Shown piece after piece: positions 1 to 64,000 of a stretch of 64,000 bases of DNA. This DNA is from an uncultured bacterium. Its GTDB lineage: Bacteria; Patescibacteriota; Gracilibacteria; Absconditabacterales; Absconditicoccaceae. How positions within the stretch are numbered: the first letter of the stretch is position 1; every line of letters starts with the position of its first letter. The stretch covers positions 62,001 to 126,000 of the forward strand of contig CAMVSQ010000001.1 of assembly GCA_947170225.1 (NCBI GenBank). The letters are read 5' to 3'. The notes under the pieces are model-generated. The model had not been told where the DNA came from, searched no databases, and worked only from the letters and a program-made list of their open reading frames with translations. The translations under genes were made by a program, and so were the position numbers.

Positions 1-1
1 A

Positions 2-349
2 GTTGAGCGACCAATTTTGATGATGGGAATCTGGAGAGAAAAAGATGAAACAAATGAACTAATAAATCGCAGAATCAAAGAAATGATAAAATCATGACTT
101 GTAGATGAAGTCAGATGACTTTTGAAAAAATGATACTCCCCTACTTTACAATCTATGCAAGGAATTTGATATAAAGAGATTGTTGGATATTTGGAGTGAA
201 AATATGATTTGGATGAGATGGAAAAATTATTGCAACAAAATACTCAACACTTAGCAAAAAGGCAAAGAACTTGGTTTAGGAGGTATATTGCGGATGAAAG
301 AGAGAATCCAAAAAAAGGTGTAGTTTATAAGGTTTGGTATTTGGGTTAA
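2..349 (+). CDS. miaA: tRNA dimethylallyltransferase, 3' part
   Basis: The gene runs in from the left edge, so the start and the P-loop half are missing. The visible 115 residues are the C-terminal part of MiaA, which transfers dimethylallyl to A37 of tRNAs reading UNN codons. Diagnostic is the stretch around residues 45-85: SPTLQSMQGIGYKE, then a run ending in HLAKRQRTWFRR, typical of the MiaA C-terminus. Four glycines here are encoded by TGA, including one in QGIGYKE. The stop is TAA. The next gene downstream is convergent and ends only 2 bases away (352). Confidence 0.93.
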
Positions 350-351
350 AA

Positions 352-1674
352 TTATCATTTATATCTCAAAACTCAATTCCATCCAAAATTAGTTAACCAA
401 TTTGCACTAGTCTCTGCTATCTCATTTCCACTACTATCTCACGATTTTTTATCATAATTGGAACGAGCTCATACAAACTTTCAGTTTCAAGTATAAATTT
501 CTGTATGTCTTTCTCCATCTGCTCACTGATTTTTTAATACAATATCTCACCTTTTTAGATTGTTTGGATCATAAGGAGCAATCCATTCAAATCATAAGGC
601 TTCATACTCTTCTTTCATTGATTTAGTTCATAATTTATTTTGAATATTAAATCAAGCTTGTTTAAAAGCTGCATTTACTAGTCACGAGCAATCATACTGT
701 CAATTGTTTCATTTACTTCATCGTTCATATCCATGACAATTATTTTCTGCAATACTGATTGCTCGCTGTACTGCTTTTTCTACCTTAGGATTTTCTGCTA
801 TTTCTTGCGAATCTGGAACATATCATTTTGATTCATAAAAATGTACTTTTAATATTTTTTTAACTTTTATATAGTCTTCTAATTTTTTGGGTGAAGTATC
901 TAATTTTCAATTTACTCTGGTGTATGGATCTAATACATACCATTGTCCAGAATCATCTTTGAAAGCTGAGACTCTATGTCCATAATCAGATCACGATTCT
1001 GTATAAATGTCTGCATAATTTCATTTACTTCCTGATATAAAATCTTGCGTTTCTATTGCTTTCCGTCTCTTTTTTGGCTTATCATTGATTTTATCCTTTG
1101 GTAAGGTTCATACACAATCTTGTCATGGTTTTTCTCATGCATCGTAGGCATTTCACGATGGTAAAATAATTCCAAAATTTTTTCAATTTTCACGGGCTGT
1201 TTTTGAGCACCATGTAACTCAAGTTTGAGAATTTTTGTAATATGGACTTGATGAAATATTATTTATACTAAAACCACAAAAACTTTTTCATTGAAATTCT
1301 ACAAATTCATGTCAAGTATTTCAAGATTCTCAATTTTCTCAAGGTTGTGGTGAATATTCTCATTTATTTAATTCCTCCAAAAATGCTTGAAAATCTTTGA
1401 AATATGGGCAAGTAACGGATAATCTTAATTCTAATAGTTCCATTTTTACTTTGTCTCATCGTTTTAATTCTTTTTCTTTTGATTTTAGTTCTGCATATTT
1501 CAATAAAGCTTTGTCATTTTTCAATCGTTCAAAAAGGTGGAGTCCATCTTTGGTCTCTTTTTCTTCTTTTCAAATTAGAGAATTGAATTCAGATGTTATT
1601 GAATCAATGGATCACAAAACTGAATCTTTTTGTTTATTTTCTATATATTCTTTTATTTTTGCTTCTTTTTCCAT
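352..1674 (-). CDS. protein with two cysteine-peptidase-like domains (NlpC/P60-type C-terminus)
   Basis: 440 residues with many TGA glycines. Residues 1-90 are charged and probably coiled coil. Residues about 145-260 contain WCSKTAR (Cys156), YGHRVSAF (His233) and VLDPYTR (Asp249), an arrangement like papain/transglutaminase-fold catalytic triads. Residues about 320-440 are a clear NlpC/P60-like domain: YDCSGLV (Cys329), then KRGDIV and RHTEIYTG (His390). That family cleaves peptidoglycan stem peptides. I see no N-terminal signal peptide, so export is unclear. The ATG at 1674 is chosen because an in-frame stop lies upstream at 1729. It starts 23 bases after the stop of the giant membrane protein and is probably co-transcribed with it. 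The function of the first triad is inference. Confidence 0.8.
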
Positions 1675-1697
1675 TTGTAATATTTTTGTAATAAAAA

Positions 1698-4600
1698 TTA
1701 TATTGTAATTATTTTTCCTTTTTCAAACCTATATAAATGCTCTCATGCTCATTTTCGTCACGCTTTCCTTGCCTTAATAATTAAATGATATGGAAGTGCA
1801 ATATATCACTGTGATGGATTATGTGTTTTTATGTACTCTACAATTCATGTATTTAAATTACTTTTTCTCAATGAAATATAATCATCAATTATTTTCAGCA
1901 TTTTATTTCAGATTTCTTGATTAACTTGAGAACTTTCTGTAAACATTTTTCCACTTCATGATTTGTTTACATTTGCATTTATATATCTTCTCATTCTTTC
2001 TATTGTTTCCAATGAATTTAATTCCGAATCTGTAGCAAATTTATCATCTCTAGCCCAATCTTCGTTTATTGTTCGATATTGTTTTTTGATATCGAAATAA
2101 AATCAATTTACATCTTTTTGGGATTCATTGAAGAAATATTTTAATTCTTCTAGTGAATTTTTTCCATCATAATTGAGAAGTTTGGCACATTCGTACAAAA
2201 TATCTTGTCCCAAAATACCAGAAATTCAATATTTGTCCAAAATTTCTTCGTCCGATAATCTTTGATAGTTTTTAGCTTCGTTTGAGTCCAAAACTGTAGG
2301 GATTAAAGCAAAATGAGACAATAAATTGTGAATTGGATTGTAGTCAATGTTTTCTGGGTCTATATTTATATATGGATATGAAGTAATTGGTTTTCACATC
2401 ATTTTGTAATTCATGTATTGCTCAAAATAATTGCAAGAATTGATAAGGTTTTGTTGATCTTCATCTCCAAATTGTATTAGCATAGATTTGTAATATGGTA
2501 ATTCTGCATACATTTGAAATAATGAAGTTTGATTTTCTTCATAAAGTTTTTCTAGTTTGGCAAAATTTCACTCATTTCACTCTTTCAGTTTTTTTAGCGT
2601 AAATTCTCTGTATTTGTCCGGAGTTTTTTCTCATGTATAAGAATCATCCATCTCCATAACATAGTTTATGGTCGATTTTTCCAAAAGAGATTCAATCTCT
2701 GATATAGCTTGATTTTCTTCATGCTTGTCTTTTTTTACAAGTGGTTTGTTTTGATCAAGGTAATTTGTTTTGAAATAATTAAACCTTTTTTCCACTATAT
2801 CTTCCACATTTTGTTTTAATATCCTGATTGCTTCTACTAATTCTGGATCTTTGATAACTTCTGGATCATTTAAATCTGCTCATGCAAGAGGATTTTTTTG
2901 TAATTCTTCCATTTTTATCAAAGCTTTTAGTGCTTCTGCTTTGGTTTTTGGCGAGCCAAGTTGTTTTTTTGTTTCCGATCCAAACATATCCATCTTGTCA
3001 AACCATGTACGAGAAAGTCCCTGATCTCGAGAGTCTATAGAAGTCAATTCTTGTTTTGTGGCAGCAATTCATTTAGATAAGAAATCTGCCTGATTTTGTT
3101 TAAATTTTTCTATATCTTTGTAATATTTATTTCATACTTCCATAACAGCCATAGAAGCAAACAAAACTCAACCAGCAATCCATCAATATCATGGAATTAG
3201 CATACAAGCTCATGCTACTGCTCCAATTCCTCACATTGCCAAATCGAAATAAGATTGCGATTCTTTCCATTCTCATCTCTCTTGATTTATCTTTTTTATT
3301 TCTTGTACTTCATTAAATTGAGAATAAAAATTGTATCAAACAAATGCAAAATCTGCAACTATAAAGGCTCTTCATGTTATCCTTCATACTTGTTTTATGA
3401 TTGGATTTGAAAGAAGTTTTTGCATACCTTTTACAGTATTGAATCATGCTCAATAATTTACGATATCATTGATTCTTTTTGCATTTCATGATTTTGCAAT
3501 TTTTAAAAGTACAGCATCATCTATATGATTTACTACAATTCACTGTTGTCTCAAAATATCTTTTACATTATCTAGTGTATTGGCTGATTTAAGGGCTTTT
3601 GTCAGGTCTTTTGCCATATCCACATTTCTGAGCATAGAACTCAATCTGGACAATTCGTGCATTCATTGTGTACTAAGTTTGGCAAATGCGGTTTCTTTTC
3701 CAAAAAGTGACATGTTTTTGACTGCTTTCATTCACTCTGGAGTGATTGTTTTTCCAAAATCGTCCATAGCTGTGGCTTTTGAAACTAAACTTTTTTTAAA
3801 TGGATTAAATTTGGGATTATTTGCCATTTTTTTCAAACGATTGGCCATTTTTGCACAATTTGCTTTTGTGGATTCTGCCAATTTAGACCATTTACTTGAA
3901 TTCAATGATAATCTTTCCACATTTTCTATAGCAAAACCTTCATTTTTAATTTTTGCAATATTCTTCATTGAATTACGTACAAATAAATTAACATTTGATC
4001 CAATTTTACCTTCATTTTTTGCCCTAATAATAAATGATTCAAACATTCTCATATTAAGTGAATCTAATTGGCCTACTTCACTTGCATATCTTGCTAAATA
4101 TTTTCCATATTCTTCTGCTTTCATAAATTTTCATGATTTCAAAAGCTCAGTTATATCGGATCAAACACCAATTTTTGCAATATTTTCAGCTTGATCTAAT
4201 GATTTAACCGATCTCATCATTGACTGCATCACTGTTTTTTGTGTTCAAGCTGGGAGATTATCCACTCTGGTGGCGATATTTTCTAATCTTGCCAATGCAT
4301 TTGTATCAATTTTGAATAATTTTTTACTGCGATCTAAGTGAAACCAATCAGTTGGAGTTCTCCGAGAAGTATATTTGTTCCAATCATATTTGTATTTCAT
4401 TAATTTTTTATAAATATTTGGATTATCTCAGAATTTATCTACAATATTTACTAATCTGCTTGCTTCACCGTCAGGCAAATTAAACATCCTTTTCATTAAA
4501 TCTACTTTGTTTTGTATTGTTGCTGAATTTGGAGCAAGTGATACTTTAAATTTATTTTTGCTAGCAATTTTTACCGCTCTGTTTAATGAAACATCTCATC

Positions 4601-6947
4601 TTGCTATGGCAATTCTTAAAGTATCCTCTGTATAGGCTCTTGCTGGTGCAATTCATCACAAATTTGCCCTAATTGCATTTCATGTCACTCTTCCTATGAC
4701 AAATGCACCAAGTTTAGCTGATGGTTTAACTACACCTTTCCAAAGCACTTTTACAGTTGGACTTGATGCCAATCTTCCGTGTACTCATTGGGTCACAAAT
4801 CTTATAGGGTATGTCAGTAAATCTATTGAAACTAATCATCCTACAATTTTACCTCAAGCCTTCATCTTGTCTCGCATATCTCATTTAATTAATACTTTTA
4901 CTTCTCTTGCTGTTTCTTTTCAACTATAATACACTTTATCTACCCATCTCAAAACAACATTTCAATTTTCATCTCTAGATTCAGACAGATTTATACTTTG
5001 AGATAACAAAGATTTTTGAAATTTATAATAATCATTTATAGAACTTTCAAAATTTTCCAAATCATGTTCTGTTAATGTTCATTTTTCACTTCTTTCTCTA
5101 ATATTATTTAAATCTTTTTTATATACAGATATAGCCTCATCATATCATCATGTAGCTAAAATTTTTTCTAGGGTATCTTCATCTAAATCAAACATTTCAA
5201 GTATTGGCAAGTATTTATTCCATCGGCTCTTACGACCAAATCACTCAATTTCTTCTTCAAAATCCTCACATAGATTGTTTAATTTTTTTTGTGCTTTTTC
5301 GGACAGTTTTCAATTGTTCAGCTCATTTTTTATATCATCCAATATTGATTCGTCGTCATCATCTTCTATATTTAGCAAATCTTTTCTGCGTTTGTCTACT
5401 TTTTCCATAGATTTTTTCATTTGCAAATCTAGTTCTCCATTTAATAAATTTCTTTCTTGTAAATACACAGTTGCATCTTTTATGTTTAGTTTCATAAATT
5501 TGGAAACTTCTGGCTTTATGTATTGATTGTATCGTTCGTCGTTTTGCAAATAGTCTGCAATTTCTTCAACTTTTTCGTCGTCAGACAATGTAGCAAATTT
5601 TGGATTTTGTTTTGTGAGTTCTTGTTCTGCCAATTGTGATTCCAATGCTCACTTTCTGCTTTGATAGTATGACATCACAGTAATTGACTTCCTAAAGATT
5701 GTCCTCAGTTGCTCTTCTAGTCATTCAATTGATTTTAGTTTTTCTATTAGTTTATCTCGTCATTCATCCAAATTTAATAAATCAAAAGTTAGTCAATTTA
5801 CCACTCATACCAAAGGTGTCAATAAGGTTTTTAGTCAATCTACTCACCAATCTTTGAGTTTATTTCGAGCAATATGTCATTCGGTTCAAATAATTTCATA
5901 GTAAAATGAAGTTTCGGACAGCATTTTGTCCAAACTAGCATATCTATTTGAAAGGATAAATGGCACTAATCATTTTTTGTCTGAATCAAATTTGGAATCT
6001 CACATCATATCCTCTACCTGCTGAGATCCATTTTGATCTCATGTGATATTTGCCATGTATTCATTGATAGCATCTGCACTGGAATTGTAAATTTCTTTAT
6101 CTTCTTGTGATAAATTTTCAAATGCTTTTTCACTTTTTTCTATTTTCGAACCTGGTGTGGTACTTGGTCAGTCTTTTTTTTCTTTTGAAAATGAATTGTG
6201 TCATGTAATTAACCATTTTCATACATAGTAAATTGATGTTCAAATCAAAGATCGTTTTAAGGCTTTTCCATACCGTCTATCTCGAAATGGCTTTTTGCTG
6301 TTTTCTGCTCTTTTTCTTTGTTTTAGAGCTTGTCTGGCTCTCCTTTTTTCTTTTCTGCTCATTTTTGAGTATCAAGGGATCTCTGATTCATAATCTTTTC
6401 CACCAAAAATTCTTTTCCCTAGTTTCCATACTCATGCTACTGCTCATATACCTCACAATGCACGCAAAATATTTGTTCATGTATGTTCTTTTCGTTCTTG
6501 TTTGCTTGTCAGAGATTCTCGCTGTCTTCATAACCAGTTTTTTTCTGTTCAATTTGTTTTGGCTCATTTTTTTTCTCATTGCTCTGGAGCTTGATTTTGT
6601 GTAACGGTTTGATTTAATTCGTTTATTGCTAGCTTTGTTTGTGCTTCAATTTGTTTTTTCAAAGATTCTTTTTGCGATTTCAAAATATCTACTTTTGATT
6701 TTAGATCGTTTAATTCTTTTTGGTCTATAGAAACGGCTCCAGATATTTCTAAATTAGCTAAATCCTCTGAATATTCCAAAAGTGCTGTTTCTATCTCTGA
6801 TAACTTTTGGGCCTGTTCTTGCAGAGACAAACTATTTAATCAATTTTTTAGTTGATCTAATTCGTTGTTTGTTTCTTGTATTTTTTTTGATAATTCGTCC
6901 AAAGAAACTTGTTCTTTGATTTCTGGATTTTGTGAATTGTCTGGCAT
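1698..6947 (-). CDS. giant membrane/coiled-coil protein, unknown
   Basis: A single open frame of 1749 residues when TGA is read as Gly; I scanned the whole span for in-frame TAA/TAG and found none. I do not recognise the family. Residues 1-130 are Glu/Lys/Gln-rich coiled coil. Glycine-rich hydrophobic segments lie near residues 156-175 (ALGGIGAVAGVW), 233-250 and 1237-1262 (AMGGIGAVAGACML), so it is probably membrane-anchored. Much of the rest is charged and helical, with basic stretches near residues 195-230. The next gene on the strand carries NlpC/P60-like peptidase domains, suggesting an envelope or surface role. Giant surface proteins are common in CPR bacteria, and a tape-measure-like role is also conceivable, but neither is shown. 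Confidence 0.8.
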
Positions 6948-7060
6948 TCGTTTTTTGATAAAAAATAAAGTACAAATATATTGTACTCTTTTTTTATAAA
7001 TATTGCAAAAAATGTATTTCTATGACTCAAATATTGATTGACTTTATAAAAAAATATTAT

Positions 7061-8257
7061 TTAATTTGTAATTTTGGCTAGCACTTTAAAAAATTGGTCT
7101 ATATCAGAAATGTCATTGTAAATATAGGCACTCATCCTACATGTTCATGGAATATTTAAACTTTTGTGAATTGGGTAAGCACAATGTCATCAGCAACGAA
7201 TTGCTATATTTTGCTCTGCAAAAATTTCTCAAATATTGTTGAAATTTTTGTTTTGTGGTAGAAAAAATGAAAATACTGCCACTCTATCGCTCGTTTTTGG
7301 TCAGATTAGCTGTACTTTTTCAGTTAATTTTTCAAATTTTGGTAAGCAATAATTTACTATTTCTTGTTCGTGATTTCGTATGGTTTGAATTCATCAAATT
7401 GATTCTATATATTCTAATGATTTCAAAAGACTAACCGCTCAAATAATATTTGGAGTTCATGCTTCAAATTTTGAGTTTGTGCTTGGCAATTCATAAAAAT
7501 CTACATCTAAATCTTTGATTGCTCATCATCACGAAATCATTGGAGTCAATTCTTTTATCCAATCTTTTTTGAGATAAATTCAGCCAATTCCAGTATAGGA
7601 CATGGCTTTGTGTCAAGTGAAGACAAAACAGTCACATCCAATTGTTTGGACATCTATTGGCATATTTGGAAAAGATTGGGACCCGTCGACGATAAAAAAA
7701 GTTTGTGGACGAATCAATGTTTTTATTTTTTGGACATCGTAAATTTTTCCAGTCACATTTGATACATGTCATATTGAGACTACTTTTACCGTTTCATCAT
7801 ATTTTTGGAAAAAATCTTGCCAATCAATTTCAAAATTTTGATCAATTGACAAATATTTGACTTGAAATCAGTATTCCTCTGCTAATAGTTTCCAAGGCAT
7901 GACATTTGCATGATGTTCTCGAATACCAAGCAATACAGAATCTCACTTTCACAAAAATTTTGATTTACATAGTGATTGTGCGATTAAATTGATTGAATAT
8001 GTCGAATTGTACGAATAAATTATTTCTGAAGCTTTACAATTTAAAAATTCACCAAGCTTTTTTTTGGAGTCAAAATAAATTTCTTCGGATTTTTCGGATA
8101 AATCATAAGATCATCTATGTATATTTGCATAGAAATTGGAAACAAATTCTGAAACTCCATCTATGACCATTTGGGGCTTTTGAGTACTTGCTCAGTTATC
8201 TAAATAAACTAATCATGGATTGTGTTGAAATATCGGAAAGTCTTTTTTGTAATTCAT
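7061..8257 (-). CDS. sufS: cysteine desulfurase (SufS type)
   Basis: 398 residues, the usual size for the PLP-dependent class V aminotransferase-fold desulfurases that remove sulfur from cysteine for Fe-S clusters and thio-modifications. Near the N-terminus YLDNGASTQKP is the SufS substrate-binding motif. Lys217 in FTGHKAMSYTG is the PLP Schiff-base lysine, and Cys359 in RCGGHCA is the persulfide cysteine. Many glycines, including GGG runs, are TGA. No sufBCD or sufU genes are in the window, so the acceptor is not visible. It is 22 bases downstream of the ftsQ-like gene on the same strand and probably shares a transcript with it. Confidence 0.93.
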
Positions 8258-8279
8258 AGGAAATTTTTGGGAGATAAAG

Positions 8280-9128
8280 TTATTTATTTACAATTATTTT
8301 GTCTCATTGCAGCGATCACAAATCAATAGTTTTGAGTGAATAAAAATCACTGTAGTATTGCTTGATTAGATTAAAATTTTCTATTTGTCAGGTCAATGAA
8401 TTTTGATTATTTATATATACTCTCAAATCTGAATCCAAAAATACCACAGTCATGGCAGATCATGGCAGATAAACAATCCTCTTGTAATTTGGAAAACTTT
8501 CTGCAAAAAAGTGCATATCATGGATAAATTTTTCTTGGCTAATTTCATGGAAAAGTCAAAATAAAGTATCGATTCCACTAGCATATTGTGGCAATTCTGC
8601 ATAAAAAATATTGTCTCAAATCGTATTTCAGCTATAAATTTCAAAATTATAATCTCACATGATAGCAAAACGCCTATCTCAAAGTTTGATGATGATATCT
8701 GGTGTATAAAAATCTATCCAAACTGTGGCAGAATATGGTCCAGAATTGACTATTTTCAAATTTTTTACCATAGGAAATTCGGATTTGATTTGAGACAAAA
8801 GGGATTTTCTTCTCATTTTTGCCACAACATAAAAATTTTCTCATTTCACTTTTTTGGATATGAAGCTATACAAGTTTGGGTCATCAAATTTTTCTACACT
8901 TTCTTTGCTATAAGATAAGTTTTGGATGTAATTTTCTTTTTTAAAAAATGTATTTTTTATGACAAAAAATATTCAATACGAAAAAATAATGGTCAAAACT
9001 ACTATCCAAAAACTTTTTACAGAAAAATTGATTTTAGGGTATACGAGTTTGACTTTCCTAAAAGTATTTTTCAAAGTATGTTGAGATTTCTTTTTAAATG
9101 GTCTTTGTTTGACCAATCAGGAAGCCAT
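8280..9128 (-). CDS. ftsQ: FtsQ-like cell-division protein
   Basis: 282 residues: a basic cytoplasmic N-terminus, one membrane helix at about residues 42-60 (FWIVVLTIIFSYGIFFVI), then an extracytoplasmic part. The first block after the helix resembles a POTRA domain, and the C-terminus ends in a YYSDFYSLKTIDLG segment typical of FtsQ, which bridges FtsB/FtsL and the divisome. Similarity is at the level of layout and short motifs, so the call is moderate. The ATG at 9128 follows the stop of the DUF212 gene by 8 bases, and sufS follows downstream. The three genes look like one operon. Confidence 0.68.
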
Positions 9129-9136
9129 AATGTTTT

Positions 9137-9640
9137 TTATTTTAAAATAAGATAATAGTAAAGCACAAATGTCAAAATAAATGACAAAATTATCCCTCAA
9201 ATCACTTCTACAGGTGTATGTCATAGTCTCTCTTTGAGAGGTAATTTTCATTCATGTGTCATATTTCATAGCAAAGCAACGCTCAAACTTGAACGGATTT
9301 CATTTATACATTTTGCTTGTTTTCACGATTCTAGTCTGATATTCATGGCGTCGTATGCTACCAATGATGCAAATGCAAAGCATACAGCAAATAGTAAACT
9401 ATCAAATCACTGGCTAAGTCGTACCATAGTGGTGACGCTGGTAGCTAGTCCAGAATGGAAAGATGGAAATCATCATGCAGCAAAAACACTTGTATAGCTA
9501 AATTTTTTTATCTTGATTGAATCAATTATCACTTTTAGTATCTGGATAGTAAATCATACTACTACGAGTATAAGTACAGGATTTCGCTTGATACCATCAG
9601 AAAAGTATTGAGATAAACTTTGGCTAATAAAATTGAACAT
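9137..9640 (-). CDS. DUF212 / divergent PAP2 family membrane protein
   Basis: 167 residues with about four membrane segments. The motifs GGFPSFHSG near residue 55, AYDAMNIRLE in the middle and LGHTPVEVIGG near the end are the three phosphatase-superfamily signatures of the DUF212 (YuiD-like) group, related to acid phosphatase/PAP2 enzymes. The substrate is unknown; a lipid or undecaprenyl phosphate is only a guess. Glycines in both conserved GG pairs are TGA-encoded. It is the first gene of a minus-strand run with ftsQ and sufS. Confidence 0.82.
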
Positions 9641-9844
9641 AAGAAAAAAATATTAGATAAATATCTAGTGTCTCTTGTAGTGAAATTTTTGATTGTTTCA
9701 ATATGAAATATGAAGATTGTAGATATTTTTTTTCATCTCTTGCAACTTTGATGAAATTTTGTATAAAAAATTTGTATTTATATATGTAAGTATAAATTTA
9801 TGTGAAATTGGCTAAAAAATCTTTTTAAACCTAGAGTAGAACCA

Positions 9845-10927
9845 ATGAATAGGATTTTTGTCCATTCAAAAAACATTTTGCACAATTTTGAATATATTCA
9901 AAGTTTGCAGCCAAATGCTTCTATTTTCCCAGTTTTGAAATCAAATGCTTATGGGCATGGGCTGGAATTGGTGACCAAAATTTTGAATAAAACAGATGCA
10001 CCTTATTTGGTGGTGGATAGCTTCCCAGAATATCAAATTGTAAAAAAATACTCCAAAAAAAATATTTTGCTTTTGTGAGAGACGTTGAACAAAAATTACA
10101 AAAAATTTAAATTTTCTAGGACTACATTTTGTGTATACAATATAGAGACAGTAAACTATTTGGCCAAATTAAATAAACATATCAAAATTCATTTATTTGT
10201 GGATACTGGGATGCACAGAGAATGACTGACTGAACAAGATTTGGTAAATGTCTTGGAATTTTTGAAAGATTATCCAAAAATTGAAATTGAATGAGTTTTG
10301 TCTCATTTTTTTGATGCTGACAAAAGTGGAAATAATGGGATGAAATTGCAGATTGAAAAATTTAAAGAAATGTACCATATTATCGTAGATTACTGATATA
10401 CTCCAAAATGGAAACACATAGGAAGTAGTGCTTGACTTGTAAAAATGGATGACAAATTTTTTAATGCATATAGACCGTGATTGTATTTATACTGATATAG
10501 TAATTTATCTCACGAAGATGAAGCATACGAACTGACAAAGAAATTGGAGCCAGCATTGAGCATTTCATCTAGGATAATTTCTTTGCGTTATATACATCAG
10601 TGAGATGGTGTAAGCTATGATAAAACTTGGAAAACAGATGCTGATACTACGATCGCTACGATTCCTTTTGGTTATTTTGAGTGATTGCCAAAATCTGCTA
10701 GCAACAAAATTGTATTTAGATATGCAAAACAAGATATTTGGCAGGTGGGAAATATTTGTATGAATTTGTGCTGTGCCAAAGTGGATGAATGAAAATTATT
10801 TGACCAGGTGGAGATAATTGGACTAAAGTGACAAAATACTATTGTGGAATTAGCAAAAGCATCATGAAAGTCAGTTTACGAGATTTTGGTCTGATTTGAT
10901 AGAAATATCAGAAGAGAGATAGTATAA
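9845..10927 (+). CDS. alr: alanine racemase
   Basis: 360 residues, matching the PLP enzyme that makes D-alanine for peptidoglycan. PVLKSNAYGHG near the N-terminus carries the PLP lysine (Lys32). The mid-region HLFVDTGMHREGL and HIGSSAG and the late TIPFGYFEGLP are family signatures. The end of the frame is TAA at 10925. Upstream is about 200 bases of AT-rich spacer with no obvious hairpin. Downstream, 10 bases after the stop, begins a palindromic repeat, then thyA. Together with murD2 and murL it supplies D-amino acids for the wall. Confidence 0.94.
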
Positions 10928-10937
10928 TGAAGCAGAT

Positions 10938-10998
10938 GTCATTCTGAACGAAGTGAAGAATCTATTTTAAGATTCTTCGGCTAATGCCTCAGAATGAC
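10938..10998. repeat. palindromic repeat, family A copy 1
   Basis: Imperfect inverted repeat GTCATTCTGAAC ... AGAATCT / AGATTCT ... CAGAATGAC. The same ends recur at 28559, 54009 and 54951. It lies between alr and thyA. Confidence 0.85.
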
Positions 10999-11036
10999 AC
11001 TAACATTAAATTTTTAATTATTAATTCTTAATTACT

Positions 11037-11864
11037 ATGAAACAGTACTTAGATTTACTACAGACGATATTGGATAAAGGTGTAAAAAAATGAGATCGTA
11101 CAGGGACGGGAACTATCAGCTATTTTGGTTATCAAATGAGGTTTAATTTAGCTGAAGGATTCCCTCTTTTGACTACAAAAAAAATGCATTTAAAATCAAT
11201 TATTTATGAATTGTTATGGTTTTTAAATTGAGATACAAATATAAAGTATTTACAAGATCATGGAGTCAGGATCTGGAATGAACGAGCAAATGAAAATTGA
11301 GATCTTTGACCAGTTTATGGTGCTCAACGGCGTAACTGGAATAACGAAGGTATCGACCAGATTTCACAAGTAATAAAAAGCATTAAGGAGAATCCAAACA
11401 GTCGTCGTCATATTGTTTCAGCATGGAATCCGAGTGTTTTACCAGATGAACACGAAAAGAATTTTGCTACAAATGTAGCCAACGGTAAAGCTGCGCTTCC
11501 ACCGTGCCATGCAATGTTCCAATTTTATGTAGCTGATGACAAGCTATCTTGTCAGCTATACCAACGCAGTGCTGATTCGTTTTTATGAGTACCTTTTAAT
11601 ATCGCATCTTATGCTCTCCTCACAATGATGATGGCTCAAGTCTGTGATTTACAACTTGGTGAATTTGTCCATACGTTATGAGATGCTCATATCTATTTAA
11701 ATCATTTAGATCAAATACACGAACAGCTTTCTCGTCCACCATACCACTTACCAACCATGAAAATAAATCCAAATGTAAAATCTATTTTTGATTTCCAATA
11801 TGAAGATTTCACTTTGGAAAATTACGAATGTCACCCTGCAATAAAATGAGAAATTTCTGTATAA
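11037..11864 (+). CDS. thyA: thymidylate synthase
   Basis: 275 residues, the classical folate-dependent ThyA (dUMP + methylene-THF to dTMP + DHF). It shows the LLTTKKMH segment near residue 50, VYGAQRRNW, the catalytic cysteine Cys157 in [11 protein letters not shown], and the QRSADSF/FNIASYA block. Codon use is slightly less AT-rich than its neighbours (several CGT), but glycines such as LNGDTNI and FLGVPFN are TGA, so it is adapted to the host code. folA follows 107 bases downstream, a functional pair that recycles DHF. Confidence 0.96.
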
Positions 11865-11881
11865 AATTAGCTAATAGCTTG

Positions 11882-11972
11882 TAGCTGATAGCCAATAGCA
11901 AGGAAATCTTTTGCCATTAGCCATTGGCTATTATCTATCAGCTAAAAATTTTTATTTCATAAAAATTTTTAA
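11882..11972 (+). repeat. 5'-leader repeat element (family B variant) before folA
   Basis: An imperfect palindrome built from AGCTGATAGCCAATAG and CTATTATCTATCAGCT (11882-11944) is followed at once by an AT hairpin (AAAAATTTTT ... AAAAATTTTT) ending at the folA ATG. The same design, with near-identical bases around AGCTAAAAATTTT, precedes lexA. Confidence 0.75.
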
Positions 11973-12469
11973 TGATATCTATTATCGTAGCTATAGATGA
12001 AAACAATGGGATTTGAGCGAATAATCAACTACTCTGCCATCTTTGAGACGATTTAAAATATTTCAAAAAAATAACTGATTGACACACAGTGATAATGTGA
12101 AGGAATACATTTTTATCATTACCAAATGGAGCTTTGCCAAATCGTAAAAATATAGTTTTGAGTCAATCAAATGATAATTTTGAAAATTGTATAAATTGTG
12201 GTTCTATCGATGAATGTTTAAACTTGCAAGAACTGGAAAATTGAGAAGAAGTTTTTGTGATATGATGAGCATCTATATACAAAGCTTTTTTTGATATCGC
12301 AGATAAGCTTTATATCACACTCATTCATCATAAATTTGAAGATGCTGATGTATTTTTCCCTGAGATTAAAGAAGAGATTTGGAAACTAATATCACAGTGA
12401 GATAGACACGAAGCAGATGAAAAAAATGAATATTCATTTACTTTCAAAGTCTATGAGAGAAAAAAATAA
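11972..12469 (+). CDS. folA: dihydrofolate reductase
   Basis: 165 residues, normal for DHFR, which reduces DHF to THF with NADPH. IIVAIDENNGIG at the start, LLCHLGDDLKYFKKIT, VIMGRNTFLSLP and VFVIGGASIYKAF are the substrate- and cofactor-binding motifs in the expected order. GRNT and the GG of IGGAS use TGA for glycine. It sits behind the leader element described for 11882-11972 and ahead of a strong terminator at 12490. Confidence 0.94.
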
Positions 12470-12489
12470 ATGAATTTAAAATTTAAAAG

Positions 12490-12519
12490 AAAATCTGGCT
12501 CATTCACCAGATTTTTTTT
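12490..12519. terminator. bidirectional hairpin terminator
   Basis: Stem AATCTGG / CCAGATT with an 8-base loop, then T8 on the plus strand; on the minus strand it ends in TTTTCTTTT. It serves folA (+) and the small gene at 12500 (-). The TGA that ends the minus-strand frame lies in the loop. Confidence 0.85.
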
Positions 12520-12802
12520 CAATGACTCCATATTCCCCATTATCCAGTTTTAAGGGGTAAATGGAAAGCAGTATAGCTGTTTTTTGGTCTTTATCTGCCT
12601 TCCTATACAGGAATCCATACCCGAAAGCAATTGACAAGCAGATTTTGCAATCGTCAAGATTGCATACGTTGAGTTCAATCCTCGATGAGACTTGTTGTCC
12701 TATCAACTCAGGCAAGGGAAATTCCCGATTACCTAAATCGATAATTAAGGTACTAGCATCAGGCATTGTAGCGTAAAAAGGAGGGATGTGGTTGTTTTCC
12801 AT
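12500..12802 (-). CDS. TGA-free small gene (cassette), unknown
   Basis: 100 residues from ATG 12802; unrecognised, soluble-looking. No TGA occurs inside the frame and all 7 glycines are GGN, unlike host neighbours. Under the standard code it ends in TGA inside the loop of its own terminator; under code 25 it would continue for 9 residues to TAA at 12476-12478. A GTG at 12829 could extend the N-terminus by 9 codons, but the ATG fits better with the promoter at 12839-12866. It diverges from the GtrA-like cassette at 12952. Confidence 0.75.
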   Translation of the reverse strand: MENNHIPPFYATMPDASTLIIDLGNREFPLPELIGQQVSSRIELNVCNLDDCKICLSIAFGYGFLYRKADKDQKTAILLSIYPLKLDNGEYGVIEKKSGE

Positions 12803-12838
12803 CTTTTTGATAATTTTAAGGTTCAACACTTAAATTCC

Positions 12839-12866
12839 AGTATATTCTTATTCAAAACAAAGTCAA
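12839..12866 (-). promoter_or_regulatory. sigma70-type promoter of the 12500 gene
   Basis: Reading the minus strand: TTGACT, exactly 16 bases, TATACT. Confidence 0.7.
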
Positions 12867-12875
12867 TATAAAATC

Positions 12876-12903
12876 TTGACTTTTGACACAATTACAGTAA
12901 AAT
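12876..12903 (+). promoter_or_regulatory. sigma70-type promoter of the 12952 gene
   Basis: TTGACT, 16 bases, TAAAAT, followed by an A-rich leader containing AACAAAAAAAA. Confidence 0.65.
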
Positions 12904-12951
12904 TAAATTCTTGTAACTTAACAAAAAAAACAATAAAAACAGATAAAGATT

Positions 12952-13440
12952 ATGAAGAAATACTTATTATTTGTCTGGTACTCAGTCATTGGTACAATTG
13001 CTGATTGGACATTATTGATATTCCTATCATTAATAATAAAAGGCATTGCTCTTGTTACAATGATAGCAACTCTTAATTTTGATATGGAATATTTCAAAAT
13101 GTTCGTAAGGCACGGTTGTGCTGCCTCAAATGTAATCTCATATGCAATAGGAGTCGCAATAACATTTGTTTTAAGTGCTAAATATGCATTTAAATTAAAT
13201 GATAATATGGGAAGGCGCATACGAAACACGACAGTAATCCACATCGTTGGATTATTGGTACAAAGTGGATTATTCGCTATGTTAATCCATCATCGTGGCT
13301 ATGATGAGAATACTGCTAAAATCATTACAATTTGTGAAAATGCGGTACTCATGGGAGCTGGCAATATCTTTATTGTCTTCAGAAATTATAAAAAAGAAGG
13401 CAAAAGTACGAAATTACAAAAAAAAGTATCCGAAACTTGA
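12952..13440 (+). CDS. GtrA-like membrane protein, TGA-free cassette
   Basis: 162 residues with four predicted membrane segments and the GtrA-like pattern (YSVIGTIADW at the start, SYAIGVAITFVLSAKYAF in the middle, NAVLMGAGNIFIVFRNYKF-like end). GtrA proteins are linked to moving polyprenyl-linked sugars or to cell-surface polysaccharide. No in-frame TGA occurs before the final codon and 11 of 11 glycines are GGN. The natural end is TGA at 13438, inside the hairpin of its own terminator. Under code 25 the frame would run on for about 65 codons, antisense over the next gene. A second, TGA-using GtrA-like gene lies at 14244. Confidence 0.8.
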   Translation: MKKYLLFVWYSVIGTIADWTLLIFLSLIIKGIALVTMIATLNFDMEYFKMFVRHGCAASNVISYAIGVAITFVLSAKYAFKLNDNMGRRIRNTTVIHIVGLLVQSGLFAMLIHHRGYDENTAKIITICENAVLMGAGNIFIVFRNYKKEGKSTKLQKKVSET

Positions 13441-13473
13441 GTTTACTTGAGTTTAATTTACGGATACTTTTTC
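13423..13473 (+). terminator. hairpin terminator overlapping the gene end
   Basis: GTATCCG / CGGATAC with flanking A and T runs (T5 after the stem). The TGA of the GtrA-like cassette lies in the loop. Confidence 0.8.
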
Positions 13474-13476
13474 TCT

Positions 13477-13686
13477 TTATATTGAAAGATCTTTTTTCAT
13501 TTGTTTAATTCCATCCTCAAGAAATCAGGTGACTTTGCCTATATAATCAGTTTTTGTCTCATAGACTCATCATTTGGGATGAGATTTCTTTTTTGTTTCT
13601 TTATTTTCTATGATATCGTCCTCTTGGAAAGGTCGTCCAGACATCATAAATTTTAGCAATATATTTCTGATTTTTAATAATTTCAT
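13477..13686 (-). CDS. small hypothetical protein
   Basis: 69 residues, basic N-terminus and charged middle with ETKTDYIGKVTGF. Not recognised. It uses TGA for glycine (KGGVYE, TGF), marking it as a resident gene rather than one of the TGA-free cassettes. The stop TAA lies just beyond the terminator of the convergent GtrA-like cassette. It is downstream of the 147-residue gene at 13755 and may share its transcript. Confidence 0.55.
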
Positions 13687-13754
13687 ATTGTGACTAATTG
13701 ATTAAATTATTTGCTGACGACTAGCTTAATGACTTTGGGATAAAATTCAAGTAA

Positions 13755-14198
13755 TTATTTTAATTTTGAGATGACATTTGTGCGGTTTTTGGAGATTTCT
13801 CGCATTTGAGTCAAATGTTTGCATATGTCTTGTACATTATTTTGTACTTCTTGACTTCATCATTTATCAAAATATTCGGCTTTGATTATTTCAAAAACTT
13901 CCAGTAAACTTTGATAATCTAAATTTACTACCTCATCTACCAAACTTTTTATCTTTGGGCTATATTCAGTAGTTCACGCCAATACTTTGTGAATATTTTT
14001 GCAAGAATCTGCGCATAAATATCATAATTTTCACAAATTTTCTCTTCCTCTTTCCAAATCTTTGTCGGCATCAATTTTGAATTTTTTGCTAAACATATCA
14101 AATATTGATTTTTCGTATGGCATTATTTCTTGTCTGACTAGCTGACTTCTATCTATACCATATCATTTGACATAATTTTTGTGGTTGGATTTTTCCAT
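13755..14198 (-). CDS. hypothetical protein, helical
   Basis: 147 residues, mostly charged and helical, with no signal peptide or membrane segment. It has four cysteines, including the pair in LCADSC, in no motif I recognise. Glycines are mixed TGA and GGN. It sits between two minus-strand genes (GtrA-like upstream, 69-residue protein downstream). No function can be offered. Confidence 0.65.
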
Positions 14199-14243
14199 AA
14201 TTTGATTTTGGCGATAAAAGCAAATTTTGTTTGGTAATAATTA

Positions 14244-14738
14244 TTATATCTTGCTAAATATAGATAATTTGGCAAGATCTCCAAATGTTATCAATCTATT
14301 TGCTATGTAAAGTGGGACTGCCATGATGATTTGCTGGAGCAATTTGGATACAATTAGCGAAAATCAGCATGTTTTAGTAAAAAAATATACCAATCATGTG
14401 GATAAAAGCAGTCATATCAAGGATATGATGATGTATATTGTAAATCTAATTTTGATAAAATCTTGTTTTTCAAAATTCTTTTTTGCATTTAAAGAAAATG
14501 AAGTGACGCTTCAAAATCCAAAACCTACTATATTTGATGTGACAATCCCAAATCCAATTTTTGACAAAATATAAAAAGCACTACACTCTGCAATACCTCC
14601 CAGAGACGACAGCAAAAGATACAAAAAAGCGTGTCTGGCTTCCTTTTTGACAAAAAATAAATTTGTGTCATCTATAAATTTTTTTGTGGTTTTACGATTC
14701 AAATTTTCCATTTCCAAATCTTCTTGAATTAAATCCAT
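14244..14738 (-). CDS. GtrA-like membrane protein (host-code copy)
   Basis: 164 residues. After a 30-residue charged N-terminus come four membrane segments: LYLLLSSLGGIAECSAFYIL, TSNIVGFGFGSVTSFSLN, the YIIISLIGLLLSTGLVYFF segment and a last one with MAVPLYIANRLITFGD. The SFSLNAKKNF and IANRLITF motifs match the GtrA-like family. Several glycines are TGA, unlike the TGA-free GtrA-like gene 800 bases away. It is divergent from the 3D-domain gene at 14835. Confidence 0.78.
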
Positions 14739-14834
14739 ATTTTTTTATATTGATTTGTGTTTAAATTTCAAAGTGAATTGCCATTTATTTTTTCAAAAAA
14801 AATTATGTTTGATTATCAAAGGAAATATGCAAAG

Positions 14835-16043
14835 ATGAAAAAGATTTTGGGTGTCTTTGTAATTGGATGTTTTTGGGTACAATTTGGATATTGCTTTGAT
14901 TTTCAGGCAAATTGTGAAGAAAGGACTTTTGTGGTGACTGCATACTACTCTCCAAAATCGGGACAAGCATTTTATTACAAAGATACATTTGAAGCTGAAA
15001 GGACTTTGAATTGAGAATGATATTTTTGAGCCAGTGGAAAAGAGGTTTTTAATGGGATGTTGGCAGCTCCTAGTTCATATGATTTTGGTGGATTGATTTA
15101 TTTTCCAAGTCTGGGATGAATATGAGAAATAGCGGACAGATGATGAGCAATAGTGGAAGCAGGACAGAGATGATACAGTTATGATCGCATAGATGTATGG
15201 ATGTGAACTGGCGAATTGGGACTTGTAAAAGCTTTGGTGTTTGGGAAACAAACTATCACATGATATTATTGTGATGCAAAAACTGTAAAGTCTAATAAAA
15301 TAAAAGAAAAAATTTGATTTAATTTGGATTCAATACCGATTTTGAAACATTTTTTTGATTCTACTTTGTTTATACAAGAGTTGAAATATGACAGGACTGA
15401 TGTTTGGGTCTATAAATTGCAGGAATATTTGATGAAATTTGGCTATATGAACAAAAAAACATGATATTTTGGTAGCGAAACCAAAAATGCCTTATGTAAA
15501 TATCAGGTAGCAAGAGGGCTTTCTACTTGGAGATATTGTGGTACTTTTGGAAGCAAAACAAGATATCATATGAAAAATGAGGCAACTGATAGGTGATTTT
15601 TGCCAGATTTTGGAGAAACAACCACTATTGATGATCTAATTTATTTTTCAAAAAATTACAAATTTAATCCCCATGTCATATTAAGCAATAGTGAGGCCAA
15701 TGAATCTGTAGCATTGGCACTAGTTCAAGATAGCAACATGACTAATAATAATACTATAAATACCTATTTCACCGAAGCATACAACAATTGAACAATTGAC
15801 GGAAAAATTTGAGATTTGCAAGATATGCTGAGATATTATTGATTTTATGAATGAGAAGTGACAAATACTTACGATAAAAAGACTTTGGATGCTGTCCATA
15901 ATTTTCAGGTAGCAGCTGGTATTTTGAAAGCAAGTGACACCACAAATCCTGCCAGATGATGGATGGGACCATCTACTAGAAATGCTTTGAATGAAAGACG
16001 GTATAAATTTCAAGAATCCAAAAACAAACTAGCAAACAGTTAG
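14835..16043 (+). CDS. secreted 3D-domain protein with peptidoglycan-binding repeats
   Basis: 402 residues. MKKILGVFVIGCFWVQFGYC looks like a signal peptide, which is why I prefer the ATG at 14835 over the in-frame ATG at 14805. Residues about 25-150 form a 3D domain (RlpA-like double-psi barrel): VTAYYSP, then YDRIDVWMG with the key aspartates. Two peptidoglycan-binding-1-like modules follow, near residues 185-240 (VWVYKLQEYLMKFGY) and 315-390 (IGDLQDMLRYYGFYEG, DAVHNFQVAAG). 3D domains occur in lytic transglycosylase-like wall enzymes, so wall remodelling outside the membrane is likely. guaD follows 25 bases later. Confidence 0.85.
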
Positions 16044-16068
16044 ATTTTACTTATTAACTTGATATAAA

Positions 16069-16533
16069 ATGAATGAATTTATGCAAGAAGCTATCAATTT
16101 ATCAAAAAAAAATATAGATAAGCAGTGTGGATGACCTTTTTGAGCTGTAATTGTAAAAGATGGAAAAATTGTGTGAAAATGATACAATCATGTGGTAAAA
16201 AACAATGATCCTACAGCACATGGAGAAGTGATGGCGATCCGCGATGCATGTACGAATTTGGGAACTTTTGATTTATCTGGATGTGAAATTTATACTTCGT
16301 GTGAACCTTGTCCTATGTGTTTAGGTGCCATTTACTGGGCTAGAATTGGCAAAATATACTATGGAAACACTCAAAAAGAGGCTGATGAAATTGGTTTTGA
16401 TGATGGAAATTTTTACAAAGAATTGGCTTTGCCTATATGAAGAAGATCTGTCCCAGAAGAACAGATCATGTTTGAGCAAGCAAAAAAAGTTTTTGATGAA
16501 TGGAAAGAAAAAGTACAAAATATCAAATATTAA
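16069..16533 (+). CDS. guaD: guanine deaminase (CDA fold)
   Basis: 154 residues of the cytidine-deaminase superfamily. AHGEVMAIRDAC supplies the zinc histidine and catalytic glutamate (the usual A of HAE is G), and SCEPCPMCLGAIYWA the two zinc cysteines. The longer match with ARIGKIYYGN and EIGFDDGNFYKE is characteristic of guanine deaminase, which turns guanine into xanthine, rather than of TadA. The C-terminal fifth, after a TGA glycine, completes the fold and is lost if TGA is taken as a stop. It is convergent with the CAP gene, 19 bases apart. Confidence 0.85.
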
Positions 16534-16552
16534 TTACTTTTTATTTTCATGA

Positions 16553-17347
16553 TTATTTTACATTGATAGCATAATGCGTGACTAGTCGATAATATTTACC
16601 ATTTATAGCTACACCAAATCATAATTGGTCAAAATATTCATGAGCAATTGCACGATAGTGAGATCAGTTATACGATTTTTCTTTCATAAAAAAGTTAAAT
16701 CATTTTTTTAGTGCTGAAATCATTTCTGAAGTACAATCCGATTTTTTGCAGGTATATGACTGATAAGCTACATTTTCTGTAAAAGCTGTACTTTTGTAAT
16801 TAAATGTGATTCATAAATCATTAAATCGATCCATAATTTTGCTGTAGCTATATCAGTACGAAGAGTCTCTGGAATGAGTATTTGATGTCCTGCTTTTGTC
16901 TGCCAATTCTTGTGCCCGAATGAGTGCAGAATAGTTTAGTGATGGATTGATTTTGTAAGGATCTAATCACAAATTTTTTCTTTCTTCATTGTGCCAAGAA
17001 AGCCAAGTTTCTTGAACTTTGTTTCGATCTACATTTGATATAATTTCATCCTGCGTCTTTACTTGATTTTTTAATGATTGTAATTTGTCTTGGAAACATT
17101 CAAGCAAATATGCTACCATTTCTTTTTGATCATTGTTTTGAAATTGAACTTTGGAAAAAGAGTTTATCACTTTTTCGTATTTGGAAATTTGACTAAAAAT
17201 TGTATCACTCCCCCACTGTTTTTGGACTACGGACATGATGGTGTCTATCCTATTTTTGTTTTCAGCACTGATATTGCTAGCAAAAGAAAATCAAAAAAAC
17301 ATAAGCACAAAACAAAGAGACAAAAAAAATTTCTGTAGATTTTTCAT
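16553..17347 (-). CDS. secreted CAP (SCP/PR1-like) domain protein
   Basis: 264 residues. An N-terminal signal peptide (LSLCFVLMFFGFSFASN) is followed by a helical linker to about residue 125 and a CAP domain: NYSALIRAQELADKS, HSRDSS, FTENVAY and GSHYRAIAHEYFDQLGFGVA correspond to the four CAP motifs with their His/Glu/His positions. Bacterial CAP proteins are extracellular with poorly known roles. TGA glycines occur throughout. A TGA-free cassette starts upstream on the opposite strand. Confidence 0.85.
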
Positions 17348-17466
17348 TTTTGAAAAAAAATTGGTAAAATGATTTTTTGGTTATAATAACAAAACTTTTA
17401 TATTTTGCAAGACATGTGTATTATGGTAGGCCATACCTAGATTTGTTGGAAATCTCTTGATTTTGA

Positions 17467-17796
17467 ATGGCGATTAACTATAATTGGTTGGCTAAAATGA
17501 AAACAAAAATAAAAAAAATGAGAAAATCAAATCTTTGTAAATGGGTGACCGTCCTAATGGTCGTGGTGCTTGGTTTGGTGATATTTTTTGTCTTGCCAAG
17601 CGATGTGTTTTATTGTTCAAGTAGTAATGCAAATCCAGATTTGTCGAAGGCTTTTTTAGCTTTTGCATTTGGAGCAGCCTTGTCCAGTGCGATCATCTCG
17701 ATAAATCCAAAAGGATTTTTTAACCTAGTAGAAAGTGGCATAATAATTGGTGCTATGCTAATTATTGCGGTGGTAATCGCTGCCATAATCTCGTAA
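17467..17796 (+). CDS. TGA-free small membrane protein (cassette)
   Basis: 109 residues: a basic N-terminus (WLAKMKTKIKKMRKS), then two or three hydrophobic segments (WVTVLMVVVLGLVIFFVL near residue 27, AFLAFAFGAALSSAI and SGIIIGAMLIIAVVIAAI). Unrecognised. No TGA in frame; 5 of 5 glycines are GGN. A promoter-like TTGGTA-N15-TATAAT lies at 17361-17387, and a terminator begins 4 bases after the TAA. A later in-frame ATG at 17497 is a possible start. Confidence 0.72.
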   Translation: MAINYNWLAKMKTKIKKMRKSNLCKWVTVLMVVVLGLVIFFVLPSDVFYCSSSNANPDLSKAFLAFAFGAALSSAIISINPKGFFNLVESGIIIGAMLIIAVVIAAIIS

Positions 17797-17799
17797 AAT

Positions 17800-17824
17800 G
17801 CAGAGTTTATCTCTGCTTTTTTTT
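17800..17824 (+). terminator. terminator of the 17467 cassette
   Basis: GCAGAG / CTCTGC with a 5-base loop and T8. Confidence 0.85.
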
Positions 17825-17867
17825 GTTATTGTGAAATGGGATATATTGATGACATAATTTATCAGTT

Positions 17868-17897
17868 GCTTTTGTTATTTCAAAAGCAGTTTTTTTT
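17868..17897 (+). terminator. second hairpin terminator
   Basis: GCTTTTG / CAAAAGC, loop TTATTT, then AGT8. It lies just before a small ORF; what it terminates is unclear, since another terminator is 45 bases upstream. Confidence 0.6.
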
Positions 17898-17899
17898 AA

Positions 17900-18046
17900 A
17901 TGTCAAAACTAAAAAATCATGATTTTATTTCACTTAATCCGTTATACAAAGATTTAGAGACATATCAATTTATATTTATGGAATCGCACTTTAAAGTCTA
18001 CACTAGGCTAGAAAAAACTTGGAAAAATCGTTTGAAAATCGTTTAA
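17900..18046 (+). CDS. small ORF, 48 residues, uncertain
   Basis: MSKLKNHDFISLNPLYKDLE-like start, ending in TAA. No homology recognised, no TGA and no glycine at all. It fills the gap between a terminator and the Clp gene. It could be a real small protein or a chance ORF. Confidence 0.3.
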   Translation: MSKLKNHDFISLNPLYKDLETYQFIFMESHFKVYTRLEKTWKNRLKIV

Positions 18047-18093
18047 AAAACAGTAGTAATAAATATTGTACACATTTATTTGGATTTTGAGAT

Positions 18094-20685
18094 ATGAAAA
18101 AGAATATAAAATTATTTAATCCTTATGCTACACAAAGCCTAAAATACGCTAGTTGTATTGCTATAAATAGTGACAAAAAATATATAAATTGAGATTGTCT
18201 GTTTCGATGAATTTTTGGATATTTAAAAAATCATCAATATTTTGATTTATTTTGTAGCGTGGTTTGACTTGAAAAGACCGACATTTTGGACAAATATTTT
18301 GATGAAAATTTTTCTTGTGTAAATTTTGGGGAGAATATAGAAGATTTGCCATTAAGCAAAAATTTGAAAGCTAAAATTGAAGAAATTTTGACACATGGAG
18401 TACATCAATTAGATTTAATTGTATTATTTTATACATCTTTTTTTGATTTGTCCACTGAATTTAAAAAATTTTTGAGCTCAAAAAAAATGAATATAAAATA
18501 CGAAAATATAGTCAAGAACTGCAAAAAACTTTTTAATAACCCTATAATAATCAAATCTGGAATATTTGCATTTTTGGAAATATTGGATAAACTATTTAAT
18601 AAGTTAAATTTAGATCCTAAAAGTGTAAAAATCATGGATATACAAAACATCAATAATTTAAACGAAATGTGAGACTTTTTAAATTCTATGTGATCAGATA
18701 TTGCTGAAGAAGGAAACAATGATTCTGTCAGCGAAGTTTGAACCACTCAAAAACCAGGCAAAAAAGAAGAGAAAAAAATGTCTGTAGATTATTTTGGTAC
18801 AAATCTGACAAATGAGGTCAAAGACTGATTTTCTGATCCTGTAATTGGTAGAGAAAATGAGATAAATCAGGTAATATACACACTTTTGAGAAAATCAAAA
18901 AATAATCCTTTGCTAATTTGAGAGGCTTGAGTAGGAAAAACAGCTATCGTAGAGTGATTAGCTCAAAAAATTGTCGCTGGAAATGTACCAGAAAAATTGA
19001 AAAACAAAAAAATATATCTTTTGGATATGGGAACTCTTTTGGCTGGGACAAAATATAGATGAGAATTTGAAGCTAGAATGAAATCAATTTTGGAAGAAGC
19101 AATGGATCCGTTGAATAATATTATTTTGTTTATTGATGAATTGCATACTATAATTTGAGCTGGATGACAGGACAACAATGATGCTGCACAAATGTTGAAA
19201 CCTCTTTTGGCAAGAGGGAAAATTAAGCTAATTTGAGCAACTACTTTTGATGAATACCAAAAACATATAGAAAAAGATGCAGCCTTAAAAAGAAGATTTC
19301 AAGAAGTGATAGTAAATGAACCAGATTATGACACGACTAGGCAAATTATTGAATGATTGAGACAGACTTACGAGGATTTCCATGGTGTTCAAATCACAGA
19401 TGAAGCGATCAAAGCCAGTGTAAAACTGACGCAAAGATATATTTTGAATAAGCACTTGCCAGACAAGGCACTGGATATAATTGATGAAGCATGTGCAAGA
19501 AAATCTACATTGCAACACAAATTGGAAAATGATGATGAGTACAAAAAAATTGAAAAAAAGATAAAAAAAGTAAAAGAGCAAATAGAATCTGCTATTGAAA
19601 ATCAAGATTATTTTCAGGCAGCAGAATTGAAAGAACAAGAAGATAGGCTGAAAAATGAGCTGACAAAAATTAGGTGAAAGAAGAATATTCCTATGAATTT
19701 GAGGCCTCTGATAGACAAAAATGATATTGGAGAGGTTTTGGCGGACAAAACTGGAGTACCAGCAAACATAGTAAATCAGAGCGAAATTGAAAAATTGAGA
19801 GCTTTGGACAAAAACTTGAAATGAAATGTTTTTGGACAAGAAGATGCAGTAAATGCAGTAGTAAAGACTCTTACAAGAAATAGATTATCTGTAATAGAAA
19901 AAAATAAACCAATTTGATCATTCTTATTTTTGTGACCAAGTGGAGTTGGAAAGACGTTTTTGGCAAAACAAATTGCAAAAAATTATTTTGGAGATGAAAA
20001 TGCTATCGTGAGATTGGATATGTCTGAATATATGGAAAAATTCTCTGTAAGTAAATTGATTTGAAGTCCTGCTGGATATGTAGGTTATGACGAATGAGGA
20101 CAATTGACTGAATCAATCAGGAGAAAACCCTATTCTGTACTACTTTTGGATGAGATTGAAAAAGCATCTCCAGATGTGTTGAATATCTTGTTGCAAATCT
20201 TGGATGAATGAAAGCTAAAAGATAGCAAATGAAGGTGGATAGACTTCAAAAGCTGTATAGTAGTGATGACTTCAAATATTGGTAGTGAAAATTTTGGTAA
20301 AAATAGTGGGGTGATTGGATTTGATGCGAGTAAAAAAGACAAAGATGAATTGAGCGAACATTCATTTGACAAGATACAGTGAAAAATAATGGATGAATTG
20401 AAAGATTACATGACTCCAGAACTTTTAAACAGAATTGATCACAAAATCATTTTCAAACCACTTTCAAAACAAGTCTTGGCAAATATTTTTGAAAAGAATT
20501 TAAATGAATTCTTGTGCTCTCGAAAAGTAAATTCAAAAGTGAAATTGCCAGAATTTAGCAAAAAGAAAATAGCAAGTATTATAGATGAAATTTATGATCC
20601 ACAATATGGGGCTAGACCTATTGAAAGATATATCAATGACAATATTGAGCCAGAAATCATTAATCAGTTAATTAATAATGAATAA
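18094..20685 (+). CDS. clpB: Clp-family AAA+ unfoldase/disaggregase
   Basis: 863 residues with two AAA+ modules. The first has a P-loop lysine at 282 (GEAGVGKTA), Walker [11 protein letters not shown] and a sensor [10 protein letters not shown]; a coiled-coil middle region of charged helices follows (residues about 465-540). The second has P-loop Lys620 ([11 protein letters not shown]), Walker [11 protein letters not shown] and GARPIERYI near the end. The first 240 residues are poorly conserved and do not show the usual double Clp-N repeat. ClpB and ClpC are hard to separate: the middle domain is short, and I do not see a ClpP-docking tripeptide in the expected place. Followed by a terminator at 20708. 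Confidence 0.85.
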
Positions 20686-20707
20686 AATCTAAAGATGTAT
20701 ATATATG

Positions 20708-20743
20708 AAAAAGAGAGTCAAGTAAAATACTGACTCTTTTTTG
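20708..20743. terminator. hairpin terminator
   Basis: AGAGTCA / TGACTCT with a 10-base loop, A-run before and T6 after; it can serve the Clp gene (+) and the convergent small gene (-). Confidence 0.85.
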
Positions 20744-20755
20744 TCTTGGTATAAT

Positions 20756-20962
20756 TTATCTTTTTAGTTCCAATAATGAAATTGGAACTTCACAGTAGCC
20801 AAATGGTATACAACTATCTTGTGCAAACTCATCAGGCTTTTTGCTGACTACTACGTGAGATTGGTCAATAATTTTGACAATATAGCCAACCTCTCCATTG
20901 ACATATTCGCCATAATCTTTGAGAAAGATGGCCTCATCTCCGACTTTAAATTGATGTTTCAT
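20756..20962 (-). CDS. TGA-free small protein with KOW/SH3-like pattern (cassette)
   Basis: 68 residues starting MKHQFKVGDEAIFLKDYGEY. The VGDEAIFL ... GEVGYIVKIID pattern resembles small beta-barrel KOW or SH3-like folds, but no family is recognised. No TGA in frame; 5 of 5 glycines are GGN. I chose the ATG at 20962 because AAGAAAGGAT, a Shine-Dalgarno-like site, precedes it, while the 30 residues upstream in frame are untranslated leader in type. The promoter is at 21000-21027. Confidence 0.7.
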   Translation of the reverse strand: MKHQFKVGDEAIFLKDYGEYVNGEVGYIVKIIDQSHVVVSKKPDEFAQDSCIPFGYCEVPISLLELKR

Positions 20963-20999
20963 AATTATCCTTTCTTTTTTTTGTTTTACAATAACATAT

Positions 21000-21027
21000 T
21001 TATTATTCTTTATACAAGAGATGTCAA
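21000..21027 (-). promoter_or_regulatory. promoter of the 20756 cassette
   Basis: Minus strand: TTGACA, 16 bases, TAATAA, then a leader with AACAAAAAAAA. Confidence 0.6.
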
Positions 21028-21109
21028 GTCTTTTAAGAAAAATAATCTTCATATTGAATTAAATTAGTGATTTAATACTATATTTTTTGTTTTATTAAAT
21101 CTCAAAAAA

Positions 21110-21709
21110 ATGAAAAAAATAATCCTTGCATCAAACAATGAACACAAAATCAAGGAATTTAGAGAGATTTTTACGGATTGTGAAATTCTGTCTTTGAATG
21201 ATATTTGATTTTTGGATGATATAGTCGAAGACTGAGAAACTTTTTTTGATAATGCTCTAATAAAGTGCAAAGCTGTGCGTGAATTTTTGAAAGGAAAATG
21301 AATTGAAGCAAGTATTATGGCAGATGATAGCTGACTTTGTGTAAATGCACTAAATTGAGCTCCAGGGGTTTTTAGCGCAAGATATGCCGGTTGACACTGA
21401 GATAATGCTGCTAATAGAGCAAAACTTTTGAAAGAATTGGAATGAAAACAAGATAGGTCTGCATATTTTCTATGCTGCATCGTAGAAATGTTTCCTGATT
21501 GAAATTTTATCTACAGTGAATGAAAAACATTTTGAAAGATTTTGACTGAAGAAATTTGAGATAAATCTTTTGGCTACGATTGTATTTTCTTTTCAAATGA
21601 TTTGCAGAAATCTTTTTGAGAAGCTACAGCTGACGAAAAAAATTCAGTATCTCATAGATGAAGAGCAATTGCTTGATTAATTGAAAAAAAACAGGAATAT
21701 GAAAATTAG
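21110..21709 (+). CDS. rdgB: non-canonical purine NTP pyrophosphatase (RdgB/HAM1)
   Basis: 199 residues; the family hydrolyses ITP, dITP and XTP so that they are not built into nucleic acids. IILASNNEHKIKEF at the start, MADDSGLCVNAL, GVFSARYAG and SFGYDCIFF are the HAM1 motifs in order, and SVSHRGRA near the end is the nucleotide-binding signature. Nearly all glycines are TGA (DSGL, ARYAGGH, SHRGRA), so a standard-code annotation would break it into more than ten pieces. Preceded by a TGA-free cassette on the opposite strand. Confidence 0.93.
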
Positions 21710-21777
21710 TAAAAAAAAGTAATCTAGTCATTTAATATTTTCTGTATTATAAAAATTAAAAAAATATTAGACATCAA

Positions 21778-21808
21778 AAAGGCGAATCGTTTACACGACC
21801 CGCCTTGT
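21778..21808 (-). terminator. terminator of the 21822 cassette
   Basis: Minus strand: AAGGCGGGTCGT / ACGATTCGCCTT around GTAA, ending in a short T run; one or two mismatches in the middle of the stem. Confidence 0.75.
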
Positions 21809-21821
21809 TATTGAAGAAATA

Positions 21822-22235
21822 CTAGTTTTTCTTGACTACTCTGTAAGTGATATAGTAGTAGTCAGATCCATCAGACTTGTTTACGAGCCTAACGAGTGCC
21901 GTTACATTAATCACATCGTTCTCTTTCATCATGTCATTTGCCAAGCAATAGCATTTAATGACTTTTTCCGCTGTTTCTTTGTTTTGCCAACAATTCATAG
22001 AATACACCCCATACTCGACCACTTCCATAATTGACTTTTTTACTTCATCTGAACACCATCTAGCAAAGCGATCAGAGTAGAATCCAGTGTCGGTCAACTC
22101 ATTAAAGTCTTCACCAAGCCATTTAATAATAGGTTTATCAGAACGAAAATTTGACCACATATTTGTCCAATTTCCTTCATCAATGCCCGCCTCTGAAAGG
22201 AAGCCTCGAATTACTGAATTTTCACTGAATACCAT
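21822..22235 (-). CDS. TGA-free small protein (cassette), unknown
   Basis: 137 residues, soluble, Trp- and Asp/Glu-rich N-terminal half (NWTNMWSNF, IIKWLGEDF). Its last third forms a likely beta region (NVTALVRLV, DYYYITYRVV). Not recognised. No in-frame TGA; 7 of 7 glycines are GGN and the stop is TAG. It has its own promoter (22285-22312), a roughly 50-base AT-rich leader and its own terminator, and lies between rdgB and a minus-strand host gene. Confidence 0.75.
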   Translation of the reverse strand: MVFSENSVIRGFLSEAGIDEGNWTNMWSNFRSDKPIIKWLGEDFNELTDTGFYSDRFARWCSDEVKKSIMEVVEYGVYSMNCWQNKETAEKVIKCYCLANDMMKENDVINVTALVRLVNKSDGSDYYYITYRVVKKN

Positions 22236-22284
22236 AATAAATATTATTTTTGATTATTGTTATTGTATAATTAATAACAATATA

Positions 22285-22312
22285 ATTGTAAACATGTTTT
22301 AATAAAAGTCAA
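22285..22312 (-). promoter_or_regulatory. promoter of the 21822 cassette
   Basis: Minus strand: TTGACT, 16 bases, TACAAT. Confidence 0.65.
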
Positions 22313-22366
22313 CACGAATTAAAAAAAATAAAATTTCTAACTGAAAATTTCTCAATTTTATTTGTA

Positions 22367-22972
22367 TTAAAATAAATGCAATGAATCCCAAACTGTATGG
22401 GATAATAGTTTTACCAAATACTCTGTATTTTCTCTCAATGCTCTACATAATTCTAATTGAATATATGGGCAATTAACATGTTTTGAAATATATGTAGAAA
22501 CAATTTCAGGTTTTCCAGCATCAAACAATTCATCCACTGCTACTCTACCGAAATTATTTGATAATTTTTTTTGTACATTAATCAAAAATTCTAAATCTTG
22601 ATTAAGATTTTCTCAATAGTTTGTTCAAATATCTACTGAAAATCACAAGTTGTCCTTACATCCATGGATATCAACTCAATATTTGATTCAATTATTTTTT
22701 ATCAAATTTATTATTTCTTCTTTAAATTCTAAGCTCAATCAATCATTATAAAAATTTGGATCATCCTCACAATTTTCTATCCTAATTATTCCATAGGCTC
22801 ATGTTTTTTTGCATAATTGTCTTACGATTTCTCATGTAAATTCATCACAAGGTTTTCTCTCTCATTCCCTGGTTTGTGGCACAGCATGAGGTGCAGAAAA
22901 AATTACAGGAATTGTTCATAGAATGATTTCCCGGTTATTTTTATATATAATATCAGATTTCTTTTCCCTCAT
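22367..22972 (-). CDS. N-formylglutamate amidohydrolase-like protein
   Basis: 201 residues. FSAPHAVPQTRE near residue 28 and VDIHGCKD near residue 105 match the metal-binding His/Glu motifs of the FGase family. The C-terminal part (YIQLELCRALREN) carries a further conserved Glu/Arg. The family includes N-formylglutamate deformylases and other zinc amidohydrolases; the actual substrate is unknown here. Several glycines are TGA. It lies alone between a TGA-free cassette and lexA. Confidence 0.72.
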
Positions 22973-23036
22973 ACAATAATAAAATTGTAAACAGTATCAT
23001 TATAACGAAAACTTTTTATTTTGTCAAATTTTTGGA

Positions 23037-23071
23037 AAGGAAAAAAAGGAAAGCATTAAAGCTCTCCTCTC
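23037..23071 (-). terminator. terminator of lexA
   Basis: Minus strand: GGAGAGC / GCTTTCC (one G-U), loop TTTAAT, then T7. Confidence 0.75.
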
Positions 23072-23096
23072 TTTTATTTATGAATATTTTGAAAAT

Positions 23097-23723
23097 TTAC
23101 ATATTCTTTATTATTTTTTTTACTACTCAAACTACCTTACTCTCGTCATATTCAGATAATTCTACATCTTCAAAGAACCTATTTACTGATTCTAAGTAAA
23201 ATTTATTGTCGTGTTTTACGATTTTTTTCAATTTTGGAAGATTGTTGTGGACAATGAAAACAAAATCATTTGGATCGTAAGTTGGTTGTTGACGGATAAG
23301 GACTAAGTCTCAATCTTGAATTTTTGGCTCCATGCTGTCTCATTTTGCTCTGACAAAGAAACAATTTTGGACATCGCTAGTACCAATAAATGCTAATGTA
23401 ACTGGAATTTTTTCTTGGGTATATTCATCAATGACTTTTTTTCATTGATTTCAGCATTGAGCAAAGCCAAAAACTGGCACTTGGATAATATCGTCAAATC
23501 TATCAACTACTGACTCTCTAATAAGTCTATAACCGTGCTGATCTTTGACAAAATATCCTTTAAGGACTAGCTGATTTAATTTGTTTAAAACAGTCTGTGG
23601 ATGATTTACTCCGATTGCTGCAGCAATTTCTCTGAGAGTAATTCACTCCTCTGTAGTGTTTTTTTTGAAAAATGCAATTAATGATTTTTGTACATCGTCT
23701 AGTAACTCTCTTTTTCTAGCCAT
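23097..23723 (-). CDS. lexA: LexA-type repressor (S24 autoprotease)
   Basis: 208 residues. An N-terminal winged-helix part (ITLREIAAAIGVNHPQTVLN) is followed by an S24 domain with catalytic Ser130 in KGDSMEP and Lys167 in KLKKIV. The expected self-cleavage site, normally Ala-Gly, appears as Cys-Gly in FAQCGNQG near residue 90. LexA represses SOS genes until RecA filaments trigger cleavage. It is divergent from recA with 298 bases between them, which hold a CTAGT palindrome. The 5' leader carries the repeated AT-hairpin element (23724-23792). Confidence 0.86.
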
Positions 23724-23792
23724 AATAAAAATTTTATAAGATAAAATTTTTAGCTGAAGCCTTGCATTTATAATGCCATTGGCTACTAGCTA
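23724..23792 (-). repeat. 5'-leader repeat element (family B variant) before lexA
   Basis: Read on the minus strand: TAGCTAGTAGCC ... GGCTTCAGCTA, then an AT hairpin (AAAAATTTTAT ... ATAAAATTTTT) directly before the lexA ATG. Closest to the element before folA. Confidence 0.75.
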
Positions 23793-23870
23793 TTATTTTG
23801 AATATATTTTTTTCATTGACAAAGTCAAGTCTTTTTTGACAAAATCTTTTTATTTTTTGACATTTTTGAT

Positions 23871-23892
23871 TTGCTAGTCATTAACTAGTCAA
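23871..23892. promoter_or_regulatory. candidate LexA operator between lexA and recA
   Basis: Palindrome TTGCTAGT-N5-ACTAGTCAA-like, about 10 bases upstream of a TTGATT / TATAAT-type recA promoter. Assignment to LexA is inferred from position. Confidence 0.45.
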
Positions 23893-24021
23893 AAAAGTCT
23901 TGATTTTTTATTTTTTTTATATAATAATATTGGCGAACAAACATTAGCAAAGTGAATCTGCCAAAAAAGTTTGACAGAATTTGGAGTTTGTTGATTAGTT
24001 TTATAATATATCTATATAAAA

Positions 24022-25113
24022 ATGACAACTGTAAAAATGGACGACAATTTAAAAGATGCTTTTAAAAGTATAGAAAAGCAATTTGGAAAATGAGCAATCA
24101 TGAGGATGTGAGACAATTCAAATGTTTGACTTGTAAATACTATCCATAGTGGAAGTTATGTTTTGGACCTTATTTTGTGATGATGATATCCAGAAGGAAG
24201 AATTGTAGAAATTTATGGACCAGAATCTAGCTGAAAAACCACTATAGCTTTGCATGCTATCGCTGAAGTACAAAAAAGAGGCGGTGTGGCTGCATTTATA
24301 GATGCCGAACATGCTTTAGACCCTCACTATGCCAAAAAACTTTGAGTAGATGTAGATAATTTATTGTTATCACAGCCTGATCATGGAGAACAAGCTCTCC
24401 AAATCGCTGAGGAATTAGCAAAAACATGAGCTGTAAAAATTATAGTAATCGACTCTGTGGCGGCATTGGTGCCAAAAGCTGAAGTGGAGTGAGATATGGG
24501 AGACACATATATGTGACTACAAGCTAGAATGATGTCCCAAGGTTTGAGAAAATTAACTTGAGTACTTGCAAAAACATGAACAATCTGTGTATTTATAAAC
24601 CAAATTAGGATGAAAATTTGAGTTATGTTTGGAAATCCTGAAACCACTGCTGGTGGAAATGCTTTGAAATTTTTTGCTTCTCAAAGGATTGAAATTAGGA
24701 AATGAGACAAGGTGACCGATGATAAAGAGCAAGTATGATATTTTGCAAAAATCAAAACAGCAAAAAATAAAATATTTGCACCATTTAAAACTGCAGAAAT
24801 CCCTGTGAGACGATGAGTATGATATGACCACATGTTTGACATCATCGAAGCTTGATTGATATTAAAACTTATATCAAAATCTGGGGCTTTTTATACATAC
24901 AAGGGAGTAAAAACTCAATGAAAAGAAAAGATGATACAAGCTTTGACAGAAGACAAAAAATTATTGGAATGACTGGAAAAAGATATTGAACAAGCTATCA
25001 CAGATATGAGGACTGGAAAAAGAGTTTTGGATGATGAATCACTTGATGCTGTAGGAGATGATATACAAGCTAGTAGTAATGAAATCGATGAAGTATTGAG
25101 CGATATGGAATAG
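24022..25113 (+). CDS. recA: recombinase RecA
   Basis: 363 residues, the standard RecA size. P-loop Lys72 lies in GPESSGKTT, Walker B is [14 protein letters not shown], and loop 2 ([24 protein letters not shown]) is intact. It forms filaments on ssDNA for strand exchange and stimulates LexA cleavage. Many invariant glycines are TGA (GGGYP, ESSGKTT, NQIRMKIG). The C-terminal tail is acidic, as usual. Followed by a strong terminator; divergent from lexA. Confidence 0.97.
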
Positions 25114-25131
25114 TTTTATCAAAACAAAAAA

Positions 25132-25163
25132 AAACTGACAAATTATATTGTCAGTTTTTTTTT
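25132..25163 (+). terminator. terminator of recA
   Basis: AACTGACAA / TTGTCAGTT, loop ATTATA, T9. Confidence 0.88.
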
Positions 25164-25177
25164 ACTATATTTAAATC

Positions 25178-26851
25178 TTATTTCACCTCAATATCCAAAA
25201 CTCAAATTTTTTCTCATCATAATTTGATGACTAATGCACTTTTTCACTCTTTGAGTCAAGTAATCTCTATACTTGCCTTTCATTTTGTGAGTAGTTGCAA
25301 TGATGAAATATTTACCGAAATATTGTCATTGTTTGTGATGAAATCAAATGGAATTTGCAAAATTCAGTTGGAATAATATTCTCTATTTTCGCTTGTTCAT
25401 TTTTTAAATACTTCTATATCCAAAGTCAGAGTTTCTCAAAGTTTCAAACTTCTAGTATTTAATTTTGACTTTATTTCTACATCTCGCTGTGTCATAAAGT
25501 GCTGTGACATAGATGTCAATTTGCTGAAATCTAGTTCCAAAATTTCTGGATCTTTTTTTTCTGAATTTTGAGTTTCTGTTTGGATATTTGTATCTTGTGA
25601 ATTGTCTTGTTCTGTTGATTGTGGCTGTACTGGTTGAGGTTCCTCTACTTCATTTGATTCAATAATATCATTTTGAGAAGTTTGTGGCAAAGAATCTATA
25701 TCTTGATTATTAGATTCTTTGTTAGTGCTAGGAATGACATTTGTATCAGTATTGCTTGAAAAATTATTTGAAGAGTTATTTGATATTTTTTGTTCAGATG
25801 GTTTTTCTGATGTAATTTGTGCTGAATTGTGTCAAGCTTCATTTGATGCGACAATTCAAGTATTTACTACGACATTGTTGTTTGGTGTAATCTCTGGATC
25901 TTTTTCATCTTGTACTATAATGTCTGGTTTACTTTCTTTTACTTTGCTCAATATTGTCGGTTGATCGGCCTGTGATTTTGGTATTCATTCAAAAATTTTG
26001 ATTGGATCGTATTGATATTTAAATAATTCATTTCTACACAATCAATTTTGGATAATTTTGTAATGTCATTTGCTCAAATCGGCACAATTTGTGTATGAAT
26101 ATGCTGGTCTTCAACCATTATCTTTGTCTATTTCAAAATGCACATGATATCATCACAATGCTCATGAAGTATTTCATGTATTTCAAACTGTTCAAATCCT
26201 TTGTCATCTGACTACAGTTTGTCATACTTCTACTTCAATTTGATCCATATGTGCATAAACTCAATATACTATTTCTCAATTATAGATATATTTTATCCTC
26301 ACTAAATTTCCGTATGCTGAATTCCATCATGCTGAATAAACTACTCCATTTCATATAGAATAAAGCGGAGTTCCGCGAGCTGTAGCAATATCCACTCAAG
26401 CGTGTGCTCCCACTTCTTGATTCCAAGTATCGGAATATGGAGCAGCCCAAAGCGTGGTATAAATGGATCTATATGTGGTATTTTGTATATATGCGGCATA
26501 ATTTGCTCATTTTATTATTGGCAAGTTAATTTTGCACGATTCGTCCATATCATCTCGAAACTGTGTCCTACATTCCAATGTAGAAACTTTTTGCAATGGA
26601 TATGAGAAACTTGTATTATTTGGCAATGATCAATTATTTCCTGCATGCATTAAACTAAAAAATGCAAAAACTCAAACCAATATTAGTTCTCAAATATGCA
26701 AAAAAATATGGTTAAATTTTGTATTAAGTCTATTTACTCTATTAAAATGTTTGTGGACTGAAGTAATGTGTTTTGCCACATGTTTATGTAAATGTTTGTG
26801 TATGCGTGCATGAATATTTTCATACAAACTATCGTTTCGACCACTCGCCAT
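25178..26851 (-). CDS. membrane-anchored M23 (LytM-like) peptidase
   Basis: 557 residues. The His-rich, basic N-terminus (repeated HKH) is followed by one hydrophobic segment around residues 57-75. The M23 domain spans about residues 155-280: VGAHAGVDIATA supplies the first zinc His/Asp, GYAHMD-like YGVYAHMDQ the next, and YHVHFEID the HxH pair. These peptidases cut peptidoglycan cross-bridges or stem peptides. A long Asn/Gln/Ser-rich linker (residues about 310-435) and a beta-rich C-terminal domain of about 100 residues follow, perhaps for surface binding. All zinc ligands are present, so it should be active. Start ATG 26851 sits behind a family B leader element. Confidence 0.88.
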
Positions 26852-26854
26852 AAA

Positions 26855-26940
26855 TAAATTTTATGATGTAAAATAGTCATTAGTCGCTAGATATCCGTCA
26901 CTTGTAATCTAGTGACTAGAGACTATAAACTATAGACTAA
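26855..26940 (-). repeat. 5'-leader repeat element (family B) before the M23 gene
   Basis: Minus strand: TAGTCTATAG, TAGTCTCTAGTCACTAG, CTAGCGACTAATGACTA, then the AT hairpin (ATTTTA ... TAAAAT) and the ATG. Confidence 0.75.
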
Positions 26941-27049
26941 CTCAATTATACACCAAAATGAAAAAAAATGCAAATTTTTGGGGACTTTTTTCTTGAAGTA
27001 AAGAAAGATTAAATTATAAGAATATATTGTGTTTAAATTTTAGATAGAA

Positions 27050-28153
27050 ATGAAGTCGATATTATTTGTTTTGGATTATTATATCCCACATAGATGAGGA
27101 GTAGAAAATGTATTTGAAAATATCATAAAAAGGCTGGAAAAAAAATGATATAAGATTTTTGTATTGACTAGTAAATTCGATTCAAAGCTAAAAGATTTTG
27201 GAGAATTTTGAAATGTAAAAATTTATAGAATTGGAAATGGTAGACTATCTTTTATGAGAAAAGCGATTTGAAAGTGAAAAGAAATTTTGAAGAATAACAA
27301 TATTGATGTAATTCATGGAAGCACATATGGATGAGCAATTCCTGCTGCGATTTTGGGGAAGAAATTTGACAAAAAAGTCGTTTTGACTGTGCATGAAATT
27401 TTTGGAAAATTGTGGTATAAATACAAATGAATTGTAAAATGATTTATTTACAAATTGTTTGAAAAAATAATTTTTGAATACAAATATGATATATATCACT
27501 GTGTATCTTACAATACTCAAAAGGATTTGATAAATGAATACAAAATAAACAAAGATAAAACTTGTGTAATTCACAACGGAGTTGATTATGATTTTTGGAA
27601 TCCAAATGAAGTAAAAGATTATGAAATAAAATCGTTGAGAACCAGAGAAAATCGATGAGATAAATTTGTATTTCTGTACTTTGGTCATGCTGGAAAGTCA
27701 AAGTGAATCGATTATCTTGTCCAAGCATTGCCAGAACTTGTAAAATTGGAAAATGTGAAATTTGTATTTAACATTATCGATTCAAAAAGAAGTTCCAAAA
27801 TTTTGAAACAAATAAATAAGTATGTCTGAGAAAAAGTTCAAATATTTGATTGAATGAGTAAAGACAATTTGAGAGTAATGGTTGCAAGTTGTAATTCGGT
27901 TATCGCTCCATCAATTTCAGAATGATTTGGATCTGTACATACTGAAACTTGTGCTATGAAAAAAATGCTTATAACAAGTGATATTTCCGTCCTCAAGGAA
28001 GTTGTTTGGTGAAAGATAAGGTTTATCAAGCCTGGAAGTAGCAAAGAGATTGTAAAATCTGTAAAAGATGTAATGTCTGGAAAATATGAAAATATTTCAA
28101 TGAAAAAATTTGATTGGGATGAAACAGTGAAACAAGTTGAAAAATTGTATTAA
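27050..28153 (+). CDS. GT4-type glycosyltransferase (GT-B fold)
   Basis: 367 residues. The N-terminal Rossmann half starts LDYYIPHRGGVENVFENI (acceptor side), with CVIHNGVDYDFWNP at the hinge. The C-terminal half has FLYFGHAGKSKGIDYLVQA and SISEGFGSVHTETCAM, the sugar-nucleotide-binding EGFG...E pattern of GT4 enzymes. The substrate is unknown; a surface polysaccharide or glycolipid is likely. It is followed 17 bases later by murL and probably forms the head of a wall-related operon. Confidence 0.88.
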
Positions 28154-28170
28154 AAGTTTAAAATGAAAAT

Positions 28171-29589
28171 ATGACCTTTGAAGAATTAAGAAACAAGTAT
28201 AGCAAATTTGTATATGAAAAGTATGAAATTAATGATATTTGAGATTGGCTGGATATCACATATTTTTTTGGTATTGAATGATTGACCACATTTACTCCAT
28301 CAATAAAAATTGAGAAAAAAAATATTAAAAACAAAAATATTGATCCAGCGTTTGTGAACAATCTGGTTTTTCATATCGGACTTGTAGAGTTAATTAGTTA
28401 TTGGAAATGTTGTTGCCCAAAAAATGTAGAAATCAAAGCTTGATATATCAATGACGAACAAATAAAATGGTTTAAAAAAATGTATTTTTACTGATTAGGA
28501 GAATTTTTTTATACAAATTGAATTGAAGTGGATGAAGATAGTTTTATGAATATTCTATGTCATCCCGAGTGAAATGCGGTGCGTGGCTCACGCGAAGCGA
28601 GTCCCGTCTTCAGCGGGGTTAGCAGAGAAGGATATAATTTAGATTCTTCACTTCATACCGCTAACGGCATAAATTCAGAATGACAATTTGACTGAAATCT
28701 CATCACCATTTGAGGATGAAAGGACTCAAATGTGACTTTGGAACTTTTGAAATGAATGGATAATGATACATTTATTTTGAATCCAAACGATGTGACACTG
28801 GAATGTAGTAAAGTTTGATGATACGACAAGCCACGAGTCATGAAAAGAATTTTGGATCCACAAATCGTAGAATTGAATAAACACTGATTTTTAAATGGAC
28901 ATACTCCATTTAATGCTCTACTAGCATTTTTGACTTACCTTGTAGCATATTTGGGAAATAAAAAGTATATAATACTTTCCAATGAAAGCAGTGCAAATGA
29001 GAGCAATGTAAGAGACTTGAAAGTTAACCATCAATATTCCAAAAGTTTTGAATTTGAAAATGATTTTAATGAATATACAAAAAAATATTTCTGAATATGA
29101 ATCAAATATTTCAGCTTTTTGAGACCACTTTTGGAAATCCAAATTGCCAAGCTATTTTCACAATTTGAACAATATCACCAAGTATTCAAAAGCTGTAATG
29201 TATGAAGCAAATCCAAACCTCGAAAACGATGTTGCGACTGCCCAAAATGTTTGTTCGTTTTCATTATTTTAAGCCCATTTTTGTACAAAGAAAAATTGGT
29301 AAATATTTTTTGACAAGATTTATTTGAAAATAAAGATTTACTACAAACTTTTATTGATTTAACCTGAAATAGCGAAAATAAGCCATTTGAATGTGTCGGG
29401 ACTTATGATGAAGTGAATTATGCAATAGCACTTGTAATCAAGAAATTGGGTGGAAAATTACCATATTTATTGCAGTATTATGTGGATAATTTTGAAGTAA
29501 AAGACTATGATTTATTAAATTATTTTAATGAAGAGAATAATTTGGAACCAGAATTTTTGAATATTTTGAGGAAAAATTTATTTAAGTAA
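28171..29589 (+). CDS. murL: UDP-MurNAc-L-Ala-L-Glu epimerase
   Basis: 472 residues matching MurL, which epimerises the terminal L-Glu of UDP-MurNAc-L-Ala-L-Glu to D-Glu. Characteristic blocks: LITIGGGKDSNVTLELLK, LSNESSANESN, HQYSKSFEFE, FLRPLLEIQIAKLF and CCDCPKCLFVF. Residues about 130-171 (28559-28684) come from an in-frame palindromic repeat, just before the GGGKDS motif; related proteins should lack it. The partner ligase MurD2 is two genes downstream. The protein has many TGA glycines. Whether the insert is tolerated is unknown, but the frame is intact. Confidence 0.87.
28559..28684 (+). repeat. palindromic repeat, family A, in frame inside murL
   Basis: Starts GTCATCCCGAGTG and ends TTCAGAATGAC like the other family A copies, with a GC-rich centre (CCCGTC...GGGGTT) foreign to the surrounding AT-rich gene. 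The reading frame stays open across it. Confidence 0.85.
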
Positions 29590-29600
29590 TCATCAATCAT

Positions 29601-31100
29601 ATGAATGTTAAAAAATTTTGATTTTTTGCTCCCCTACTATTTGTGTGCTTTTTCTTTGCTGGATGTAATGTAAAAAGCAACGAAATTATGAATAAAAGCC
29701 ATAGTTTAGATGGTGATATTATGATCGAAATAGATGAAATTGAAGACGAATATATACCAATCCAAGAGTGGACAAAAGCATTGAAAGAAAATCCATGGGA
29801 TTGGGCGAATTATGAAAATGTATATCAAATTGAGCGACTAAAACTTTTGGATAATTGAATGGCTTGATATCCATATCAAGGCTTAGAATCCTCAAACTGA
29901 CCATATTTTATAGATTTTGAATCAACTTCTGAAAACGAATCTATAAAAAGATTTGCTATTTATGATTTAAAAAATCATAAACGATTGTTTGATTGCTTTG
30001 ATGGATGAGGTGGTTGATATATCCAAGTGGATGAAAGTATAGATATTGACACTGTGGATGTCAGTAGTTGCAAAGAAAAATTTGAAAAAGTAAAAGAGTT
30101 TACCAATAATATTGCAGTAGAAAAAGATAATCTCGCTATTGAAAATGAACAATACAAATTTTATAATATGGAATTTTCAAAGAATGATAATGTTTATATC
30201 ACAGTTGATACAGCTAATTTGACACAAGATCAGAAATATCTTGCTGAAAGTTATAAAATGAAGACCAATGATCCAACTTGGAAAATAGAAGTGCTAAAAG
30301 TATGAAAAGAAGAACTTGATAAAAATAGTTTCAAACCTTTTGGAATTATGTCTGAAGAAGACCTTGCAAGAATTTCAGAAGAACGCAAAGACGAATATTT
30401 ATATAGTTGTCCTTGAAAAGATAGTAAAAATTTATATTTGGAAAGCTGTGATTACTCTGTGAAAAGTAGTGAATTGCCATGATATACAATGTTTGGTACA
30501 TTATGAATTCAAGCTGTTGATTGATACATCTGATATAGTGATTGATACTTAGTTTCTTTCCCATATAAATTTCCTGTGGATGGGAAAACTTTTGTTGAGG
30601 GTGGTGTAAGGAACAAGATTCAAAATAACTGATTGCAATATCATCACTATATTTGAAGTGATAAAAATTATTTTTATACATGGGAAGACTATGACACTAT
30701 AGTCATAAAAAGAATACCAAAATCATGAGATTTGCAAGTGTTGGGGACTGGTGATTATTGGAAATATGTTTATGATAAAGAAACATGACTTGAAGATGTT
30801 AGTAATGAATTTTCTGATGATGAAGTTCAAGATTGGGATTATATAATGGGAAACAGATATCCGCCAGTTTATAAAAGTTGAAATTATTTATATATTGCCC
30901 CTTGATACTGATGAGAGTATAATTATTGAATATGGAGATTTTCTGTTGATATGGAAACATTAAAAGAAGAAGAGTTTAGAAATTTTCATCCGATGTATGA
31001 ATACAATACAACATACCGAGTGTTGTCTGACAAAGATTATTATTACCAAATAATTGAAAATGAAAATGAGTATAGGATTTTTAAAAGAATTGAAAAATAA
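29601..31100 (+). CDS. putative lipoprotein, unknown
   Basis: 499 residues. The N-terminus has a lipoprotein signal with lipobox FFAGC (Cys22), so it should be anchored to the outer face of the membrane. The rest is rich in Tyr, Asp, Trp and Gly, with short GDYWKYVYD-like repeats suggestive of a beta-rich extracellular fold. No family recognised. Many of the aromatic-flanked glycines are TGA. Its position between murL and murD2 suggests an envelope role, by context only. Confidence 0.75.
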
Positions 31101-31184
31101 TTTTTAAATTTTAATGAATTATTTTGTAATATACATCTCTTGCAAATATCTATATAAAGATTTCTAATTACTAATTTACAAACA

Positions 31185-32507
31185 ATGATAGAAAAAATTT
31201 TGAATATATTGAATAAATATGAAAATATCTTGATTCTCGGATTTGGTAGAGAATGAAAAACAAGTTATAATTTTGTCAGAAAACATTTTCCATACAAGAA
31301 ATTGACAATTTTGGATGAAAATCAAATCTGAGAAATCAATGATGAGAAAACAGATATTGTCATTGAAAAAATCACTATTGAAAGATTGAAACAATTTGAT
31401 TTGATAATAAAGACTCCAGGGATTTCGTTTAAGTGAATGAGTATTGAATGATTAAATATTACATCACAACTGGAATTGCTTTTGGAAGTAGGTAGACCAA
31501 ATGTGATAGCGATCACAGGGACTAAAGGGAAAAGTACGACCACTACTCTACTTTATCAAGTGATCAAGAATCAAAAAGAAAATACATTTTTGCTCTGAAA
31601 TATTTGAGTCCCAATTTTTGAGCAGATTGAAAATTTTGATGATGATAGTACACTTGTAATTGAATGTTCTTCTCATCAATTGCAATATATCAAAATTTCT
31701 CCACATATTGCAATTTTGCTGAATTTATATCCAGAACATTTGGATCATTACAATAATTTGCAAGAATATTATGAATCAAAATTAAATATATTCAAATATC
31801 AAGCTGAATGAGATTTCGCAATTTTTGATGAGCAGATAATAAAGACAACCTCCTTTAACGAAGTGGAGCTGTGTGCTAGCCAAAAAATTGAAATTTGAAA
31901 AAATATTTTCGTACAATGAGATTTTGTAATATTGAATTGAAAAGAGATTTACAATGTGAACGAAAAAAGAAATCTTCTTTGAGAGCATAATTTGAGAAAT
32001 ATTATGAATATTTTCGTTGTATGTAATATCTTATGATTAGATTTTGAAAAGGCGAAAAAAGTAATTTCAGAATTTCAACCATTGGAACATAGAATGGAAT
32101 TAGTTTGAACATTTGATTGAGTGACTTATTACAATGACTCTATTGCTACGATTCCTGCATCCACTATAAATAGCTTAAAAAGTATACCAAATGTGAATAC
32201 TCTGATTTTGTGAGGGATGGATAGATGAATTGATTATTCTGAACTGATCAATTTTTTAAATGATAGTAAAGTAGAAAATATCATCTGTTTGCCAAAAACT
32301 GGACACGATATTTTGCCGAGTATAACCAAGGAAACCTACAAAGTAGAAAATTTGGAGCAGGCAGTGGAAATAGCAAAAAAAGTGACGAAGAAATGAACTG
32401 CCTGCCTACTCTCCCCTGCGGCTTCCAGCTATACTTTTTTCAAAAATTTTGAGGAAAGAGGGAAAAGGTTTAAAGAACTTATAAAAAAATGATCAAACCA
32501 ATTATAA
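31185..32507 (+). CDS. murD2: UDP-MurNAc-L-Ala:L-glutamate ligase
   Basis: 440 residues of the Mur ligase family. ILGFGREGKTS at the start, the ATP loop ITGTKGKSTTT (Lys116), IECSSHQLQ, LYPEHLDHY, HNLRNIMN and FQPLEHRMELVG are all MurD-type motifs. In the alternative D-Glu pathway MurD2 adds L-Glu to UDP-MurNAc-L-Ala and MurL then epimerises it. The nearby murL gene makes MurD2 the better call than classical MurD; sequence alone does not settle it. The end is TAA at 32505, and a TGA-free two-gene cassette follows at once. Confidence 0.85.
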
Positions 32508-32520
32508 TTTTTAGTTTGAC

Positions 32521-32548
32521 TTGACTTTGTCTGTAAAGAATTTATAAT
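32521..32548 (+). promoter_or_regulatory. promoter of the 32615-33341 cassette
   Basis: TTGACT, 16 bases, TATAAT; leader with GTTAACAAAAAAAAA. Confidence 0.75.
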
Positions 32549-32614
32549 TATTGTGGTTAACAAAAAAAAATAAACTAAAAATCGGGGACAGGGTTTATCT
32601 GAACATGTAAAATT

Positions 32615-32785
32615 ATGGCAAATAGAATTGTAACAGAAGAAATGTTGAAAGAGTTGTTTCATGATTTCAAGGATGACGGCAAACGACATGTCGGATTGGT
32701 GTTTAATAATTGGAGGCAAAGACATGGCCTATCTGGCGTCTCTATCAAAGATGTCTCGTATTTGTTGAACGGTTTTAATTGATAA
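32615..32785 (+). CDS. TGA-free small protein (first gene of cassette)
   Basis: 55 residues (56 if the terminal TGA is read as Gly): MANRIVTEEMLKELFHDF start, basic middle with NNWRQRHGL. Unrecognised; it may be a small helical nucleic-acid- or protein-binding peptide. All 5 internal glycines are GGN. It ends TGA immediately followed by TAA, so it terminates cleanly in either code. The next gene's ATG is 4 bases later. Confidence 0.68.
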
Positions 32786-32789
32786 AGTT

Positions 32790-33341
32790 ATGGAACCTAC
32801 AAAAATTTTGGTTGCAACTACCAATAATGAACTGTTTAATGCTTTTAAACAAGCATTTATGAGATTTGATGTCCAGATGTGTCTGGTTTCCTCTTATTGT
32901 GAAGCTGTCGAACAATTACAAAATGGGTGTACTGATTTGCTGATTAGTGATTATTTTTTGGGGGCTGGTGCACAAAAAGATGTGGCTTTTGAGGCTCGCA
33001 ATTGGGAAGTTGATACAATTGAGCATGATTTAAAAATTGTTGGACTTTATAGAAATTCTCTTTTGTGGCTTCGAAATTTGATTTATGAAGCAGACAAAGA
33101 AAAGCTTGCTCCTCTTGGAAGAAGACTTGTAATTGAGGCTGACTTACTGCCAACAAGGAGTATTTTAATAACTCCTTATGATACGTTGTATAAAATTGAA
33201 TCAGAAGATGTGGCTCTATATTTCAGTTTGTACAGAAGTAATTTGTATTATCCTGAAAATGAGAGTTTTCAAGAGATGGCCAATAAAATTATGACACTTG
33301 TAATCAAAAATCAGTATTTGAAGATGAAAAGAATTTATTAA
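32790..33341 (+). CDS. receiver-like protein, TGA-free (second gene of cassette)
   Basis: 183 residues. The first half looks like a response-regulator receiver fold: KILVATTNNELFNAFKQAF, then DLLISDYFLG, where the Asp of the SDY motif could be the phospho-acceptor. I cannot confirm the other acidic-pocket residues. The second half is unrecognised. No in-frame TGA; glycines are GGN; TAA stop. It is co-transcribed with the 55-residue gene and followed by a strong terminator. A regulator or sensor role is inference. Confidence 0.7.
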   Translation: MEPTKILVATTNNELFNAFKQAFMRFDVQMCLVSSYCEAVEQLQNGCTDLLISDYFLGAGAQKDVAFEARNWEVDTIEHDLKIVGLYRNSLLWLRNLIYEADKEKLAPLGRRLVIEADLLPTRSILITPYDTLYKIESEDVALYFSLYRSNLYYPENESFQEMANKIMTLVIKNQYLKMKRIY

Positions 33342-33348
33342 TTTCATT

Positions 33349-33375
33349 AGCTCGGCAAATTGCTGAGCTTTTTTT
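33349..33375 (+). terminator. terminator of the 32615-33341 cassette
   Basis: AGCTCGGCA / TGCTGAGCT (one G-U pair), T7. Confidence 0.85.
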
Positions 33376-33467
33376 AATAAATGTCCACTAGATTTTTTGG
33401 GCTAATATTGTAAAGTGAACATAAATAATTAGATATATTTATATACTTTATTTTCAAAAAAAATTTC

Positions 33468-34892
33468 ATGAAACTAAAAAAAATTGTTTTATCTCTTGTT
33501 TTTTGATTATTTATATGAGTTAATTGTAGCTTTGCTAGTGAATTAAATTTTTGAGATTTTTTGACTATTTATTTTGAATGAGTTAGTCAATGAACTCAAA
33601 ATTTTTGAGATGAGTGGAAAAAAATTGATGTAAAGTATAGCAATGTACAAAAAGATTCTTTGCTATATAGATCCTTGCAAAAGTGAATTTATTTGGATTT
33701 GTTTCCAAATATGGAAATTTCTTTGCCACTAAATAAAGTGCTTGAACAGCAAAATATGGCACAATTGCTACAAGGACAAATATGATGAAAAATTAGTTTT
33801 ATAAAATGAGAAAAAATTACAACTCAATGGACAAAAGAGCTGATAGAAGAAACTCTGAAAAATTTGGATATATACGAGCAAATAAAAAACGATGTCATGG
33901 AACAATTGGGGAAATCATATTTATATTGAAATAAAATTGACTGGAATAGTTGCAATGATTTGTCTGAATGTATAAAAAAGCTGGATGATCAGTATACAGA
34001 ATATTTAAATTCTGGTGATGCTGTAAATTTTATGGACTCTTTGCAATGAAATTTTGAAGGAATTGGAGCATATATCAAAATGATTGATCCTTGAATTTTT
34101 GTCATAGATAAGGTAATCAAATGATGACCAGCTGAATTGTGATGATTGAAATCTGGAGATATATTTGTACAGATAGATGATTTGGTAGTAAATCAAGATA
34201 CAAGTATTGAAAATTTGGTTTCTCATATCAAAGGAAAATCTGGATCTATAGTAAAAATTGGAGTAAAAAGGTGAAATGAAATATTATCTTTTGATATAAC
34301 AAGGTGAATGGTATTTTTGGAAAATATTAGTTATCAAAAGTTAAATGGAAGTGTCTGCTATATGAAAATTGCTGAATTTAATCAAGATACTTTGCAACAA
34401 TTTAGAAATGGTTTGGAATTTTTTGAAAGTAATAATTGTGATATTTATATGTTTGATTTAAGAAACAATCCTGGTGGAGAACTGGAAGTGGTGACAAATA
34501 TGCTCAATAATTTTGTAATGGATGGGCAGACTATTGTGGAATTGAGGTTTAGTACTTTTGTGCAAGATATAATAGCGGATAATAGTAGCAAAAAGTATGA
34601 CAAAAAAACTATTATTTTTGTAAACGAGACTTCTGCTTCTGCTAGTGAAATATTTGCTGGGACTTTGCGTGATTATCTAAAGGATTGTAATATAATTTGA
34701 TCAAAAACTTTTTGAAAATGATCGGCACAAAATTTGGTAGAATATGTAGATGGCTCTGTTTTGAAATACACGATAGCAAAGCGATACACATGAAAAACAA
34801 AGACCAATATTGATGGAAAATGATTTGAGCCAGATATTAAAATGTCTGATGAAAAGATAGATTTGCTTTTGAGAAATTTTGGATTGAAATAA
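33468..34892 (+). CDS. S41 carboxy-terminal processing protease (CtpA-like)
   Basis: 474 residues with a signal peptide or anchor (LKKIVLSLVFGLFIGVNCSFA). A PDZ domain lies around residues 185-275 (GIGAYIKM, VIKGGPAELGGLKSGD), then an S41 core with DLRNNPGG, catalytic Ser389 in NETSASASEIFAG and Lys417 in SKTFGKG. The Ser/Lys pair is intact. Such proteases trim exported or membrane proteins. TGA encodes most PDZ glycines. It is followed by a NUDIX gene and dnaA on the same strand. Confidence 0.9.
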
Positions 34893-35054
34893 TTTGGTTC
34901 ATAGTAAAATTTTTGCTGATTTCAAGCCATTATAATTTGACCCTTTGATGGCACAGTTTGTATTGTAATTTTTAAAAATTTTTGTTGTATTACAAAAACA
35001 AAATCTTATATATAAATGTATGTTGTTTTTATTTTCATAAAATTTGGCATTATC

Positions 35055-35492
35055 ATGAGAAAGGAACATTCTTATTGAATTATAGCATTTTTTGAAAATC
35101 CAAATTGAGAACGCGAATTTCTGTTGATAAACCAGAAGGCCGATAACTGATCTTTTTGGTGATATCCTAAATGACACCCTGAAAAATGAGAAAACTGACT
35201 TCAAGCAGCAAAGAGGGAATTTTGGGAAGAAGTGGGGATAAATGATGTAGATATAATTGGAAATAAAACATTTGAGACTGGTTACATTTTTCGTAGAGAG
35301 TGATTGCCTGATATAGACAAAACTGTGACTTTTTGGGTAGGAAAAGTAAAAAATAAAGATGTAAAAATACAAGAAGAAGAACTAAATGGATACAAACGAG
35401 CAAATTTTGAAACTGCAATAAATTTGTTATCACACAAAAACTACCAAGAAATACTGATAAATATAGCAAAATATCTGTCTGAAGAAAAATAA
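35055..35492 (+). CDS. NUDIX hydrolase
   Basis: 145 residues with a complete Nudix box (GENGLQAAKREFWEEVGI) around residues 50-67, beginning with a TGA glycine. The N-terminal FENPNGEREFLLIN and the SFWGYPKGHPE block resemble diadenosine tetraphosphatase or MutT-like enzymes. The substrate is not determined. It lies 75 bases before dnaA on the same strand. Confidence 0.88.
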
Positions 35493-35567
35493 ATTATATT
35501 TTATTGAAATTTGATGTGAAGTAGATAAATTGTCTTTTGAATAAATATTTATTTTATACATTTTTGG

Positions 35568-37040
35568 ATGTTGATCGATATTGTAAATGGATATGACAAA
35601 GAAAAAAAGCAATTTTTGCTGTGAATTTGGGAGCAAACTGTACTACATTTGGCTACCCAATGTGATACAAAAAAGATTTTTGCATTTTTGAAAAACGTGG
35701 GAATAATAAATATTGATGAACATGAACAAAAAGTATATATAGGGATTTCAAATGAAATCGCTATGGCACAAATAAAGAAATTTTTGGGAAAACAGATAAA
35801 AGAATCTATAAAAACAGTATATAATCCACAATTTGATGTAGAGTTTGTCATTTATACTCCATTTTTAAATTGAGGAGATTTAGTTTCGGATTTGAAAAAG
35901 CTTTTGAATCTCAAGGAAGACAAAAAAGCAAAAACTATTGAACCAAAAATAAAAAATAAATTGTCTGAATATTTTGGGATACTTTTTGATCCAAAATTTA
36001 CTTTTGATACTTTTGTGGCTGGTGCTACAAATAATTTTGCTTATTCTGCAGCCAAAGCTGTGGCAGACAATCCCGGTAATGCTTATAATCCTCTGTTTTT
36101 GTATGGAAATGTAGGGCTTGGAAAAACTCACTTGATGCAAGCTATAGGAAACCAAATCATGGCAAATGACCCAAATAAAGTGGTTGTCTATCTACCAACT
36201 AGCAAACTGATTGATGAAATAGTGGAATCTTTGAAAAAAAATAATTTAAATTGATTATTGGCAAAATTTAATGAAGTGGATGCATTACTTTTGGATGATG
36301 TACAATTTTTGTCTGGAAAAGATAAAACACAAGAAGTGTTTCACAATATCTTCAACGATCTGACCATGAAAAGAAAGCAAGTAATACTCAGTGGAGATCG
36401 TCCACCAAAGGAACTTGTAAACATTGAACCTAGACTAAAAAGTAGATTTGGACTAGGAATTGTAGTGGACATCAAAGCACCTGATTTTGAGACAAGAATC
36501 GCTATTTTGCAATCAAAATTGGAAACAAAATGAGAGAGCTTGGACTATGATTTATTGGAAATTATTGCTAAAAATATTACAAACAATGTCAGAGAGCTAG
36601 AATGAGCCATCAATACACTTTTGACCAGAAAAACTTTGATGTGAAATGAACTGTCTGAAAATGATGTAAATGAATGTCTAAAAACGCTTGGTTATATGGC
36701 AAATGATGATAAAATGGAAAATAGCAAAATTGCAGAATCAAATAAGTGGTCTGCTCAAAACTTTGGCAAAATTGTGGAAATGGTGGCTGAATACTATTGA
36801 TTGTCTGTAAATGAACTCAAATCTGATAGTAGAAAACAAGAAATAACTACAGCTAGGCAAATTTTGATGTCGCTAGCAAAAAGGTATTATGGATGGACAT
36901 TGGAGAGAGTTTGAGAATATTTTGGCGGAAAAAATCATGCTAGTGTGATTTATGCCATAAATAATATAGAAAAAAAGATAAAATTTAATAAAGACTTGGC
37001 TCATGATTACAATGTATTTGTAGAATGGGTACAGCAATAA
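35568..37040 (+). CDS. dnaA: replication initiator DnaA
   Basis: 490 residues. Domain III has P-loop Lys186 (YGNVGLGKTHLMQ), Walker B ALLLDDVQFLSG and a sensor near RLKSRFGLG. Domain IV has the DNA-binding segment with GEYFGGKNHASVIYAI (DnaA signature). Domain I (residues 1-90) is divergent but of normal length. Start ATG 35568 is the first in frame. I looked for TTATCCACA-type boxes in the short flanks (35493-35567, 37041-37124) and saw none, so the origin is not evidently here. Confidence 0.95.
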
Positions 37041-37124
37041 ATAAATTTATGAAAAAATAGAGCCACTGATTACAACGGCACTATCTTGGGAAACAAAACA
37101 ACAAATAATTATGAAAAAAAACTT

Positions 37125-37601
37125 TTATTTTTTATTTTTTTTTGCTATTTGTTGTTTTATATATTTTTTCATCAATTGCAAATTGGTTTTTGTTTTGTAT
37201 CAGTCTGGCAATAATTCGCTCAATGGCTGGATTTTGTAATGTCATCTGATATCTCAATTGATAATCCAGATATCTCTATCCAAAATCTGTGAAAACAGCA
37301 TAATATACTGCAAACACGCTCCACATGTGGGTGTAAACTTGGTATCCACTGTACATACTGCCACAATATCATATTCTCAATTTGAAATACTATTGTCTAT
37401 AGCACATCTTTCTGCACAAATTCAAAGTCAGCTAATAACTCACTCTACATTACATCATCAAATTATGGTACCATCTCACATCAAAACGCTAGCTCAAATT
37501 TTGTGCATAGAGCGGTATGCAAAAGCATTTTTACGAGTTTCTTTTGCCACTTTGATCATTTTTTTGATAAGTTTTTCTGGTATTGGTGAAATATTGTCCA
37601 T
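37125..37601 (-). CDS. cdd: cytidine deaminase
   Basis: 158 residues. ICAERCAID carries the first zinc Cys and catalytic Glu, and TPTCGACLQYI the two further zinc cysteines (PCG variant TCG). It converts cytidine and deoxycytidine to uridine forms in pyrimidine salvage. Five of the early glycines are TGA. Convergent with dnaA; 32 bases downstream of trpS on the same strand. Confidence 0.9.
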
Positions 37602-37633
37602 CGTGTAAAAAAAGTTTTTGGGTAAAAATATTT

Positions 37634-38611
37634 TTATAGCAAAAATCAAATTTTTTCATAAACTTCCTTTATCTTTTTCTCCGAAATTTCACTGACGATA
37701 TCTTTGCTTTTTGCAAGCATATCTGAAATTTCTTGGTCTGAAATTTGGTTGTATGTTTTTTGAATTGGGGCGAGAAATGACATAATTTTTTGGTACAAGT
37801 AATCTTTGGATTCTTTGTAGCTAAGTCATCCTGCCAGATATCTAGCTCTAAGTGCTTTGTCCTCTTCATCTGTGAGAAATAATTTACACAAGTTGTAGAT
37901 ATTACATTCATCTGGATTTTTGGATTCCTCTACTGTTTGTGAACCTGTAGGAATTTTTTTTACTTTTTTCAAAATAGTTTCCGCATCATCAAGCAATCAG
38001 ATAGTATTATTGTAAGATTTAGACATTTTTTGTCCATCTAATCACAGTATTAGTCAGACATTTGGATCAATTAGTGGCTGTGGAACTGTAAAAGTTTCTC
38101 CAAATTTATTATTGAATTTTTCTGCAATGTCTCTAGCAAATTCTACATGTTGTTTTTGATCCTTTCAGCAAGGTACAAAATCAGTATCGTACAGCAAAAT
38201 ATCTGCCGCCATCAAAATTGGATAGCAGAATGTTCAAACCATAATTTCTTTTGAATTTCATTTGTCTACAGCTTCTTTGTATGAGTGCATTCTCTCCATA
38301 AATCACATATGAGTAATACATGAAAGTACCCAATTTAGCTGTGCATGTCACGGAATTTCTGCCGGATTGTACATGAGAAATCTTTTTGGATCTGCTCCAC
38401 AAGCCAAGTATGTTTTCAAAATCGTGTATGAATTAGCTTTCATAGCCTCTGGATCGTGGACTTGTGTAAATCCATGCATATTTGCCAAAAATAAGAAGAA
38501 ATCTGAATCTGGATTTTCTTTTGCAAGTTTTAGCATGTATTGTATTGATCCAAAATAATTTCCAATATGCAAAGAATATCAAGTAGGTTTTAGTCAAGTT
38601 AAAAATCTCAT
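37634..38611 (-). CDS. trpS: tryptophanyl-tRNA synthetase
   Basis: 325 residues. The class I signatures are HIGNYFGSI at residue 16 and [11 protein letters not shown] near residue 195, with the typical TrpS segments GLKPTGYSLH, AEIPGHAQLNW and [15 protein letters not shown] encodes the glycine of LKPTG and PGHAQ. A standard-code reading splits the gene into at least six pieces. Between pyrG and cdd on the same strand. Confidence 0.95.
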
Positions 38612-38693
38612 TTTTTGTTTTTTTGGATATAAACTACTCTGCTTATACTGATTTTCTAATAGATTTTCAAGTAATTTTAACCACATAAAATTA

Positions 38694-40319
38694 TTAATTA
38701 TTCAATCCAGCTTTTACAAATCCAAGAAACAGTGGATGTGGCCTATTTAATCTAGATTTAAATTCTGGATGAGCTTGTGTAGCTACAAAATATCTGTGTT
38801 CTGGCAATTCTACAAACTCTACCAATTGGCCATCTGGAGATTTTCAAGAGGATACGAGTCAATTTTCTGCCAATATTTGATGAAATTTTGGATTGACTTC
38901 AAATCTATGTCTGTGCCTTTCTTTGACTAGATTTTGAGCTAAATCAATTTGATCAAATTCTCTGTACAGATGCCAAACTTTGGTATTTGGGGTCAAAATA
39001 GCATCGTAAGATCCCAAACGCATCGTTCATCATTTGTCTGTGATAATTTTTTGACTTTCCATAATATCTACCACATTAAATTCGTTGTCTGGAGTAAATT
39101 CTCAGCTATTGGCTTTGGGAAGTTGGCATACAGACCTAGCAAAAGCAATCGTTGCAACTTGCAATCATAGACACAATCACAAATATGGAATATTTTTTTC
39201 TCTACAAAAATTGGCCAAATTTATCATTCACTCCACTCCCCTATTTCCAAATCATCATGGGATGATAATTCATGAAATATTTTTTTGATTACACAAATTT
39301 CTGAGATTATCTTCTCGTCATTGTGATTCAAATTTTTCTGTATCAATTCGCTCAAGATTGATTTTTGTATTGTAGTATGCTCAAGCGTGTTTCAATGCTT
39401 CTACAACACTAATATATGAATCATCCAAATGTGTATATTTTCATGCTAATCATATTGTGATTTGTTTTTGTGGGTTTTTGAGTTTGTGGAGCAAAATTTT
39501 CCACTCTGTAAGATCGGATCTTTTTTCTTCGTTAAACAGTCTTTTGATAATTAGAGAATCCAATCACTGATTTTGAAAAGAAATTGGAAGTTCATAAATA
39601 TTTTGATCCAAATTTTCTATGATACTATTGGGCTCTAAATCGCAAAACATGGATAGTTTTCTTTTTAATCAATCCTCCAATGGACGATTTGTCCTACAAA
39701 CCAGCACATCTGCCTGAATTCCAAGTTCTCTGAGTTTGATGATAGAGTGTTGGATCGCTTTTGTTTTCATTTCGCCAGAAGTCGTCACTGTGACAATTGG
39801 GGCTACATGGACAAACATGACATTTTCTTTTCATAGTTCATATCTGAGCTGTCTCATAGTTTCGATGAAGTGTGGTCACTCAATATCTCAAACTGTACCA
39901 CCAATTTCAATGATTGCTACATCGCTTCAATTGGCGATTTGTTGAATTCTTTGTTTTACCTCGTTTGTCACATGTGGGATGACTTGCACAGTCTTTCCTA
40001 GATAATCTCATCTCCTTTCTTTTTTCATTACAGAAAGATAGATTTGACCAGTTGTAGTGCTGGAATATCTAGTCAACTCTTCGTCAACAAATCTCTCATA
40101 GTGTCCCAAATCCAGATCCGTTTCAAATCAATCGTTTGTGACAAAAGTCTCTCCATGCTCGTATGGAGACATTGTACCTGCATCAATTTGCAGATAAGGA
40201 TCCATTTTTCCCATTGTCACTTTGTAGTCAGCAGATTTTAACAATCTTCCAATTGAAGCTGCTGTGATTCCTTTACCTAAACCAGAAATTACTCATCAAG
40301 TCACGAAAATTAGTTTCAT
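38694..40319 (-). CDS. pyrG: CTP synthase
   Basis: 541 residues, the normal length. The synthetase domain begins [17 protein letters not shown] with its P-loop and has [14 protein letters not shown] and IEIGGTVGDIE. The glutaminase domain follows the linker: PGGFGNRG, nucleophile Cys in YLGLCLGLQ, and the late His/Glu of AHPEF (Q-A-HPE). It aminates UTP to CTP. The ATG at 40319 lies about 140 bases from the divergent cassette at 40460. Confidence 0.96.
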
Positions 40320-40398
40320 TGATATTTTTTAGGTGGTAAAATAATTATATACTCATGATTGATGATTTTTCAACACAAAATTTTGTTAAATTTTTCTA

Positions 40399-40426
40399 TT
40401 GACTTACAACCCTTGATGGATATAAT
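40399..40426 (+). promoter_or_regulatory. promoter of the 40460 cassette
   Basis: TTGACT, 16 bases, TATAAT; A-rich leader with AACAAAAAATAACAAAC. Confidence 0.8.
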
Positions 40427-40459
40427 TTGTTTCAGTAAAAAACAAAAAATAACAAACTT

Positions 40460-41083
40460 ATGAATATGGAAACTCACCACAGAAAATGCCCAATTAAGGA
40501 GAGAAAGCAGAATTCTCTTTCTGAAAAAATGAACACATTAATGTACCGTTTCGGCAAAGATTCAAAGGGTACTTTAATTGGCTTAGAAATGAGTGATGTA
40601 ATTCTACTTCTTGGCCAAAAAGGAAAGATTTCGGAAAAAGATTATGAACTCGTATTCGATACTTTTCTCAGTCGTGCTAGCGTCCGTTCTCTTATCAAAT
40701 TTGCCGAGAAATATGGTAATGAAGACAAGAGAGATGAAGTCCTAAATAATATTTTCTCAAGAAAAAGCTTTGAAGATGGACGGCATGTCTACCTAAACGC
40801 AAAACGTAGAGAGAATAGGATTAAAGCAATAAAAATGATGAAGGACGCCTCATACAACTCTTTCATTTACATTCTGCACAAATCTCTTGAACACCATGAC
40901 CTCCTAATGAATGGATTATTAGACGGAACTGTGAAACAGGAAATCATTGATTGTCGCCAAAAATGGCAAACTATATATGGTTTCGAGAGAGAAATTGGCT
41001 GCGACTATCAGGATTCGAAATACAGAGTTGAGATACTCAAGAAACTTTTGGATCCGGATGCAAAGGGCATATTACTCAATTAA
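40460..41083 (+). CDS. TGA-free protein (cassette), unknown
   Basis: 207 residues, soluble, highly charged and helical, ending in TAA. I recognise no family. The N-terminus has His/Cys residues (THHRKC) in no known motif. It has no in-frame TGA and all 12 glycines are GGN; arginine includes CGT, CGC and CGG, and base composition is visibly less AT-rich than pyrG or the SLH gene beside it. It has its own promoter and terminator. The largest and cleanest of the cassette genes. Confidence 0.78.
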   Translation: MNMETHHRKCPIKERKQNSLSEKMNTLMYRFGKDSKGTLIGLEMSDVILLLGQKGKISEKDYELVFDTFLSRASVRSLIKFAEKYGNEDKRDEVLNNIFSRKSFEDGRHVYLNAKRRENRIKAIKMMKDASYNSFIYILHKSLEHHDLLMNGLLDGTVKQEIIDCRQKWQTIYGFEREIGCDYQDSKYRVEILKKLLDPDAKGILLN

Positions 41084-41086
41084 CTT

Positions 41087-41111
41087 AAGGAGCGTTTCCG
41101 CTCCTTTTTTT
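41087..41111 (+). terminator. terminator of the 40460 cassette
   Basis: AAGGAGCG / CGCTCCTT with a TTTC loop and T7. Confidence 0.88.
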
Positions 41112-41199
41112 GTTAAATTTCATATTGAAATATGAATCTCCTTGATTATATACTATGTGTGGGATACGTTTTTGTGTATTTATTTGATTTTTAAAAAAA

Positions 41200-42975
41200 A
41201 TGAAAAAAAAAGTTTTTGTACTGATATTAGCTTTATTTACTTTGGGATTTGTACCATTTTCTTTTGCTGATGATGACAATAAAATTGGGGAACAAGCGGA
41301 AATTTTGATTGATGCAAAAACAAAGACAATATACATATCTGGATATGTAAACACTGGAAATCTCAATACTTGAAATAACTCTTCTTTGTGGAATCAAAAT
41401 GTTTGAAATGTAAACACTGGAACAGTTGCTACAGTATGATCGGGTAAAATCAATATTTCTGACAAAGTTAGTCCTGAAGACGAATTTGCAAGTGCTTTGG
41501 CTTGGATGTATGCAAATGGGCTGACCATGTACAATAATTCTGGTGACTATAGGATGAATGATGTACTTACTCGTGAAGAAGCTGCAAAAATTATTTGACA
41601 AGCATATAGTGTGTTTGGATTGGATACTGGAGTAGTAAAAAATGATGCTTGTACTTTCCAAGATGCAAATTTGTTTAATTCTACTTTATCAAGTCATATT
41701 GCAAATGTATGTAAATGGTGATTATTTCAAGGTTCAAACTGAAATTATATGCCAAGAAATAATTTAACAAAAGCTCAAGCTATGGCAGTATTGGTTAGGA
41801 TGATTGAATGAAAAATGTCTTATGAATTGCAGACTCCTTGGCGAGAACAATACTATACAAAATGAAAAGCAATCTGACTGACTAATGTGGAAAATATAAA
41901 TGAATTTGATCATGATTTGACTAGATATGAGATTGCTTTGATGGTTTATAGGATGAAAGCCATCATGGAGAGTAGTCAGATGAAAACATTGGCTCTAAAT
42001 GCTATGGCTGGGGTAGAAAAAAACAAAACTTGAGTAATAGACTCCCAAACAGTAATTGATAATTTGTGAACTTTGGTAGGATGAATTGATCCTTCTACTG
42101 ATCCAGAATTATTGGAAGCTATATACTGGATGTCTGATAATTGACTTACAATATACAAAACCGTCGCTGAATACAAGCCTTTTGATATATTTACTAGAGA
42201 ATGATGAGCAAAAATATTTGACAAACTATCGGATATGATGTGATTGGGAGCTAGCAATGCTTATTTACCAAATGAATGTACTTTCAATGATATATCTGGA
42301 CTATCTCAAGAATCACAAACTCATATAATAAATGTTTGTAAAAAAGGTTTGATAAAATGATCAAACTGATCATTTAAACCGAATGACAATATGAATAAAT
42401 CTACATTTATTGTAGCTTTGATTAGGATGTTTGAATGAAAAACACTTGACGAGACTACAAATCCACGATGGAAAAATTACTTTGAAAAGGCGGAAGAACT
42501 AGGACTTGTGACCGCAGCTGATACTACTACTTTTGACACACCAATTAGTAGGTATGAAGTAGCTTTGTTTTTGTACAAATTTAATGTAAGGTACAAGATG
42601 TTGAATAATTTAAATAATAATATCGTCTCTGATCAAGTAATTAGTACAGTTTCTGGATCGATATCTCAAGATAAAAAAACTGCAAATATATATATCAATA
42701 CATCGCTTTTGAAACAATGAGCTTTGGATTTGGGATATATAGAAATACTGTGAACTAGATCAAAAATAGTAAAATCCAAAGAAACTTCTTATTATTCAAA
42801 CGGATTTGTACGGTATGGAGACATATTTGATATAGCTACTGATGAAAAAACATGAAGCATAAACTTTATGGTAATGAATAACTATGTGATAGAATGAACA
42901 TTGAGATTTACAGATAAGACTTATCAAATCTCTGGAGTAGATTGAACAAGTGCATATTATAAAATAAGTGAATAG
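41200..42975 (+). CDS. secreted SLH-like repeat protein
   Basis: 591 residues with a signal peptide (MKKKVFVLILALFTLGFVPF). At least five repeats resembling S-layer-homology modules follow: FASALAWMYANGLTMYNNSG, ANVCKWGLFQGSN..MPRNNLTKAQAMAVLVRMI, then copies near residues 305, 365 and 430 (INVCKKGLIKGSN, STFIVALIRMF). SLH domains bind wall-linked polymers, so a surface-layer or cell-wall attachment role fits. The last 90 residues are a separate region. The stop TAG at 42973 is the first bases of a family B repeat. Confidence 0.78.
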
Positions 42976-43070
42976 TCGCTTTTCACTAGTCACTAGCGAG
43001 TAGTGGGTAATAGCTAGCTACAAGAGACTATAGACTAGCGACTGAAAATTTTACAAAGTAAAATTTTCTT
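42973..43070 (+). repeat. 5'-leader repeat element (family B) before ruvB
   Basis: TAGTCGCTTTTCACTAG, TCACTAGCGAGTAG, AGACTATAGACTAGCGACT, then an AT hairpin (AAAATTTTAC ... GTAAAATTTT) and CTT-ATG of ruvB. Its first TAG is the stop codon of the SLH-like gene. Confidence 0.8.
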
Positions 43071-44024
43071 ATGGAGATAAAGAAAATAAATATAGATACT
43101 GTCCAAATAGAAGACGAAAGTTTTAGACCAGATACTTTTGAAAGTTTTATTGGACAAGAACATATAAAATCTGTGCTAAATACAGCCATGGAAAGTGCTG
43201 AAACGAGAAATAGCACTATGTGACATATTTTATTTTCTGGGCCAAGTGGATTTGGAAAGACTACCATGGCACACATTATATCCAAGCACAATCATGTTTC
43301 TATGAAAGCTATTACAGGCTATGCTATCACTAAACCTGCTGAAATTGTGAGTATTTTGAATAATTTAGATGAATGAGATATTTTGTTTATAGACGAGATC
43401 CACAGGCTCAAGCCAAATGTGGAAGAGGTGCTATATATTGCTATGGAAGATTTTGTGATAGATATGGTCATGCCAGAATGATGAAATGTGAGAATCCCAA
43501 TAAACAAATTTACTCTGATTTGAGCAACAACAAAGCCAGAAGCCTTGAGTAAACCTATGAAAAATAGATTTGTGTACGATTTTCATTTTATGGACTACAA
43601 TATAGATGAAAAAAAACAAATTTTGAAAAAATATTTGGAAAAATATGGGATAACAGTAAAAAATGAGCTATTGGATGAAATACAAAAAAAAGTAGACAAT
43701 GTGCCTAGAGAGATACACAATCTGTGCATCAAAATCAGAGATTTTTTTGTGACTAAATATAATTGAGAAATTGAATTTACAGAAAACATGTGGAGAGATT
43801 TTTTGAAACACAGCAAAATTTCTGATGGTGGGATGACTCCTCTGCACCAAAAGTATTTGGATATTTTGAGGGAAGCAAATAGGCCTTTGGGAGTCAAATC
43901 TCTGGCAATACAGCTATGAATGACAGAAAAATGAGTAGAAGAAGATATTGAACCTTTACTTTTGAAAATGTGAAAAATAGACAAAACTACCCAAGGTAGA
44001 GTGTTGGCTGAATTTGGCCACTAA
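43071..44024 (+). CDS. ruvB: Holliday-junction helicase subunit RuvB
   Basis: 317 residues. P-loop Lys63 lies in [11 protein letters not shown] (usually GPPGLGKTT), Walker B/box is [11 protein letters not shown], followed by EDFVIDMVM and the sensor [11 protein letters not shown]; the C-terminal winged helix has [14 protein letters not shown]. It drives branch migration with RuvA. It is slightly short and divergent, but box order is right. Start ATG 43071 sits directly after the family B leader. Confidence 0.88.
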
Positions 44025-44140
44025 TATATTTATTAGTGATTGACAAAAATAAAAAAATATTGAAATAAGTAAAAAAAACAATAAAATGGGAAATGAAAAC
44101 AAAATTCAAACTACAAAAATCTTGAAAGGAGGTGTGAAAA

Positions 44141-44245
44141 ATGAGAAAATGCAATGCAAGAAAAAAAGCAGAAAGGAGTGCAAAAAGATCACTCAAATGG
44201 AAAAGCAGCAAAAAAAACAAAAAATTTAAAAGAAGAAAAAAATGA
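44141..44245 (+). CDS. 34-residue Lys/Arg-rich peptide, TGA-ended (cassette)
   Basis: The most canonical ribosome binding site in the window (AAAGGAGGTG) lies 5 bases before the ATG. The product is MRKCNARKKAERSAKRSLKW plus 14 more mostly basic residues, with no glycine. It could bind nucleic acid or the ribosome (compare tiny basic ribosomal proteins such as bTHX), but no homology is claimed. The frame ends TGA 13 bases before a terminator hairpin. If TGA is read as Gly, it continues for 42 further codons through the terminator to TAA at 44372-44374. Confidence 0.6.
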   Translation: MRKCNARKKAERSAKRSLKWKSSKKNKKFKRRKK

Positions 44246-44257
44246 GTAGTTTGTGAC

Positions 44258-44290
44258 AAAGCCATCCTAAAATTTGTAGGTGGCTTTTTT
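44258..44290 (+). terminator. terminator of the 44141 peptide gene
   Basis: AAGCCATCCTA / TAGGTGGCTT (one mismatch or bulge), T6. Confidence 0.8.
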
Positions 44291-44291
44291 C

Positions 44292-44319
44292 TTGATTTTG
44301 GATCTAGATTGATTATAAT
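44292..44319 (+). promoter_or_regulatory. promoter of the 44377 cassette
   Basis: TTGATT, 16 bases, TATAAT, immediately after the preceding terminator. Confidence 0.75.
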
Positions 44320-44331
44320 TGGTTTCAAGAT

Positions 44332-44350
44332 GTTTAGCAAAGTGCTAAAC
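44332..44350 (+). promoter_or_regulatory. palindrome in the 44377 leader
   Basis: GTTTAGCA-AAG-TGCTAAAC, 8-bp arms, 12 bases downstream of the -10 box. Could be an operator or an RNA hairpin. Confidence 0.5.
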
Positions 44351-44376
44351 GCAAAAAACCAAAGTTTTTTTTAATC

Positions 44377-44664
44377 ATGGCAAAAAAAATTATTATTGCT
44401 GGGACTATAAAAGTCCCTATGGAAATCGCGAATCTGGTACATCGCTGTGGTGATGATGTTCAACTCAAAATGATTCCAAATTATGAATTTCATAAAAAGG
44501 AAGTCTGCTATATCACCAAAGCGCTTTTGTGTGTTGAGGGTGATAATTATTTTATTACCCAACAAATGGGAACCAATACTTTGAGTATTGGCTACACAGA
44601 TAGCGAGCCAGACAAAGGGACTTGCAAAAAAATCAAAAAAATTGTTTCAGCAAAGCTTTGTTGA
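44377..44664 (+). CDS. TGA-free small protein, TGA-ended (cassette)
   Basis: 95 residues starting MAKKIIIAGTIKVPMEIANL. A compact mixed alpha/beta protein with cysteines at several positions (HRCGDD, KEVCY, KALLCVEGD, KGTCKK, AKLC). No family recognised. 6 of 6 glycines are GGN. The natural end is TGA at 44662, with a hairpin terminator 7 bases later. Under code 25 translation would run through the terminator for roughly 60 residues, into the start of the next gene. The strongest single example of a TGA acting as a designed stop in this window. Confidence 0.75.
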   Translation: MAKKIIIAGTIKVPMEIANLVHRCGDDVQLKMIPNYEFHKKEVCYITKALLCVEGDNYFITQQMGTNTLSIGYTDSEPDKGTCKKIKKIVSAKLC

Positions 44665-44671
44665 CAAAACT

Positions 44672-44698
44672 TAATCCTAGTTTTACTAGGATTTTTTT
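44672..44698 (+). terminator. terminator of the 44377 cassette
   Basis: AATCCTAG / CTAGGATT, loop TTTTA, T7. Confidence 0.88.
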
Positions 44699-44806
44699 GA
44701 AATCGGTGTTTTGACCTACGATATTTTATTTTACTTGCTTTTTGTGTCTTTTTGTGTAAAATATGGGTTAATAAATTTAATTTTGATTTTATTGTAAAAT
44801 TTTTAG

Positions 44807-45778
44807 ATGGATATAAGAAGTTTTTTGCACCAAAAAAAGGAAAATAGGGCAAAAAAAATTTGGGAAATGTCTACTGGTGCAATAATTGTAATTTTCATGG
44901 TTTGAATAGTTTGGTTAAATAAAACTAGTTCTGTGCAAAATATTGAGCATTTTATTTGAGAAAAAGTTTCTGTATCTGGAACTATATTTGTGGACAACAA
45001 CTACCCTACCAATACCCACAAATTGAGCAATATGCAGGAAAGTTTTTGACTAAAAGAAAGTCGCATAAATTTGAATAATTTTTTGGAAACTGAGGTTTTG
45101 ATTGAATGAAATATCAGTGAAATTACCGCAAAATATCCAATCTTGATAATAAATAAATTAAAAATACCAGCTTATAAATTATCTATTTCTGAAAATAGAT
45201 TTTTTTATACTGATAAATTGATATCTTTTGATTTTTCCAAAGATATTGATGTTTATTCCAAAAAAAATTGATGAGAGATTGTACTATATTACCAAAATGA
45301 GCCAATGTTGCGTGTTGATACATTTATTTGTAGCAATATAACTGAAACACAAAACTGCGAAAAATTGAAAAATAATTATATTGCAAATCTAAATGAAACC
45401 TTTGAATCACTTTTGTGATATACTTTTTATAGAAATGGCATCAATTCTCGAGTGGCATTTAATGATAGTAATCTGTGATATATATTTACGGTAGATAGCG
45501 ATGGTGATATGCTAAATCTATCTCATTTGATAAATATTGTAGATTCCAAATTTGTGCTAAACAATAAAAAAGATTTTGTTTTGTCTGGATGTAGTACACA
45601 AGATATTAAAATGACAAATATAACGAAATTGGATAAATGAATTATTGATGATGATCTGGTGAGGTTACATGTCACTTGACATGATTTGTCATGACAGGAG
45701 ATTTTGTGTAAACTAAATATAGATATTTTTGATGATTGGGAGATTACAAATGCTTCTGTAAATTTTGTGGAAAAATAG
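44807..45778 (+). CDS. membrane-anchored hypothetical protein
   Basis: 323 residues: basic N-terminus, one membrane helix at about residues 25-42 (GAIIVIFMVGIVWLN), then an extracytoplasmic domain of about 275 residues with an FtsQ/DivIB-like feel (FLETEVLIEGNISEITAKYP followed by beta-rich segments). The likeness is too weak to name it. Mixed TGA/GGN glycines mark it as a host gene. Ends TAG with a terminator just after. Confidence 0.68.
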
Positions 45779-45783
45779 ATTAT

Positions 45784-45814
45784 AAAAAATGTGGATTGAA
45801 CATCCACATTTTTT
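45784..45814. terminator. hairpin terminator
   Basis: AAAAATGTGGAT / ATCCACATTTTTT; serves the 44807 gene and possibly greA from the other side. Confidence 0.85.
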
Positions 45815-45829
45815 GTTTGAGAAGTAGTT

Positions 45830-46327
45830 TTATTTTACCTCCAATATTTTTACACTTTTTCTATCATTTCAAAGTCTCATTTTGACTTCGTCTCAAGCTT
45901 TGTGTCATTTAATTGCAGATCAGATTGGAGAATCTAATGAAATTAGTAGATCGTCTTTTGATCAATCATTGATTTTTACCTCTCATGTACCCACAATAGT
46001 GACTGAATATTTGTCTTTGTCTCATTCTATTTCCAGCTTTACTTTGGAACCGTATCATATAGTTCATTTTCCAGTTCATACTGCTTCTTCTTCTATAATT
46101 TCGGCATTTGCTAGCAACTTTTCCAATTCTGCAATTTTTGAATTTACAAAATCTTTGTCCTCCATCGCAGATTTATATTCAAAGTTTTCTGATAAGTCTC
46201 ACTGTGCTTTTGCTTCTGCTAATTTTTCCAAAATATCTGGGAGTTTTACCTCGCGTAATTCTTTTAGTTCCGCTACTAAATTGTTGTATCATTCTCTAGT
46301 AATATAATTTTTTTTTGAATCTTTCAT
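45830..46327 (-). CDS. greA: transcription elongation factor GreA
   Basis: 165 residues, the usual Gre length. An N-terminal coiled coil begins YITREGYNNLVAELKELR and contains AEAKAQGDLSENFEYKSA with the acidic tip (GDLSEN) that stimulates cleavage of backtracked RNA. The C-terminal domain has TIGYGSKVKLE and SPIGSAIKGHKAGDEV. GreA rescues stalled RNA polymerase. TGA glycines at QGDLSEN, SPIGSAI and KGHKAGD confirm code 25. The small gene at 46353 is directly upstream on the strand. Confidence 0.94.
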
Positions 46328-46352
46328 TGGTTTATACTGTAATTTTTTAAAA

Positions 46353-46664
46353 TTATTTTGACAATGTCCTTGATTTAAAGTTGTCAAATGCGTGATTTAC
46401 TAGATCGGCAAGGATAGCAAATCATTTGCGAGAGTAATCCAAAGACTGTCCATCGTATTCAAATCTAAAATCTCAATCGTATCAATCTGATACTTTGGAA
46501 ACTGTCACTTTTAGCACAACTTCTACATTTTCTCATTTGGCATAAATTTTTTTTAGAGTAGAAGACATTTTTTGATTTAAATTTTTGTCAACTATCATTT
46601 TTAGGTCATCTGTCATCACATCTGTCAAACCATTTAAGTTGTAGATTACATTTGGTTTTTGCAT
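46353..46664 (-). CDS. small protein, possibly HPF-like
   Basis: 103 residues, starting MQKPNVIYNLNGLTDVMTDD. The size and the pattern 'helix, VEVVLKVTVSK strand, FRFEYDGQSLDY strand, long helix' recall hibernation-promoting factors (HPF/RaiA), which bind idle ribosomes, but conserved HPF motifs are not obvious. Four glycines are TGA. It lies 25 bases upstream of greA, probably in one operon. Confidence 0.5.
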
Positions 46665-46756
46665 AATCGGGATATTTATATAGTAAAATTAAGTATAATA
46701 CTTATATAAAAGTAATAAACAAAACAAAGAAAAAATCAACACCAACAATCCAGAAT

Positions 46757-47254
46757 TTATAGTAAATTCATAAAATCTTGTTTTACATCGTTTTTCCTTT
46801 TTTTGTCTTGGAGTGCGTTGTATCATTTTCTAAACAACTCTCTGATATCTATATAGTAGATCAAGTTTAATACCTCTGAAATACTAGCTCGTTTGTAGAC
46901 TCACAAATATCATTCTACTGGCTTGATATCTACCAAATCTGGAGATCCATCGTATTTCATGAGAAAATATGTGACTTCTTTGTCAAATTTTCAATTTTTG
47001 TCTTCTAATCATGAAATGGTAGCTGTTCATAGATTTTGTACGATGCACAAAAGATTGATAGGGATTCATGTTTCTTCTGAAACTTCTCTAAGTGCTGCTT
47101 TTTCATAATTTTCACCTTCTTGTAATTTTCATTTTGGTGCTATTCGTTCTACTTTTCACGATAATGCATGTCTTTTGATCAACAAAAATTTTGGTTCTCA
47201 ATCAGTATCGTAATAATATATGACTCATCATGCACTTTTTACTAATTTGTTCAT
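46757..47254 (-). CDS. NUDIX hydrolase
   Basis: 165 residues with a full Nudix box (GKLQEGENYEKAALREVSEETGI) near residues 43-65, using TGA for the first Gly. FLLIKRHALSGKVERIAPKG is the preceding substrate-side strand. Substrate unknown; the wide spacing after the box resembles ADP-ribose or dinucleotide pyrophosphatases. A basic C-terminal tail (QDKKRKNDVK) is unusual. Preceded by a family B leader element. Confidence 0.87.
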
Positions 47255-47339
47255 AGAAAAAACTTATTGAATAAAATTTTAGTCACTAGTCGCTTGTCTC
47301 TATCTCTAGTCTCTAAAGTTATTAACTAGCGACTAATTA
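47255..47339 (-). repeat. 5'-leader repeat element (family B) before the NUDIX gene
   Basis: Minus strand: TAGTCGCTAGTTAATAAC, AGAGACTAGAGATAGAGAC, GCGACTAGTGACT, then AAAATTTTATTC and the ATG. Its first TAG is the stop of the 47333 gene. Confidence 0.78.
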
Positions 47340-47848
47340 TTTTTTTCAGTACTCATAATCCAATTTACAATTTTCAATAAAGATCTTGCTACAGGATTTG
47401 TTTCTTGTTTCCAATTTTTTATTTCGCTTTCTATCTTTGTCGCTGAGTTTGCTATTTGCTGAATCGCTTCTGGCGAGCGGGTTTTGAATTTATTTTCTTT
47501 TAATAATCTTTCAAACAATTCTTTTTCTTTTACTGTCTCTTTGCTATCTTTTTTTCTACTTCATTCAAACAAAACATCATCCAATTCTTTTTTTATTTCT
47601 GTCTGTGAATCTTGTAATTCTAGTCTTTTTTGTGTGTCCAATTGTAAATTGTCCAATGTGGAATCTATAGTCGAATTTTTTAATTTTTCCGATTTTTCAG
47701 TAATTTCTTCTTTCATTTTGGTTTCATCAATTTTTTTTCTTCACTCCAAAAAATTTTTTATAGATTCTCGTTTTTCTTGAAACCAATTTCAATTTTTCTT
47801 TTCAAGATTTGATCAATTATTTATATTATTTTCAATTTTTTCTACCAT
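47333..47848 (-). CDS. coiled-coil hypothetical protein
   Basis: 171 residues, almost wholly charged helix with Glu/Lys-rich heptads between residues 35 and 125 and no hydrophobic segment. Its place just after hrcA is where grpE often lies, but GrpE motifs (the C-terminal beta domain) are absent, so I do not call it that. Three TGA glycines. The stop TAG overlaps a family B repeat. Confidence 0.6.
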
Positions 47849-47874
47849 GATGATTTACGATTAAATTTGGATTT

Positions 47875-48543
47875 TTAATTTCATATCATTTCTACTACTT
47901 TGTTTAGTATTGCCACATTTCTTTTGTAATCTACTCTGGTATGACCGACAATACAAACCAATCATTCGTACTCCTCTACTACGATTTTGGCATAAAGGCA
48001 AGAAACTACGATATTTTTGTCTTCTATAAATGTGTAGTAAACTTTATTTTTTTTGAGCATTTTGGCATCTAAATGCTTTACGAGATTTTTGGTCTCTATG
48101 AGATCGATGATATATCTGGTAGTGTCGTACTCGGACATCAAATCTTCTCTCAAAATATTGTTCATACCGAGGTAATAATATTCATCATTTCTGAGAAATC
48201 ATACTACTACTCCATCAGCCACGGCTCACAAATTTTCTACCAGATATTTCAGTCATTTCCTAGCATTTTCCAGCTCTATATCTTGCTGTTCTAACTCCGA
48301 TTCCATACAATTTTCTATATAGGCAGAAAGTCCTGAAACTGTAGGAACTCTACCAGAGCTATTGTACGGCTGATAAACAAAGCCAGACTTTTCGAGCAAA
48401 TTCAAATATTTTCTCAATGTGGATGGTGCATATTCCACATTTTCTAGAGAATTTAGTGATTTGGATCAGACTGGGTCTCAACTGGAAATATATTGATCCA
48501 CTACTAGATCCAAAAGTGCCAATAATTTATCGTCTTTTTTCAT
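47875..48543 (-). CDS. hrcA: HrcA-like heat-shock repressor
   Basis: 222 residues. The N-terminal winged helix (LLALLDLVVDQYISSGDPVGSKSL, then PSTLRKYLNLLEKSGFV and NSSGRVPTVSGLSAYI) is strongly HrcA-like. The middle is much reduced compared with typical 340-residue HrcA. The C-terminal VVGHTRVDYKRNVAIL matches the family end. HrcA usually binds CIRCE operators upstream of chaperone genes; I see no CIRCE (TTAGCACTC-N9-GAGTGCTAA) in the window. Confidence 0.8.
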
Positions 48544-48651
48544 TTAAAATTTTTGGAAAAATAAATGAAATATGGATATTGGTGTTGTTATACAGATTAT
48601 AGATTGAAAAACAAGTGAGAAATGAAAATTTTGATATAAAATAAATTTTGG

Positions 48652-49524
48652 TTATGCGGTTTCATCAAAAAGTTTTAAATTTTTTAGCGGAGATAAATCT
48701 TGTTGAGGCACATAATTACGACCAGGCATATAGATTAGATAATAGTAGTTAAAACCTAATTTAAAGCACACCATATATTTTCAAGCGAAATAACAATCCA
48801 ATCAATCTTTTTGAAAATCTATTCATAATTCATACCAAAAAGTGTCCATATCATTTTTTGAAAATAATATTGTTGGTATTGAGTAGGATGTGTTTTTATA
48901 AAACATAGGATTTCCATATAATGTATTTAATTCTTTTATTAAATTATCTTCTATTTCTTTTATTGTTTCTTGTATGTTTCATGAAAAATAGTTAACTTCA
49001 AGTACTTTTTCTCACCAATTTTTTGCAAAATTTTGATCTTGTAATGGAAGTGGAAACGGCTCAGTTCAATCTCCCCACAACAATTTATCTCAGGATACTA
49101 CCATAGCTCTATCAATGTAATATAATGAGTTTCAGCTCACAAAAAAATTGAGAGGTCTATCCTTAAATAAAACTCTGAAATCATTTTCTATACCTGTAAA
49201 GAAAACAAAATAATGTTGCTCAAATGAAAGATTTAGCTGTGGTATTTTATATAAGGTTTGATACCCAGTTCATCTACATATGTATGGATCATACTTTTTT
49301 TGAGGAAGATGACAGTCTACTCACGAATCTAATAATTTTTGATATAAATCTTCAAGATTAAAATACAGGCGTATATTTTCATACCATTTTTCTTGAAATT
49401 CTATTTTAGGTTCCAGATGAGTTCATTGTTCTATTTGTTGTTTTTCTGCGATCAAAATTTGTTCATTATTATAGTATTTTAAATAAAATAATATAATAGC
49501 AGCTAAAATATATACTTTTTACAT
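48652..49524 (-). pseudogene. hypothetical exported protein with a stop at codon 2
   Basis: The frame is open from 49518 to TAA at 48652 (about 288 residues) and begins like a signal peptide (KVYILAAIILFYL). The only fitting start, ATG at 49524, is followed at once by TAA; AAA to TAA would explain it, giving MKKVYILAAI... Another ATG at 49529 is out of frame. So this is a recently damaged gene, a sequencing error or a gene using a rare start. The body is rich in aromatic residues and has several TGA glycines. Function unknown; nothing resembles a known domain. Confidence 0.6.
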
Positions 49525-49554
49525 TTCATTGCGATATATTTTCTATATATAAAG

Positions 49555-49589
49555 AATAGTTTCTATTTAATAAAATAGAAACTATTTTC
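49555..49589. terminator. long AT hairpin
   Basis: ATAGTTTTCTATTT / AAATAGAAACTAT (one bulged T) ending in T4; follows the gene ending at 49599 on the minus strand. Confidence 0.7.
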
Positions 49590-49598
49590 AAGAAAAAT

Positions 49599-50225
49599 TA
49601 ATTTAACCCAACCGTTATAAACTTATAATTACTACCTTCTGCATGTAATATAGAGTTCAATAGTTTAGAATACCGTACATATCCCTCATTTGATGAACTA
49701 GTCCTAGCCAAAGGATCTATGTAACAAACAATGCCATCATTTCCCCATTCTGGCTTTACTAATTTAGCTAGAAATTTTTACCAACTCTTTATTTCGCAAA
49801 AATTGGTCTATAGAAAGCCTAACCGGTGTGGCATTACAAAATTCGTCGATCGTGAGGAGTAGAAATCATTTGATTCACTGCATGATAGATATAAAATTAT
49901 AGTCATTTTCGATTATTTTTCGTTTCAATTTTTGTTCTCAAACTTGGTCCAATCATTTGGTAGATACATAGTAATTTGGATCATGTGCTCCAATATCAAT
50001 ATCTGCTATCTCTTCGCAATGCAAATCTGCAATCTGTTTTGTGTTTTTTTGATCCAAAAAAGATAAATAATCATCCAAAAAATCTATATTTTTCAAAATA
50101 TTGTTTAATTTATAGTAATGAAAATACTCCAGAGATTTTTCAATCTCTTCTTTTAGATATCAAGCAATATCTAGTGAATTGATATTTTCGAGTATTTGGG
50201 ATTTGATTATTTCTTTTTTTCACAT
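49599..50225 (-). pseudogene. hypothetical protein with a frameshift
   Basis: The first frame from ATG 50225 runs about 150 residues (DIDIGAHDPNYYVSTKGLD, FLLLTIDEFCNATPVRL) and stops at TAA 49764-49766. Shifting by one base at the A5 run near 49779 opens a second frame, FLAKLVKPEWGNDGIV..., which runs about 60 residues to TAA 49599. The joined product is about 208 residues. The second part has no start and no TGA, with all five glycines GGN, while the first part uses TGA. Likely one gene with an indel, real or sequencing-derived. Not a recognised family. Confidence 0.6.
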
Positions 50226-50237
50226 GATGTATCGTAA

Positions 50238-50909
50238 TTAAAGTTTAAATAGGTTGATTTGTGTATTTTTTTTGATGTAATTCAAAAGATGGATATCGTG
50301 AGTGAATAGCAATATAGTTTTTCACTCTTTGTTTAATCTCATTAGTACATCTGCTACTTTTTGTGTATTATCTCGGTCCAAATTTCATGTAGGCTCATCA
50401 GCGATAATGAGTTCTGGTTCATGGATTATAGCTCTAGCGATATTTACAAATTGTTTTTCTCATCCACTCAATTTTTTGATTGGTCTATCTTCAAATGGAA
50501 TTAAGTTTAACTCTTTTCTAATTCTATTGTATTTAGCTTCTATGGTAGCATCTCACATACCATAAATTTTTAGTGGATATATGATATTTTCTTTTACTGT
50601 CATGTAGTCTATCAATTTGTAATCTTGAAAAACTAGTCACAATTTCCTCCTATACATTTGGACTTCATCATCTGAATATTCTGAAATATCTGACATTTTA
50701 TAATGTATTACCCCTTTGGGTGCTTTTAGTTTGCGAGTTAGAAACTTGGAAAATACAGTTTTTCATGCTCACGATTTTCACATTAAGACTGAAAAATCTC
50801 ATTTGTATAGTGAAAAATTAAATTTATTGAAAAGTAATTCTGGAGTATCTCCAAATCCCCAAGTCAATTCATCTACATTTACAAGCAAATTGTGTTCTTT
50901 TTTTGCCAT
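50238..50909 (-). CDS. ftsE: FtsE-like ABC ATPase
   Basis: 223 residues, a lone ABC ATP-binding subunit. Walker A GKSGAGKTVFSKF, Q-loop LVFQDYKLID, signature KLSGGEKQFVNIARA, Walker B LIIADEPTGNLD and H-loop LLFTHD are all present. FtsE/LolD/MacB-type subunits share this pattern; size and the DEPTGNLD box favour FtsE, which with FtsX controls wall hydrolases at division. No FtsX or permease gene is adjacent, so the partner is unknown. Confidence 0.8.
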
Positions 50910-51111
50910 GATTGATTTATTACAAAATAAATTCACAAAATAATAATACACAAAAACAAAAAATAATGCAAAAAAAACACAGATACAAGACAACTTGAAT
51001 TTGACAAAATGTAAAAAATTAGTAAAAAGTGATTGAAAAATACTATAAAAAGATTATTTATAAGTTGTGATTTAAGTATTATTGAGTTTTTTATCGTCAT
51101 AAAATATAGCT

Positions 51112-52128
<1,017 letters not shown>

Positions 52129-52166
52129 GTTTTTTTGTCGATTTGGATTTTGAAATTTTGGACTAT

Positions 52167-52436
52167 TTATAAATTTTTATAAATATCTCCTCTGGAATCT
52201 GCATCAAAAAAGTTGATTATCACTTTATCGTCTATAATTTCATAAAGAAACCTATATTTTCAGATTCTTAATCTATAACAATGTGGTAATCATACTATAA
52301 TTTTGATATCCAATGTGTTTTCGTATGGATCAAATGCTAATTCTCTCAAAACTCTTTCAAATTGGGAGATTATCGGTTGTCATTTTTGTTTTAACAAAAA
52401 TTTTTGGACCTTTTTTTCTAAAAATATCTGGTACAT
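52167..52436 (-). CDS. RelE/ParE-family toxin
   Basis: 89 residues: YQIFLEKKVQKFLLKQK, then LPHCYRLRIGKYRFLYEIIDDKVIINFFDADSRGDIY, the RelE/ParE-like beta core with the basic RLRIGKYR strand. Such toxins cleave mRNA on the ribosome or poison gyrase; which one is not decidable here. It follows the antitoxin by 3 bases, the usual order. Two TGA glycines indicate the module is adapted to code 25. Confidence 0.87.
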
Positions 52437-52439
52437 ATT

Positions 52440-52706
52440 TTATTTCAATGTATCTAAAAATGAAAATGCCTCTACTGCATCTTTGCCATGACTACTCTCT
52501 TTATACGATTTTATATCTTGTGAAGTCGTTTTTTCCGTTGGAAAACTTAATTTCAGTAATGAATTATATTCATCCACACTCATAAATACTCAAACTGGCT
52601 TATTTTGAGAAAGTATAATTTTTTTACCATAGGAAAGATTTTTTACTACAGTAGCTGTATTATCTCTCAAATCAGAGATAGATACAAAGTCAGTTGCTGT
52701 TATCAT
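52440..52706 (-). CDS. Phd/YefM-family antitoxin
   Basis: 88 residues. FVSISDLRDNTATVVKNLSYGKKIILSQNKPVGVFMSVDEYNSL is the Phd/YefM DNA-binding fold, and the C-terminal 35 residues are the flexible toxin-binding tail. Probably autoregulates its own promoter with the toxin. Confidence 0.87.
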
Positions 52707-52871
52707 TTTCTTTTTTTATATGTTAAAAAATATCAGTATATTTATACATATTTTTACCCAGATTTCAAGAAAAAAATTTTCAACTAAAATTTTTAGACTT
52801 TTTTGTCACAAAATAATTTTTCATTCGTATAATATAATAGATATATATTTATTTCAAAAATGTTTTAATTG

Positions 52872-52970
52872 ATGAATATAGTTCATTGCTATAGAATACA
52901 TGCATTCGTGATTCCATGCCAATTAACATGGGATGAGGTTTTCCATAGCAAAAATATTTTTGAAAGTTAA
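52872..52970 (+). CDS. candidate leader peptide of the ABC exporter operon
   Basis: 32 codons, ATG to TAA, starting MNIVHCYRIHAFVIPCQ; no TGA, no glycine. Its last third (GAG GTT TTC CAT AGC) overlaps segment 1 of the downstream attenuator, the arrangement expected if ribosome position on the leader decides folding. A TATAAT box lies about 35 bases upstream. It could instead be a small independent gene. Confidence 0.5.
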   Translation: MNIVHCYRIHAFVIPCQLTWDEVFHSKNIFES

Positions 52971-53042
52971 TACAGTAAAAAGTTAAGATAAAAAATAATA
53001 TTAAGCTATGGAAAACCAATCAGAACTTCCATAGCTTTTTAT
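52937..53042 (+). promoter_or_regulatory. transcription attenuator before the ABC exporter operon
   Basis: Three segments. 1: GGTTTTCCATAGC (52937-52949). 2: GCTATGGAAAACC (53005-53017), perfectly complementary to 1 over 13 bases. 3: TTCCATAGCTT (53027-53037), which pairs with AAGCTATGGAA (53003-53013) to form a terminator followed by T5. Pairs 1:2 and 2:3 exclude each other. Confidence 0.75.
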
Positions 53043-53064
53043 TTTTAATTCATTATCTATTTAA

Positions 53065-54003
53065 ATGTCTTTATCAGTAAAAAATATCAAAATGTTAGAG
53101 GTTAAAAATGTAAAAAAGGATTTCTCCAGGAGGATCAAAAGTGGGAAATGGATGAAAGACCTTTTTACTCCAAAGTATGAGAAATTTCATGCATTGAAGT
53201 GAATCTCATTTAAGATTGAACAATGAGAAAAAGTAGCATTTATCTGACCAAATGGAGCCGGAAAATCTACAACGATTAAAGCAATTTTGGGAATATTACA
53301 CTATGACGGTGGAACAATCAAAATTTTTGATAAAGACCCAATGTCAAATAGAGAAGAAATTGCAAAGCAAACAGCATCAGTCTTTGGTCAAAGGAGCCAA
53401 CTACTCTACCACCTACCTTTGATTGATAGCTTCAATTTTTTTAGGATCATGTATGATATTCCAAAAGACAAATTTGAAGAGAGATTGAATCATTTTTCAG
53501 AGAAATTTGGACTGAAAGAATTTTTAGATCAGCCCGTTAGGAAATTAAGTCTTGGACAAAGGATGAAATGAGAAATCGTAGCATCACTACTTCATGAGCC
53601 AAAAGCAATTTTTTTGGATGAGCCTACTGTATGATTGGATATTATCGCAAAAAAAGTCTTGTATGAAATATTGAATGACATAAACAAAAAAGAAAATGTG
53701 ACAATCTTTTTGACTTCACATGATTTGAATGATATCGAGAATCTCTGTGATAGAGCGATAATAATCAATAGATGAGAAATTTTGTACGACGGACAGCTTG
53801 ATGACTTGATGGCTACTCATGCGAATAAGAAATTTATAAGGTATAAGGCGAAAGACACTTTACAGTGGGAAGAAATAGTAATCGAAAACGATCCAAAAAT
53901 AGTGCAAAAGACATTGAAGTATCTGTTTGAAAACAAAGATGTAGAAGATGTCAAAGTAGAAAATGTACCATTGGAAGATGTAATAGAAGAGTTTTATAAG
54001 TAG
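53065..54003 (+). CDS. ABC-2 exporter ATP-binding protein
   Basis: 312 residues. Walker A IGPNGAGKSTTIKAI, a Q-loop FGQRSQLLYHLPL, signature KLSLGQRMKGE and Walker B AIFLDEPTVGLD are present, with a C-terminal extension of about 80 residues. The HALKGISFKIEQGEKVAF start and the LGQRMK variant of the signature are typical of ATPases paired with DUF990-type permeases, a group that includes drug and viologen exporters. Two such permeases follow. ATG 53065 is used; ATG 53092 is an alternative. Expression is probably set by the upstream attenuator. Confidence 0.87.
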
Positions 54004-54008
54004 CCATC

Positions 54009-54123
54009 GTCATTCTGAGCGAAGCGAAGAATCTAAAAAAAAATCCTCCCCCCGCTTTAGCGGGGACCTCCTTTAAAAAGGAGGACAAGATTCTTCACTA
54101 CACTACGTTTCGTTCAGAATGAC
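54009..54123. repeat. palindromic repeat, family A copy 3
   Basis: GTCATTCTGAGCGAAGCGAA ... CGTTCAGAATGAC, with two nested hairpins in the centre (CCCCGCTTTAGCGGGG and CCTCCTTTAAAAAGGAGG). Lies between the ATPase and the first permease. Confidence 0.85.
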
Positions 54124-54156
54124 ATATAAACAACATTTATCATAATAATATATAAA

Positions 54157-54942
54157 ATGAAAAAGTACTTACAGTTTTTAAAATATGCATTTAAGGAGCA
54201 ACGACAATATAGGACAAACTTTTTTGCTAGTATGGGGACAATGATTTTCAATGATGCATGTTTTGTGGTAATATTTCTAATATTTTTGGATTATTTCACT
54301 GGGACATGATTAACTTTTGGAAATTTCTTGGCATTATTTGGTATTTCTACTATGTGATATGGAGTAGTCCATGGATTACTTTTTAATATTTGAGATTTGC
54401 CAGAAATTATAGAAAAGTGAAAATTGGATTATTATTTAAGCTTTCCTGTAAAAACACTACCCTTTTTGGCAAGTATGAAGGTATGAGTGACTGATTTATG
54501 AGATATTGTTTTTTGACTAATTTGTCTGATAATTTATGCTTTTGCATTTTCTGGACAGGTAGCAACAATTGTGATAGCAAAAGGAATTCTAATATTTGGT
54601 CTATCTAGCACAATAATATTAGGATTGTATATTTTGGCCTGAAGTGTCTCATTTTGGCTACAAAAATGATCAAAAATGGCAGATTTATTTAATAGTATGT
54701 TTGTATCATTTTCGCAGTATCCACCAGAAATTTATGAAAGCAATAAAATAATCTACATATTTATGTGTTTATTGCTATTCCCTTGAGTGATATTACCATA
54801 CAAAATGATGATTTGAACCGCTACAATTTGACAGCGATTACTTTTGATTTGATTCGCTATAGCAATATTTGTGGTATGAATACTAATATTTAGAAGATGA
54901 CTAAAAAGGTATTCTAGTGGAAATCTAGTCCACCAAATGTAG
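54157..54942 (+). CDS. ABC-2 permease, first (DUF990-like)
   Basis: 261 residues with six predicted membrane segments (ACFVVIFLIFLDYF, ALFGISTMGYGVVHGL, VFGLICLIIYAFAF, TIILGLYILAGSVSFWL and two late ones). The conserved LPEIIEKGKLDYYLSFPV loop between helices 2 and 3 is typical of this permease family. Many membrane glycines are TGA. Separated from the next permease by a family A repeat. Confidence 0.82.
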
Positions 54943-54950
54943 AAGGACCC

Positions 54951-55020
54951 GTCATTCTGAGGAGCATTGCAACGAAGAATCTAAAACATTAAATAGATTC
55001 TTCGCTTCGCTCAGAATGAC
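54951..55020. repeat. palindromic repeat, family A copy 4
   Basis: GTCATTCTGAGGAGC ... AGATTCTTCGCTTCGCTC-AGAATGAC, between the two permease genes. Confidence 0.88.
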
Positions 55021-55050
55021 AATATCCCATTTAAAAACTAACTTACTAAA

Positions 55051-55836
55051 ATGCTGAAATACATAAAAATATGATTTTACTTTCTCAAAGAGGTATTTTA
55101 CTACCTGTATATGCTTTTGATTGATAATATACATTTGTTAATTTTTGTATTTATCATACCAATGCTTGTCACTTTTGGAGCAAAAGCAAAAGGAATCGAT
55201 ACTATATCAGGAATAGATATATGAATGTATGCTTGGTATATTTTCATTGCAGAATTGATCATGACAAATTGGAGAGATAGAAATATGATTGAAGAAATCA
55301 AATGATGATCTATTGTGACATATTTGAATAAACCAATCTCTTTCATTTGATACTATTTTTCTCAATGATTTTTCAAAAATCTATTAAATATTTTGGCTGT
55401 ATGAATTGGATCATGATTAGTAATATTTTTGGTTTTATGAAGATTCCCACGGTTTGGAATTGAAAATTTTGCATTGTTTTTGGTAACAATGATTATATGA
55501 ATTTGTATGTTGTCGTTAGTTAGTTTAATAATTGCATTACTAGCATTTGTATTGGAAGATAGTTCATTCATCAGGCTTTTGATAAACAAATTGTATTTTA
55601 TTTTTGGTTGAGTATTTTTCCCAGTTGATATTTATCCTGTACGAATGCAGAATATTTCCAAGTTTTTACCATTTCAGTACTATGTGTACTGACCAGCAAA
55701 ATTCTTTGCTACTGGAGATGTAAACTTTTTGCTATCATACTTACCATACCAGATTTTGTGGCTTGTAGGGCTAATAATCATTGTAAAATTGATTTATAAA
55801 AAAATGCTGAGAAGTGTGGAAATCAATGGATGATAA
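55051..55836 (+). CDS. ABC-2 permease, second (DUF990-like)
   Basis: 261 residues, same length and layout as the first permease: six hydrophobic segments, with IDIGMYAWYIFIAELIM, then MIEEIKGGSIVTYLNKPISF as the family loop and VFFPVDIYPVRMQNISKFLPF late. The two permeases likely form a heterodimer over the ATPase at 53065. The substrate is unknown; drug or lipid export is plausible. Ends TGA-TAA, where code 25 adds one glycine. Confidence 0.82.
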
Positions 55837-55923
55837 AAAATTGTAATCAAACATAAAATTCTTTTGACTTTATAGCAAATTTTTTTATAAGGTTGATATA
55901 GTCTTTTATTTTGTTTTATTGAG

Positions 55924-56433
55924 ATGAAAAGAATTTTATTGTATTTGGCTGTGTTTGTGCCAGTAGTTTTGGGTTGATGTTTTACAGATAAATATAGTGT
56001 GAGTATTTACGATTGCCCTGCTTGATCTGAATACAAAGAAGGTTTTTATGATGATGGAAAATATAAATTTCAATGATGTTTTAAGGCAAATAGCGATATT
56101 ATGAACTGATACTGGATTTATTATGACGAAAATGGACAAATTGAGATAGAATGAATGATAATAGATGATCAATCTCAATGAGAATGGAAATATTATCACG
56201 AAAATGGACAGCTTTCGTCCATATGAAACTACAAAGACGATTTGGAAGATGGATCTTGGAAGTATTATGATGAAGATGGAACATTTATAGGAGAAGAAAT
56301 ATATGAAAATTGAGTTTTGATTGATAGGTTTTTTGAAGATTGAGACAATGAATATGTGGATGAAATTTATTATGATTTTGAGGATGAAAATATAGAAAAT
56401 ATTGCTGACTCAATTTTGACAGATAATTATTAG
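55924..56433 (+). CDS. lipoprotein with MORN/YwqK-like repeats
   Basis: 169 residues. Lipoprotein signal with lipobox VLGGC (Cys19, one Gly by TGA). At least three repeats of the form GxWxYYxENGQ (GYWIYYDENGQ, GEWKYYHENGQL, GSWKYYDEDGT), as in MORN_2/YwqK proteins, which are often annotated as antitoxin-like but are poorly understood. A second lipoprotein follows 34 bases downstream. Confidence 0.8.
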
Positions 56434-56467
56434 TATAATTACAGTTTTATATCTTATTTATATTAAA

Positions 56468-57019
56468 ATGAAAAGAATCGCTTTGTTTTCAGTTTTGGTT
56501 TTGTGTGTCTGCTTTTTTGCTTGATGTGACAAAAACAAAGACACAAAAACATGAGATTTATCAAACAACACCACAGTAGTTTCTGACCAAACAGACAAAA
56601 CAGTGAATGATGGAGAAACAAATGTGACAAAAGCCTGAGATTTATTGGCTTTGTACAAAAAATCTGGGAAAATGACATGTGAAATGGAAACCACAGATTT
56701 GATGATGTGAACTATCACTGCTACTATGTATATAGATGGAGATAAATCTTATGTAGAATCTAATTTTACTTTGGATGGAAAGGCTGGTAAAGTCTATGCT
56801 CTCACTGTAGATGGAAAAAGTTATTCTCGAGGAGATATGTTTGGAGAATGAGTATGATTTGTAGTAAATGCAGAAGATGATATTGAATCACAATTGGCTG
56901 ACTATGACGAAGATAGTATGGATGAGGATGTAAAAATAAATTGTAAATCTGGAGTAAAAGGAGTAAGTTTTGAAGTGCCTAGTGATATTGAATTTGATGA
57001 TTTAAGTGCTTGGCAATAA
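56468..57019 (+). CDS. putative lipoprotein, unknown
   Basis: 183 residues. The signal sequence ends in CFFAGC (Cys20), then a Thr/Asp/Asn linker of about 45 residues and a small beta-rich domain (SGKMTCEMETTDLMMGTITATMYIDGDKSYVESNF) similar in style to lipoproteins that bind or sense envelope components. Acidic C-terminus. No family recognised. Followed by a strong terminator. Confidence 0.72.
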
Positions 57020-57039
57020 AATAATCTATAAATTTATAA

Positions 57040-57076
57040 AAAACTCCCAAATTTAGTTTGTTGGGAGTTTTTTTGA
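57040..57076. terminator. hairpin terminator
   Basis: AAAACTCCCAA / TTGGGAGTTTT, T7; lies between the lipoprotein (+) and pnp (-) ends. Confidence 0.88.
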
Positions 57077-57102
57077 TAGTGATAGGTTGAATAGTATAGG
57101 TT

Positions 57103-59238
57103 TTATATCTTTCTTTTTACTTTAATCCTTCACATATTGTCAATTTCCTTGATTATGACTGCTATTGTTTGTCAGATCTGGAAATGTTTAGAAAGTCAGT
57201 CTGTGATTTTTTGACCCAAATCCGAAATGTGGCAAAGTCATTTTTTTCATTTTGGCAGATCTACAAAGAGTCCATAATCTTCAATTCTAGATATTTTTGC
57301 CTCATAAGACTGTCCTACTTCCAAATCTAATGCTATATCGCGGATAATTTGTTCTGCTTTGGCTATCATTGCTTGATCTGAATGAGTCAAGTAGCATGTA
57401 CCATCATCTTCAAAATCAATCTTGATATTGTCGCATTGCTCAATGATTTTGTTTATTACTTCTCATCATTTTCCTATTACCTCTTTTACTTTGTCTGGAT
57501 TTATTTGGAAAACTTTGATTTTTGGAGCAAATTCTTTTACTTGTTTCCTTGGCTCTGAGATGGCTTCTAGCATTACTCACATGATTTCTTTGTATCACTG
57601 GATAGCTCTGGTGATAGTCTCGTGAACTATATCCATAGTCAATCATTTTAGTTTAGTATCAAGTTGGATAGCTGTAACTCAATCTACTGTACCTGCTACT
57701 TTGAAATCCATATCTCATGTAAAGTCCTCTACTCACTGTAAATCGTTTAGGACTAAGTGTTTTGTGATATTATCTCTGTCTGTGTTGTAGGTCATAAGTC
57801 ACATAGCGATACCAGCAACTGGTTTTTTGATAGGCACTCATGCATCCATAAGAGCCAAACATGAAGAACAAACAGATCACATCGATGTAGATCCTCATGA
57901 ACTCAAACATTCGGATACTGATCTGATAGAATATGGAAATTCCAATGATGTAGGCATCACAGGTACAAGTGCTTTTTCTGCCAATTTTCCATGTCAAATT
58001 TCTCTCCTATTTTGTCATCTTGTTCATTTAGCTTCTCATGTACTAAATGGAGGGAAATTGTAATGATGGAAATATTTTTGCTGTACATCATCATTTTCCA
58101 TATCATCGTATACTAGGTAGTCTGTCGGTCATCACAAAGTGACGGTATTTTGCACTTGGGTATCTCATCTCCGAAATAATCCACATCCATGCACTCTTGG
58201 CAGATTGTCTACTTCACAGTACAATGGTCTAATATCTAATGAAGATCTTCCATCAATCCTAACTCATGTATCTAGAGTCCTTTCTCTGATGAAATGTTTT
58301 ACATAATCAAAGAATGCCATTTTGACTCTATTTACTGTATACTCTTCATTTTCTGGATCATCAATATACTCTCTCAATTTTTCTACACATTCTCTCTCAT
58401 AATCTGCAAACATAGTATTGAAAGGTACTTTGGTGTGTCCTGTCATAGCATCCAATCTATCTGGTGTGATAATCTTTGCTATTTCATCTTCAATTATTTG
58501 AGATGGTTTGTTGTAAACCACTTCTTGCTGGACTATATTTAGTTTGTTTAAAAACTCTAACTGAATATCGCAAGATTTGTCAATTTCTCTTTGAGCGATA
58601 ATAAATGCTTCTTTCAAAAGATCTTCTGGGATTTCTTTTGATCCACATTCAATCATATTGATTGAACCCCTTTTTCAAGCAACAAGTAAATTTAAGATTC
58701 ACTCATCAAGCTGTTGTTTGGTAGGATTTACTATAAATTGTCCATCTTTGTATCCCAATTGTACTGCTCAAACTGGTCCATCAAATGGAATTCAAGCGGC
58801 CATAATTGCTACTGATGATCAGATGATAGTCATGGCATCCAATTCTAATTGGTGATCCAATGCTAGCGGTGTAAGTGAAATCACTACATCGTTTACCAAT
58901 CATTTTGGAAACATGGGCCTGAGGGCTCTATCTGCCATCCTAGCGTATAAAATTGCATTTTCAGAAGGTTTTCACTCTCTTCTCCTGTATACTGCTCATG
59001 CTATCCTACCTGCTGCAGAATAACTTTCTCTAAAGTCGATAAGAAGAGGCAAAAAATCTGAATCCATGTTTGGATCTTTGGACATACATACAGTATTGAG
59101 GATTACATTGTCCCCATACTGAAATCTGATACTACTATCAGCTTGTGGTGCTAGTTTTCATGTTTCAAATGAAATTTTTCTACCAGCCCATTCAGACGAA
59201 AATTCAATCGTCTGAAATTCTTTTTTGTAAACTGTCAT
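57103..59238 (-). CDS. pnp: polyribonucleotide nucleotidyltransferase (PNPase)
   Basis: 711 residues. Two RNase PH-like domains: the first starts [17 protein letters not shown] and holds [18 protein letters not shown]; the second includes the catalytic region in the middle of the protein. A helical linker ([16 protein letters not shown] region) separates them. A KH domain and an S1 domain ([16 protein letters not shown]) close the protein. It degrades RNA 3' to 5' with phosphate. TGA is used for many glycines. Its leader holds a family B repeat at 59303-59371. Confidence 0.95.
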
Positions 59239-59302
59239 TTCAAAAAAAATAAAAGATAAAAATACAGAAATTTGTGGTAGAAAACTAGAAACTTAGAAGA
59301 GA

Positions 59303-59371
59303 AGTCGCTAGTCACTAGTCGTTAATCACTAGAAAGAAAAACTGGAGACTAGTAGCCATCGACAAGCGACT
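59303..59371 (-). repeat. 5'-leader repeat element (family B) before pnp
   Basis: Minus strand: TAGTCGCTTGTCG, TAGTCTCCAG, CTAGTGATTAACGACTAG, TGACTAGCGACTT. About 65 bases from the pnp ATG; the AT hairpin is weaker here than in the other copies. Confidence 0.7.
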
Positions 59372-59463
59372 ATTCTTTTAAGTACCTAAATTCTCTACAA
59401 ACAAAAATCCAAATTTAATTATAACGATATTTTTTTAAAAAGCAAAAGAATTGAATCAAAATT

Positions 59464-59490
59464 GAAAAAAAGGAGCAAAATGCTCCTTTA
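59464..59490 (-). terminator. terminator of the 59495 cassette
   Basis: Minus strand: AAAGGAGCA / TGCTCCTTT, T7. Confidence 0.85.
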
Positions 59491-59494
59491 ATGT

Positions 59495-59983
59495 TTAAAA
59501 ATCTTGGCACCTTTCCCAAAAACTTGATAATACATTTCTATCTACTTTTTCAAATGGAGATAGTTCATACTCATCGTAAAAGTCTTGGTAGAGACTAGTA
59601 ACTGAATGTGTTTTCCATCCCAAATCTACTGTCTGAGAGAAATACTCATCCAAAATACCATGCTCTCGTAGATACAGAGCCAATGACACATTTTTGTGAC
59701 TTGGACAAAAGCAAAACTTTTTGTAAAACACATCAGGATCTTGCTCCAAAATAGAGAAGTCCTCTGCTGTCATATGTGGTAAAATCTTTTTGATATAGTC
59801 CACACAAGCATCTCTGTTTTTCTTAATTTGACCAGTCTTGCTCAGACAAGATTTGTCAATCAACAAGGATGATAAAATCGGAAATAATTTGATTGCATCG
59901 ACTTCTTGAGAGCACAATAAATTTGTTTCCAATTCTTTGTAGATTTCACCCTCAAAATCTTGTTTTTTTAAATTTTCTGCCAT
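59495..59983 (-). CDS. TGA-free protein (cassette), unknown
   Basis: 162 residues, soluble and acidic, with six or more cysteines (LLCSQE, DKSCLSK, DACVDY, KFCFCPSHKN, ERCQDF). The FCFCPSH cluster could bind a metal, but no known motif fits. No in-frame TGA; 4 of 4 glycines are GGN; TAA stop followed by its own terminator. Promoter at 60016-60043 and an A-rich leader (ACACAAAAAAAATAAAAC) before the ATG. Confidence 0.76.
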   Translation of the reverse strand: MAENLKKQDFEGEIYKELETNLLCSQEVDAIKLFPILSSLLIDKSCLSKTGQIKKNRDACVDYIKKILPHMTAEDFSILEQDPDVFYKKFCFCPSHKNVSLALYLREHGILDEYFSQTVDLGWKTHSVTSLYQDFYDEYELSPFEKVDRNVLSSFWERCQDF

Positions 59984-60015
59984 GTTTTATTTTTTTTGTG
60001 TTTGTACAATTGTAG

Positions 60016-60043
60016 ATTATAAGGAAAATGAAAAATAAGTCAA
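60016..60043 (-). promoter_or_regulatory. promoter of the 59495 cassette
   Basis: Minus strand: TTGACT, 16 bases, TATAAT. Confidence 0.78.
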
Positions 60044-60085
60044 TATATAAAAACAGTAATTGGCAATAATTTTTATCTGCAATAT

Positions 60086-61003
60086 TTATAGCCGTCATTT
60101 TTTCCTAAATATGTACATCATTCATCATCAAATCAAAAACATGATTCAAAGGAGAATCAAAAAAGCATAATGAATATTTTGCAATGGCAAATCAACATTC
60201 ATACCATACAATCAAGTCAAAAATGTCATTATTCAAACAACAACTGTAACTATAGTCAATATAGACACCATTGAATTTGTTTTCACAGTCATGACTGTAT
60301 TGTATGAATCAAACAATGTGTCTGTACTTTCTGTAACAATAGCAATGTTGCTCATTATCTTATCATGCTTAAATTCCAAATCTTCAAAATACACATCCAA
60401 ATCTCCATGATACATTTTTTCTGATATTTTTCCAAGTTCTGCTAGTAATTCTTGTTGTGGTTGCATGATGTGTTTTAGGTTTATAGCATTGCGTTTTTTT
60501 ATCATCAGTGATTTAATCAAATTTGGATCCATTTTTGATGTGGAAAAAACGCTATTTTCTAGGACAGTAAGGTCTTTTTTGAATTTGGTCAATGCTCACA
60601 AAACTTTGTCGTACATCACATCAATCATCATATATAGCACATAGTAAGGAGATGTTTTGAAATCTTCTTTTCCGTTTTCTAGAGCTTCCATATAGTCTTT
60701 CCTAATTTCATCAATATGATTTGTATCGTATGTGGTCAGAGAAATTATAAAATCTTTTCACAAAATAATATTAAATTCATTGCTGTAATAGGCTTTTGTT
60801 CATTGATTAAATTTTGGGAAATGTAATACCAAAAATATGTAGTCATCGTAAACATCGACTTTGTCTTGTGTATTCACTTCTGAAATATCTTCTTCTATAA
60901 TTTCGTGCAAATCATATCTACTTACCAAATCTCTGATATCGTCTTGAGATGGATTTGAGCAATGAAATCGTGTCACTTCTCACATTTTTAGTATTCTTTC
61001 CAT
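60086..61003 (-). CDS. corA: CorA-type magnesium transporter
   Basis: 305 residues, the size of CorA. A large N-terminal cytoplasmic domain and long stalk helix are followed by two C-terminal membrane helices: ILTIVTVVVGIMTFLTGLYGMNVD with the signature GMN at residues 267-269, and FLILLGIMFLIGGGMMYIF. CorA forms pentameric Mg2+ channels. Basic C-terminal end (RKKGRL). Preceded by a family B leader element. Confidence 0.92.
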
Positions 61004-61085
61004 AATTATATCAAAAAAATAAATTTTTTGATAGTCAGTAGTCTCTAGTTGCTAGATTTTCTAGCGACTATCGTAGAGACTAGAG
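61004..61085 (-). repeat. 5'-leader repeat element (family B) before corA
   Basis: Minus strand: TAGTCTCTACGATAGTCGC, TCTAGCAACTAGAGACTAC, TGACTATC, then an AT hairpin (TCAAAAAA ... TTTTTTGA) 9 bases from the ATG. Its first bases overlap the TAG stop of the 61080 gene. Confidence 0.75.
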
Positions 61086-61697
61086 GCTATATTTTTCATC
61101 TTTATCTATATAGTCTTTTACTACTTCTCACAAAGCTTCTACCAAAATATCAAATTTTTGTGATTCTAATTCGGAATTGATTTGTTCATCTTGTATAGGC
61201 GCTGTGAAACGGGCTTTTAATTGCAATAATTGATCCACATTTCTTTTTGGATTGGATATATTTTCAAACGGAAATTCTATACCGTGATCCAGTGTAATGG
61301 TAATATCTCATTTCATAAATAGTTTGTCTCGCAATCATTTTTGGTTGAAAGAAACGGTCTCAATACTATTTCGATCAAATTTTTCGGTCCTGTATTCTAG
61401 TAATCATTCTCGCAAATACAATGTAATTCATGTATCGGTCATAACTATACAGTCCAAATATATATCAGCAAAATCTATACAAAATTTGATAAATAAGATA
61501 AATCACAGTCAAGCAAAAGTCCAATTTAGATATTGTCGGGTGATGTACCTATCGAGTAATAAAAAAATTAACAACAAAAAAATTAGATAGCAAAAATATT
61601 TAAATAATATTTTAAAAAAAACACTTCCATTGTGACCAACCACGTGATGAATTTCAGAAGTGTTTATATTTTTTTTTATGATGGCCTTTCTGATCAT
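61080..61697 (-). CDS. membrane protein with PH-like C-terminal domain
   Basis: 205 residues. Two adjacent hydrophobic segments lie near residues 26-46 and 55-72, followed by a beta-rich stretch (LDCIVMTDTGITLYLREGLLEYRTEKFDRNSIETVSFNQ) that resembles bacterial PH (bPH2/YdbS-like) domains. The rest is acidic helix. Role unknown. Three TGA glycines. Stop TAG at 61080-61082 coincides with the beginning of a family B element. Confidence 0.65.
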
Positions 61698-61740
61698 ACC
61701 TTATTTGTAAAGAGTAAAGTACTACAGAAAAAAATAATAC

Positions 61741-61965
61741 CTATTTTTTCATAGCATCCATTTTGCTTTGTTTTTCCAAGAATTTTTCCATTCTTCATTT
61801 TACTACTTTTTTTACTACTCTGTCTTTGTTGAATACTGGGTGACACTGATAGCAAGTTTCTACTTTGATTGGTCCAGGTACTGTAGCATTTACTGTAAAC
61901 TCAGCACCACATACACATTGAACTTTGACATCTTTGTAGTAATCTGTATGAATTCCTTTTTTCAT
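61741..61965 (-). CDS. rpmE: 50S ribosomal protein L31
   Basis: 74 residues. MKKGIHTDYYKDVKVQCVCGAEF is the L31 N-terminus, with two CxC/CxxC-type zinc pairs (CVCG and CYQCHPVF). The C-terminal part is Lys-rich (KVVKGRMEKFLEKQ, Gly by TGA). Ends TAG. Isolated on the minus strand, divergent from the cassette at 62194. Confidence 0.93.
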
Positions 61966-62117
61966 TTTTTACTATTCAATAAACTAAAATATAATTTAAA
62001 CTAGGTGTTTTTGTTTGACAACAAAAAATATTGAAAAAAATTTCTACGGATATTACATTATTTTTTTCGTTTGTTTTTTCAAGTAAAAGTGAATAAAAAA
62101 GTTGGTAAAATTTTTTG

Positions 62118-62145
62118 TTGAAATTTTTGGTAATATGGATATAGT
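62118..62145 (+). promoter_or_regulatory. promoter of the 62194 cassette
   Basis: TTGAAA, 16 bases, TATAGT; leader with AACAAAAAAAAGGAGG. Confidence 0.65.
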
Positions 62146-62193
62146 ACTTTTCGCAAAAAAAATGTATTAAAACAAAAAAAAGGAGGAAACATT

Positions 62194-62634
62194 ATGAACG
62201 GCAATGTATTGGACTTGTTTATTGATGTACCAAATGCTGAAAATTTTAAAAGGATTCAGCAAAGTGCTTGGTTACTAGAGCGAGTATTTCAAAGAGACAA
62301 AGAAATTGCAAAAAAGTTTTTTGGCTTTGAAGATTGGTTTAAAGTAGCCAAAGATGCAAACGATCTGGATAGCGAGGAATCTCGTTTGTTGAAGTTTTAT
62401 TTTGAATCTTCAATCTCGTGCTTTTGTGATGCGGTAAAATATTTCCACTTTTTGGGTTATGATGAGAGAATCCTTTGGGTTCCCAAATTTATAGATCATG
62501 CCAATAGTGTTGCTGATTTGAAGTATATTTTGAATCATGTGGACAAAAAATATCGTAGTACAATTGTCTCAAAAATGAGGGAAATCGCAAAAACAGATGA
62601 AGAAAAAAAGATCGCTTTTTCGTATTTGATTTAA
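62194..62634 (+). CDS. TGA-free protein (cassette), unknown
   Basis: 146 residues, soluble, helical, with an aromatic-rich core (FFGFEDWFKVA, KYFHFLGYDERILWVPKF). Unrecognised. A perfect AGGAGG lies 8 bases before the ATG; most host genes here have no such site. No in-frame TGA; 3 of 3 glycines are GGN; TAA stop with a terminator 6 bases later. It lies between rpmE and the tRNA cluster. Confidence 0.76.
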   Translation: MNGNVLDLFIDVPNAENFKRIQQSAWLLERVFQRDKEIAKKFFGFEDWFKVAKDANDLDSEESRLLKFYFESSISCFCDAVKYFHFLGYDERILWVPKFIDHANSVADLKYILNHVDKKYRSTIVSKMREIAKTDEEKKIAFSYLI

Positions 62635-62640
62635 GCGATG

Positions 62641-62669
62641 AACTGGGCAAAATATGCCCAGTTTTTTTG
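62641..62669 (+). terminator. terminator of the 62194 cassette
   Basis: AACTGGGCA / TGCCCAGTT, loop AAATA, T7. Confidence 0.9.
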
Positions 62670-62775
62670 AAATTTATTTTTTTTGATTTTTGTCTTGAAA
62701 TCTGTTTGTAAATTTGTATACTGAATTTCAGTCCATTATTTTGTGGATGTTTTTATTATGGATTGATAAAAACAC

Positions 62776-62845
62776 TGGGAAATCGTCTAACGGTAGGACA
62801 GCGGACTTTGACTCCGTCAGTCTAGGTTCGAATCCTAGTTTCCCA
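62776..62845 (+). tRNA. tRNA-Gln (UUG)
   Basis: Acceptor TGGGAAA / TTTCCCA, anticodon loop CTTTGAC, T arm CTAGGTTCGAATCCTAG. No encoded CCA. Confidence 0.92.
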
Positions 62846-62852
62846 AATTTGA

Positions 62853-62927
62853 TGCGGGGTAGAGAAACGGTATCTCGTCGGGCTCATAACCCGAAGATAG
62901 GTGGTTCAACTCCATCCCCCGCAACCA
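62853..62927 (+). tRNA. initiator tRNA-Met (CAU)
   Basis: Anticodon arm TCGGG-CTCATAA-CCCGA has the three G-C pairs of initiator tRNAs. Acceptor GCGGGG / CCCCGC; CCA is encoded. Confidence 0.88.
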
Positions 62928-62954
62928 AAATTTGTTGCGAAGATTCGACTCTAA

Positions 62955-63027
62955 TCAGGAGTAGTTCACTTGGTAGAACGTCTGACTCTGAATCAGAAGG
63001 TACTAGGTTCGAATCCTAGCTCCTGAA
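62955..63027 (+). tRNA. tRNA-Gln (CUG)
   Basis: Acceptor TCAGGAG / CTCCTGA, anticodon loop CTCTGAA. Second glutamine isoacceptor in the cluster. Confidence 0.9.
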
Positions 63028-63033
63028 AAACAA

Positions 63034-63115
63034 GCCGAGATGGTGGAATTGGTAGACACGCCTGGCTTAGAACCAGGTGCCGTGAGGTGTGCAGGTTCGA
63101 GTCCTGTTCTCGGTA
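63034..63115 (+). tRNA. tRNA-Leu (UAG)
   Basis: Class II tRNA with a long variable arm, anticodon loop CTTAGAA, acceptor GCCGAGA / TCTCGGT. Confidence 0.9.
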
Positions 63116-63215
63116 AGTCAAGCCGTTTTGATTCAAAAATGAAAAAAAAGTAAAAAAAGTATAAAAAAGGCTTGAAAAAAAATTTTGAATCAATATATAT
63201 CCCTCTGTTATATAT

Positions 63216-63288
63216 TCCGGGATAGCTCAGTCGGTAGAGCAAATGACTGTTAATCATTGGGTCGTGGGTTCGAGCCCCTCTCCCGGAG
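63216..63288 (+). tRNA. tRNA-Asn (GUU)
   Basis: Acceptor TCCGGGA / TCCCGGA, anticodon loop CTGTTAA. Confidence 0.92.
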
Positions 63289-63327
63289 AGTTTAATAAAA
63301 TCCTTTTAATATTTGTTTTGAATTCGG

Positions 63328-63594
63328 ATGCCTATCACACAATCAGCAAAGAAAGCAGTTAGAAGATCTTTGAAATTACGTCAGAGAAATTTTGATTTTA
63401 AACTTAGAATGAAAATGGCTATCAAAAAATTCAAGAAATCTATTGAAAAGGGAGAAACTGTGACACAAGAACAGGTTAGTACTATTTACAAGTACATCGA
63501 CAAATGTGTGAAAGTTTGAGTCTTGAAAAAGAAAAATTGAGGAAGAAAAAAGCACAATATTGCAGTTTTGTTTAATCAAACAAGCAAAAAATAA
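63328..63594 (+). CDS. rpsT: 30S ribosomal protein S20
   Basis: 88 residues. MPITQSAKKAVRRSLKLRQRN is the S20 N-terminus, followed by long basic helices and KKHNIAVLFNQTSKK. TGA encodes two glycines in VGVLKKKNGGRKK; treating TGA as a stop would remove the last 25 residues. S20 binds 16S rRNA during 30S assembly. It sits inside the tRNA cluster and is probably co-transcribed with it. Confidence 0.92.
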
Positions 63595-63612
63595 TCTTCC
63601 TTGAGATTATTT

Positions 63613-63688
63613 GCCAGCATAGCTCAATCGGTAGAGCAACCGCCTTGTAAGCGGTAGGTTATCAGTTCAAGTCTGATTGCTGGCTCCA
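63613..63688 (+). tRNA. tRNA-Thr (UGU)
   Basis: Acceptor GCCAGCA / TGCTGGC, anticodon loop CTTGTAA; CCA encoded. Confidence 0.93.
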
Positions 63689-63709
63689 TTTAAATTATTT
63701 TGTGGCTAT

Positions 63710-63786
63710 GGGGCGGTAGTTCAGCCGGCTAGAACGCCTGCCTGTCACGCAGGAGGTCGTGGGTTCGAGTCCCATCCGTCCCGCCA
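63710..63786 (+). tRNA. tRNA-Asp (GUC)
   Basis: Acceptor GGGGCGG / CCGTCCC, anticodon loop CTGTCAC; CCA encoded. Confidence 0.93.
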
Positions 63787-63826
63787 TTAAAATAAATAAG
63801 TCTACGGTTTAAGGTCCGAAAAGACA

Positions 63827-63900
63827 TGGTCTCATCGTCTAACGGTTAGGACAGCGGACTTTCAATCCGCCAATCGGGGTTCGATTCCCCGTGGGACTAA
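63827..63900 (+). tRNA. tRNA-Glu (UUC)
   Basis: Anticodon loop CTTTCAA, T arm CGGGGTTCGATTCCCCG. Acceptor TGGTCTC / GGGACTA with two wobble pairs; no CCA. Confidence 0.85.
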
Positions 63901-63904
63901 ATTT

Positions 63905-63981
63905 GGGTGATTAGCTCAGTTGGCTAGAGCATCTGCCTTACAAGCAGGGGGTCATAGGTTCGAGTCCTATATCACCCACCA
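63905..63981 (+). tRNA. tRNA-Val (UAC)
   Basis: Acceptor GGGTGAT / ATCACCC, anticodon loop CTTACAA; CCA encoded. Confidence 0.94.
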
Positions 63982-64000
63982 TTTGAATAATTGAAGTTCA

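Follow-up and report, generated by a model that had tools for sequence, protein, structure and literature searches.

The murL-like gene in the 64,000-nucleotide stretch analysed here (the window) contained an in-frame palindromic element of 126 bases. It is very probable that the element, an inverted and non-autonomous dimer of TGTC/CGTC-tagged REP units, inserted into a length-variable loop of murL and was kept. It would have been retained because the insertion kept the frame and TGA is read as glycine, so that its TGA triplets do not stop translation. The initial annotation had taken the segment for a mobile-type repeat turned into protein sequence, and this was supported as the best reading by homologues without the segment and by a dispersed repeat family. 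Two changes to that reading were needed: copies inside genes were common in the genome, and an altered genetic code, not used earlier, makes the element readable.

The murL-like gene (28171–29589, plus strand; UDP-MurNAc-L-Ala-L-Glu epimerase family) was a single open reading frame of 472 codons under translation table 25, with 19 in-frame TGA codons, and it ran through the element without a frameshift, as had been claimed, and without TAA/TAG. Under table 11, no long open reading frame covered the region. The product matched the NCBIfam model NF041275 with an E value of 3.7e-67 and 226.7 bits, below the equivalog cut-off of 700 bits, and the name MurL is, judged by sequence, a homology call. 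Family match and conserved epimerase motifs were both present. The product was 54% identical to a Bacilli MurL over 469 columns, and all 44 invariant MurL columns were kept, including the GGGKDS nucleotide-binding motif (28711–28728, plus strand; residues 181–186, invariant columns G181–S186), which was spelled with TGA codons. Table 25 and the homologues, for example at GGGKDS, point to glycine as the meaning of TGA in this genome. Its long TAA/TAG-free open reading frames had 45 TGA per 1000 codons, and a tRNA with the anticodon TCA was not found in the scanned stretches, a minor part of the genome.

The ends of the element, GTCATCCCGAG at 28559 and TCAGAATGAC running to 28684, were located as first described. 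The element (28559–28684, plus strand) encoded CHPEGNAVRGSREASPVFSGVSREGYNLDSSLHTANGINSEGQ (residues 130–172), with two TGA read as glycine, and was followed after nine residues by the GGGKDS motif, in line with its reported position just before that motif. The left REP unit (28559–28632, right end approximate; plus strand) fitted the family hairpin as GTC-ATCCC-GA ... AGGAT, with a long internal loop and a mismatch at the fifth stem position. The right REP unit (28642–28684, left end approximate; minus strand) was inverted, with the pattern GTC-ATTCT-GA ... GA-AGAAT, and was matched by an nhmmer half-unit profile at 28684–28642 (E 0.12, weak alone). The GC content was 0.492 in the element, 0.275 in the remaining murL gene, and 0.304 in the window, which agrees with the GC-richness noted before. 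Under the standard code, a stop was present in all six frames of the element. Under table 25, two frames were open, the used frame and its antisense, and the used frame would be closed if its two TGA codons were not sense.

An AlphaFold2 model of the product, built with a 19-row alignment, had a mean pLDDT of 83.7 and a pTM of 0.86, and the sole segment with pLDDT below 50 was residues 129–169, the insert. The insert is predicted to be a disordered loop on a well-folded enzyme. In a Foldseek search with this model, QueC was the only PDB match at an E value below 0.001. In the proposed course of events, a REP dimer would have moved into a permissive, naturally length-variable loop of murL, and copies that kept the frame would have survived. 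The loop thereby added to the protein, immediately ahead of the nucleotide-binding motif, would be disordered and probably close to neutral, and the enzyme core is intact. We infer that the MurL-like protein is produced with the inserted residues and that the enzyme works.

Alignment with other MurL proteins had been named in advance as the comparison on which the insertion could fail, and a related segment was found in none of the 26 homologues that covered the site. Among 21 MurL open reading frames from relatives, 19 covered the site (L031 was masked there and L038 was a fragment) and none carried the element. The same was true of the seven site-covering loci among eight from Bacilli and Bacteroidota, and half-element profiles gave no copy at that loop in the murL loci of the relatives. 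A loop segment in the MurL of G045 (L020) looked by eye like a decayed element and was rejected, as the half-element profiles gave no match in it. The loop at the insert site was variable in length in all homologues. The initial annotation had counted about 42 added residues; the element is indeed 42 codons long, but the net gain relative to MurL proteins of 54% identity was 29 residues, found as a net gap in two pieces at the insert in a BLASTP comparison with homologue L240. The gain was about 29 and not 42 because a native loop of 13–14 residues was missing or shorter in comparison with Bacilli MurL. Therefore, either the insertion was not clean or the loop had been shorter beforehand; since the nearest homologues are only 54% identical, the pre-insertion state of the lineage is not visible. 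The left-junction codon, TGT, in three of six Bacilli genes was the same as the triplet that the preceding T forms with the first two bases of the element, which may be chance.

The half-site GTCATYCYGA occurred 134 times (66+68) in the 952,577-base genome, whereas a reversed control pattern occurred 0+0 times. Around 100 of these half-sites and the DNA-match loci, 51 inverted pairs were parsed, so that the genome has at least 51 copies, 44–148 bp long. The hairpin pattern was fitted by 86 of 102 halves. The outer 5-bp stem was exactly complementary in 83 of the 86 matched half-units and was followed by G-A mismatches. Inner pairs were present in 70 of 85 half-units (shuffled mean 31.8, maximum 46 in 500 shuffles), and the first of them showed A-T/G-C exchange among half-units. 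The loops varied, and the stem was not a perfect 8–9 bp. The tail after AGAAT was CT in most copies inspected, without a count. The base before the element was T in 42, C in 7, and A in 2 of the 51 copies, and the base after it was A in 39 and G in 5. A target-site duplication was found in none of the 51 copies, and flank matches at k=1–9 did not exceed those of shuffled flanks. Its sequence anatomy is that of TGTC/CGTC-tagged REP dimers. As observations on their distribution, intergenic copies lay within ~20 bp of tRNA genes at L108 3369–3455, L018 1482–1540, L106 2126–2220, and L095 1964–2034, and in a related genome, G030, half-sites formed dense arrays (G030:C11:25630-26790 and 33970-35492) with a spacing mostly well below 200 bp.

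It had been stated that the other copies lie only between genes. This was correct for the three in the window, intergenic by their open reading frame context, at 10938–10998 (61 bp), 54009–54123 (115 bp, with a second inner inverted repeat), and 54951–55020 (70 bp); it was not correct genome-wide, where at least 11 of the 51 parsed copies lay in recognisable genes. Thirteen copies were in frame on the gene strand and stop-free under table 25, flanked on both sides by 60 or more open codons; the search is by its design biased towards open frames. In 11 of them, the gene was supported by a family match or an alignment: MurL, LeuS, Tex, TruD, HemW-like, TrhP-like, a metallophosphoesterase, a polysaccharide pyruvyl transferase, DUF456, and two proteins of the S-layer-homology/Flg_new type, of which L101 was run against Pfam and L100 was placed by like sequence. 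Also in frame but not counted with these were L003, whose weak match to PriA was confined to the part downstream of the insert, and L113, which had no NCBIfam match. The frame-break check, which needs open flanks of at least 60 codons, gave three further cases, L089, L091, and L095, in which a stop or a frame disruption occurred; their flank translations do not look genic, and therefore no broken gene was recognised in this genome. Alignments to solved LeuS and Tex structures had a gap at the insert, and the element was in none of 28 aligned LeuS relatives, two rows of which were partly masked or cut. The related S-layer-homology-type proteins L097, L100, and L101 shared one short element, located in a linker, which was probably duplicated together with the gene. 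In HemW-like proteins of two genera (L054 1501–1581 and L229 2328–2393; 44% identity over 392 columns), elements lay in the same loop, and the HemW of G031 had a second palindromic element.

The best-surviving alternative, though an unlikely one, is that murL is dispensable, so that the insertion marks a gene heading to decay and its open frame is luck. A murL match was present in only 23 of 59 genomes searched, its own included; most relatives, and the same-genus genome G001, had none. In addition, about 14 native loop residues were lost, and the nearest homologues are in Bacilli, so that murL may be a recent acquisition. Decay is, however, at odds with 472 codons free of frameshift and TAA/TAG, with the kept invariant columns, and with a model that is confident outside the insert. 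A like insert was also in the only LeuS found (one locus above the family cut-off). LeuS is probably indispensable, and it shows that such an insert is tolerated even where the enzyme is presumably essential. As an observation on the origin of the gene, the closest MurL proteins found were in Bacilli metagenome-assembled genomes (~54%) and none was in G001, and a horizontal transfer of the murL-like gene is possible on these comparisons. Adaptive exaptation, in which the insert was selected for a new property of MurL such as an interaction or regulation, is very improbable. Its place nine residues before GGGKDS and the HemW loop shared by two genera would suit such selection, whereas the predicted disorder of the insert and the presence of elements in unrelated proteins argue against it.

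The relation to the genetic code was compared among relatives. Of the 306 frames of the 51 copies, table 25 leaves 131 open and table 11 leaves 50, and all 13 in-gene copies of the murL-bearing genome contained at least one in-frame TGA. In G030, 4 of 24 copies were in genes (a glycosyltransferase, ClpB-like, HsdR-like, and TrmA-like, the first and last less certain); TGA was inside all four inserts, with 1–5 further TGA outside. In G031, 4 of 9 copies were in genes (HemW twice, PriA-like, and HI0933-like), three of them with TGA. G023 (one copy) and G019 (two copies) had no accepted in-gene copy. In total, 19 of 87 copies were in genes in five recoded genomes and 0 of 40 in six standard-code genomes (Fisher p 0.0007, or 0.003 if 15 of 87 are counted), and TGA was in 18 of the 19 in-gene copies against ~62% of open frames (binomial p 0.0016); these p values are guides only, as copies and genomes are not independent, and since the five recoded genomes are one family and the six others belong to other families, phylogeny is confounded with code. 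Copies for this comparison were parsed only from fetched stretches around listed sites, in-gene status was a manual judgement aided by Pfam, and the standard code of G043, G049, G052, and G041 was deduced from genes without TGA. Several open frames were rejected as genes because they had no family, were antisense, or had a start downstream: in G030, long frames over arrays in L159, L162, L163 (without a Pfam run), and the region upstream of a racemase in L154; in G031, L233:9718 (without a Pfam run); and in G041, L227. Antisense frames over Tex and ClpB were also rejected.

Ribosomes are reported to bypass the byp inserts of yeast mitochondria, and the element in murL might similarly be bypassed, or cut from the mRNA, and so not be translated. 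A GC-rich, foldable insert in an AT-rich gene, near an active-site loop, would suit this explanation, which is nevertheless highly improbable: the in-gene copies of this genome were in frame and free of TAA/TAG at lengths from 44 to 131 bp, which neither bypass nor splicing would require, and the fold of the murL copy was not exceptional (z -1.46). It is also highly improbable that the insert arose in assembly or binning, through a join at a repeat in this draft of 24 contigs, although repeats do cause misassembly. The two flanks are parts of a single gene, correctly ordered and in frame with each other; no full-length copy is similar enough to have prompted a jump (the best other match was 95% over 65 of 126 bases); and the same pattern was seen again in many genes and in two further genomes.

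Rickettsia reads TGA as a stop, and therefore its in-gene RPE frames must avoid TGA, whereas TGA was present in nearly all in-gene copies here (18 of 19), where it is read as glycine; the two systems are likened by description, not by sequence. In the available portions of two reports, the likeness lies in short palindromes in frame in many unrelated, probably functional proteins (PMC3733652, PMC10969869). The CGTC-tagged REPs (Di Nocera et al. 2013), as described in the accessible text, form a superfamily that includes Rickettsia RPE-4 and RPE-6, with a tag that is often TGTC (PMC3733652). There, an unpaired CGTC tag (variants TGTC and CCTC) is followed by A-T, an 8–9 bp stem, and a 4–5 base loop; most tails, not all, fit CCA; and some copies lie in genes, including those of a tRNA synthetase and a pseudouridine synthase, and encode 20–30 or more residues (PMC3733652). 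The present family shared with these the TGTC/CGTC tag followed by AT, a small hairpin, a predominance of inverted (HH-like) dimers, a mainly intergenic location with some copies in genes, and the lack of an adjacent dedicated transposase. It differed in a stem of 5 bp with a tandem G-A mismatch and inner pairs, in the CT tail in place of a CCA-like one, in a host outside the five phyla listed in that text (PMC3733652), and in the TGA read as glycine within nearly all in-gene copies. With REPIN/RAYT systems (GTAG REPs), it shared an inverted, non-autonomous REP dimer and the absence of a visible target duplication; its ends, in contrast, were GTCAT without a GTAG tag, and Y1_Tnp was absent from the genome. 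Classical MITEs (DDE transposase) differ by the target-site duplication that was absent in 51 copies here.

In titles and the beginnings of abstracts, from mainly non-subscription literature, no report of such inserts in TGA-recoded bacteria was found. In-frame palindromic inserts are a known phenomenon, described in Rickettsia and in some Proteobacteria rich in REPs; what appears new is the host group and the dependence on a reassigned codon. The element studied here can be read only by way of a stop codon that has been reassigned. The repeat family occurs both in relatives that have the reassignment and in relatives that lack it, which offers a natural comparison of the effect of a code change on mobile DNA. 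Tentatively, and with somewhat more doubt than belief, the reassignment of TGA from stop to glycine may have opened a closed niche: REP palindromes blocked by TGA would become translatable, invade genes, essential ones included, and persist there, so that a code change would alter the landing space of mobile repeats and seed disordered loops across the proteome. In general, palindromes can lie in genes without recoding, as the Rickettsia cases indicate in the available parts of the reports (PMC3733652, PMC10969869).

The element appears to have moved as a unit and to have been mobilised in trans, perhaps by a Y1/RAYT-type transposase no longer found in the genome. Y1_Tnp (PF01797) had no match in this genome. 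Among the 59 genomes, by a hand tally, Y1_Tnp was matched in 14 of 24 with more than 10 half-sites and in 5 of 35 others. RAYT was not adopted as the mobiliser, as Y1_Tnp was absent from both this genome and G030, which has 144 half-sites, and an element lay near only 1 of 18 Y1_Tnp genes inspected in relatives. The mobiliser of CGTC repeats is not established in the accessible text on them either (PMC3733652).

Other inserts were observed in LeuS of relatives. The LeuS of G016 (L205) carried an in-frame PDDEXK_3 nuclease-like domain (Pfam E 2.9e-27) in the loop that holds the palindrome in the LeuS of the murL-bearing genome, with a NUDIX domain further along the protein; the first insert in the LeuS of G003 (L211) was similar to that of G016 in the alignment. 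The LeuS of G042 (G042:C6:119515-122643, L210) had a Y1_Tnp-type transposase domain in frame in the same loop, and another Y1_Tnp-type domain lay within a second long frame at G042:C40:10989-11231, with an aminoacyl-tRNA synthetase match nearby.

Follow-up and report, generated by a model that had tools for sequence, protein, structure and literature searches.

Several genes in this stretch of DNA end in TGA within, or a few nucleotides ahead of, a terminator hairpin, in a genome where TGA encodes glycine. Are these codons still stops for the cell, or do some of them derive from foreign genes, in which case the ribosomes here would read them as one more glycine? The question was addressed in a window of 64,000 nucleotides (C1:62001-126000, the whole stretch analysed), and genome-wide counts covered approximately 930 kb, taken as stretches plus the window, of the MAG to which it belongs (952,577 bases, 94.17% complete, estimated contamination 2.19%).

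Genetic code and TGA-ended frames

The genome translates TGA as glycine. In 707 native genes TGA makes up 63% of the glycine codons (11,360 of 18,042), and a tRNA(UCA) of 74 nt has the same acceptor (GCGGGU/ACCCGCU) and discriminator as tRNA-Gly(UCC); the label 'SeC' given to it by ARAGORN was dropped, as both acceptor stem and length are of the glycine type. A single release factor gene was found, itself holding nine in-frame TGAs. It is of the RF1 type, with a PAT motif, and as a prfB candidate it was rejected, its match lying below the cut-off for that gene. No prfB (RF2) was found in the MAG; since the latter is only 94% complete, the absence is argued partly from the heavy use of TGA for glycine. 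Both tmRNA and SmpB are encoded. The original prediction had taken glycine as its premise, which holds, and had named prfB and a tRNA-Gly(UCA) as the genes to look for; only the second was found. With TGA as the main glycine codon, RF1 as the only release factor and a tRNA(UCA), UGA should be read through. These three features are common to the lineages using code 25 (UGA-to-glycine, in SR1/Absconditabacteria and Gracilibacteria), from which the present genome does not differ, being an ordinary member.

Five frames of the window are concerned, and their ends, read directly in the sequence, are as first described. On the forward strand, a tiny basic gene of 34 aa before its TGA (44141-44245, TGA at 44243-44245) is followed after 12 nt by an intrinsic terminator (44258-44293, hairpin of -12.2 kcal/mol plus T-run), and a TGA-free ORF of 95 aa (44377-44664) is followed after 8 nt by another (44673-44700, -9.5 kcal/mol). 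Two further TGA-free ORFs have their final TGA inside their own hairpin: one on the reverse strand with 109 aa from GTG or 100 from ATG (12500-12829), and one on the forward strand with 162 aa (12952-13440, hairpin of -19.7 kcal/mol). The last, a TGA-free ORF of 55 aa on the forward strand (32615-32785), is closed by TGA (32615-32782) with TAA directly next, and the second ORF of the same cassette (32790-33341, forward) has 183 aa, no TGA, and a TAA followed by a terminator. If TGA is glycine, 44141, 44377, 12952, 12500 and 32615 would gain 43, 61, 72, 8 and 1 residues, respectively, before reaching TAA or TAG; the range of 9 to 65 codons given originally was roughly right, if inexact. The 43-residue frame of 44141 (44243-44374, forward) crosses the terminator.

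Judged against the positions of native stops and hairpins, the placement of TGA next to terminators is more than chance. Among 680 native genes, a T-run hairpin begins 0-30 nt downstream of TAA or TAG in 85 of 112 cases, and lies upstream of the stop in only four of the 112; a second scan detected five hairpins within the final 300 nt of native frames, of which a single one (L188) is convincing as a terminator. Where a hairpin follows the TGA, the gap of 8-30 nt matches that between native TAA/TAG and hairpin. Since native hairpins mostly lie after TAA or TAG, reading on in 44141, 44377 and 12952 would give frames unlike the native ones, and their mRNAs, which would end at these hairpins, are predicted to lack a stop.

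Standard-code cassettes

The loci 12500, 12952, 32615 and 44377 are best explained as cassettes in the standard code, their TGA being the donor's stop. Glycine is encoded by six GGN and no TGA in 44377, and by 11 GGN and no TGA in 12952; at 63% TGA usage, the chance of six glycines all being GGN is about 0.003 (0.37^6, calculated by hand), which makes a native origin unlikely. Outside native genes, 34 candidate ORFs of 60 aa or more were counted that have four or more GGN but lack TGA, a few fragments or beginnings of native genes included. Among the 23 TGA-free candidates with an adjacent terminator, 13 end in TAA, four in TAG and six in TGA, so that TGA stops do not appear to be selected against. 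L184:6512, L187:8401 and window 14511 were rejected as cassettes, being the starts of native TGA-bearing genes. The suggestion that recent cassettes are involved is thus backed by the lack of in-frame TGA, the 6-11 GGN of the larger ORFs, the lack of close relatives and the share of about a quarter of TGA stops; it applies to these four loci and fails for 44141.

As regards their contents, 12952 is a GtrA-type membrane protein (GtrA/DPMS domain PF04138, 33.1 bits against a cut-off of 26.1), for which no close relatives were found. Relatives of 44377 were found neither in 287 genomes of the phylum nor in genome_contigs, phages, plasmids and viral contigs, and no match would make 44377 or 44141 a phage or plasmid gene. 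Donor searches for 12952 and 32790 were empty, and no donor was identified for any cassette of the window. A donor type is suggested solely for a cassette elsewhere, a TGA-free gene of 349 aa with 36 GGN (L064:15423-16472, reverse strand) whose T9SS type A sorting domain, above both Pfam and NCBIfam cut-offs, is a hallmark of Bacteroidota and points to a donor in that group. Gene transfer into Patescibacteria, with Bacteroidota among the sources, has been reported (PMC12455944). Moreover, code-11-compatible phages of Gracilibacteria and Absconditabacteria are known (PMC10746230); they resemble the present case in carrying TGA-free genes in a host with TGA as glycine and in placing a backup stop after TGA, as in the TGA-TAA of 32615, but here the genes form small chromosomal cassettes, and after several of the TGA stops no second stop lies close by. 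Two further observations concern ORFs of this kind: a TGA-free ORF of 207 aa with a TAA end at window 40460-41083 is likely another cassette, and three ORFs without internal TGA in genome G317 (L204:15571-17700) have near-identical AAGGAGGAAAAATT leaders, the first ending in TGA.

The tiny gene and its Shine-Dalgarno start

The original prediction grouped 44141 with 44377. Both do end in TGA in the same way, but the kind of gene differs, 44141 having a Shine-Dalgarno (SD) start and relatives in the clade, and the two should be treated separately. The Lys/Arg-rich product of 44141 has relatives in seven genomes (G287, G317, G318, G321, G336, G342 and G301), and the gene is patchily distributed, being present in 8 of the 49 genomes of the family. 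Both flanking genes are kept in G317, G318 and G321, and one in G342, which indicates that the gene was inherited there and not newly acquired; in G287, the other genome of the genus, the relative adjoins ruvB. Directly 3' of this ruvB (L097:1990-2110) a long inverted repeat (CCTACCACGGGTGC...GCACCCGGGTGGTAGG) was observed. The product gave no match in Pfam or among ribosomal and PDB proteins, so that its identification as bS21 or another known protein of these sets was rejected; it lacks the Ribosomal_S21 domain, and the best S21-like ORF of the genome, divergent and SD-less, lies elsewhere (C10).

The SD (AAAGGAGGTG, 44125-44134, forward strand) is exceptional in this genome, where GGAG occurs at none of 648 native ATG starts, against 14-20 expected, and where the pattern AAAGGAGGN{3,9}ATGAGA has one occurrence, at 44141. 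Within the tiny family, AAAGGAGG is found 5-8 nt before the ATG in seven of the eight members, the exception being G301. The 16S rRNA reads ...GGGGATAGACCACCATCCTAAAC at its 3' end (L190:1-70, G000:C16), so that the CCTCC core of the anti-SD is interrupted (CACCATCC), a reading that rests on one short fragment at a contig edge to which Rfam gave no score; the tails of the relatives were not found in the genome stretches examined. Through one bulge, the SD of 44141 pairs with its own altered tail at -11.1 kcal/mol (-15.5 with a canonical tail), and only one of 647 native starts pairs equally well. In the accessible part of a report on SD-scarce organisms without CCUCC, two SR1 genomes among them (PMC10783764), the situation is similar in that native genes are SD-less and the 16S tail is altered (CACCATCC in the present genome); that part has no mention of a conserved SD-led tiny gene such as the one kept here. 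Code, lost SD use and 16S tail together agree with Absconditabacteria (SR1). A second SD-led ORF (AAAGGAGGAAACATT ATG) was noticed at window 62179-62634, directly upstream of a tRNA cluster, with 146 aa, no TGA, and a TAA followed by a strong terminator. Furthermore, a second SD-led mini-ORF, with an SD-like GAGGAG, overlaps the stop of the tiny gene in G317, G318 and G321 (L115, L117 and L119, at about 1600-1640 of the gene strand).

As for its end, the gene closes with TGA in the present genome (G000), G317 and G342, at residues 31-37, with TAA in G287, G318, G321 and G336, and with TAG in G301. In the zone of the TGA, the closest relatives of G317 (G318 and G321) have TAA, and G287, G336 and G301 have a GGN glycine at residues 33-36. 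The zone therefore aligns with stops and with glycine, and the sequence fits either reading; the translation machinery favours glycine, which is most probably the right one. Beyond a possible 'GV', the read-through tail shows no similarity to the relatives. The terminator lies ahead of any in-frame stop in G000 and G317 and is borderline in G342, and this is not so in the other five members; a hairpin falls inside the code-25 frame in three of eight members, more often than in native genes (four of 112; about 0.002, calculated by hand and ignoring relatedness), and this, like the TAA of G318 and G321, speaks against the glycine reading.

Weighing the explanations

That UGA still terminates where the gene is short and a terminator adjoins is highly improbable. 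The gaps from TGA to hairpin (8-30 nt) match the native ones from TAA or TAG, and the TAA of G318 and G321 stands where the tiny gene has TGA in G317, G342 and G000, yet a donor stop would yield identical gaps, the zone aligns with the GGN glycines of G287, G336 and G301 as well, and native genes are dense in TGA read as glycine. The original proposal that some TGA still terminates finds no support: no prfB was found, the RF1 is canonical, and none of the TGA stops is conserved. An even smaller chance attaches to a chimera of assembly or binning that placed foreign genes in the contig: the sequence is a MAG with an estimated contamination of 2.19%, but the cassettes lie one by one between TGA-rich native genes along a single 171-kb contig, and the same pattern recurs in G287, G301, G317 and G336.

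Two explanations bear on the role of 44141. Autoregulation that depends on how accessible the 16S tail is, as described for rpsU (bS21) in Bacteroidota (PMC9976891), is unlikely, if better founded than the foregoing. It would account for a rare SD in an SD-free genome and its strong pairing, and the two cases share an exceptional SD in an SD-ignoring lineage; the protein differs, however, 44141 matching no ribosomal protein, a bS21-like ORF without SD stands at C10, and the gene is missing from most relatives. A rescue factor akin to ArfA, BrfA or ArfT is very unlikely; it would come from a non-stop mRNA, receive the tmRNA tag whenever trans-translation works, and have to act with RF1. Size and charge fit, tmRNA and SmpB are encoded, ArfT, a protein of 40 aa, acts together with RF1 (PMC6299226), and the terminator of BrfA precedes its stop codon (PMC8012679), as it does in two of the eight members (G000 and G317). 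Against this, TAA or TAG closes the frame without TGA read-through in five members, no KGKGS-like motif is common to the family, no sequence relation to rescue factors was found, the distribution is patchy, arfT itself has no terminator before its stop, and, unlike the setting of ArfA and BrfA, no RF2 is found in the present genome.

The explanation we consider probable is that two kinds of gene are present: standard-code cassettes with a donor's TGA, and an older, SD-led tiny gene. The cassettes (12500, 12952, 32615-33341 and 44377) would have been acquired from other bacteria, terminators included; with UGA translated as glycine, their products would be 1 to 72 residues longer, and where the terminator comes ahead of the next TAA or TAG, we infer an mRNA without stop, which may be left to tmRNA/SmpB for tagging. 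44141 would be an older tiny basic gene of the clade with an SD start in an otherwise non-SD lineage, its TGA most probably also glycine and its mRNA in this species thus non-stop. The leading guess for its product, at low confidence, is a peptide that binds the ribosome or RNA and is synthesized according to how accessible the 16S tail is. A more far-reaching idea, and an unlikely one, is that the family keeps ancestral signals (a strong SD and an interchangeable TAA/TAG/TGA end) despite the lost anti-SD core and RF2, which might reflect a special state of the ribosome, a factor regulated by non-stop mRNA, or a gene written for another cell's ribosomes.

Recoding, lost SD use and standard-code genes in the clade are already known in kind. 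The new element is the SD-led tiny family, no description of such a conserved family in an SD-free lineage with an altered anti-SD having been found in the literature searched. Standard-code genes in a recoded genome reveal, in a countable way, the fate of a foreign UGA stop where RF2 is lacking, and the SD-led tiny gene is a clean system for asking whether an SD is still of use to ribosomes whose anti-SD is broken, and for what purpose.

Follow-up and report, generated by a model that had tools for sequence, protein, structure and literature searches.

What decides whether the ABC-2 exporter operon in this stretch of DNA is transcribed? The operon lies in a window (the whole 64,000-nucleotide stretch that was analysed) of a 0.95-Mb genome, G000, and an earlier sequence-only reading had placed a leader-peptide attenuator in front of it. 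Gracilibacteria-type bacteria are hard to culture, so to our knowledge almost nothing is known of their gene regulation. Based on the RNA segments, their covariation, a conserved leader ORF, a shared promoter and the content of the genes behind it (features in Table 1), we consider it likely that this region acts by ribosome-mediated transcription attenuation, as part of a resistance regulon.

Table 1. Features of the leader and the exporter operon, by position in the window
Feature	Position	Strand	Remarks
ECF-sigma-type promoter, TGTCACA (-35), 15 nt, CGTA (-10)	52804-52829	+	Same motif and gap before the leaders of relatives
Leader ORF, 32 codons, MNIVHCYRIHAFVIPCQLTWDEVFHSKNIFES	52872-52970	+	Start 68 nt from the promoter motif
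Segment 0, GCUAUAGAA	52888-52896	+	Partner of segment 1; on leader codons 6-9; from covariation and nascent folds
8-bp hairpin, ATTCCATG/CATGGGAT	52911-52934	+	Between segments 0 and 1; seen in folds
Segment 1, GGTTTTCCATAGC	52937-52949	+	Putative antiterminator strand within the leader ORF, codons 22-26
Segment 2, GCTATGGAAAACC	53005-53017	+	Partner of segment 1 (antiterminator) or of segment 3 (terminator)
Segment 3 and U-run	53027-53046	+	3' arm of intrinsic terminator; segment 3 is 53027-53037
ABC-2 exporter ATPase, 312 aa, DrrA-like, ABC_tran	53065-54003	+	
ABC-2 permease, PF06182	54157-54942	+	Orthologues in relatives
ABC-2 permease, PF01061	55051-55836	+	

The sequence-only reading had claimed that segments 1 and 2 are complementary over 13 bases and that segments 2 and 3 form a T-run terminator. 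On checking, segments 1 and 2 match perfectly (13/13), and the terminator has an 11-bp stem, AAGCTATGGAA (53003-53013) with TTCCATAGCTT (53027-53037), followed by a U-run, with a local fold of -13.3 kcal/mol. All of its coordinates and pairings were correct; it overlooked two elements, segment 0 and the ECF-type promoter. The hairpin is absent from a simple-terminator scan because its loop of 13 nt exceeds the limit of 8. The architecture of this leader is far from chance: its 189 nt fold with z = -4.5 and none of 200 shuffles folds equally well, a perfect inverted repeat of at least 13 nt appears in 3 of 1000 dinucleotide shuffles, and the pairing of the segment 2 region with an upstream partner has p = 0.001. 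The 1:2 duplex beats shuffles at p <= 0.008 in all but one of the 16 leaders tested and at p = 0.024 in that one, values from related sequences for which a combined p is no independent evidence.

Seventeen further leaders share this architecture: G000 itself has one of them, and the remaining 16 are spread over 13 other genomes of its family. Including the window, the 18 leaders (14 genomes) precede ABC-2 operons (5), MsbA/BmrC-type exporters (9), ABC-F proteins (2) and GNAT acetyltransferases (2). By sequence they fall into class A (the window, L019, L020, L023 and L103), class B (L024, L081, L085, L086, L088 and L074, with L077 close to it), class C (L062 and L100) and class D (L021 and L022). 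Classes A and B have a GCTAYGG/CCRTAGC-like terminator stem and class C has AAGCTGCA/TGCAGCTT, class B has long 1:2 duplexes, and in relatives other hairpins occupy the place of the window's 8-bp hairpin. A protein search found orthologues of the PF06182 permease in G034, G038, G045 and G046 (47-64% identity). Leader matches were found by DNA search before two of these four orthologous operons; on reading, all four have a short ORF, a terminator and an ORF-internal strand that pairs with the terminator 5' arm, and they share TGTCACA, 15 nt, and CGTA or CGTT. DNA matches in G017, G029 and G046:C3 were rejected as chance on reading, as was a terminator in G031 that lies inside an integrase-like gene.

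Covariation in relatives had been suggested as a check on the three segments, and their complementarity is kept there, with compensatory changes in the 0:1, 1:2 and 2:3 pairings. Within class A, columns 102/167/189 (segments 1, 2 and 3) shift jointly from A/U/A to G/C/G in L019 and L020, columns 99/170/186 go from U/A/U to C/G/C in L023 and L103, and the 0:1 columns 51/100 hold C-G, G-C and A-U among 5 sequences. In sets of 5 or 6 sequences per class, which share ancestry, the proportion of paired cells is 98.9% for 0:1 plus 2:3 and 89.8% for 1:2, versus 34-48% when the partners are slid; the segment 3 terminator pairing holds in 100% of cells across 5 leaders.

The 32-codon ORF overlapping segment 1 was confirmed; as it contains no TGA, its translation is identical under tables 11 and 25. 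Across the leaders the ORFs have 17-49 codons, with segment 1 in the later part, and in class A-C relatives they start 62-71 nt from the promoter motif. All but one of 14 leaders in classes A-C (13) have an ATG 60-72 nt past the motif from which an ORF of 17 or more codons extends to segment 1, where shuffles give an expectation of 0.84. Synonymous divergence exceeds nonsynonymous divergence in frame in all nine pairs tested; the clearest coding signal is in L023/L103 (4/4/11 differences at codon positions 1/2/3) and the other pairs are weak. ORF conservation, the other check suggested, thus holds for position and in part for the peptide. Four class B leaders read through a TGA inside segment 1, so these ORFs are full-length only under code 25. 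The ABC-F leader L077 (G007:C7 129545-129700) has a promoter, 1:2 pairing and a terminator before the gene and no recognizable ORF, and we regard it as a degenerate or translation-independent version.

All 18 leaders sit behind an ECF-type promoter, mostly TGTCACA-N15-CGTW. This pattern has 143 matches in the 49 family genomes versus 13 for a reversed control pattern, both being totals added up from the per-genome table. A generic sigma-70 scan had picked out GTCACA with a 17-nt spacer to the first TATAAT; that reading was dropped because the conserved spacing is that of TGTCACA-N15-CGTW. The window's own genome has four sites with the motif and one ECF sigma gene (G000:C2, L170:2338-2901), encoding a protein of 187 aa with only sigma regions 2 and 4 (Sigma70_r2, r4). 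In G036, G018 and G037 the motif is found about 100-150 nt upstream of an ECF sigma gene on the same strand, which is the arrangement of self-regulated ECF genes, and we infer that the ECF sigma factor of G000 uses the motif in the window's genome. The consensus of ECF41 promoters is TGTCACA-n16-CGTC (PMC3426412), with an identical -35 heptamer and near-identical spacing (16 +/- 1), but the -10 element there is CGTC and here CGTA or CGTT (CGTA in the window), and the targets of the ECF41 regulon differ from those found here. Membership of the G000 sigma factor in ECF41 was rejected, given that it is too short and lacks the fused C-terminal domain of that group.

We read 66 promoter loci to survey the regulon. 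The attenuated set consists of the ABC-2 operons in the window, G034, G038, G045 and G046, MsbA/BmrC-type exporters (L062 in the window's own genome, L100, L024, L081, L085, L086 and L088), the ABC-F proteins of L074 and L077 and the GNAT acetyltransferases of L023 and L103. Both ABC-F proteins, at 404.5 and 403.3, score above 380, the cut-off that NCBIfam sets for ribosomal protection-like ABC-F. The window operon is predicted to encode an ABC-2 exporter, and a resistance role of the target genes is suggested by homology only. The unattenuated set includes a 440-500-aa protein that has no Pfam match and one hydrophobic stretch near the N-terminus; its gene starts about 60 nt past the motif in most genomes, leaving a short 5' UTR. 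Judging by its architecture, this protein may be the anti-sigma factor of the regulon. Its gene is the most frequent one behind the motif (L061, own genome C10 ~14500-15840; L063, L073, L076 and L105). Also unattenuated is an S-layer-homology (SLH) protein gene with a long, different leader. At these loci (L060, own genome C5 ~50300-50860; L069, L091 and related) the 5' leader, 240-560 nt long, differs from the resistance leaders and contains a small hairpin that is conserved, (T/C)GTGTGGAGACAC(A/G). At L071 (G005:C30 57478) and L101 (G038:C7) the ECF-type promoter precedes transcripts that contain hairpins and lack an obvious leader ORF, possibly small RNAs or other leaders.

To see how translation affects the fold, we placed a block the size of a ribosome on each codon in turn and folded the leader as far as the end of segment 2. 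All 15 ORF-bearing leaders gave one pattern: 1:2 could still form when an early codon was blocked (ON) and was abolished when the block lay on segment 1 (OFF). The change is predicted at about codon 8-20 for class A, codon 12-18 for class B, codon 10-11 for class C and codon 30 for class D. The folding model supports the earlier proposal, in which an early stall would let segments 1 and 2 pair and transcription read through, and a ribosome on segment 1 would permit termination. The sequence-only reading had a ribosome finishing the ORF cover segment 1; at the window's stop codon masking would be incomplete, because segment 1 ends 18 nt upstream and a ribosome resting there would leave it partly exposed. 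Without a ribosome, the four class A relatives are fully or almost fully OFF via 0:1, and in the model segment 0 sequesters segment 1 in these relatives. A point against the proposal is that ribosome-free equilibrium folding favours the antiterminator for the window and classes B, C and D, so OFF would need tight transcription-translation coupling or kinetic trapping.

The mechanism we propose presumes ECF control, translation of the ORF, stalling by a drug and a particular direction of control. RNA polymerase, probably with the ECF sigma factor, would start just downstream of TGTCACA-N15-CGTA and transcribe the leader with its 32-codon ORF. Under normal translation, ribosomes would sweep over segment 1, or segment 0 would hold it; segment 2 would then pair with segment 3, and transcription would stop about 20 nt before the ATPase start codon. 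A ribosome held early in the ORF, for example by an exit-tunnel antibiotic, would mask segment 0 and leave segment 1 free to capture segment 2, no terminator would form and the ABC-2 exporter would be made. Since the same device appears to control MsbA/BmrC-type exporters, ABC-F ribosomal-protection-like proteins and GNAT acetyltransferases, the operon would be one output arm of a regulon directed against translation-inhibiting compounds. The sharing of one leader type by these genes also favours a drug as the signal, and from the gene content our best guess for the inducer is antibiotics that stall early elongation.

A leader of this kind could instead sense a general slowdown of translation or the supply of amino acids, for example through Cys and Tyr codons near positions 6-7 in class A. 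C6 and Y7/C7 do recur in class A leaders (codons 6-9 in the window are C6-Y7-R8-I9), and the folding model would answer to any early stall. The E. coli trp attenuator likewise has four segments with alternating pairings, comparable to 0:1, 1:2 and 2:3 here, but it has a tandem codon for the limiting amino acid, and our leaders show no repeat of a single codon like those of the trp and his leaders; attenuation of the tandem-codon type was rejected on this ground. The peptides vary between classes while the gene content stays resistance-like, and none of the leaders found precedes a biosynthesis gene. We consider sensing of amino acids or of translation rate unlikely. That a ligand-binding riboswitch or a protein-bound attenuator operates here, with the ORF incidental, seems very improbable. 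A four-segment RNA with mutually exclusive pairings could be switched by any binder, but Rfam covariance models gave no family on the leader even at E <= 1 apart from chance microRNA matches (the whole window gave only tRNAs besides these), a conserved aptamer core is not apparent between classes, and the placement of the ORF is far above chance.

The remaining alternatives give the RNA a lesser part. Expression might be set at the promoter alone by an envelope-stress ECF sigma factor, with the hairpins acting as fixed, partly leaky terminators, and the presence of S-layer and putative anti-sigma genes in the ECF-type regulon fits this. However, the antiterminator pairing covaries, and the anti-sigma-like gene has its short 5' UTR without an attenuator; because such regulon genes go without it, the attenuator looks like a specific addition, and we find promoter-only control quite improbable. 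It is hardly credible that the hairpin merely insulates the operon from upstream transcription and that the rest is chance. AT-rich hairpins with U-runs are common, and 119 stretches in public genomes carry the terminator hairpin, but here it is placed between promoter and gene, segment 1 pairing, ORF and promoter spacing recur in relatives, and the 1:2 covariation already contradicts mere insulation.

The preferred reading, ribosome-mediated attenuation, has proven counterparts. Attenuation at bmrB-bmrCD of Bacillus subtilis was established experimentally (PMC4191407), and it shares with our leaders a leader ORF, three alternative stem-loops, an intrinsic terminator and a multidrug ABC transporter downstream. 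That system has a 53-aa leader and AbrB control; ours, known from sequence alone, have 17-49 codons, an ECF-type promoter, segment 0 and several target types in one regulon. Transcription attenuation of ABC-F genes in response to antibiotics is described for msrDL-msrD (PMC10314930) and vmlR (PMC9226507), and ABC-F genes are among the targets here too. MsrDL is a very short peptide and the stalled ribosome directly blocks the terminator, whereas our leaders have a separate antiterminator strand inside the ORF. The features that characterize bmrCD-, vmlR- and msrD-type leaders are present, namely a leader ORF between promoter and terminator, an intrinsic terminator before the gene and a conserved antiterminator overlapping the ORF, and by these features the leaders would work in the manner of bmrCD.

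Four class B leaders (G005, G008, G011 and G012) have L6-F/Y7-V8-M/V9, reading LFVV, LYVM, LYVM and LFVM at codons 6-9. ErmCL, MGIFSIFVI, arrests with macrolides when Ile9 is in the P site (PMC5915450, PMC9178857, PMC13148051) and has IFVI at the same codons, although ermC is controlled at translation, unlike the transcription attenuation proposed here. Codon 9 of the class B leaders falls within the predicted ON range. We take this likeness as a lead to candidate arrest peptides, for which a standard cell-free system could serve as an assay; the lead does not extend to the window leader, in which I-F-V-I or a close match at codons 6-9 is absent, as it is in the other class A leaders and in classes C and D. 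No known arrest motif was recognized in the class A peptide, and this counts against the preferred reading.

In the open-licence literature we found no paper joining Gracilibacteria with attenuation and leader peptides, and none joining an ECF sigma factor with a leader peptide, attenuation, a regulon and antibiotic resistance. The novelty lies in the lineage, in the coupling to an ECF-type promoter and in a single design that serves several resistance mechanisms. With somewhat less than even confidence, we suggest that this is a two-layer circuit of code-25 Gracilibacteria not described elsewhere, in which an ECF sigma factor sets the output of a group of unlinked genes, each resistance gene has its own attenuator that passes transcription only on early stalls, and some leaders have independently acquired an ErmCL-like arrest sequence. 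If the attenuation reading is right, these bacteria with tiny genomes detect translation inhibitors through their own ribosomes and respond by export, ribosome protection and acetylation. Ribosome-mediated attenuation would then reach into a code-25 lineage of Patescibacteria, where it is coupled with an ECF-type regulon.

The combination of ECF-type motif, about 68 nt, ORF and hairpin could serve as a sequence tag for finding resistance genes in these genomes. In a prospective test, a covariance model (R2) trained on class B (six leaders) picked up two that had not been seen before, G045:C2 (E = 5e-5) and G048:C70 (E = 4e-4), and also matched the class A leader in G034 (E = 0.0014) and the window (0.048). 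Both new leaders have a promoter upstream (TGTCACA-N15-CGTA and TGTCACG-N15-CGTC), a leader ORF and an ABC exporter downstream. In a model search across 353 genomes of the class, no member outside the family passed. The same terminator hairpin occurs at 124 loci in public genomes and viral contigs, and only 6 have the promoter upstream; these 6 carry promoter sequences of known family members. The hairpin alone was rejected as a marker, being unspecific and spread over Bacillota and Bacteroidota, there without the ECF-type promoter.

Two further observations concern the neighbourhood of the window leader. Genes for a Phd/YefM antitoxin and a ParE toxin, divergent from the leader, occupy 52167-52706 on the minus strand. 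Long imperfect inverted repeats of the cgtcattctgagcgaagcgaagaatct type are present in each of the two intergenic gaps of the ABC operon (54007-54125 and 54950-55021); similar repeats are found in L060 and near the G048 leader, and they resemble a REP or MITE family.
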